Below, in pieces: positions 1 to 36,639 of a stretch of DNA of 36,639 nucleotides; the first letter of the stretch is position 1, and the number at the start of each line of letters is the position of its first letter. The DNA is from Acaryochloridaceae cyanobacterium RU_4_10. Its GTDB lineage: Bacteria > Cyanobacteriota > Cyanobacteriia > Thermosynechococcales > Thermosynechococcaceae. The notes beneath the pieces were generated by a model. The model was given only the letters and a program-made list of their open reading frames with translations, had not been told where the DNA came from and did not search any database. Location of the stretch: positions 1-36,639 of the forward strand of contig JAAURS010000004.1 of assembly GCA_012032135.1 (NCBI GenBank). Direction: 5' to 3'. The position numbers and the translations under genes are program-made.

Positions 1-3000
1 ATCCCCTCAATCTGTACCGCGTGTGGGCCTGTATCACCTTGGAAGGGCGCATGGCCATGCGCCCCTACGAGAGATATGGGGGGTTGGCATTATCTTTTAC
101 CGAGCCCATTATTTGTCAGGTAATACGGCGGTTATTGATGAACTCTGTGATGCTTTAGCCGAGCGACAGTTAACGCCTATTCCTATCTTTATTTCCTCTC
201 TCAAAGAACCGGATGTACAAGCGGAATTAATTCGTTATTGTCGTCAGGGAGTGAAGGTACTGCTCAATACAACTAGTTTTGCTTTGGCGAGTCTGGAAAC
301 AGACTCGCCAAAAGTGGATTTGTGGGAAACCCTGGATGTTCCAGTTTTACAGGTAATTTTGAGCGGAGGCACCCGCGAGCAATGGGAAGCGGGAACGCAA
401 GGTTTAACGCCTCGTGATATGGCCATGAACGTGGCGCTTCCAGAAGTGGATGGCCGTATCATTACGCGGGCGGTGTCGTTTAAGGCCGTTCAAGCCCAGA
501 ATTCGCAGTTGCAAACCGATGTAGTGGTTTACGAACCCGAGCGATCGCGGATTGAATTTGTGGCGGATTTGGCGACACGGTGGGTAAAGTTACGACAAAC
601 CCCTGCTTGCGATCGCAAAATAGCTTTAATTTTAGCCAACTATCCCAATCGAGATGGACGACTTGCCAATGGTGTGGGCTTGGATACTCCTGCTAGTTCT
701 TTGGAAATTCTCAAAGCGCTTAAGGCAGAAGGTTATGAAGTTGGAGAAATCCCCAAAAATAGCGATGCTTTGATACGGTTGCTGACTGCTGGCATCACCA
801 ACGATCCAGAAGGGTGGGACTTGCGATCGGTTCGCCAATCGTTATCTTTGCAAGACTACCAAACTCATTTTCAGACACTACCGATCGCAGTTCAGACGGG
901 TATTCAGGAACGTTGGGGATCGCCTCAGGAAGAGGAACTTTTTCCGATCGCAGGAATTCAATTCGGCAATGTTTTTGTGGGGATTCAACCTGCACGAGGC
1001 TACGATCTCGACCCCACCTTGAACTATCACGCTCCCGATTTAGAGCCGACCCATTCCTATCTAGCTTTCTATCATTGGGTCAATGCTAGTTTTGGTGCCC
1101 ATGCGATCGTGCATGTGGGAAAGCACGGTAATTTAGAATGGCTTCCTGGCAAAAGTATTGCACTTTCGGAAAACTGCTATCCAGAAGCTGTATTGGGTGC
1201 GATGCCCCATTTCTATCCCTTCATCGTCAACGATCCGGGCGAGGGTTCCCAGGCAAAACGGCGATCGCAAGCGGTCATTTTGGATCATCTCACCCCGCCC
1301 ATGACCCGCGCGGAACTTTATGGCAGTTTGCATCAGCTTGAGGGATTAATTGATGAATATTACGAAGCCCAAACTCTAGATCCAGCCAGAGTCACATCGA
1401 TTCGCGATCGCTTGGTTCGGCTCATCCGTCAAGAAAACCTCCACAAGGATCTCGGCATAGAGACAGAACTTTTAGACGATGGGGCTTTGGCTGCTGTTTT
1501 AACGAGTGCGGATGGCTACTTGTGCGAACTCAAAGAAGCACAAATTCGCGATGGGCTGCACGTTTTTGGACAATGTCCCGAAGGAGGGCTGCTACGAGAT
1601 TTGACGATGGCGATAGCCCGCAATCCCAATGCCAATCGATTGGGGCTGACGCGCGCCATCGCTCGAGATTGGCATCTGGACTTCGACCCGCTCACTGCCA
1701 ATCTAGGAGATACACTTGGACCAAACCTACATTCAAACCTTCAGTCTTGTCGCATTATCGGAGATGCTGTTGAAATCATTGAAGCCTATGGCGCGAATCT
1801 TCTCGACGCTTTAATTCAGGGTGATGAAATTGTGGGTATTGGTGAGCAAACTCGACAGGAATTGGGTTGGGTTGGCGAGCGCCTGCTTCCATCCCTCCGC
1901 CAAACCGATCGAGAAATCCTTAACCTTCTGCATGGATTAGATGGACGCTATATCTCCAGTGGTGCATCCGGCGCACCCACCCGTGGCAGGCCCGAAGTTT
2001 TACCCACCGGGCGCAATTTTTACTCCGTCGATATTCGGGCTATCCCTACAGAAACTGCCTGGGATCTGGGATACAAAGCTGCCGAAGTCCTCGTGGAACG
2101 CTACACTCAAGAACATGGTGAATATCCCAAAACTCTGGGTCTTTCCATTTGGGGCACTTCTACCATGCGGACAGGGGGTGACGATCTCGCTGAAGCTCTA
2201 GCCTTACTGGGAGTTCAACCTGTGTGGGATGGTGTTTCGCGACGGGTCATTGATTTTGAAATCCTACCGCTCTCTTTGTTAGGACGTCCCCGCGTGGATG
2301 TCACGCTTAGAATTTCTGGGTTTTTCCGAGATGCCTTTTCCAATCTGATCGATCTGTTCGATAGTGCTGTTAATGCGATCGCCAACCTCAACGAACCCGC
2401 TGACCAAAATCCTTTAGCCGCTCAAGTCCGACAAGAAAAGGCCCGATGGGAAGCTGAGGGTTTAGGGGTTGAAGAGGCTGGAGTGCGATCGCGCTACCGA
2501 ATTTTTGGCTCCAAACCGAGCGCCTATGGTGCCGGACTTCAGGGGCTCATCGAATCCCAAAATTGGGAGGGTGACGCCGATCTCGCCCGCGCTTACATCA
2601 ACTGGAGCGCCTACGCCTACACGAGCAACGCCGAAGGTAAATCCGCCCCAGAAGCCTTCACCCAGAGGTTGGGGGCGATGCAAATTGTCCTACAAAACCA
2701 AGACAACCGCGAACACGATCTCCTAGACTCAGACGATTACTATCAATTTCAAGGGGGCTTAAGCGCGGCAGTCAAATCAGTCTCAGGAACCCTCCCAGAA
2801 ATTTACTTCGGCGATCATTCCCGCATCGCCCAACCAAAAGTCCGCAAGCTAACGGAAGAAATTGCCCGTGTCTATCGCGCCCGAGTGGTCAATCCCAAAT
2901 GGATTGCAGGAGTGATGCGCCACGGCTACAAAGGGGCATTTGAGATGGCTGCAACGGTAGATTATTTGTTTGCCTACGATGCGACAACCCACTGTGTTGA

Positions 3001-3226
3001 AGATTTTATGTATGCAGGTGTTGCCCAAGCCTATGTTTTGGATCCAGCAGTCCAAGATTTTATCCAACGCAGCAATCCTTGGGCCTTACGAGATATGTCA
3101 GAACGCTTGTTGGAAGCGCATCAACGAGGGTTGTGGAAAGAGGTTGGACCAGAGACGATCGAAACATTACGATCGCTGGTTCATGAAGCTGAAGGTACGA
3201 TCGAATCTGCTCAGTTTCGGACTTAA
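1..3226 (+). CDS. cobN: Cobaltochelatase CobN subunit-like protein, 5' end missing
   Basis: Large subunit of a CobN/magnesium-chelatase-H family enzyme, which binds the tetrapyrrole during ATP-driven metal insertion; CobN acts in cobalamin synthesis. The frame is open to the left edge, so the true start lies outside; about 1,070 codons are present against roughly 1,250-1,300 for the family. Visible landmarks are FYRAHYLSGNTAVID near the start, HVGKHGNLEWLPGKS in the middle, and near the C-terminus RHGYKGAFEMAATVDYLFAY, all of which fit CobN better than ChlH/BchH. Two compensating indels seem to lie at about 40-43 (one extra base, or two missing) and in the G run at about 79-84 (one G missing). 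The alternate frame between them gives EGRMAMRPYERYGG, a more protein-like linker into VGIIFYRAH. That repair is an inference. Confidence 0.88.
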   Translation, partial: SPQSVPRVGLYHLGRAHGHAPLREIWGVGIIFYRAHYLSGNTAVIDELCDALAERQLTPIPIFISSLKEPDVQAELIRYCRQGVKVLLNTTSFALASLETDSPKVDLWETLDVPVLQVILSGGTREQWEAGTQGLTPRDMAMNVALPEVDGRIITRAVSFKAVQAQNSQLQTDVVVYEPERSRIEFVADLATRWVKLRQTPACDRKIALILANYPNRDGRLANGVGLDTPASSLEILKALKAEGYEVGEIPKNSDALIRLLTAGITNDPEGWDLRSVRQSLSLQDYQTHFQTLPIAVQTGIQERWGSPQEEELFPIAGIQFGNVFVGIQPARGYDLDPTLNYHAPDLEPTHSYLAFYHWVNASFGAHAIVHVGKHGNLEWLPGKSIALSENCYPEAVLGAMPHFYPFIVNDPGEGSQAKRRSQAVILDHLTPPMTRAELYGSLHQLEGLIDEYYEAQTLDPARVTSIRDRLVRLIRQENLHKDLGIETELLDDGALAAVLTSADGYLCELKEAQIRDGLHVFGQCPEGGLLRDLTMAIARNPNANRLGLTRAIARDWHLDFDPLTANLGDTLGPNLHSNLQSCRIIGDAVEIIEAYGANLLDALIQGDEIVGIGEQTRQELGWVGERLLPSLRQTDREILNLLHGLDGRYISSGASGAPTRGRPEVLPTGRNFYSVDIRAIPTETAWDLGYKAAEVLVERYTQEHGEYPKTLGLSIWGTSTMRTGGDDLAEALALLGVQPVWDGVSRRVIDFEILPLSLLGRPRVDVTLRISGFFRDAFSNLIDLFDSAVNAIANLNEPADQNPLAAQVRQEKARWEAEGLGVEEAGVRSRYRIFGSKPSAYGAGLQGLIESQNWEGDADLARAYINWSAYAYTSNAEGKSAPEAFTQRLGAMQIVLQNQDNREHDLLDSDDYYQFQGGLSAAVKSVSGTLPEIYFGDHSRIAQPKVRKLTEEIARVYRARVVNPKWIAGVMRHGYKGAFEMAATVDYLFAYDATTHCVEDFMYAGVAQAYVLDPAVQDFIQRSNPWALRDMSERLLEAHQRGLWKEVGPETIETLRSLVHEAEGTIESAQFRT

Positions 3227-3290
3227 ACCAATAGGTTGTATATTTTACTTGTACAAATCTTTATCCCAGGCTTGCGGAGAACGCTACTTC

Positions 3291-5218
3291 ATGAGGCAAT
3301 TATCTCGCGATACTATCATTGCAGCCTTCCGCGATCGCATCCAACAGGGCGATCGGCTGCGATTGTCTAAGGACGAACTAGATGGGCTCATTGAAGGGTT
3401 CATTGAGCAATTGCGCGGGGCGAATACAGAAAAGAAGATTAAAGCGCTTTGCGAAGCAGAAATTAAGCTACTGGAAGAGGGCTACCCACAGGCATCTGTC
3501 GCGAAGTATCTCACGGTCTACAGAAAAGCACTCAAGGTGGCGATCGAAGAAAATTCGCTGGCGTTAACCAAAAGCAATTCCCATCGGTTCATCCATCATC
3601 AACGCGTGACAGGTCTTCAGGAGAAACGTTTTGAGCATTGGGCATTGACCTATCTTAAATACACACCGGAAGTCTACGAGACCATCGACAAGCGATCGCA
3701 GCTTACGAATCGAGGAAAGCAGCTCAATCTTCGTCTAGTTCCGGTAGAACGCTATTTAGCACTTTTACAGAGCTTCCTCACAAAAAAGGATCTTATGAGG
3801 CACGATGGTTGGCAACAGCGATCGCGGGACTCACTGGACGACGCTTTGCGGAAGTGGTAGCGAAGGGCACGTTCTCCTTGGCAGAGCATCCCTATCTTCT
3901 GCACTTTGAGGGCCAACTCAAAACTAGAACGAGTCGATCGCAAGGATATGACATTGTTACGTTGATTCCGGCTCGTGAAGTATTGGAGGCCATTCAACGC
4001 CTGCGTAAATTGCCGGAGATTAAGGCGCTCGCTCGGTTGACGGGAAAAACGCTTTCTCACGAATTGAATCAATTTAATCAAAAACTCAATGCAATCGCTT
4101 CTAGGCCATTGATGCAGGTGGTGCCTCCACTGGAAGGAAAGAAAAGCGTTTCGGTTCATAATTTAAGAAGTTTGTATGGTGCGATCGCCGTCTATTTCTT
4201 CTGTCCCGAGCATCAGCATGAGTATGCATTCGTTCAACATTTTCTCGGTCATGTGCTAGACTCTCCAGCGACAGGCCACTACTTTCGCTTTTCTCTCTGC
4301 GATAGTCAAGGAAAAATGGTTCGGGATAAAGGGGTTTTATTGAAGCAGGTTGCACAATTACCTTTAGGAATAGATGAGGTTGTTTTAGAGGAGGGATCTG
4401 AGGTTGTGGCAGACTCTAAGCTGGCAGCGAGTCAGGGTAAACCAGAAAAGGCGATCGCGCGCTCCGACGATCTGCAATTGCCTAAAGAGTGGTTTTCCGA
4501 ACTGGATCGGCGGGTAGAGGTTTTGCGCTCAGAGTTTGAGGCACAGTTACAGGAAGTCCGTCAAGAATCCAATTCTGGTTGGTTTGTCAGACGAGTGGAA
4601 GCATTGGAAAAGGAAAATTTAACCCTTAGATTAGAGCGCGATCGAAGCATGGCCCAAACTGAGGGTAGCCAAAGTTCTCTTGAAAAGATAGGGCGGCTTG
4701 AAGCTGAAAAGGAGGTGTTAGCCGAACAACTGAAACTAGCTCAGGATAAGCTTGATACCTTTCGACAACTCCTCAATGGCAATGAAGCAACGAGCAGTTT
4801 TGTTGAAACAGATGCTCCAATAGAAATAGAAGCAGACGTAGATAAACCTCAAAGTGCGATTGTAGAAAAGGTTCCTTCCTTTGCGATTCCTATCCGTAGT
4901 TCTGAAATAAGAGGGGCGGTACCGAGACACGCAACTCGCGGTCCTAAGTCAGGCAAAGCCTTTCGTCGGGCTGAAGCGATCGTTCTTGCCATTAAAGATT
5001 GGAATCGACAATTTCCTGCGGAGTCGTTTGCCATTAATGCAGGGCTATTGGAAACCGTCTTCAGGGTGCATCGTCAGGCGGTCAAGGAGTTTTTTGATGC
5101 GTACCAAAATGAACTCTGGGATTATCACCAAGAAATTGGCGTAGAAAGCCCTCGATGGCACAATCGGGGTAAGGATACACTAAAGTTAAAGGAGTTTGTA
5201 AACCAACAACTTTCTTAG
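3291..5218 (+). CDS. Telomere resolvase (protelomerase) family protein, frame-disrupted at an A6 run
   Basis: Homologue of hairpin telomere resolvases (TelN, TelK, TelA, ResT), tyrosine-recombinase-like enzymes that cut a palindromic replicated telomere and reseal it into covalently closed hairpin ends. The start is ATG 3291, with GGAGA about 10 nt upstream. The first part (3291-3788) has the helical N-terminal region, including ASVAKYLTVYRKALKVAI. The frame then moves by -1 at AAAAAAG (3782-3788) and continues to 5218; joined, it is about 642 aa, close to TelN and TelK. Catalytic candidates are Arg in LTGRRFAEV (3839-3844), Lys in GQLKTR (3920), HNLR with Arg at 4166, LGH with His at 4250, and nucleophile Tyr in GHYFRF at 4280. 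Spacings R-K 26-27, K-R 82, R-H 28 and H-Y 10 fit the family. A coiled coil (about 4490-4780) and a basic helical C-terminal domain follow. A Xer-like recombinase is the main alternative. Confidence 0.78.
3782..3788 (+). other. A-AAA-AAG slippery heptamer at the resolvase frame break
   Basis: In the upstream frame the codons read aca aaa aag. The heptamer A-AAA-AAG is the classic -1 slippery site known from E. coli dnaX, and a -1 slip here leads exactly into the downstream catalytic frame (KK then GSYEARWLATAIAGLTGRR). I see no convincing Shine-Dalgarno stimulator just upstream and no strong stem-loop just downstream. One missing A (A7 read as A6) explains the break equally well, and similar breaks occur through the window, so I treat consensus error as more likely. 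Confidence 0.4.
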
Positions 5219-5271
5219 CGCTTCCCTGGAAGGGATGCTGAGTGTATTGCCTGGGTGGTTTAATGCGCACG

Positions 5272-5301
5272 TTAAGGGGAATGGGGTTCTGGGTCCCTTA
5301 A
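5272..5301. repeat. 7-bp inverted repeat between the resolvase and the NTPase genes
   Basis: TTAAGGG (5272-5278) and CCCTTAA (5295-5301) form a perfect 7-bp inverted repeat around a 16-nt G-rich loop, in the 114-nt gap between the two genes. It could be a weak terminator of the resolvase transcript or an operator for the next gene. The A/T-rich stretch after it (TTTATAG, TAGAATAT) could supply a -10 element for the NTPase gene. No U-tract terminator follows. Confidence 0.35.
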
Positions 5302-5332
5302 AATTTATAGAAGATACGGATAGAATATAGGT

Positions 5333-6700
5333 ATGACAACTATTCCGGCAGACAAAGCGACAACCTTAGCTGAGGCTTCTCAAGCCTGTGATGTGCAAGA
5401 GCTTGAGGGTGAATACCTCGACCGATACTATGTGTCGTTGGCAGGTCGCAAAGATGCGATCGCTGAAGTGAATACTACGTTGGCGAACCAAGCACCGGAG
5501 AAATTTCCTAAGCTTCTATTTGCTGGACATGTGGGGTGTGGAAAAAGTTCTGAGTTGGCAAAGATTGCGAAGCGTTGGCAGAATGATTTCCAAATTGTTT
5601 TTATAAAAACCCACGAACATCTGAGAGTGGAAGATCTTGAATACACCGATTTATATTTACTATTAATTCAACATATTGAAGAAGAACTTCGACGGGAAGG
5701 CTTAGTTTTTGACCCAATTGTGCAGAGTGATTTTGCCAATTGGTTTAAGGACATCGTGCAGGAAACAGAAACAACGCTAGCAGGAGATATTAGTCTGAAA
5801 GGAGAAGCCAGTGGTGGTCCCCAAGTTCCCTTTTTAGCTAAGCTTGTGCTGAAGGCAACTTCCCAAATCAAGGGTGGTGCAAAACAAACAACCAAGATCC
5901 GAGATGAATTGAAGCGCAATATAAAGCGGCTTAAAACGGATATAAATCTGCTTTTGAGGGATGGTTTAGAGCAAATTAAAACAAAATTTCCAAATCGCAG
6001 AGGATTTCTGGTTATTTTTGATGGGTTGGATAGGTGTCCTGAAGATATCTCTAAACGACTGTTTGCTTCTGATGCACCTCAGCTTTTGGAATTGAATTGC
6101 ACAATCGTTTATACCGTTCCTATTGGTTCACTATATACGCTACATCAGATTAATCGGGCGTTTGAAACACCCTATATTATTCCAATGGTCAATATCTACA
6201 AATATCAAGGTGATCGTCCCGATCGTACTTTTGACCCAGAGAATGATTTTAGACCTGAAGGGTTGCAATCAATGGCTAGCTTGGTCAAGCAACGAGTTGA
6301 TATTAATGCAGTCTTTGAGTCACCGGAAGAACAGCTTGAAACTCTGTGTAAGGCGAGTGGTGGGCATCCAAGATTTTTGATGCAGATGGTACGGACAGCT
6401 TTTCGCATTGCGGAAGGACGAGAACATCTCAAGGTACAGGATGAAGATGTAACGTATGCGATTAAACAGTCTCAGTTTCGCTTTGAACGAGAAATTAATG
6501 CCAGTTACTATCCAGTACTTGCAAGAATTGCATTGGCAAAACAAAAGGTCGATGACATCATAAGCCCAGAACTGCTCTACAGTACGGCTGTACTGGAATA
6601 TAACGGAGATAATCGTTGGATATATCCTAATCCTTTGGTCAGACGCAGTACCCTTTTCCAGGAAGCACTCGAAGATGCTAGAAACGACGAACAACCCTGA
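5333..6700 (+). CDS. P-loop NTPase (AAA/STAND-like), partner of the following TPR protein
   Basis: A 455-aa cytosolic ATPase with no membrane segment. Walker A is GHVGCGKS at residues 65-72 (Lys71), Walker B is LVIFDGLDR at 226-234 (Asp230 and Asp233), and a sensor-like strand TIVYTVP lies about 30 residues later. A winged or helical segment follows (GGHPRFLMQMVRTAFRIA), then a short C-terminal region containing PNPLVRRS. The layout resembles the NTPase module of cyanobacterial STAND-type proteins, but no effector or repeat domain is fused to it. The start is ATG 5333, with little sign of a Shine-Dalgarno sequence. The next gene overlaps its 3' end by 26 nt, so the two products are probably made together. 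The exact subfamily is not certain. Confidence 0.75.
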   Translation: MTTIPADKATTLAEASQACDVQELEGEYLDRYYVSLAGRKDAIAEVNTTLANQAPEKFPKLLFAGHVGCGKSSELAKIAKRWQNDFQIVFIKTHEHLRVEDLEYTDLYLLLIQHIEEELRREGLVFDPIVQSDFANWFKDIVQETETTLAGDISLKGEASGGPQVPFLAKLVLKATSQIKGGAKQTTKIRDELKRNIKRLKTDINLLLRDGLEQIKTKFPNRRGFLVIFDGLDRCPEDISKRLFASDAPQLLELNCTIVYTVPIGSLYTLHQINRAFETPYIIPMVNIYKYQGDRPDRTFDPENDFRPEGLQSMASLVKQRVDINAVFESPEEQLETLCKASGGHPRFLMQMVRTAFRIAEGREHLKVQDEDVTYAIKQSQFRFEREINASYYPVLARIALAKQKVDDIISPELLYSTAVLEYNGDNRWIYPNPLVRRSTLFQEALEDARNDEQP

Positions 6701-8308
6701 TATGGAATCTGCTGAGTTTGCAGGCTTCAACCTGGAAACGATTACAGAGTTCGCAACTTTTGCAGAAATCTCAAAGGGATTTGCGCTAGCGTTCGCTGAG
6801 ATGAATTTTTCATCCGATCTGCCATTCTTATTGCAAGCATTAGCGGCGCATCGTCGCTGCAAAAATATTCAGTTTGTGGTTATTAAGCTTGAAGATCCTG
6901 AGCTTGAATTTGTTCTCGGTGCAATTAAAGAACAATTGGCAGAAGTTACATTAGATCCGAACAAAAAAACTGCACTCCTGGTTGTAGGATTAGAGCGCGC
7001 GATCGGATATGTTGATACGGGTAAAACCCCTGGAGTGATTGCCAATCTCAACTTCGCGAGAAATTTGTTTCCTAAGCAATTACCGTATCCAATCGTGTTT
7101 GTGTTGCCAGACTATGCCCTGACACGATTAGCGCGAGGAGCACATGATTTCTGGGCTTGGACTTCTGCTTCATTTCAGTTTCGCTCTAGTCAGCAAAGAG
7201 TCACACAAACCTATCAACAAACTGTTTCCGAACAGCGATCGTTTACGAGTGATGATAAACCTGTCAAACAGGAGCGAATCGATCGATTGCAGCGGTTGCT
7301 AATGCAATATGCACCGAGCACAGGGAATTCTGAGGCTGAAACAGCACCTCTGAGGCTTAATATTTTAGAAGAATTGGCTGGTGCTTATTTAAGTTTGTCT
7401 CAGGTGAGGACTGCTCAAGATTTTTACATGCAAGCTCTTAAACTTGCTCAACAATTAAATAACCAGTGGACACAGGCCAATATTCTACTAGGATTGGGCA
7501 AAACAGCAACCTTTTTAGAGACTTCAACCGAAGCATTGAATCGTTATGAAGAAGCCCTTGAATTGTACAAAGCTATAGGCGATCGTCTCGGGGAAGCCAA
7601 TGCCTTGAGAACGATTGGTGATGAACTGCAATTCCTTGACCGACGACAAGAAGCATTGAGTCATTATGAGGAAGCCCTTGAACTGTACAAAGCTATAGGC
7701 GATCGCTCGGGGAAGCCAATGCCTTAAGGGCAATCGGCGGTGTGTTGCAGTTCCTTGCCCAACGACAAGAGGCATTGAATCGCTATGAAAAAGCTCTTAG
7801 GCTTTACAAAGCCGTGAGCGATCGCCTCGGGGAAGCCAATACCTTACAAGCGATCGGTGATGTACTGCAATTCCTTGACCGACGACAAGAAGCATTGAAT
7901 TGCTATGAAGAAGCCCTTGGACTTTACAAAGCTGTGGGTGCTCAGCTTGGGGAAGCCAATACCTTGAAAGCAATCGGCGATGTGCTTTTACGCCAGAAAG
8001 TGTTAGATGAAAAGAGTCTTCAGCAAGGTACTGAATATCTGAATACAGCCTATAGTCTCTACTGCAATATTGGCGATCGCTACAGCCAAGCCCGTATTCT
8101 CCTTACCTCCATTATCCCCTTACGGATTCGGCAAGGAGAAACAGAGAAAGCGATCGCAGCAGCACAAGAAGCGGCAGACATTGCAGAAGCGATCGGCTAT
8201 GAACCCATGCAACAACATGCGGCTAATTTGTTAGCAGAATTGATACAACCCTCACAAGGGAAAGAGGGACTAGCGGATCGCCCTCCAGATCGACGAGAAT
8301 CTTTGTAG
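6675..8308 (+). CDS. TPR protein with degenerate NTPase-like N-terminal domain, frame-disrupted
   Basis: About 544 aa if one missing base is restored. Residues 1 to about 185 hold a domain shaped like the P-loop NTPases beside it, but with no Walker A. It ends in FVLPDYALTRLARGAHDFWAW, a type of segment I associate with cyanobacterial STAND-related proteins. A linker leads to TPR repeats of about 40 residues (EALNRYEEALELYKAIGDRLGEAN and variants), four of them nearly identical, then a divergent C-terminal TPR region. The frame breaks at 7705-7707, where this copy reads gatcgctcgg while sister copies read gatcgcctcgg or gatcgtctcgg, so one base is missing. The start is ATG 6675, inside the NTPase gene; ATG 6702, just after its stop, is an alternative. 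TPR arrays usually bind partner proteins, and here the likely partner is the adjacent NTPase. Confidence 0.72.
7530..8008 (+). repeat. Four tandem 120-bp TPR-coding repeats
   Basis: Units start at about 7530, 7650, 7769 and 7889. The period is 120 nt, except 119 in the second unit, where the reading frame is lost. Each begins with gaagcattga or a close variant and has gcgatcg or a close variant (gtgctcag in the fourth) near its middle. Nucleotide identity between units is high, so unequal crossover could change the copy number, and assembly of this stretch deserves care. Confidence 0.85.
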
Positions 8309-8358
8309 CGTCTAACCATCACAGGCCAATCTCAAATCCTCCACCATTTTGAACAACG

Positions 8359-8790
8359 ATGTCTACACAATTAACTATCTCTGGAAAAGTAATGGGAAAA
8401 TCCCGCCCAACCTTCACGGATTGGGAACTCACCTTACCTGAAACCATAGAAACAGCGAAACTATCCCTGCGATCGCTCCTCACCCACATTGTCTTTGCCG
8501 AAGTCAACGCCTTTGAAACACGACAGAGTGAGCGACGCCTATTGAGAATTTTGAGTCCCGAACAAATTCAGTTGGGTGTAGAACAGGGAAAAGTGGATTT
8601 AGGTGGCAGTGAATTAGACCAGAAAGTTGAGGCTCAAGCTGCTGTTGAAGTTGCACTACAAGCCTTTGAAGATGGGTTGTATTTTGTCTTTATAGACGAT
8701 AATCAGATTGAAGACCTCAATGCTACGGTTGCGCTTGAACCCGCTTCGCAACTGTTGTTTCTTCGACTGGTTCCATTGGTGGGCGGGTAA
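8359..8790 (+). CDS. Small conserved protein of DUF4132 gene clusters
   Basis: A 143-aa acidic protein with no membrane segment or signal peptide. It has no enzyme motif I can name. The segments ERRLLRILS, GKVDLGGSELDQ and ALQAFEDGLYFVFIDD, and the ending FLRLVPLVGG, match a small uncharacterised protein that I recall lying beside DUF4132-family genes in other bacteria; this is from memory, not a search. It sits in the same direction ahead of the giant DUF4132 gene, which supports that assignment. The ATG at 8359 is the first good start. The role is unknown; an accessory subunit of the DUF4132 protein is the simplest idea. Confidence 0.6.
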   Translation: MSTQLTISGKVMGKSRPTFTDWELTLPETIETAKLSLRSLLTHIVFAEVNAFETRQSERRLLRILSPEQIQLGVEQGKVDLGGSELDQKVEAQAAVEVALQAFEDGLYFVFIDDNQIEDLNATVALEPASQLLFLRLVPLVGG

Positions 8791-8895
8791 ACGAGCTGCA
8801 TCTTTAAGACTGGGCGATCGAGCCAGTAGCCGTGGGACGAGCAAACAAGCTAATGTTTACATAGAAACCACTTGTTGAATGAAAAGGAGAGTTGA

Positions 8896-9135
8896 ATGCA
8901 AACCGCAGGTAACCATAGTGCAAAAAATGTTTATCCGAGCGATCGCGGACTTCATCTAGAGTTTGAGACTCACGAACAGGCACTCGCATTTTACCAAGAT
9001 GGATCTCGTCGAGGCATTTCCTACGATATTGAAGGGGTGACGGTCATTAAGCTTTGGCCTGAAACCGTGACAATAGTTCCGACAGAGCAAATTACTGTAA
9101 TGAAAAACTTAGCAAGGTGTGTAATCTATACATAG
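8896..9135 (+). CDS. Hypothetical 79-aa protein
   Basis: I do not recognise this protein. It deserves a gene call because AAGGAG lies at 8884-8889, at ideal distance from the ATG at 8896, and because it fills the gap between two genes of the same direction. The product is soluble, mixed alpha/beta in appearance (LHLEFETHEQALAFYQDG, then ISYDIEGVTVIKLW), with no signal peptide. Its 3' end contributes one arm of an inverted repeat that runs up to the start of the next gene. Confidence 0.5.
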   Translation: MQTAGNHSAKNVYPSDRGLHLEFETHEQALAFYQDGSRRGISYDIEGVTVIKLWPETVTIVPTEQITVMKNLARCVIYT

Positions 9136-9156
9136 AGCCGTCTAACCCTTGCTAAG
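9108..9156 (+). promoter_or_regulatory. Inverted repeat abutting the start codon of the DUF4132 gene
   Basis: CTTAGCAAGG (9108-9117) and CCTTGCTAAG (9147-9156) are perfect 10-bp complements with 29 nt between them. The second arm ends immediately before ATG 9157, where a Shine-Dalgarno sequence would be expected and is absent. In RNA the stem would span the stop codon of the small upstream gene (9133-9135) and could couple or block translation of the large gene; as DNA it could be an operator. Confidence 0.45.
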
Positions 9157-12100
9157 ATGCTGAATCCTGAAGCCGCCCAAGCCCAACTCAAACAACTGTT
9201 CAACCCAGATTGGCGATCGCAACATCTCCAGCAAATTGCAAAACTCCCTCCGCCCCTTGCCGCCGTTGGGTATGGATTGCTAGGACATAATGAAGACGGA
9301 AGATCGGGGGATTATACGCAGACTTATCAGTATCAGGAAAAAGCCCTGCAAGCTTTAGAAGAGCTATCGGACAGCGATCGCCTCCAAATCTTCAGCATTC
9401 TGTTCCCAAAATTTAGCGACACCGTTGAATTAGCATGGCAGCTTCACAACCAACTGCCGTACCAACAAGGATATAGTCGGCGGTCCTTTCGGGTTCCCCA
9501 CAATCCAGAATTGAATCAAGCTAAACGCGGACAGTGGCTCACCCAGCTTATTGAGGCGATAGAAGGCTACGAACAGGAGTTGGAGTGGTTTGCGGATTGG
9601 GTTCCCTATCTTACCTATGGTGCACCAGATGCATTAGGAATTTTGTTTGCCGCTGCCATCAATCGAGGCGATACCTTGGGGCAAACCATTTTACAAATTC
9701 TGCTGGATTCAGCCCGTGCGATCGCGAGATTGGCGCAATGGGACGACATGTGACCCGTGCGTTACTGGTTGCCAACGACCCGAACGGATGGGATTTTATC
9801 GAACGGTTACTCCTTGCAGCCCAGCGACAGGAAGGACTCAGACAAACGATTTTAGAAACCATTGATGAAGCCCATCCCGTCGCCTTTCAACGCATGTTGA
9901 AATTACTGGTAGCAGAGAATCTGACGCGTTTTAGTGCGGTGATTCGAGCCATTGATGTTTGGTTTGGGTTTGGTCTGGAATCTCTGAATGAAAAACAGGC
10001 CAAGCAAATTCTGACCCAAACGAGTCAATATTTAGAAGATACAACGGCACAACAAGCTGCCTTGTCCAGCGAAGATCCGCAGACGGTTTATTTGGCGCTT
10101 TGGTGTGCAGGCTTTACGAATGCGATCGCCGCAATTCCCTTGGCAACTGAACTCTTGAAACATCCCGAAGCAACCCATCGCTTTGTAGCAGTCCATTTTC
10201 TGATCCAGTTGGATCTTGCTCCGGCACGACTGGCGCTGCTCCCTGCCATTGGCGATCGCGATTTAACGGTGGCAAGTTATGCAATCCGCGCTTTGCAAGT
10301 TGCTACCCCTGAAGTTCAGAAATCTTTTGCTTTTAACCGTTTGGAAGAAAATCTATCGCGGTTTCCAGAAAAGCCCAAGGCTCTAGCCCCAATGGTCTGG
10401 GAATGGATGCAGTTCAATGCGAGTCAAGAACTTGTGGCCACTGCAATGGTGCGCCAACTGGGGGCGCGATCGCCCAAACGACTCATTTCCGTTCTATCCA
10501 TTGTTGATGTCTACGAACGCAGAAGAGTAGCGAAACTCCTATCTGATGTGCAGCCGTGGGATGCAGAAATCCGAGAAACATTATTGGGTTTAGTTGGAGA
10601 TACCAGTCAGTGGGTGCGCGAGGAAGTTGTACGAATCTTGCAGAAATGTAAGATTACAGAACCAGAAAGCATCCAACTGGAGAACTTTTTAACCCGTAAA
10701 GCAAGCGATTTGCGGCGAGGGATTTTGGGCTTACTGCTCAATCAAGAGGATGAAATGGCAATCGCTGCTGGGCAAAGACTTCTACAGGCCAAACAAGCTC
10801 CTCAACGGCAAGCAGGACTGGAATTATTGCGCGAACTTGTTCTAGGTAAACGTCTTATTGAAGACTGTCGATCGCTAGCGACGGAATACCAAACCAATCG
10901 CGCAAAACTGACTACTACAGAAACCCAGCTTTTAGCGAGCATTCTAGAACCGGAAGCCGAAGAAGCCACACTTACCAATGCTTTAGGAGCGATCGAACCT
11001 GCTGAACTCACCCCATTAACAATACCTCAAGCCTCAGTCCCAGTTCAGTTTCATACGGAAGCCTCTCAAGCTTGCTCCCTGGCTCTAGATGAATTGATTC
11101 ACGAACACCGACAAACGCCGATTAAATTCAAAACCTGGCAAGGAGAGCAAGAAAACCTTCTAGGTAACGTGAATTGGGAATTTCCGAGAATCGATCCAAA
11201 GTTATCCTATGAAGAAAATGTAGCGTTGCTCCCGTTGGCTGATGTTTGGGAGAACTGGTGGCAAAACCGTACTACCCAATTACAAGACAAAGATGGATTA
11301 GAATTTCTACGAGTTATCAGCCCAAGCTTTGAGCGATTCGATCGTGTCCGCAATGATGAGACGGGCGGAGATTCCTCTCAACAAGACGCATTAAAAAAAT
11401 TAACTTCTTCTTTTCAGTCCCTTGCCAGTGAGTCCCTAACCCTACGCTATCCCCATCTTGTCCAAACCATCGCTGATTGGTTGTTGTACCTGCACCCGCC
11501 CCAACAAAGTATAGAATTTGGGTTAGATGCGATCGCCACACTACTTCAAATCATTCCAGTAGAGGATCTACAAAGTAACGCCCTGTGGTTGAATCGTAAT
11601 TATTGGGGAGTGCGTGACAGCATCGAAAGCCTATTAAGCGATTGGATTCAGCTCACGCGACGCTTCCAAACACTGTGGCCGACGCAATGGCAGGGGTATC
11701 CATTGAGATGGTGGCAATTGCTCAGGTGGATTGATACCTGGGTCTCATCCTATCGTTCGGCAACGTCACTCTGGGATATCTATAATGTCTACCTTGCTGG
11801 GGAAGCAACTGAGACCGATCTCATTTTTCATCTAATCGGTGTCCCAGAAAGAGATATAGCGTTTGATCCCGAACAAACCTCCATTTCTCTCGCGGAATTA
11901 AAAGCAAATCTAAGAACAAACTTTCACGATCTATCAGATTTAACCCGTCGCAAACTCCAGGCAGAATACACCCAGCATTCTGCTTTAGTTGCCTTAGCCG
12001 ATCGCTGTCGGCAACGCATACTAGCCGTAGAACTTCAACGCGGCGACTTTCCCACCGCTGCATCCCATGCTGCCCGTGCCCTACGCTCCATCACTGGCAT

Positions 12101-14117
12101 TCCAATCGTCCTTCAATTGATTCAATCCCTAGGGCAAGACAAACTGTTGCGGGGCTATAACTATAGCAGTATCAGTAAGGCTGCCGTGTTCAGCCACTTA
12201 ATGCGCGTGAGCTTCCCCGCACCAGAAGATACCCCAGCAGAATTTAGCAAACAGGTTGCCTCCGCCCAAATCCCCACCGAAAAATTGATTCAATTTGCTT
12301 TCTATGCCCCCCAATGGGTGAACTACGTCGAGCACACCTTAGGTTGGGCTGGCTTTGCAGATGCTGTATGGTGGATCCACGCCCACACCAAAGACACCAG
12401 TTGGTCGGTTGACCAAGACGTGCGCGAAACCTGGGAAGCCCAAATTAGCGAACGCACGCCACTCTCCACCAAAAGTTTGATGGATGGTGCAGTAGATGTG
12501 GAATGGTTTTTACGGATGTACAAACGCCTGAAACCAGAGCGTTGGCTCCAGCTCTACGAGACAGCCCAATACGCCTCCAGCGGCATTGGCCACCAACGGG
12601 CCAAACTCTTTGCCGATGCCATGTTGGGGAGAAGTGACGGGAAAACCCTGCGCGATCGCATCACCCAAAAACGCCATCAAGACTCTGTCCGCGCCTTGGG
12701 ATTGCTCCCCCTCCCCAAAGGGAAAAAACGCGAACCCGAAATGTTGAGTCGCTATCAATTCCTCCAGGAATTTTTACGCACCAGCAAAAAGTTTGGTTCT
12801 CAACGTCAAGCTAGTGAAAAACTCTGCGTCGAAATTGGTTTAGAAAACCTCGCCAGAACCGCCGGATTTGTTGACCCTCAACGGCTGCAATGGGCAATGG
12901 AAGCCGCCGCAATCGCCGATCTATCTGGCAAAGCGCAAGTCATTACCCGAGATGACGTCAGTGTCAGTCTTTCCATCAATCCCTTAGGCGAACCCGAAAT
13001 TGCGATCGCCAAGCAGGATAAACCCTTAAAAGCAATACCCGCCAAGCTCAAGAAAAACCCAGAAATCCAAGCCATCGCAGCTCGCAAACAAGACATCACC
13101 CGCCAAGCCTCTCGGATGCGGATTTCCCTAGAGCAAGCCATGTGTCGGGGCGATCGCTTCACCGCAGCAGAGCTGGTCCAGCTTACCAATCATGCGGTGT
13201 TGGCCCCCATGTTGAATCAACTGATTCTTATGGGCGAACAAGAAATGGGTTATTTGGTAGAACAAGGCACGGCGCTACAGCAGCATGATGGCAACATTCA
13301 ACCCATTCAATCTCAGGAACTCCGCATTGCCCATCCCTCCGATCTTCTGGTCGCGAAAGCATGGCACCTATGGCAGCAAGATTGTTTTGTACGGTCTCGC
13401 GCTCAACCATTCAAGCAGATTTTCCGAGAGCTGTACGTTCTCACTGCCGCTGAGCAAACCGAAAAAATTTCCCATCGTTACGAAGGACATCAAATTAACC
13501 CTCGCCAAGCGCTGGCACTTTTTGGCACCAGAGGGTGGATTGCCGCCCCAGACGAAGGCGTGCGTCGCACGTTTCACCAAGAAGGGTTAATTGCTGAAGT
13601 TGAGTTTCTGAATGGATTTTACACGCCGCTAGAAGTAGAAGGATTAACCATCTCAGGCGTTCGCTTCTATCGACGAGACGAGTGGGAATCCCTTCTACTG
13701 ACGGAAATACCCCCTGCATTGTTTAGCGAGGTGATGCGCGACTTAGACTTGGTGGTTAGCGTAGCGCACCAAGGCGGCGTAGATCCTGAGGCAACAGCTT
13801 CTACGGTGGAAATGAGAGCGAGTTTGGTCAGAGAAACCTGCCGACTCCTAAAACTGACGAACGTTCAAATTCAAGGTTCTCATGTGTTGATTGAAGGACA
13901 CTTGGGCAGCTACTCCATTCATCTCGGCAGCGCAATGGTCCATCGTCAACCGGGCGGCGCACTTTGTATTATTCCAGTCCCCTCACAGCATCGGGGTAGG
14001 ATTTTCTTACCTTTTGTGGATAACGATCCTAAAACAGCAGAAGTGGTATCTAAGGTATTACTGCTCTCCAAGGATGAGGAAATCAAAGATCCGACTATTT
14101 TGGAACAAATTTTATGA
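9157..14117 (+). CDS. Giant DUF5724-DUF4132-DUF7737 protein (YehI/MolR-like family), frame-disrupted
   Basis: About 1,653 aa once one missing base is restored near 9718. There GCCCGTGCGATCGC should probably read with GG, giving DSARGDREIGAMGRHV, and the break touches a HIP1 site. The N-terminal part is DUF5724-like, with helical HEAT-like repeats (AMGRHVTRALLVANDPNGWDF, LLAAQRQEGLRQTILETIDE). The DUF4132 core follows, ending around QPFKQIFRELYVLTAAE and RYEGHQINPRQALALFGTRGW. The last 90 or so residues match DUF7737 (VLIEGHLGSYSIHLGSAMVHR, IFLPFVDNDPKTAEV). There are no membrane segments. E. coli relatives YehI and MolR sit near MoxR/VWA genes; none is seen here. Biochemical function is not known. 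Start ATG 9157: an in-frame stop lies at 9133-9135. Confidence 0.82.
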
Positions 14118-14282
14118 TGAGGATCGCAGTCTTGACACACCGCAACGTTTATAGTCTTAGGGAGTCGCTTGGAAATGATATACCAGACACGAGGCGAACC
14201 ACTCCCGGCTTTGCGTCAGAAGTTGGTATTTCATTAACATGCCGATCCCTAACTGGTTTGTATGCTTGTCAAACAGGTTTTC
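14118..14282. other. Convergent spacer with imperfect inverted repeat
   Basis: This 165-nt gap separates two genes that converge. AATGATATACCA (14174-14185) and TGGTATTTCATT (14224-14235) are inverted and match at 11 of 12 positions. No T-tract terminator is obvious. Short open frames here on the plus strand have no ribosome binding site or recognisable sequence. Confidence 0.3.
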
Positions 14283-15346
14283 CTACCCCCTTTTCGTCCG
14301 TGTCCCTCTCGTGGCAGTTTTAGCGGGTCCCTTCCTGCCGTTTGCTATCATATTGCTTGTCTCAGCTTCATCCACAATGAAGCTTAAGGGTTCTGCTGCC
14401 TGCCGCCACAGTCCGCGCCCTTGTCCCCGATTCATTACGTCTTTGATCCGAGCTTTCTCAGCCTTGTACTCTGCTAGTGATAATTGTCCAAATAGACGCT
14501 CGATGATGTCATCGACGTTGACAACTATGCCTGGTTTTTCATTCATCACTTTGGCAACCGCATCAAGTTTGCTGAGTCCGCTAAAGTCTGAGTGCATGGG
14601 TGGAATAATTTTTCCCCTAGGGTTTTACTCTGAAGGCTGATTATCTCAGGTTTTTTGGGCAATGCTACCTTACTCTTTTCTGTTGCTGAGACTTTTGCTG
14701 TGATTGCTGCACGCTTTCCCGTGCCTCGTCCTTTGCTGCTAACCTTGGGTGCAGGTAATGGTTTAGGTTCGGTCTTGGGGGGGGTGAGGATGGCGTTTTC
14801 CTGAATAGGTGCTTTCAGAATGTAGCTGGATTTTACGGGTGCCTTCTGCCAAAGTTTCTTCTGCACACCCTGAAATAACGCCGCTTTCATGCGTAACCGC
14901 TCAACTTTAAGGGCATCAGGACTCAGTGCTCCATACAACTCCTGGATGATGCTGTCTTGGTGCATCACTTTACCCTGATGTTTGTTCAGTACCGTACTGA
15001 TGGCTTCTAGTTTTGTTTTACCTTGGTATGCAGGTAAGAGCGGAAACGAGTTTCGGCTTGGAGGTGCTGCGAACTCCTGGTGTGGAGCTTCCGGTCTAGT
15101 TTGGACCCTACGGATCCTTGCTTTTGGCTTTGTTCGATCTGTTGCTTTAGCCACCGATGACTGTGTGGCGGTTGAAACCGCACGTCCGTTGCTTTGCACT
15201 GATAAACCCACGAGCAAAGCATTGGCATGAGAGAGCAGGTCCGTGTAGTGGTAGCTAGCAGGGGTATTAGCTTGAGTGAGTTGATGTTCGTAGTGGACTT
15301 TAAGAGTGGTGAGGGTTTGGATTATGCTCTGGGTGGTTGCGGTCAT
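14283..15346 (-). CDS. Hypothetical protein with two winged-helix-like domain copies, frame-disrupted
   Basis: About 354 aa when one A is restored in the A5 run of the coding strand (plus-strand T run 14609-14613), after which LGEK continues as IIPPMHSDFSGL. Two related domains of about 75 residues are visible. Copy 1 has KTKLEAISTVLNKHQGKV, DSIIQELYGALS and LWQKAP..SYIL; copy 2 has LSKLDAVAKVMNEKPGIV, DDIIERLFGQLS and LWRQAA..SFIV. The helix pattern with a short C-terminal hairpin resembles winged-helix folds such as HARE-HTH, which is my inference. A basic, low-complexity linker (PKPLPAPKVSSKGRGTGKR) joins them, as in nucleic-acid-binding proteins. It lies downstream of and in line with the DUF6918 gene. 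Confidence 0.6.
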
Positions 15347-15441
15347 TTTGAGTGGGTAGTGTGGATATTTCTATTTTATGACTTGAAGGGAGTAGTTAGC
15401 ACATTTTTTGAGCGTGGCGATCGAGAACAGTCGATTGGTGT

Positions 15442-15879
15442 TCAAGGATTGGCATGTTTGCCTAGGATTTGGGCAAGGCCAGGAACTGCTGCTACAATAT
15501 CGCCTTTTACAGACTTACGGAGTTTGTTGTAAGAAGAACAGATCAGCCCATTACTGGTCCGTTGAATTTTTGCATCCGTAACGCTAAGGATAGTGTCGGC
15601 AGTAAGATCGCTGTTCTGAGTTAGATGAGTCACTGGGTCGCCTGCCTGAATTCCTTGGTCCCACATGGGGTCTAGGGCGGAAATTGCCTCGGGTAACAGG
15701 CGCTGAATGGCTCCAGGAATATAATCTGCACTGACTCCCTTTACAACACTGTAGGCGGCCTTCAATGCCAAACCAGAAATACCGCTCTTGGCCGACACCT
15801 GCCGATCCATTAATAGAGTACATTCTGCGGCAATGCTGGCCGTGGTCTGCTCGTGTTGTAATTGCTCGCTCAATCTCAT
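15442..15879 (-). CDS. DUF6918 family protein
   Basis: A 145-aa soluble protein. MRLSEQLQHEQTTASIAAEC, SGLALKAAYSVVKGV, IQRLLPEAISALDPMWDQG and a C-terminal YNKLRKSVKGDIVAAVPGL follow the pattern I recall for DUF6918, a short helical family of unknown function. The ATG at 15879 is preceded on the minus strand by GGAGAAT at a good distance. The next gene on the same strand starts about 95 nt downstream, so they may share a transcript. Confidence 0.7.
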   Translation of the reverse strand: MRLSEQLQHEQTTASIAAECTLLMDRQVSAKSGISGLALKAAYSVVKGVSADYIPGAIQRLLPEAISALDPMWDQGIQAGDPVTHLTQNSDLTADTILSVTDAKIQRTSNGLICSSYNKLRKSVKGDIVAAVPGLAQILGKHANP

Positions 15880-15965
15880 AAATAATTCTCCTAACAGATA
15901 TGCCAGATATTGTTTTCGGCCAATAGACGCATCTTAGTATAGGAAGTTACTCTTATCAAAGACTA

Positions 15966-15995
15966 TAGTATCCAAACCTTTAGTATCCAAACCTT
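15966..15995. repeat. 15-bp tandem duplication
   Basis: TAGTATCCAAACCTT occurs twice head to tail (15966-15980 and 15981-15995). It is a simple duplication in non-coding DNA about 90 nt upstream of the DUF6918 gene. A tandem regulatory site is possible, but nothing supports a specific factor. Confidence 0.8.
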
Positions 15996-16053
15996 TCCGC
16001 TTAAGTCTCCAACCTATGAAACTCAAACAGCATCTAACCCCAAAAAGGTTTTG

Positions 16054-16089
16054 GCCCAACCAGCGCTAAAGTTTTAGCGCTGGTTGGGC
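16054..16089. repeat. 36-bp near-perfect palindrome
   Basis: GCCCAACCAGCGCTAAA (16054-16070) and TTTAGCGCTGGTTGGGC (16073-16089) are perfect 17-bp complements separated only by GT. It is directly followed by a HIP1 site that overlaps its last bases. It lies in non-coding DNA, lacks a T tract on the plus strand, and would form a very stable hairpin or cruciform. Possible identities are a dispersed REP/MITE-like palindrome, a bidirectional terminator, or a protein-binding dyad. Confidence 0.85.
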
Positions 16090-16102
16090 GATCGCGCAAC
16101 TG

Positions 16103-16306
16103 ATGCTATGGGACGATTGCATTAGAAAACAGGGAGAAGTGGAAAAGGCGATCGCGGTCTACCAAACAGCCATTCAACATCATGCAGAAACGCATTCAGG
16201 AGCCTATGAAGCCCTTAGTGAAATTTTAAAACAACAGGGTCGGATGAAGGAAGCGGAAGCCGTACTTAGAAAACGGCCCGTTCTGGATCCTGAAGGTGGT
16301 ATCTAG
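16103..16306 (+). CDS. TPR fragment, probably a gene remnant
   Basis: A 67-codon frame reads VEKAIAVYQTAIQHH and YEALSEILKQQGRMKEAEAVL, about one and a half canonical TPR units. It begins 14 nt after the long palindrome and has no clear ribosome binding site. TPR proteins are normally much longer, so this is probably the tail of a decayed gene rather than a functional small protein. No related intact reading frame extends upstream of 16054. Confidence 0.35.
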   Translation: MLWDDCIRKQGEVEKAIAVYQTAIQHHAETHSGAYEALSEILKQQGRMKEAEAVLRKRPVLDPEGGI

Positions 16307-16312
16307 GTTGGG

Positions 16313-16329
16313 GTTTGTTTGAAACAAAC
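16313..16329. terminator. 17-bp palindrome between converging genes
   Basis: GTTTGTTT (16313-16320) and AAACAAAC (16322-16329) are perfect complements around a single G. They sit between the TPR fragment and the 3' end of the LTXXQ-protein gene. It may act as a weak bidirectional terminator; the A/T-rich stem argues against a strong one. Confidence 0.35.
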
Positions 16330-16348
16330 AGCAACAAATATGTTTTTC

Positions 16349-16795
16349 TTAAGGTGTAGATCGGGTTTTTAGGATTCGAATTTGCTCTGGAGTCAAGACC
16401 GACTCAATTTGCTTTCTGCTCTGTACCTGAATTGCAGAAATTTTTGATTCCTGCTCTTTGGTTAGCTTTAACTCAGCTTCAATGGAGCCAGAGGCTGCTC
16501 CTGAACTAGCAGCTTTTTGAATAATGGTTTGCTGTTCCGGTGTCAAAACAGCAATAATTTGACTGTTTTCATTCTTTTTGATCGCCTGTATTTGCTCTTT
16601 TTGCTTGTCGGTTAATACAATTTTGGGTTTGTCAGGAGACCCAGAACCACTGGAAGCTTGAGAAACGGTATGGGGCACTGGTTTGCCAAAGGCATGAGCG
16701 GTTGGTGCTATTGCAGCAGCACCTAAAGTCAACGCTGCGATGGAAAGCGTTAGGTTAAGACGGGTCTTAAATGAAAAAATCATAAGCATCCTCAA
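16349..16795 (-). CDS. Secreted Spy/CpxP-like LTXXQ-motif protein
   Basis: A 148-aa exported protein. A basic start (FSFKTRLNLTL) and a hydrophobic stretch end in APTAHA, a good signal peptidase site around residue 35. The mature part is helical and carries LTPEQ twice (AVLTPEQQTII and SVLTPEQIRIL) plus LTDKQKEQI and LTKEQESKI, the LTXXQ pattern of Spy/CpxP-like periplasmic proteins; in enterobacteria that family includes a chaperone and an envelope-stress adaptor. The start may be the listed ATG or either of two further Met codons close by. It lies 200 nt downstream of the hybrid-kinase stop on the same strand but probably has its own promoter in that gap. Confidence 0.72.
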   Translation of the reverse strand: MRMLMIFSFKTRLNLTLSIAALTLGAAAIAPTAHAFGKPVPHTVSQASSGSGSPDKPKIVLTDKQKEQIQAIKKNENSQIIAVLTPEQQTIIQKAASSGAASGSIEAELKLTKEQESKISAIQVQSRKQIESVLTPEQIRILKTRSTP

Positions 16796-17001
16796 TTTTG
16801 ATTTCTATGAGGATAGCGAACTTTTGACCTTATGTGTTTGGATTCTGAAGTAAACTCAAAGCTCATTGAGCCTTATCCTCAGTCCCTGTTTGACATAGAA
16901 AGATTTCAAATTTCTAAATATCTACATACATATTGCTGACTCAAGGTTGAAGGATGAAGGGGTTCCCAAAAAGATAAGAAGAGTGGCCTTCCTCTCTCCA
17001 T

Positions 17002-19572
17002 TCATTCTTCTAATAGCACTCTATGTAAGGTATTCAAGAGATCGTCAGAGGTGAAGGGCTTTGATAAAAAGGCTTTGGCACCCACAGCTTCAGCTAACTC
17101 TTTATTTGATACGATTCCGCTAGAGGCAATAATTTTAACTTGAGGATTCATGAGTTGCAGGGTCCGAATGGTTGTTTCTCCCCCCATTTCAGGCATCATC
17201 ATATCCATTAGCACCAAGCTAATGTCATCTTGGTGCTGGGCGTACTGAGCGATCGCATCAATCCCATTATTCGCAGTTAGGACTCGATAGTTATAAATTT
17301 GTAAGGTTTCCTTAGAGATTGTCAGAATAGGGGTTTCATCATCTACAACAAGGATTGCTTCTCCATTCCCTAGGACAGGAGGGCAGTCTTCGGGCGGTGA
17401 CATATTTGTTGTTTCTGCGGCTGGGAGAAACACCTTAAATTGCGTGCCTTCTCCTACCTTGCTAGAGATTTTTACAAACCCTCCATAGCTTTTGACAATA
17501 CCAATGACAGTTGAAAGTCCCAGTCCCGTCCCTTTGCTGGGTTCTTTCGTAGTGAAGAAAGGGTCAAAGATCCGATCCAAAATATTTTTGGGAATCCCAG
17601 TTCCCGTATCTGAGATTGTGATGACCAAATAGGGACCAACCTTTGCCTCTATTTCTATCTGAGCATATTGTTCGTCAATCCATAGGTTTTCGGTCGACAG
17701 ACTTAAAACCCCTCCGTCTGGCATTGCATCGCGGGCATTGAGGCAAAGGTTCATCAAGACCTGATGCAATTGGGTGGCATCCCCAGTAATCATCCAAAGT
17801 TCTTCAGGAATATAGATTTGAATATCAATCGATTTTGGAAAAGTTTGGCTGACCAATTGTCGAACTTCTCGAAGCAAATGGGCAACTTGGAGAGTAATCC
17901 GTTTTCCTTCGGTCCCTTTAGCAAAAAACAAAATCTGATTGACTAAATTGGAACCTCGACTAGCGCTATCGCTGAGAAGTTGTAATAGTTTTCGATTCTG
18001 TTCATCTAGCGAGGGAAGCGTTACCGGCAACAATTGAGCCGTTCCCAGAATAGGCGTGAGGATATTGTTCAAATCGTGGGCAATCCCGCTGGCGAGGGTG
18101 CCCAGGCTTTCCAGTCGCTGAGTGCGGAGAAATTGCTGTTCCAGTTGTTTCTGTGCGGTGACGTCTATCTCCACCGTGAGAATAGACTTAGGTTCTCCAG
18201 CTTCGTCGCGCATCAAAATCCAGCGGCTGAAAACTATAATTTTTTGGCCAGATTTCGTAACTTTAGTGAGTTCACCTTGCCATTCACCGACTGACAGGAC
18301 GGCACGACGCGGAATATCTAATTGGGATGATGGTGGTTTGATTAAAAGCTCACAGGAATCTTTACCGACGATTTCATCGGAAGTCCAGCCGTAAATCTGC
18401 TCGGCACCTTTGTTCCAAAATAGAATATGACAATTTAGATCGCGCACAAAAATCGCATCGGGTGAGATGTCGATTAAAGTAGCTTGTTCGCGGATTGTTT
18501 CGACTGCTTGCTTGCGATCGCGAATCTCCTGTTGCAACAAATCGACGGTCTGATTCAACTCCCAAGTCCGTGTCTGCACTTGGCTTTCTAACTCCTCATG
18601 GGCTAGCCGCAAAGATGCTTCAGCTCGTTTCCGTTCGGTCAGCTCTTGCTGTGCCTGTTCGTAAAGCTCTGCCTGTTGGATGGCAATTCCAACCTGCGTT
18701 GACAATTGCTCAAGCAGATCGATCTCGAAGGGTTGCCAATGCCGAGGTGCCGCACAGTGATGAACGATCAGCATTCCCCACAGATCGTCACGCACAATGG
18801 GTACAACTAGATTGGCGCGTACCTGCAATTGGGCTAGAAAATCGACATGACAGGGATTGGTACTGCCATCATAAATATCGGAACGGGAAACAGCCAGCCC
18901 CTGACGATAGGGTTGAAGATGAGATTCTTCCAGGCAGGGATCGTGAAAGGTTCTAGACAGAAGCGGTGTCCAATCCGAACCCACGGATTCCACAACTACA
19001 GTCCCCCTCCCTTCAGGCTGTAATTGAAAGATGAGCGCGCGATCGCTTTTCAATAATTGCCGTACTTCTGTCACGGTTGTCTGTAAAATTTCCTGCAAAT
19101 TCATCGATTGGTAGATATGCTGAGAAATCTGCGCGACGAGTTGCTCTCGCTCCAAGCTTTGCTGGAGTTGGGTCCGTAACGCGACGGTTTCGATCGCCGC
19201 ATTGACGGCCAACCTCAATCCCGCAGGGGTGAGTTGTTCTTTGACTAGATAATCCTGTGCGCCTGCTTTCATCGCTTGGACTGCGATCGCCTCATCCCCT
19301 TGCCCCGTTACCATGACAACGGGCAGAAAATCACAGTGCGTCTGATTTCGAAAAGCAGCGAGCACTTCTAGTCCATTTAGGTCTGGCAATCGGTAATCTA
19401 GAATTACTGCATTTGGTTGAGAATACTGCCACTGTTCTAGGCCAGCCCGTCCCAGTTTTGATTCCAGAATGGTATAGTTGTACTCCTTATCCTGAAGCAA
19501 ACATCGTCGATAAAACTCTCTGTCTTCCGGGCTATCGTCAATGAGCAAAACAGTACGCTGAGGTTGTTTCAT
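17002..19572 (-). CDS. Hybrid histidine kinase: REC-GAF(cyanobacteriochrome-like)-PAS-HisKA-HATPase-REC
   Basis: An 856-aa cytosolic sensor kinase. Domains: receiver (about 5-125, phospho-acceptor Asp59 in ILDYRLPD), GAF (about 145-305), coiled coil, PAS (about 360-475), HisKA (His499 in AHDLNN), HATPase (N-box [27 protein letters not shown]) and a C-terminal receiver (Asp790 in [11 protein letters not shown]). The GAF domain contains DPCL with Cys213 and PCH with Cys241-His242, then VRANLVVPI and [11 protein letters not shown] Cys-His pair with a second cysteine 28 residues earlier in a DXC motif is the arrangement of DXCF-type cyanobacteriochromes, which bind a bilin. ATG 19572 overlaps the response-regulator stop (ATGA), so the two are translationally coupled. 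A non-photosensory GAF cannot be ruled out by eye. Confidence 0.88.
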
Positions 19573-20098
19573 GACGCCCCTGCCTCCGAAAGATCGATAG
19601 GAGGGGTATTAGCTGTAAACCAAAAATCCAGGATGGTCTGGATACTTTGCTTCAGTTGATTGAAATTGATGGGCTTAATGATATAGCTATTGGCACCCTT
19701 CTGGTAGCAAGATTCAATATCGTTGGGGCTACTAGAAGTAGTAAAAACAATCACGGGAATCGTTTTTAGATTTTTATCCCGTTTGATCTGGCAGAGTACT
19801 TCTCGTCCATCCGTTCCAGGCAAGTTCAGATCGAGCAAAACCAGCCCCGGTCGCGGAGCATTTTCAGGATTGGTATAGGGGTCCCTCCGAAACAGAAATG
19901 CCAAAGCTTGTTCGCCATTTACACAGCGATAAAGAGGGATGGACAAAGAAGGGTGCTCTGGGTCGAATCGGCTGCGATCGTTGAGGGTGAGTGCCAGCGG
20001 GATAGGAGACGTCGAAAGGCTTCAAAGTCTTCATCGCTATCCTCAACAATAAGCAAGGGAGAAAGTTGTGGGATGGGGGGAGCTGATAAAGCGTTCAT
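19569..20098 (-). CDS. Rcp1-like single-domain response regulator, frame-disrupted
   Basis: About 176 aa after restoring one base. ATG 20098 overlaps the phytochrome stop (ATGA) and begins MNALSAPPIPQLSPLLIVED with the acidic pocket EDSDED. The frame is lost at the plus-strand GGG at 19999-20001, which should probably be GGGG; after repair it reads PLALTLNDRSRFDPEHPSLS into LYRCVNGEQALAFLFRR. The phospho-acceptor Asp is in LVLLDLNLPGTDG and the conserved Lys in YIIKPINF. Small receivers of this type (Rcp1) accept phosphate from the phytochrome kinase encoded upstream. The longer loop after the first helix, relative to CheY, is usual in Rcp-type regulators. Confidence 0.82.
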
Positions 20099-22392
20099 GC
20101 TTTCTCCTGTTCTGGCAATGTAAAATAAAAGGTGCTACCTTCAGCAGGCTGAGAGGAAACCCAAATCTCTCCACCATGATGCTCTACAATTTTTTTGGCA
20201 ATGGTTAAACCCGCTCCACTGCCACCACCATAATCATCCTGAGCGTGCAACCGTCGAAAGATTTGAAAAATTTTACCTTGATGTTGTTCGGGAATCCCAA
20301 TGCCATTATCTCGCACGTAAAAGGTGGGATAAGGAGAATAGGGTATTTTGGCGTTTTTATTGCCTATTTTCGACTCAATAAATCCAATTTCAACCCATTT
20401 TTCGGGGTTGTCATTGTATTTAATGGCGTTACTGATGAGATTGGTGAAGAGTTCGGTGACTTGGGTTCGATCGCACTCAAGCGTCGGCAAAGGTCGGGGC
20501 AAACGAAAATCGACAGAAGCACGGGATTGACTCATTTTCAAGGTGGCGATCGCTTGTTGGACTAGCTCGTTCAAATCCGTCGGCTTGCGGGAAAGTTCAG
20601 CTCGACCCAGGCGGGAATAATGCAGCAGCGAATTAATCAGATTTTCCATGCGCTGGGTGAGACGCACTAGGGTTTGCAGTTTGGCGACGCCCGCTTCATC
20701 CAGAACATCCCTATAATCTTCCATCAAGAAATTTGCGTAGTTATGAATTCCCCGCAGCGGCTCCTTGAGGTCATGGGAAGAAATATAGGCAAAGGCATCC
20801 AATTCAGTATTGCTTCGCGCCAGTTCCAGATTCATTTTAGTCAGTTCGTCTACTTGACGCAAAATCAAACCCACTAGGGCACTTCTAAATTCCTGAGCTG
20901 CTTCAAGTTCGACGGTTCGCCAGGGATGAGACTTGAGTTGCACCGTTTCTTTCCACAATTCGAAGGATTGACGCGGGCACAGTTTCCTGACACCAGTTTC
21001 ATCGACCTGGTAGCTATCTTCTGGATTGCCCGCCCAAGAGACCGTTTGAATGACCTCTGGACGAAACCACAGAAGATACTGTTTCTGAATTTTAGACAGC
21101 GTCAATACCAGCAATCCACTGGCAACATCTTTAAATTGCTCTGCAACGGGATAATGGCTGCTCAAACAGTCCGTGAAAAACATGTTGTCTTGCACTTCAC
21201 GCTCTAACCATTGCACCAGATCCCGAACATCATCTAAATGCGGCGTTGCTCCCATGACGGTAATATCACCGTTAATACAGATCGCACAACCTTGCGCGCT
21301 TACCAACTCTAGTAAGGAGGGACAAGCTTGAATTAACCCCTCTCGTAGCGTCTGCGCCATCGCAATTGATTCGAGAAGGCGAGATTGCGCTGTATTTAAC
21401 TCGATCTTGTAATCTAAATCGTCATTTTCCTCCTCAGACACCAATTCAAGAGACATCACTTGTCCCACAAACTCGCAGGCGGTCTGGAGTTCGTAACTCA
21501 CGGGTTTGGGAGAATAATGATGGCAAGAGATCAATCCCCATAAAGCATTCCGTTTCGTCAGCGCAATGACCAAGGAGCCCACTACACCCATGTTTTGAAG
21601 ATACTCAATATGAAAAGGCGAAACCCCACGCAAATTAGCTAGGCTCAGATCCAGCGGTTTGTGAGTCTTGGGATGGTGCGCGGGCACTAGGGCGACGGGA
21701 GGGTCGTTGACGTCAGGAATAACGCGGACCTTATTCAGAAAAAATAATTGTCTTGCTTCGTTTGGAATATCTGTAGCAGGATAATACAACCCCAGGTACG
21801 AGTCTTTCACACTTTCGCCTTTTGCTTCAGCCACAACCGTACCCGCCCCTTCTGGATCGAATTTGTAAACCATGACCCGATCGAACTTTGTCAGGTTGAG
21901 AAATTCCTGGGCGGCTGCTTCGCAGAGTTCCACCGTGGTTGTGGTTTCCTGGATTCGATCGGTTGCAGTTTTAACGGAGTGGTAAAAATTGAAGAACGTC
22001 GATGGGGATTTCGATTTCGTCGGTAATAGCTCAAGAATTGCGACGCCATCGTAGCGATGAATAATTCCATCAAACAACAGCGTTTTTCCCGATTGTTTGA
22101 TCGAGATCCTTAAAGGATTAATGCTGTTGAAGTCGCCCCCAAAACTTTTTTTAAGTTCGCTGGCTTGTCGCGTACCCAGCAGTTTTTCTAATGGCTGATT
22201 TAACAATTGTTCGGGAGGGATTCCCAGAATTTCCTGCGTATTGTGACTGATTTGCAAAATTTCTAACTGTGGTTCTTCCAGCGCAAGCAAAACGCCATAG
22301 GGCTTAATAAAACCAGGAATTCGAATGGATTCTTCTTCGGTGCTAGGAAGTCCATTCACTGCGGATGATGCGATCGCTGGGGTTTGAATCAT
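20095..22392 (-). CDS. Phytochrome-type histidine kinase lacking both canonical chromophore cysteines
   Basis: A 765-aa photosensory-type kinase with PAS (about 20-125), GAF (about 145-315), PHY (about 325-510, with the PRQSF tongue motif at 473-477) and HisKA-HATPase (His540 in SSHDLKEPLRG; GGGSGAGLTIAKK). In bacteriophytochromes the bilin-binding Cys lies nine residues before the Gly of IHIPG; here that residue is Thr18 (IRIPG, Gly27). In plant and Cph1-type proteins it is a Cys just before a GAF His; here that pair is Phe260-His261. Other pocket features remain: PATDIP with Asp208, and the HH of SCHHYSP. A non-covalent or absent chromophore is therefore likely. I chose ATG 22392 over GTG 22437 because GAGGATGAGAG precedes it. 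It heads an operon with the regulator and hybrid kinase. Confidence 0.88.
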   Translation of the reverse strand: MIQTPAIASSAVNGLPSTEEESIRIPGFIKPYGVLLALEEPQLEILQISHNTQEILGIPPEQLLNQPLEKLLGTRQASELKKSFGGDFNSINPLRISIKQSGKTLLFDGIIHRYDGVAILELLPTKSKSPSTFFNFYHSVKTATDRIQETTTTVELCEAAAQEFLNLTKFDRVMVYKFDPEGAGTVVAEAKGESVKDSYLGLYYPATDIPNEARQLFFLNKVRVIPDVNDPPVALVPAHHPKTHKPLDLSLANLRGVSPFHIEYLQNMGVVGSLVIALTKRNALWGLISCHHYSPKPVSYELQTACEFVGQVMSLELVSEEENDDLDYKIELNTAQSRLLESIAMAQTLREGLIQACPSLLELVSAQGCAICINGDITVMGATPHLDDVRDLVQWLEREVQDNMFFTDCLSSHYPVAEQFKDVASGLLVLTLSKIQKQYLLWFRPEVIQTVSWAGNPEDSYQVDETGVRKLCPRQSFELWKETVQLKSHPWRTVELEAAQEFRSALVGLILRQVDELTKMNLELARSNTELDAFAYISSHDLKEPLRGIHNYANFLMEDYRDVLDEAGVAKLQTLVRLTQRMENLINSLLHYSRLGRAELSRKPTDLNELVQQAIATLKMSQSRASVDFRLPRPLPTLECDRTQVTELFTNLISNAIKYNDNPEKWVEIGFIESKIGNKNAKIPYSPYPTFYVRDNGIGIPEQHQGKIFQIFRRLHAQDDYGGGSGAGLTIAKKIVEHHGGEIWVSSQPAEGSTFYFTLPEQEKA

Positions 22393-22606
22393 TCTCTCAT
22401 CCTCATTCTGGCTGAGACGCCTCAAACCCAAAGTCACCTATCTCTATTTGTCTGCCCGATGGAACCAAGCAAACTGTCCTGCACAAGATGTTCTGGGGTT
22501 TTAGAGCGATCGGAAATCTTAATGTTCTGTAGATACTTAGCGATTTCCCTCTGCCCAAATCTTACCAGATCCAAATTGTTTGCTTCAGAGACTGTCTTCG
22601 TAAAAC

Positions 22607-24263
22607 TTAATGAGATTGAACTTTTGTCAGTAACTTGATACTAAACTCTGTTTCTAGACAAGCTTTCTTGTACTCTAGGCTCCATAGCTCTAAATTGCAG
22701 TCATCATCTGGGCTTGAGGGAATCAGGCTGAGTTGAAACGTACGTGTAGCTGGATTGAACGTACTGCGAACCGATTGAATAGCATTGATTTGGCGACGGT
22801 CTAAAGCAACTGCGACTTTCAGAATAGCGCTGAGCTGATCGATAGTTTGACGTTCTGCCCTGGCTAAGGTTTGGTAGCTTTCATGTTTCTTTTTGGGTGC
22901 GCCCTTCCGGTGATAGCGTGCCAAATTCGCAATGATTTCAATTTCAGCATCTGTGTACCCCAATAACCCACCATTGCGGATCAAATAATAGGAGTGTTTG
23001 TGATGGGCAGAATGACTGATGTAATGGCCGCAATTATGCAAAATAGCGGCAGCCCATAATAATTCCCGTTTGTCTAGTCCCCATTGATGGAGTTGGCCGC
23101 GCGTCTGGTCAAACAGCGACAAGGCAAATTGAGCCACTTGTCTGGCATTGTCTAGGTTCACGCGATACTTTTGTGCTAAGTTGAGCGCGCTCCGCTGACG
23201 CACCGAACCTTGATAGCGCAACCGATCTTCGATCAGTCCGTGGTTGAGCATCCAGTCCACAATAATGCCTTCCCGCAGCGCGCGCACGCAGGAAGTTATC
23301 TTAGTCATACCCAGTTCTTCCATCACCTCCTGTAAAACCATTCCCCCTGCCAAGATGATTTCTGCTCGGCGCTCAGACATTCCTGGTAATTTGGCGCGAT
23401 CGGCGAGGGACAGTTTCCGCAGCCGCTGGGTGAGAACTTGCAGGCGAGGGAGGGTCAACACATAGCCGTGCAGGGAAGTAGGAGCTGTACCTAAAGTTTC
23501 GCAAGCATCTAGGCGGATCAGACTTTCAATTGTCCCAGAGGTACCCACCATTTGAACTGTTTCACCAGGTTTGATGCTGGCTTTGAGATCTTCTAGAGGC
23601 CATTCCAACATCCCGCGCACGTAAGCGTGCATGCGATCGAACTCGCGATTGCTGATAGGATCTGTGGTTACAAATTCGTTTGTGAGCCGTACGGCTCCTA
23701 CTTTGGTGCTGCTAAGGAATCGCGGATCGTGGCCATCCCCTAGAATCAGTTCTGTGGATCCACCCCCAATGTCAATGATGATATGGGGTTGATGGTTAAA
23801 TTCTAGTCCTGAGAGCACGCCCAAATAGATCCGTCGTGCTTCTTCTTGTCCGGCAATCAAATCAATTTGCAAACCGAGTTGCGCTTCAACTTCGCGAACA
23901 AAATCTTTCCCATTGGGGGCTTCACGATGCACTGGTGGCAACCGCAATCACATGTTCTGCATTCCAGGCTTTGGCCATGTCTAGACAACGTCGCAGCGCG
24001 GCGATCGCCCTTGCCATTGCTTCTGTGGTCAGATTTCCGGTCTGGGGACAGCGCTCTCCCAGACGAACGGTACTTTTTTCAACATCGACAATATCGAAAG
24101 CGGGTAAGGCGGGGTTGATTTTGACCACCACCATGTGAATCGAGTTTGTCCCAATGTCGATCGCAGCCAGCATACGACTGTTGGGATCCGCTATTTTTGA
24201 GTTGGGTTGCATTACGGGACTTGGCAAGTTGGATAGCGCATCAATTGTCAGGTCTGCGGTCAT
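22607..24263 (-). CDS. ppx: Exopolyphosphatase / pppGpp phosphohydrolase (Ppx/GppA) with HD domain, frame-disrupted
   Basis: About 551-552 aa when repaired. The N-terminal ASKHA ATPase fold shows IDIGTNSIHMVVV and VEKSTVRLGER, and the second phosphate loop is IIIDIGGGSTELI. The C-terminal half is HD-like (HNCGHYISHSAHHKHS, ARYHRKGAPKKKH). The enzyme hydrolyses polyphosphate or pppGpp. The frame breaks at about 23926-23930: VIAVATSA should continue V-REAPNGKDF, and two missing bases restore the family consensus, although one extra base would also restore the frame. The start is ATG 24263, with GAGGTG about 5 nt upstream. It is divergent from the antitoxin gene. Confidence 0.85.
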
Positions 24264-24396
24264 GAAACACCTCGGGAATCTTACAGCGATCGCATTTTAG
24301 ATGTTGGGTTCACAATCATTTGTGGCCCCATTCAAATTTACAGTAAGCCGATCGCATCACATCATTGCGATCGTTCCATCTATCTGAGAATAACGC

Positions 24397-24402
24397 TATA
24401 AT
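24397..24402 (+). promoter_or_regulatory. Probable -10 element of the antitoxin gene
   Basis: A consensus TATAAT lies 27 nt upstream of ATG 24429 in the 165-nt gap between divergent genes. A weak -35 candidate (GTTCCA, 24373-24378) is 18 nt upstream. Several GCGATCG sites also lie in the gap. No operator dyad is clear, although AbrB-type antitoxins usually repress their own promoter. Confidence 0.45.
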
Positions 24403-24428
24403 TCTTACCAAAGTCTTACTTGTTTTTC

Positions 24429-24710
24429 ATGAGAACTACGCGATTGTCTAGCAAAGGTCAAGTTATTATCCCAAAAGACTTACGGGAAGCTCATCAGTGG
24501 GAAGTTGGACAAGAATTAATTGCCATTGATGTGGGCGATGGGATTTTACTGAGGACAAACAACACCTTTCAGGAAACAACTCTTTCGCAGGTTGCAGGAT
24601 GCTTGAAATACAGCGGAGAAGCTAAGAGTTTAGAAGAAATAGAAGACGCCATTCGTCTAGGAATTCTGGAGGAGTGGCACGATCGCAGTGGACACGAATA
24701 TTGTGGTTAG
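24429..24710 (+). CDS. AbrB/MazE/SpoVT-family antitoxin or transcription regulator
   Basis: A 93-aa protein starting MRTTRLSSKGQVIIPKDLRE, a textbook swapped-hairpin AbrB DNA-binding domain (about residues 3-50), followed by an acidic helical tail (SLEEIEDAIRLGILEEWHD) of the kind that docks onto a toxin. I use ATG 24429; a TTG nine bases upstream is possible. Its last codons overlap the start of a PIN-toxin-like frame that stops after 19 codons, so it appears to be an antitoxin that has lost its toxin. Confidence 0.82.
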   Translation: MRTTRLSSKGQVIIPKDLREAHQWEVGQELIAIDVGDGILLRTNNTFQETTLSQVAGCLKYSGEAKSLEEIEDAIRLGILEEWHDRSGHEYCG

Positions 24711-24744
24711 ACTGCTCGCTTTGAAATCCGATCGGCCAGATTAA
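24688..24744 (+). pseudogene. Truncated PIN-domain toxin (VapC-like) remnant
   Basis: Starting inside the antitoxin gene, the frame reads (IA)VDTNIVVRLLALKSDRPD and then stops. VDTNIVVRLL is the standard PIN-domain N-terminus, including the first catalytic Asp. Full PIN toxins are about 130 aa; no continuation is seen in any frame in the 110 nt before LeuRS, so most of the gene is deleted rather than frameshifted. Confidence 0.65.
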
Positions 24745-24883
24745 TCCAAAATCCCTTTTAACTCCAACATAAATCCTGGCAACACGACATCCGTTCGTTA
24801 ACTTTCAAAACCTGCTCATTTCATCCGAACCGCAAACGAGACTCTAAAATGAAAACATGCAAATCCGATCGCAGGAGTCATTC

Positions 24884-27514
24884 GTGGAGTCTCAATACAG
24901 TCCCGCCAAGATAGAGAAAAAGTGGCAAAAAACCTGGGCCGACCAAAAGCTGCACGATACCTCCACCGATCGCAGCAAGCCTAAGTTTTACGCGCTTTCC
25001 ATGTTTCCCTATCCCTCTGGGAACCTCCACATGGGTCACGTCCGCGTCTATACAATTGTGGATGTGATTGCCCGTCTCAAGCGAATGCAAGGGTATCGCG
25101 TCCTCAACCCGATGGGGTGGGATGCCTTTGGGTTGCCTGCGGAAAACGCGGCGATCGAGCGAAACATCCCTCCGGCCAAATGGACCTACGCCAATATCGA
25201 TCAGATGCGGCAGGAACTCAAAAACCTGGGTATCTCCTTCGACTGGAACAAAGAAGTCACCACTTGCTCCCCAGACTATTACAAATGGACCCAGTGGATT
25301 TTCTTGCAATTTTTAGAAGCAGGCTTGGCTTATCAAAAAGAAGCCCTTGTGAACTGGGATCCGATCGACCAAACCGTCCTCGCTAACGAGCAAGTGGATA
25401 GCGAAGGTAAATCCTGGCGATCGGGGGCTAAAGTCGAGCGGAAACTCTTGCGCCAGTGGTTCTTCAAAATCACAGACTATGCCGAACAGCTTATACCAGA
25501 CCTTGACCAGCTCAAAGGTTGGCCGGAGCGCGTGCTCCTCATGCAAGCCAACTGGATTGGCAAATCCACCGGAGCACACGTCACCTTCACAACCGAACAA
25601 GGCGACGATCTCACTGTCTTCACCACCCGTCCCGATACCCTCTGGGGCGCAACCTTCATGGTGATTTCTCCCGAACATCCATTGGTGGAAAAACTCACAA
25701 CGCCCAAACAGGCCAAGGCTATTAAAGCCTACCAAGCGGAAGCCGCAGGCAAAAGCGAAATGGACCGTACTGCGGAAGGTCGGGAAAAAACAGGCGTCTG
25801 GACGGGAAGTTACGCCATCAATCCAGTCAACGAGGCTAAAGTTCCCATTTGGATTGCGGATTACGTCCTCGTAGACTACGGCACTGGGGCGATCATGGCT
25901 GTCCCCGCGCACGATCAGCGGGACTTTGAGTTTGCCAAAACCTTTGATCTGCCGATTCAACTCGTGGTGCAACGCGACGTTAAAATCTCTGATTCCCCAT
26001 TCCAGGTCGTGGCGCAACCCCCCAATGATCCATTAGATGCAAAAACTATGACCAAAGCCTACCCTGATGAGGGAGTGATGGTCAATTCTGGTCCTCTGGA
26101 TGGGGTGCCCGCAGGCAAAAGTAAAGGACAAAGTGTAGATGCTGCTGTTCAGTGGTTAGAAGCCAACCAGAAGGGTAAGGGAACCGTCAACTACCGCCTG
26201 CGAGATTGGTTAATTTCCCGGCAACGCTACTGGGGGTGTCCGATTCCGATCGTGCATTGCCCAGACTGCGGCATTGTTCCCGTCCCAGCAGACCAGTTAC
26301 CTGTTGCCTTGCCGGAAGATGTGGAAATCTCAGGCAAAGGATCGCCCTTGGCTAAACTCGACACCTGGGTGAATGTGCCCTGTCCCACCTGCGGCACCCC
26401 CGCCAAACGCGAAACTGACACGATGGATACCTTCATGTGTTCCTCGTGGTACTACATGCGCTATCCCGACGCCCAAAATAGTGAGGAAGTGTTCGATCGG
26501 GCGATCGCCAATGATTGGATGCCCGTAGACCAATACGTGGGCGGCATCGAACATGCCATCTTGCACCTGTTATATTCGCGGTTCTTTACAAAAGTGATGC
26601 GCGATCGCGGCTTCCTCGCCTGCGACGAACCGTTCCAGCGTCTGCTCACCCAAGGCATGGTTCAAGGCAAAACCTACAAGAACCCAAAAACCGGGAAATA
26701 CGTGACCCCACAAACCATCAAAGACTTCGCCAATCCTGTCGATCCAGGCACGGGCGATGCCTTGGAAGTGGTATACGAAAAAATGTCCAAGTCCAAACAC
26801 AATGGTGTCGCCCCTGGCGATGTCATCGCAAAATACGGTGCAGATACTGCCCGAATGTTTATTCTTTTCAAAGCCCCACCGGAAAAAGATTTGGAATGGG
26901 ATGATGCCGATGTAGAAGGCCAATTCCGCTTCCTCAATCGCGTCTGGCGTCTTGTCACCGAAACATCCGTGGGTGTGGATGGCGCAAGGCATTGCGCCCC
27001 TACCTCCAACTTCAAAAACTTAACCAAAGAAGAAAAAGACCTGCGTCGTGCGATCCATACCGCCATCAAAGAAGTCACCGAAGACTTACAAGATGACTAT
27101 CAATTCAATACGGCGATCGCCGAATTAATGAAACTCAGTAACGCCCTCACGGATGCAAAATGCAAGCAATCCAGCGTTTATGGGGAAGGCATTGCAACCC
27201 TCGTGCGCTTATTGGCCCCCTTTGCCCCCCACATTGCTGAAGAACTCTGGCATCACTTGGGCAACATAGAATCATTGCATCTTCAGAGTTGGCCTCAGCT
27301 CGATTCAGATGCACTCATTGCCGATGAAATTACGTTAGTTATTCAAGTCATGGGCAAGACTAGAGGTACTGTGCAGGTGCCTGCCAGCGCCACCCGTGAA
27401 GAATTGGAAGACTATGCCCGTAATTCTGAAGCAGGTCAGAAACACTTGGAAGGCCAAACTATCAAAAAAGTGATTGTAGTGCCTGGAAAACTGGTTAACT
27501 TTGTTATTGGATAA
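24884..27514 (+). CDS. leuS: Leucyl-tRNA synthetase
   Basis: A class I aminoacyl-tRNA synthetase that charges tRNA-Leu and edits mischarged products; about 876 aa, normal for bacteria. The HIGH-type motif is in [10 protein letters not shown] and the KMSKS motif in [11 protein letters not shown]. The CP1 editing domain includes [12 protein letters not shown] and [10 protein letters not shown], a zinc-type CPDCG/CPTCG pair is present, and an anticodon-binding domain follows with [15 protein letters not shown] prefer GTG 24884 because AGGAG lies 6 nt upstream and homologues begin ME(S)-Y-P; ATG 24857 would add nine residues. The frame is intact. Little space separates it from the hypothetical gene downstream, which may be cotranscribed. 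Confidence 0.97.
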
Positions 27515-27544
27515 ATTGAGGAAATATCTGAACCCTTAACAACT

Positions 27545-28228
27545 GTGCATAAGTCTCTATCTCAAGCCATTCAGCACCTCGCCGCACACCCAAAGCGCGA
27601 TCGCATCCATAAATTGCTGTACTGGGTCTGTAAAGGGCAGTGGGAAAATGCAACCGCCAAACTCGATCGGACTCCCATTGATGTGCTTCTGCAAAAATTA
27701 GTGCAGAAGGCACCAACCTTAGAAATTTTGGAACGGAGAATTCATAAAGCTGCCTCCGTTCTCAATAAATCAGAAACCTATACTCGCATCGCCTCAGTAA
27801 TAGTGCATAGTTGCACAGACTATTACGCATCCATCACCACCCACGTTGACCCAGACAATGATTCTGAGGATTTATTTGAATTGCTGACAGGTCTTGCCCT
27901 TGAAGATGAAACCACTCCCATAGCTGCTATAACAGTGCCGGATCGATTTGAAATCAGGCGACTTCTCATGCAACAGATGCCGCCCTTAAAAATCAAAATT
28001 CTGTTGTTCTCCGTCCTCCGCCATCCCTTTTCTTTTGAAACAATGGACTGGATAGAATTAAAGGCCAAAACCTTAGATGAATGGGTTGAAGAACTCCTCC
28101 AATCCTTTCCTTCAATACAAAGCCTCGAACCTCAACTGTTAGAGCAAGCTGCAACATTGACCACCCTAGACCAAAGCACCCAAGTTGCAGATGTTATTGT
28201 TCAAACCCTCCGCCTCAAAACTCGCTAA
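27545..28228 (+). CDS. Hypothetical helical protein
   Basis: I do not recognise this 227-aa protein. It is soluble and strongly helical (IHKLLYWVCKGQW, TPIDVLLQKLVQKAPTLEILERRIHKAASVLN), with no signal peptide, membrane segment or catalytic motif I can see. The start is GTG 27545, 30 nt after leuS; GAGGA lies about 24 nt upstream, which is too far for a normal Shine-Dalgarno sequence. It runs in line with the pentapeptide gene 20 nt further on, so the two probably share a transcript. Confidence 0.65.
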   Translation: MHKSLSQAIQHLAAHPKRDRIHKLLYWVCKGQWENATAKLDRTPIDVLLQKLVQKAPTLEILERRIHKAASVLNKSETYTRIASVIVHSCTDYYASITTHVDPDNDSEDLFELLTGLALEDETTPIAAITVPDRFEIRRLLMQQMPPLKIKILLFSVLRHPFSFETMDWIELKAKTLDEWVEELLQSFPSIQSLEPQLLEQAATLTTLDQSTQVADVIVQTLRLKTR

Positions 28229-28248
28229 CATTGAGCCCCTAGCTGGAT

Positions 28249-29283
28249 ATGAAATCGTCTCAACCTCTACCAGAGAAACCATTGGCCTTGGATGGGAAAA
28301 CCCTACTCCAGCGATATCAAAGTGGAGATAGAACCTTTAAATCCTTCACTTTAAGAAATTTGGACTTAATTGGAGCAGACTTAATTGGAGCAGATTTTTC
28401 TGGGGCTAATTTATCCGGTACAAATTTATGCTTAGCGTACTTGAATCGGGTTAATTTCAGAGACAGCCACTTAGTGTGTTGTCAATTGAGTGGTGCAACC
28501 TTGAATCAAGCTAATTTTAGTAAAGCTAACTTGCGCGATTCCAACCTACACGGTGCCTCGTTGCAAGGTGCAGTATTATTTGGTGCAGATCTAGGCTTAG
28601 CGGACCTCAGCGATGTCAATTTAATTGATGCAGATCTTCGCGCTGCAAACTTGTGCAATGCCAACTTAACTGGAGCTTGCCTGCGCGGTGCCAACTTCAG
28701 GGAAGAATCTTTAGTCGATAACACCATGCTCCAAGGCGCAATCTTAGATAACGCGGATCTCCAGGGTGCAAACCTTAAGGGCGCTAACTTGGACAGAGTT
28801 AGTTTAAAGAATGCCAATTTAGCCCATGCCAATTTAAATGGAGCATTCCTCAAAGGGGCCCATTTAGAAGGAGCAAACTTACAAGGGGCCATTTTGTCAG
28901 ATATTAACGGCTCAAACGTCAATTTAAGCCATGCCAATTTGCATGACGCCAAGCTAGAAAGAGCAAATTTAGAGCGCGCTGAGCTTTTTAAAGCAAATTT
29001 AACGGGTGCCATTCTGGCTGATGCCAAGCTGGGTTATGCCAATTTACGAGAGGCGGATCTAAGTACTGCAAAATTGACCCGCGCTGACTTAAACCATGCC
29101 TATCTTCAGCTCGCAAATTTTACTGAAAGTGCATTGATTAAGGCTTATTTGGCTAGAGCTGACCTGTCTGGAGCAAACCTGAGCCGTGCGAATTTGTTTG
29201 GTGCGGAGTTAAGTAGCGCCACTGTATTCCGAGTTATTTTTGCAGAAACCACCATGCCTGACGGTCGTATTGCTGGCATTTAA
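28249..29283 (+). CDS. Pentapeptide-repeat protein
   Basis: 344 aa. After a 35-residue head containing LLQRYQSGDRTF, the rest is about 60 consecutive A(D/N)LXX units, for example GADLIGADFSGANLSGTNL and GANLDRVSLKNANLAHANL. These fold into a right-handed quadrilateral beta helix. No signal peptide or membrane segment is present, so it is probably cytosolic. Such proteins are abundant in cyanobacteria; a few bind DNA gyrase, but nothing here points to that role. The head peptide before the helix is common in cyanobacterial members and may be a small docking domain. Confidence 0.9.
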   Translation: MKSSQPLPEKPLALDGKTLLQRYQSGDRTFKSFTLRNLDLIGADLIGADFSGANLSGTNLCLAYLNRVNFRDSHLVCCQLSGATLNQANFSKANLRDSNLHGASLQGAVLFGADLGLADLSDVNLIDADLRAANLCNANLTGACLRGANFREESLVDNTMLQGAILDNADLQGANLKGANLDRVSLKNANLAHANLNGAFLKGAHLEGANLQGAILSDINGSNVNLSHANLHDAKLERANLERAELFKANLTGAILADAKLGYANLREADLSTAKLTRADLNHAYLQLANFTESALIKAYLARADLSGANLSRANLFGAELSSATVFRVIFAETTMPDGRIAGI

Positions 29284-29379
29284 GAGATGTCTCAATCCAT
29301 TCACTTTGTCAGTGACGGGGTTGACCCTAGGCAATCTAATGGCACAATGGGCAACAGCACACGTAAAACGATATGAACT

Positions 29380-30663
29380 GTGGCCCAAGTTGTCTTAGAG
29401 AATATTTGTAAAAGCTTTCCAGCTCGCCGAGGCGATCGCCCCCAAACCTTAGGAATGGTTGAGCCTAGTCTGGCGGCTTCTAGTCCCGATACGCCTAAAC
29501 CGACCTCCGCTAGGGAAATCGACATTCTCAGTCACATCAACCTCACCATTGCAGATGGGGAGTTTATGGTGTTGGTGGGTCCGTCTGGATGTGGCAAAAG
29601 TACCCTCCTCCGACTCATTGCAGGATTGGAAACCCCCACGGCAGGGAACATTTTGGTCAGCGATCGCCGAGTAAACGATCTGCCCCCAAAGACCGCGATA
29701 TTGCGATGGTGTTTCAAAGTTACGCGCTCTACCCTCACATGACGGTCTACGATAATTTGGCCTTTGGACTGCGCCGCACGCGATTTCGATCCCAAGGATT
29801 CAACGCCCAAGCTATTGGAGATCAATGGCTTGGAAACGTCACGCGGATGTTACCCAAAGCGATGAGTTATCGGTCCAAACAAGAACTGGCCGTCGAGCAG
29901 CAGGTGCATCGAGTGGCACAGATGTTGGAGTTGGATGCGTTGCTTCAGCGTTTGCCTAAGGAGTTATCTGGAGGACAAAAACAACGGGTTGCCCTAGGAC
30001 GAGCTATGGCAAGAGATCCGCAGGTATTTCTGATGGACGAACCGCTCTCTAACCTAGATGCAAAACTGAGAGCCCAAACCCGCGCTCAAATCGTGCAGCT
30101 CCAGCGACAATTGGGCACCACCACTATCTATGTCACCCACGATCAAACCGAAGCCATGACGATGGGCGATCGCATTGCGGTCCTCAACGGAGGAGAAATT
30201 CAGCAAATTGCTGCGCCTCTAGAACTCTACAAACATCCGGCCAATCGGTTTGTGGCTGAATTTATTGGTTCGCCGCCCATGAACTTCATTGATGTAACGG
30301 TCAAAGATGCCACCCATCTTTATCATCTATCCTTGAAGTGCCCTACCCGAAAATGGGGAACGAACCCTCGACCCAGTCACGTAGGACGCTCCATCACTCC
30401 TGGGCATTCGGCCAGAGCATTTGAGCGTGACCGCCAAAAATTCCCAGAGTTTGCCTGTAGAGGTTCTATTAGTAGAAGCTTTAGGTCATGAAACCTACCT
30501 ATCCTGCTTGCTAGAGCTAGACAACAGTACTAAATCTCATCTCCAAGCTCGGATCGATCCCCAGGAAGCAGTAAGGGGAGGCGATCGCATCGGATTGGCC
30601 ATCGATCGCGAACAAATTCATTTGTTTGAACGAGAGAGCGGGATCGCTATTTCTCCGCTATAG
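29380..30663 (+). CDS. MalK/UgpC-like ABC transporter ATPase, frame-disrupted twice
   Basis: About 427 aa after repair. It energises uptake of sugars or glycerol-phosphate-type solutes. Walker A is GPSGCGKST, the Q-loop [15 protein letters not shown], the signature [14 protein letters not shown], Walker [13 protein letters not shown] and the switch His [10 protein letters not shown]; a C-terminal TOBE/MalK regulatory domain ends [13 protein letters not shown]. The first break is at about 29688-29692, where PPK should continue DRDIAMVF (one base missing). The second is at about 30398-30402, where GRSIT should continue [10 protein letters not shown] (one extra C). The net change is zero. The start is GTG 29380, since an in-frame stop lies just upstream. 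No permease or binding protein is adjacent, so it may serve several transporters as MsiK-type ATPases do. Confidence 0.85.
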
Positions 30664-32102
30664 AGAGTTCAGGAATTTGAGGAGTGCATCGCGATCGCCC
30701 TGAGCCATTGTTCTAAAGTTTTCTTTAGATCGCTCCGCTTCACCCCCATGCCAAAGGATCGCCTCCTCCAAAGTCTGGGCTCGACCATCGTGGAGATATC
30801 CAGAATAGGGCAGTACTGCCTGAGTGAGCCCCAGTCCCCAAAGGGGTGGCGTTCTCCACTCATTTCCAGTCGCTTCAAAGTCTGGTCTACCATCCGCTAG
30901 TCCTGCTCCCATATCGTGAAGCAGCATATCTGTATAAGGATGGATAGTTTGGTTTGCGATCGCTTTCACTTCATGATTTCCAGTGCGTAGTTCGGCCACA
31001 TGACATGCCGTGCAATTGGCCTGAGCAAAAAGCTTCTCACCTTTTTTGACCACCCGATCGCTCGTTAACGTTCGAGCGGGTACCGCTAAGGTCTGAGTAT
31101 AAAATGTGGATGCCCTCAAAGTTTTAAGATCGATCTCACTTTTGCCATCTTGTTCGGGAAAGAGGGGATTGGTAACACCCATATCGTTGATGTAGGCTGC
31201 GGCATTCTGCTGGAAGAGATTGGGATTATTTGCTTTAAGGCCAAAGCGGCCTAATACTAAAGCTTTCTTGCGTACATCCCATACGCGATTTGGCTTACCT
31301 GAAATCCCGTCTCTATTGTTGTCATCAGGGTCGGCAAGGGCAACAATGGCTTTTCAGGAATGGCTTCCAACAGTCCCCGACCAAAAACAGGAGGTGGAAC
31401 GCGAGGAGAGGTCAACACATTGTTTGGAAGCGGTTTCCCATCAGGTAATGTAATTTTAAAGACAGGCGATCGCAGTTTATACGGCTGGCCATCTCCATAG
31501 GTTCCGCTTTGTTCTTGAAACTCAAATTCCACATCCGCCTTAGGCTTAACACCAAAAACAGCCTGGTCTTGAATCTGAGTTCCCAATCTCGGTACGGGAG
31601 GTGCATTGCCCAGCGTTACAGAGGCTTGCGGTTGAGACGCAAACAGAGAGCTTTGCCGTTTATTGGTCCCACTCGCTGAAATGGGCTGATTAGCGCCGAC
31701 TGAATGACCGACTGGCAAACTCACCCGTACTAGCAGATTCCCTTTGGCTGGCATTCCACGTCCATCGCCAACGTGACAAGCGACACAAGACGAATTATTA
31801 AAGAGCGGCCCCAATCCAGCATTGACAAGGGCTGGCGCTGTTACAAACGTTGCTTCAAATGCGCGATCGCCCTCAATATGAAGCGCTAATTCCTTCTCGC
31901 TCAAATTAGGTGCGGGTTGTCCAAACCCCTGATGAGTGCGATTGGAAACCGTTGTTTCTCCACCTGAAAGCGGAATTACGGGCGGAGACCACAAATATTG
32001 ACTCAACACGAAAGACACACAAATAGATGCAAGAACAGCGATAGAAAAAACTCTCAAAAACTTGAGCTGTTTGTTGCCGGGAAATCTGAGGAGTGACTCC
32101 AT
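30658..32102 (-). CDS. Di-haem oxidoreductase (DHOR/thiol-oxidoreductase-like peroxidase), frame-disrupted
   Basis: About 481 aa after repair. An N-terminal hydrophobic segment (FLRVFSIAVLASICVSFVL) is a signal peptide or anchor, placing the enzyme in the periplasm. Two c-type haem motifs are visible, CVACH in SSCVACHVGDGRG and CTACH in NCTACHVAELRTG. The frame is lost in an A run (plus-strand TTTT, 31351-31354); one more base gives AIVALADPDDNNRDGISG and then KPNRVWDVRKKALVLGRFG. ATG 32102 shares a base with the imelysin stop (TAATG), so the two are translationally coupled. An imelysin plus a di-haem protein is a known iron-linked pairing. Its stop codon overlaps that of the converging ABC ATPase by three bases. 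Confidence 0.82.
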
Positions 32103-33238
32103 TAGCTTTGCACCACTAAAGGTTTGACTTGTTTTTCAATGGTTTCGCGGACTGCATTAATAGCTGCCTGGGTGGTTTTAATAGAATCTGCCGCTTTAGG
32201 GTCGAGAATTGCTTTTTCAAAGGGATCCGGAATTCGATCTATTGCATCCATCGCCGACTTGAATTCTGCTTTAACTTTGCTGTCTAGATCTGGCTTTGCT
32301 TGGGCAATAAAGGCGCTCAAACTCTTGCCACTAGTGTTTGCATCTGGGAAGCTGCCTAAGTAAACATTTTGAGATCCCTGAAGATTACTTTTCATATCCG
32401 TTAAGGTATTAAAACTAAAACGGCTTTCAGCCAGTTTTGGGGCTTTTTCCTCAAAGGTTTTACCCATCTTTTCATTGGCAACCTCATCCAGACTATCCAG
32501 CATTCCCTGAACCATTTCTTCTGCACCGGCTTGAAGGGTTGGATAGACTTTGTTGTCGCTCGTCCCTGCGGTGGCCAGTACTTCTCGGTAGGCAGGTTTT
32601 CCTTCTATTCCTTTACTCCAGCTTGTTGCTAAATCGCTCGCAACTTTGGCAAGATCTGCGCCTAACAACTGGAGATATTTGAGATCTCGCTGACCTAAAT
32701 CTGTGTGCTTCCGGCTTTTCTCGTTCCCAAAAAGTAGATATTCTATAACATGAAACCCTTTCTCGGTTTCTTTCATTTTGCTGACGGAATCAGCCGTCAG
32801 AGATTGGCCGCTTTTGAGCATGGCCTTAAAGTCTGTTTCATTAATAGGCCAGGTATCGAGCGACCCATCATACCCCAGCGAATCCGCCGGACCAAACCCA
32901 AAACACTCTGTTTGCTCCCAAGCGGTACGCGCCCCAAACCAAGCCTTTTGAGCGTTCTTCAACGTCTCATCGTTAGGCGACTTGACCATCCCGTCAATCG
33001 CTTGTGAGAGGGCTTTGGCCCGTTCGGCAAAGAGGTTGTTGTTGGGGATCACCACTTTGTCAACAAAGTCGTTAAGAATCTGCGGATCGAACTTGACATC
33101 GGTTGCAGCCACGTTACTTGTGCCTGACGAAACAGTTGCAGATGGGGCATCACTACTCCCGCAACTACTTATCAGTAATGACGCAATCACAAAAAAGGAT
33201 GTACCGATCGAGAAAAGCAGAATTGGTCGTGAGCCCAT
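32102..33238 (-). CDS. Imelysin-family (M75/IrpA-like) lipoprotein
   Basis: A 378-aa exported lipoprotein. The signal LLFSIGTSFFVIASLLISSC ends at Cys26 with an ISSC lipobox. The mature helical domain contains NAQKAWFGARTAWEQTE and the signature GFHVIEYLLFG, the GxHxxE motif of imelysins, a family associated with iron-regulated uptake (IrpA, ICMP); despite the old M75 peptidase name, peptidase activity is doubtful. A second helical repeat (TDMKSNLQGSQNVYLG) follows. It is first in an operon with the di-haem peroxidase, and a 520-nt spacer with several dyads separates it from the divergent ferritin-like gene. Confidence 0.9.
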   Translation of the reverse strand: MGSRPILLFSIGTSFFVIASLLISSCGSSDAPSATVSSGTSNVAATDVKFDPQILNDFVDKVVIPNNNLFAERAKALSQAIDGMVKSPNDETLKNAQKAWFGARTAWEQTECFGFGPADSLGYDGSLDTWPINETDFKAMLKSGQSLTADSVSKMKETEKGFHVIEYLLFGNEKSRKHTDLGQRDLKYLQLLGADLAKVASDLATSWSKGIEGKPAYREVLATAGTSDNKVYPTLQAGAEEMVQGMLDSLDEVANEKMGKTFEEKAPKLAESRFSFNTLTDMKSNLQGSQNVYLGSFPDANTSGKSLSAFIAQAKPDLDSKVKAEFKSAMDAIDRIPDPFEKAILDPKAADSIKTTQAAINAVRETIEKQVKPLVVQS

Positions 33239-33280
33239 GTCTAGATACCGATCCTCATTAAGATTTTTGTCAGTTTTTCA

Positions 33281-33308
33281 AATGCCATTAAGTTTAATGC
33301 CATTTAGT
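33281..33308. promoter_or_regulatory. Overlapping direct and inverted repeats upstream of the imelysin operon
   Basis: AATGCCATTAAGT and AATGCCATTTAGT form a direct repeat with 15-bp spacing (12 of 13 identical). Between them CATTAA-GT-TTAATG (33286-33299) is a perfect inverted repeat. They lie 43-70 nt upstream of ATG 33238 on the minus strand, where a repressor site would be expected. The binding protein is unknown. Confidence 0.45.
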
Positions 33309-33656
33309 ATCAGTTGCGTTGTGGATTGAATCCCAGTACACAATGTGTAAAAACCTGTAGCCTAGACTCACTTAAAGTCAAACAAACTAAATACACTAAG
33401 CTTCCATAGCACTGTACAGCAGTATAGGCAAAGAACTTAGAACCCTCCCCCCTGATACGCAAAAAAGTTGTTCTGTCTTCAGGAAATTCTAAGTGCCTTC
33501 CTTATTGCATATTCTTTTCAATTGTCCTAGTCTGAAATCTAGAGCTTAAAGGATATTTTTGTCAAGTGGGATATTTTGATGTGGCCATTGAGGAGATTGA
33601 GATCTATGAATTTGGATGATGTCTTTCGGTTGTAGGGCTTCCTTTGTTGCAGACAC

Positions 33657-33676
33657 ATGTGGTAATCGTTCCACAT
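33657..33676. promoter_or_regulatory. Dyad ATGTGG-N8-CCACAT upstream of the ferritin-like gene
   Basis: Two perfect 6-bp arms are separated by eight bases, with centre-to-centre spacing of 14 bp, typical of a dimeric regulator site. It lies about 85-100 nt upstream of ATG 33759. Confidence 0.35.
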
Positions 33677-33706
33677 TTAAGGCACAATCTAGAAACTGAG
33701 TTAGCT

Positions 33707-33729
33707 TTTACTGCCAGCGCAGCAGTAAA
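33707..33729 (+). promoter_or_regulatory. Hairpin in the ferritin-like gene leader
   Basis: TTTACTGC (33707-33714) and GCAGTAAA (33722-33729) form a perfect 8-bp stem with a 7-nt loop, 29 nt before ATG 33759. It could be an operator or an RNA hairpin in the leader. No U tract follows, so it is not a simple terminator. Confidence 0.45.
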
Positions 33730-33758
33730 CCCCTTTGGAGTCAATTAAACATCCCAGA

Positions 33759-34205
33759 ATGAAAGATCTCGATCTAAAAACAACTATTAGCCTACTCAAT
33801 GCCATCATGGAAGCTGAACTAGCGGGGGTGGTTCGCTATACTCATTACTCTCTTATGGTTACAGGTCCAAACCGGATCCCAATTGTACAATTTCTAAAGG
33901 CGCAAGCCAGCGAATCTTTATTACACGCTCAACAAGCTGGCGAGATTATTACGGGTCTGGATGGCCACCCTTCTTTACGAATTGCTCCACTAGAAGAAAC
34001 ATTTAAGCATTCTGTCTATGATATTTTGCTAGAAAGCTTGAACCATGAAAAAGACGCCCTGGATTTATACAAGCAGCTCCTAGAGGTGGTCACAGATGCC
34101 AGCGTTTATTTAGAAGAGTTTGCACGGGGAATGATTGGACAAGAAGAGCTACATGGAATGGAGCTAAGAAAGATGCTGCGAGACTTTAGCCCTCATGATG
34201 CTTGA
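33759..34205 (+). CDS. Bacterioferritin-like (ferritin superfamily) protein
   Basis: 148 aa from ATG 33759 (a TTG at 33735 would add eight residues). It is a four-helix ferritin-like protein for iron storage or detoxification in the cytosol. Candidate metal ligands are the glutamates of IMEAELAGVVRY, Glu52 and His56 in ASESLLHAQQAGE, Glu in LNHEKDALDLYK, and EELH in IGQEELHGMEL. The GE-IITGLDGHPSL segment is typical of cyanobacterial members annotated as bacterioferritin. The usual haem Met cannot be placed with confidence. It converges on the multicopper oxidase gene and the two overlap by 13 bp at their 3' ends. Confidence 0.85.
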   Translation: MKDLDLKTTISLLNAIMEAELAGVVRYTHYSLMVTGPNRIPIVQFLKAQASESLLHAQQAGEIITGLDGHPSLRIAPLEETFKHSVYDILLESLNHEKDALDLYKQLLEVVTDASVYLEEFARGMIGQEELHGMELRKMLRDFSPHDA

Positions 34206-35809
34206 TGAGATGAGGTTTTACGGGGAGGGTTGGTCTGGGCTGTGGTGCGATAGAGCTTTGCAGGGGCTGTTGCGACAGGATCTGGGCCGCCATGACCCAC
34301 TTCAAACTGAATCATCATGGCATTATCTTCATGGTCTAGGTTATGGCAGTGCATCATATACTTACCCTGAATGGGCTGCCCATCTCGACTGGGAAAGCGC
34401 ACAATAGCACGAATTGTTTCGCGCTCTCCTAGGAAAAAGGTATCTTTCCAGCCACGCTCATAAGGTAGAGGAGGTTTACCATTGCGATCCAGGATTTGGG
34501 CCTCAGCTAAATGCACATGCACTGGATGCACTCGGCCTGCTTCGGGATTTTTAAAGACCCAAATTTCCGTTGCGCCTGCTCTAGGGTTCGCATCAATGCG
34601 ATCGTGGTCCCAGCCTAAGTGATTAATCACCCATTTGCCACGCTCTTTTTTAAAGAGAAAGGTTCGAGTGGGTAGAGTTGGCGTAGGCTTTAGAACTTCC
34701 AAAGAACGAAACTGACGCGGAATACTGCTGTCATCGTTTGCAGTACGGACAACATCAAAGCGCATAACGGGCAAGATCTGGCGGGTTTTCACTCCATCTT
34801 GTGTCACGGTCTTTACATGGTGTAAAAACACTTGGCTACCAACCGGATAACGAGCAAAATCAACGATCGCGTCATATCGCTCTGCTGCCGCAACTCGTAA
34901 AGATTCCGTTGGCATATTCACAGACACAGGTTCTGCCAATAGCCCACCATCTCCGCCAATCACCACTAAGGTTTCGGGTGTTGTTTCGGACAGGGAACGG
35001 CTCAGCATGAGTCGATAGGTACGAGCTGCTGAGGTATTTAAAATCCGAAACCGATATTTGCGATTGGCTACTTCAAGTCGAGGCCACGGCGCACCATTGA
35101 CTAAATCGATTTCACCGTAGAGCGTTTGAGTATCCGCATCTCGAAAAAGGGAACCATCCGTTGCTAGCCGTTTGTTTTGCAGAATGAGCGGAATGTCATA
35201 GTCGCCTTTTGGCAACGGTAAATTTAACTCATAATCGTCTTCGACAATATACATCCCAGCTAAACCCATCTGGATATTGCGGGAAGTTTTGTCCATCGAG
35301 TGGTCGTGGTACCAAAGGCTAGCAGCGCGATCGTTGGGATAGTGATAGTCCTTGTAAAATCCTGGTGCCACAATATCCATGGTGTAGCCGTCATACTGGG
35401 GTAAGGATGCCATGCCATGCAGATGGGTCACTAAGCTTAGGGGTTCCCCTTCACTATCTTGGTCCAGTTTGTTGATCACGCGGAGAACTGTTTTGCGTTG
35501 ATGGGTGGGCGATCGCCCACCCCGTTGTCGGATGGTGGGTCCTGGCATAATACCGTTGTAACCCCAAATTTCAGTTTTGCGACCGGGAAGAAATTCTACC
35601 CAGTTTCGCTGCACTGTTAGCTCGTAGTAGTCTGTTGTAGCATCCCGACGAATAGGTTCTAAAGTGGGAGGAATGGGGAGTGATGCCTGAAAGTATCTGA
35701 GAGTAGGACTGGATGACTTTTGCATCAGTCTGCGAATGCTCAGAGAAAAGGCAATCACACCACCGGACAACAGCCCAATCTTGATTAAATTTCGTCGGGA
35801 TAGTTTCAT
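34193..35809 (-). CDS. Tat-exported multicopper oxidase (CueO/ferroxidase/bilirubin-oxidase-like)
   Basis: 538 aa. The N-terminus has SRRNLIK followed by a hydrophobic stretch, a Tat signal, so the folded copper enzyme is exported. Copper ligands are THLHG (His129, His131), WYHDH (His168, His170), HPVHVH (His428, His431, His433) and HCHNLDHEDNAM (His487, Cys488, His489, His493, Met498), the complete T1/T2/T3 set with Met as axial T1 ligand. Family members oxidise Cu(I), Fe(II) or phenols and reduce oxygen to water. There is no Met-rich insert like that of CueO. Its neighbours, a ferritin-like protein and an imelysin, favour a ferroxidase or metal-homeostasis role; this is inference. Two small membrane proteins lie upstream on the same strand. 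Confidence 0.93.
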   Translation of the reverse strand: MKLSRRNLIKIGLLSGGVIAFSLSIRRLMQKSSSPTLRYFQASLPIPPTLEPIRRDATTDYYELTVQRNWVEFLPGRKTEIWGYNGIMPGPTIRQRGGRSPTHQRKTVLRVINKLDQDSEGEPLSLVTHLHGMASLPQYDGYTMDIVAPGFYKDYHYPNDRAASLWYHDHSMDKTSRNIQMGLAGMYIVEDDYELNLPLPKGDYDIPLILQNKRLATDGSLFRDADTQTLYGEIDLVNGAPWPRLEVANRKYRFRILNTSAARTYRLMLSRSLSETTPETLVVIGGDGGLLAEPVSVNMPTESLRVAAAERYDAIVDFARYPVGSQVFLHHVKTVTQDGVKTRQILPVMRFDVVRTANDDSSIPRQFRSLEVLKPTPTLPTRTFLFKKERGKWVINHLGWDHDRIDANPRAGATEIWVFKNPEAGRVHPVHVHLAEAQILDRNGKPPLPYERGWKDTFFLGERETIRAIVRFPSRDGQPIQGKYMMHCHNLDHEDNAMMIQFEVGHGGPDPVATAPAKLYRTTAQTNPPRKTSSHQAS

Positions 35810-35839
35810 AGGTGCTAAATTAAGTAAGTTCCCAAAAGA

Positions 35840-36070
35840 CTACTTATTTTTTTGATACCCTACATTCTGCACCAAGCTTGATGGACTTGAAGCAGTCACT
35901 TTCCACTCATCTGTCAACGACTTTACATAAGTGTCTTTGAATTTTTCCATCTGATTGACCCGGAATATTGCAATAGGTGTCGTGATGGTAAATAGAGTGA
36001 AAACACCAAGACACATCCAAACAAATTTATGCATGGATTTTGCAGGCATAGGCTTTGTAGCTTGATTCAT
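35840..36070 (-). CDS. Small single-pass membrane protein, unknown function
   Basis: 76 aa from ATG 36070, which has AGGA about nine bases upstream. A short basic N-terminus (MNQATKPMPAKSMHK) precedes one transmembrane segment (FVWMCLGVFTLFTITTPIAIF), and a polar C-terminal tail of about 35 residues follows. I do not recognise the family. It lies between a four-helix membrane protein and the multicopper oxidase, all on one strand with gaps of about 30-60 nt, so a shared operon is likely. Confidence 0.65.
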   Translation of the reverse strand: MNQATKPMPAKSMHKFVWMCLGVFTLFTITTPIAIFRVNQMEKFKDTYVKSLTDEWKVTASSPSSLVQNVGYQKNK

Positions 36071-36127
36071 AAACAACTATCCTGGATAAAAAGGCGTCAA
36101 TTTCGTAGAGATAGGAATTGATTGTGC

Positions 36128-36610
36128 CTAGGTAAGAGGCATATAGGGAAATAAAGGGTGCCAACACATTGCTGTGGCAGCAATCATCAAAGAAAATATC
36201 CAGAAAAAGATGGTTTTAGATTTAATGTGCTTATTTTTCCAAAGCTGGTGTAAGATTGCCCAGCTCACCAACCACCCTACCAATAGCATAGTTTCTTTGC
36301 CAGTGTAGCTACCAATATTGCCCCATAGCTTACTAGGGTTCTGGCTACCTGGAATCCATGCACCCAGTTTTGCAATGAAGGCTTCCCGTGCTTTTGAGGT
36401 GTCAGCTAGGTGATGAACGACCATCATTGCAAAACAACCTATTGCGGCACTTACAAAGGCGGCGGCGGCTACCCCCGAGTCAGTGGGAGTTACATCTGAA
36501 CCCTGGGACAGCCCTTTTGGAAACTGCTTGATCTTTCTCCAAGCTCTACCATAGGCGGGTTCTTGAAGTGCTGGACCTTGTAGTCCAGATCCTTGTCGTG
36601 TCGAAGTCAT
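36128..36610 (-). CDS. Multi-pass membrane protein, unknown function
   Basis: 160 aa from ATG 36610, with AGGAG about nine bases upstream (a TTG six bases earlier is possible). A soluble N-terminus is followed by about three membrane segments (AAAAFVSAAIGCFAMMVVH, LLVGWLVSWAILHQLW, IFFWIFSLMIAATAMCW). Histidines occur at the membrane edges (VVHHLADTSKAREAF, CWHPLFPYMP), which could bind metal or haem. I do not recognise the family. It seems to be the first gene of the multicopper-oxidase operon, with 29 nt of the window left upstream. Confidence 0.7.
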   Translation of the reverse strand: MTSTRQGSGLQGPALQEPAYGRAWRKIKQFPKGLSQGSDVTPTDSGVAAAAFVSAAIGCFAMMVVHHLADTSKAREAFIAKLGAWIPGSQNPSKLWGNIGSYTGKETMLLVGWLVSWAILHQLWKNKHIKSKTIFFWIFSLMIAATAMCWHPLFPYMPLT

Positions 36611-36639
36611 GGCCAAACTCTCCTCAATTTTAGATAGTG

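Follow-up and report, generated by a model that had tools for sequence, protein, structure and literature searches.

A telomere resolvase gene in chromosomal surroundings

The window, the whole 36,639-nucleotide stretch analysed here, comprises all of contig C254 of a 4.48-Mb draft genome in 442 contigs that is 77% complete (hereafter G000). A full-length homologue of the telomere resolvases (protelomerases) lies on its forward strand at 3291‒5218, and the catalytic domain of its product matches PF16684, the ResT/TelK catalytic domain (E = 2.4e-53 / 1.6e-52), with a score of 178 bits (about 180) against a cut-off of 27 bits. The features referred to below are as follows.

23‒3226, + strand: cobN (CobN/Mg-chelatase; PF02514, 1366 bits), cut by the contig start
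3291‒3788, + strand: resolvase N-terminal region (166 aa, frame 0), continuous with the intact N-terminus of the G002 and G001 homologues; pN 0.18 against pS 0.71 (compared with G002)
3783‒3790, + strand: frame change at AAAAAAGG, which is one base shorter than the DNA of the three relatives compared
3788‒5218, + strand: resolvase catalytic domain, coiled coil and C-terminal domain (-1 frame); PF16684, E = 1.6e-52
3839‒4282, + strand: catalytic residues Arg (RR) 3839, Lys 3920, His 4157, Arg 4166, His 4250 and nucleophile Tyr 4280 (family alignment with conservation counts; alignment with TelA 4dwp)
4478‒4790, + strand: predicted coiled coil, approximate limits (long helices 408‒508 in the G002 protein model, 63% identity)
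4949‒5215, + strand: conserved C-terminal helical domain, approximate limits (conserved columns W598, N599 and N652 of A1‒A3; high-confidence helices 583‒667 in the G002 model)
24857‒27514, + strand: leuS (leucyl-tRNA synthetase; Pfam tRNA-synt_1_2 and others), a chromosomal marker

The neighbours of the resolvase gene in the window are cobN, a KAP-like NTPase with TPR proteins, a DUF5724/DUF4132 gene, a phytochrome gene, ppx/gppA and leuS, and no phage or plasmid genes were recognised within the window. The gene thus sits in chromosomal surroundings. An earlier note on this DNA had placed the gene next to cobN, with leuS about 20 kb off and no phage genes, and the annotation agrees, with cobN ending at 3226 and leuS starting at 24857.

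Catalytic residues, domains and fold

The R-K-HxxR-H-Y catalytic set of the window resolvase is complete, with Arg184/185, Lys211, His290, Arg293, His321 and Tyr331, and nearly all of the 65 family proteins in the alignment keep it. The catalytic Tyr aligns with Tyr405 of TelA. Read across the frame change, the product comprises 642 aa, a size near that of TelN and TelK (about 640 aa). The identity of the gene, the full catalytic set (located at nucleotides 3839‒4280) and a length near that of TelN and TelK had all been proposed in the earlier note, and each is borne out. The N-terminal region, which it had described as resolvase-type, matches the intact N-terminus of orthologues. Of the coiled coil and basic C-terminal domain that it had added, the coiled coil is predicted, and the C-terminal domain is present as a conserved helical domain.

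A profile of twelve relatives matched TelA (8e-17) and TelK (6e-16) in the PDB, and ResT weakly (0.07). For fold comparison, the AlphaFold2 model is that of the closest orthologue, from G002, which is 63% identical to the window protein (BLAST, 496 aligned residues; mean pLDDT of the model 76.9). Solved protelomerases top the Foldseek ranking of this G002 model, with TelA at 1.4e-10 (TM 0.68 by target), TelK at 8e-10 and ResT at 3e-4. The matches with E < 1e-3 are protelomerases only, namely seven TelA/TelK entries and ResT. The best integrase match has E = 1e-2, and the first non-protelomerase is the Tn1549 integrase, so that both TelA and TelK rank above every integrase in the structural comparison that the earlier note had suggested. 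In its companion check by HMM search, PF16684 was matched, and no integrase family was reported for the window resolvase in Pfam (E up to 0.001) or NCBIfam (E up to 0.01). Ordinary tyrosine recombinases of the Xer, phage or integron type have the catalytic superfamily in common with this protein, and the Tn1549 integrase leads the non-protelomerase folds, but such an identity has a negligible chance and is refuted by the Pfam, NCBIfam, profile and fold comparisons, in which no integrase family appears at these thresholds and TelA, TelK and ResT lead by both fold and sequence. From PF16684, the solved-structure matches and the catalytic set, the window gene is a true member of the telomere resolvase family.

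Agrobacterium TelA (PDB 4dwp, 4e0z, 4f43) is the best sequence and fold match, and it resembles the window protein in catalytic domain, fold and the residue order Arg-Lys-His/Tyr-Arg-His-Tyr. However, the identity is about 20%, the window protein extends into a coiled coil and another C-terminal domain, and scores of 25‒53 bits fall far below the NCBI TelA equivalog cut-off of 800. TelK of the Klebsiella phage (matched as 2v6e) and TelN of the E. coli phage N15 are alike in size and catalytic domain; unlike these, the window gene has no phage genes nearby. Borrelia ResT is alike in catalytic domain (8vs5) and differs in its weak sequence similarity and its domain layout.

A frame change within a gene under selection

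The earlier note had described a single gene at 3291‒5218. The homologue does span this interval, but it is not one open reading frame, since its 1928 nt are no multiple of three. The reading switches from frame 0, which runs to about 3788, to the -1 frame at CACAAAAAAGGATCT (3783‒3790). Intact relatives read ...AAAAAGGGT... or ...AAAAAAAGGGA... at this site, i.e. they carry one extra G or A. The dnaX-like heptamer A AAA AAG (around 3782‒3788) could point to programmed -1 frameshifting, but this was rejected as the main reading, since the relatives are in frame there.

Substitutions between the window and G002 (pN 0.20, pS 0.75) show an equal pattern on the two sides of the break, so that the frame either persisted until recently or persists still. 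Both halves of the resolvase are under strong purifying selection. Two other genes on the same contig are also split: the DUF5724/DUF4132 gene (9157‒9753 / 9585‒14117) by a frame change, and a di-haem oxidoreductase gene (32102‒31260 / 31182‒30661) likewise. Since these genes are split too, the frame change in the resolvase gene is most likely an indel error of the draft assembly.

Patchy distribution in the family and the phylum

The same-genus relatives of the window genome are Thermosynechococcaceae metagenome assemblies. In G001, G002, G009 and G010, the resolvase gene also lies amid chromosomal genes (ThiF, SNF2 helicase, NAPRTase, mutS2, mfd), and its chromosomal site differs in each related Thermosynechococcaceae genome; the synteny with cobN is not conserved among the related genomes. 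The distribution is patchy, with a match in 23 of 58 near relatives and in 15 of the 386 genomes of a phylum sample. Six genomes of the window's family keep a full-length gene. G001 carries a truncated copy beside intact copies, and its copy on C79 is without the catalytic Lys and His. S. elongatus, with its circular genome, was considered as a counterexample and set aside, since the weak PF16684 match in G039 (30.5 bits, 416 aa), probably from this species, is without the catalytic Lys and the first His.

Searching IMG/VR with the clade A alignment (see below) gave no relatives, and only Vibrio phages matched, distantly, in a phage collection. We therefore rejected a phage origin of the N15 group, as the window has no phage structural or replication genes and IMG/VR no relative.

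Palindromic ends on replicons of relatives

Of 76 examined ends of contigs or replicons with a resolvase gene, 13 are exact palindromes, as against 0 of 88 control ends (Fisher p = 2.5e-5, the ends being not fully independent of one another). Inside chromosomes, palindromes of comparable strength occur about once per 100 kb.

The replicon pGLO7428.02, labelled linear, has identical terminal inverted repeats of 1340 bp that finish on the outside in a perfect 36-bp palindrome, TACATTGTTATATTGGAATTCCAATATAACAATGTA. In Chondrocystis plasmid 2, the inverted ends measure at least 4 kb and a 189-bp palindrome closes them; Chondrocystis plasmid 3 ends in a 93-bp palindrome. The Leptolyngbya boryana plasmids show inverted terminal similarity. 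For the 554-kb plasmid of this species, the records of two strains disagree on topology, one giving it as linear and the other as circular (AP018205.1, NZ_CP092421.1); the plasmid ends are inverted over about 444 bp at 84% identity. No terminal repeat was found at the ends of the Cy782202 record; linear plasmids of Cyanothece PCC 7822 have been published (PMC4320622).

Replicon unnamed1 of Gloeocapsopsis dulcis, whose record is labelled circular, contains a palindrome of two 1742-bp arms (NZ_CP119970.1, about 209319‒212802), with the same centre as pGLO7428.02, TTATATTGGAATTCCAATATAA, and lying about 8 kb from the resolvase gene. We consider that unnamed1 is probably a linear replicon that was mis-joined as circular. 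More broadly, some cyanobacterial replicons labelled circular are probably linear, their palindromes looking like fused ends.

Perfect palindromic ends are also present on draft resolvase contigs of Crocosphaera MO_167.B6, Stenomitos ULC18, Oculatella, Chroococcus FPU101 and genome G129. The end of the resolvase contig C53 of G129, read from the centre outwards, is AAATTAACGGAC. It matches the motif AAATTAACRGAC of the linear plasmids pNPM8‒10 of Nostoc sp. N6, for which hairpin ends were inferred from sequencing reads (PMC5987646, 2018). The resolvase on C53 belongs to a clade other than that of the window's enzyme, and the Nostoc paper (PMC5987646) names no resolvase.

Several of these genomes show further peculiarities. 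Contig C59 of G129 (18151 bp) carries an identical 38-bp palindrome, with the centre TTCTCATGAGAA, at both ends, and it appears to be a complete small linear replicon; its two adjacent genes encode a very divergent resolvase pair. On a 6752-bp contig of Chroococcus sp. FPU101, resolvases of clades A and B occur together, and the 45-bp palindrome at its end has T at the centre. In Stenomitos frigidus ULC18, an open frame of 2820 aa contains a resolvase-like segment near its C-terminal part.

The plasmid protelomerases of cyanobacteria (pGLO7428.02, Cy782202, Leptolyngbya boryana pLBX/pLBY and Chondrocystis p2/p3) share the family with the window protein, and the first two also share clade A. 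They are plasmid-borne, several of them with terminal repeats or palindromes, whereas the window's gene is chromosomal and no telomere was found for it.

Enzyme clades and candidate telomere sites

A tree of 61 proteins resolves two large cyanobacterial clades, A and B. Clade A (28 rows, SH-aLRT 100) contains the window gene, near the Cyanothece/Gloeothece PCC 7822 enzymes. Clade A also includes the resolvases of Gloeocapsa 7428, G. dulcis, Crocosphaera, Stenomitos, ES-bin-22 and Oculatella, and these adjoin TTGGAATTCCAA or TTGGTTAACCAA palindromes at ends or fused ends, with a half-site in ES-bin-22. The clade A sites are of even length with the centre TTGGAATTCCAA, replaced by TTGGTTAACCAA in the deep branch of Oculatella, i.e. 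TTGG-AATT/TTAA-CCAA. The clade B sites are of odd length, TATC-W-GATA (G046, G053 and Chondrocystis p2). The site of Chondrocystis p3 is ATATC-T-GATAT, and that of Chroococcus, on the contig with resolvases of both clades, is GTTC-T-GAAC.

Within 3.0 Mb of sequence, palindromes with arms of at least 14 around the clade A core were confined to such ends or fused ends, with one exception inside G003:C111. In this last case, a 32-bp perfect palindrome with the clade A core, ACAATAGGGCTTGGTTAACCAAGCCCTATTGT, lies inside a 13-kb contig and may be a telomere junction or a terminator; the G003 genome carries a clade A resolvase. Enzyme clade and site type go together, in a correlation that is specific, and the match between the Nostoc N6 hairpin motif and the end of G129:C53 lends independent support.

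Cyanobacterial proteins of this family are annotated 'protelomerase family protein' or 'telomere resolvase'. The earlier note held that the cyanobacterial members are known as annotations only. This is partly out of date, since hairpin plasmids were described in Nostoc N6 (PMC5987646), in the paper that names no resolvase, and cyanobacteria were listed, without data, as carriers of hairpin telomeres in a 2013 paper on TelA (PMC3558466). In the open-licence literature, we found no paper tying cyanobacterial resolvases to telomere sites. The annotated but hitherto unassigned enzyme family is now tied to concrete DNA targets, with TTGG-AATT/TTAA-CCAA (clade A) and TATC-W-GATA (clade B) as candidate telomere sites.

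Search for a telomere in the window's own genome

In the 77%-complete draft G000, eight TTGGWWWWCCAA sites are present, and none of them extends into a longer palindrome. The Gloeocapsa site gave 24 matches in G000 against 21 in the reversed control, with no true palindrome, and a search of G000 with TTGGSWWSCCAA likewise gave no true palindrome. Terminal palindromes were found at 0 of 18 ends of resolvase contigs in the window's family and at 0 of 68 other ends of G000 and G001. No telomere was found in G000 (77% complete), G001 or G002, and the resolvase contigs there are not close to any palindrome. A 30-bp palindrome in G001:C6 near the truncated copy was considered as a telomere and rejected, having no counterpart in G000. 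The linear replicon with hairpin telomeres that the earlier note had envisaged is therefore supported for cyanobacterial relatives, through their palindromic ends, but not by a telomere in the window's own draft or its close relatives.

A candidate role in trans and its alternatives

The family, the catalytic set, the fold, the selection on the reading frame and the link of clade A to palindromic replicon ends were computed directly. For the window organism, we infer the activity, the site and a linear replicon. We favour, with some reserve, the reading that this chromosomal clade A telomere resolvase most likely serves the ends of a linear accessory replicon in trans. Two resolvase subunits would bind the palindrome of the replicated telomere, with the clade A centre TTGG-4 bp-CCAA, as TelA and TelK do. 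Both strands would then be cleaved by Tyr331 a few bases off the centre, folded back and rejoined as hairpins. Given its clade A descent, the window enzyme is predicted to cleave a TTGG-NNNN-CCAA palindrome, with hairpins like those of TelA as the product. The ends of such an accessory replicon would be the natural substrate, and the action in trans would resemble that of Agrobacterium telA on the circular chromosome; in Agrobacterium biovar 1, TelA is encoded there and acts on the linear replicon (PMC13293297). If the chromosomal copies of the family are active, linear replicons would be expected in thermosynechococcal relatives, where none are recorded.

The main alternative, unlikely but of real weight, is that the gene is a relic: a clade A gene from a linear plasmid that was stranded in the chromosome with no telomere left, its frame change being real decay. 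The lack of a detected telomere in the draft genomes of the window's family is consistent with this, as are the truncated G001 copy, the C79 copy without catalytic Lys and His, and the frameshift in the window copy. The copies are not syntenic, and varied chromosomal places would be expected of a relic too. On the other hand, strong purifying selection on both halves and the full-length gene kept in six family genomes argue against decay, and the two further split genes on the contig point to assembly errors.

It is improbable that the enzyme was domesticated for another chromosomal service, e.g. single-strand annealing or repair, without telomere making. TelA and ResT do anneal single strands (PMC7861564), and the chromosomal location throughout the family and the failure to find a telomere would fit such a role. 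However, the whole tyrosine-recombinase catalytic set is kept, which would be needless for annealing alone, and the patchy (23/58, 15/386) and non-syntenic occurrence is unlike that of a housekeeping gene.

Possible linear main chromosomes

A further alternative to service in trans is that the window's species has a linear main chromosome with hairpin ends. Two other cyanobacteria, G053 and G046, look so, but they belong to clade B and the window to clade A, and with no telomere in G000, G001 or G002 and no resolvase contig near a palindrome there, we consider this very improbable. By the signs computed here, G053 and G046 look like linear main chromosomes. We regard it as possible, though somewhat doubtful, that these resolvases maintain linear main chromosomes with hairpin ends in some cyanobacteria, in which case the chromosomal gene of the window's family would be a further such system. 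This raises the question whether oxygenic phototrophs can have linear main chromosomes; we found no report of a hairpin-ended cyanobacterial main chromosome in the open-licence literature.

G046:C1, a single contig of 4.68 Mb, contains a perfect 6.16-kb palindrome of two 3079-bp arms centred at 2,113,190, and each arm carries a complete resolvase gene of 876 aa. The palindrome lies 45% of the way round from dnaA, roughly opposite to it, and the GC skew is too noisy to place the end exactly. Such a palindrome is as expected of two telomeres that would have been joined in assembly.

G053 is a single contig of 5,458,034 bp (5.46 Mb), and its right end begins with GATAATA, a clade B half-site. The left end overlaps exactly by 77 bp with the stretch 4967‒5043 from the right end. 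Since an exact 77-bp overlap fits a k-mer overlap at a collapsed repeat, this implies a terminal repeat of 5,043 bp (~5 kb). dnaA is located at 2,633,418, i.e. at 48% of the contig, and the GC skew is mostly negative to the left of the middle and mostly positive to its right.
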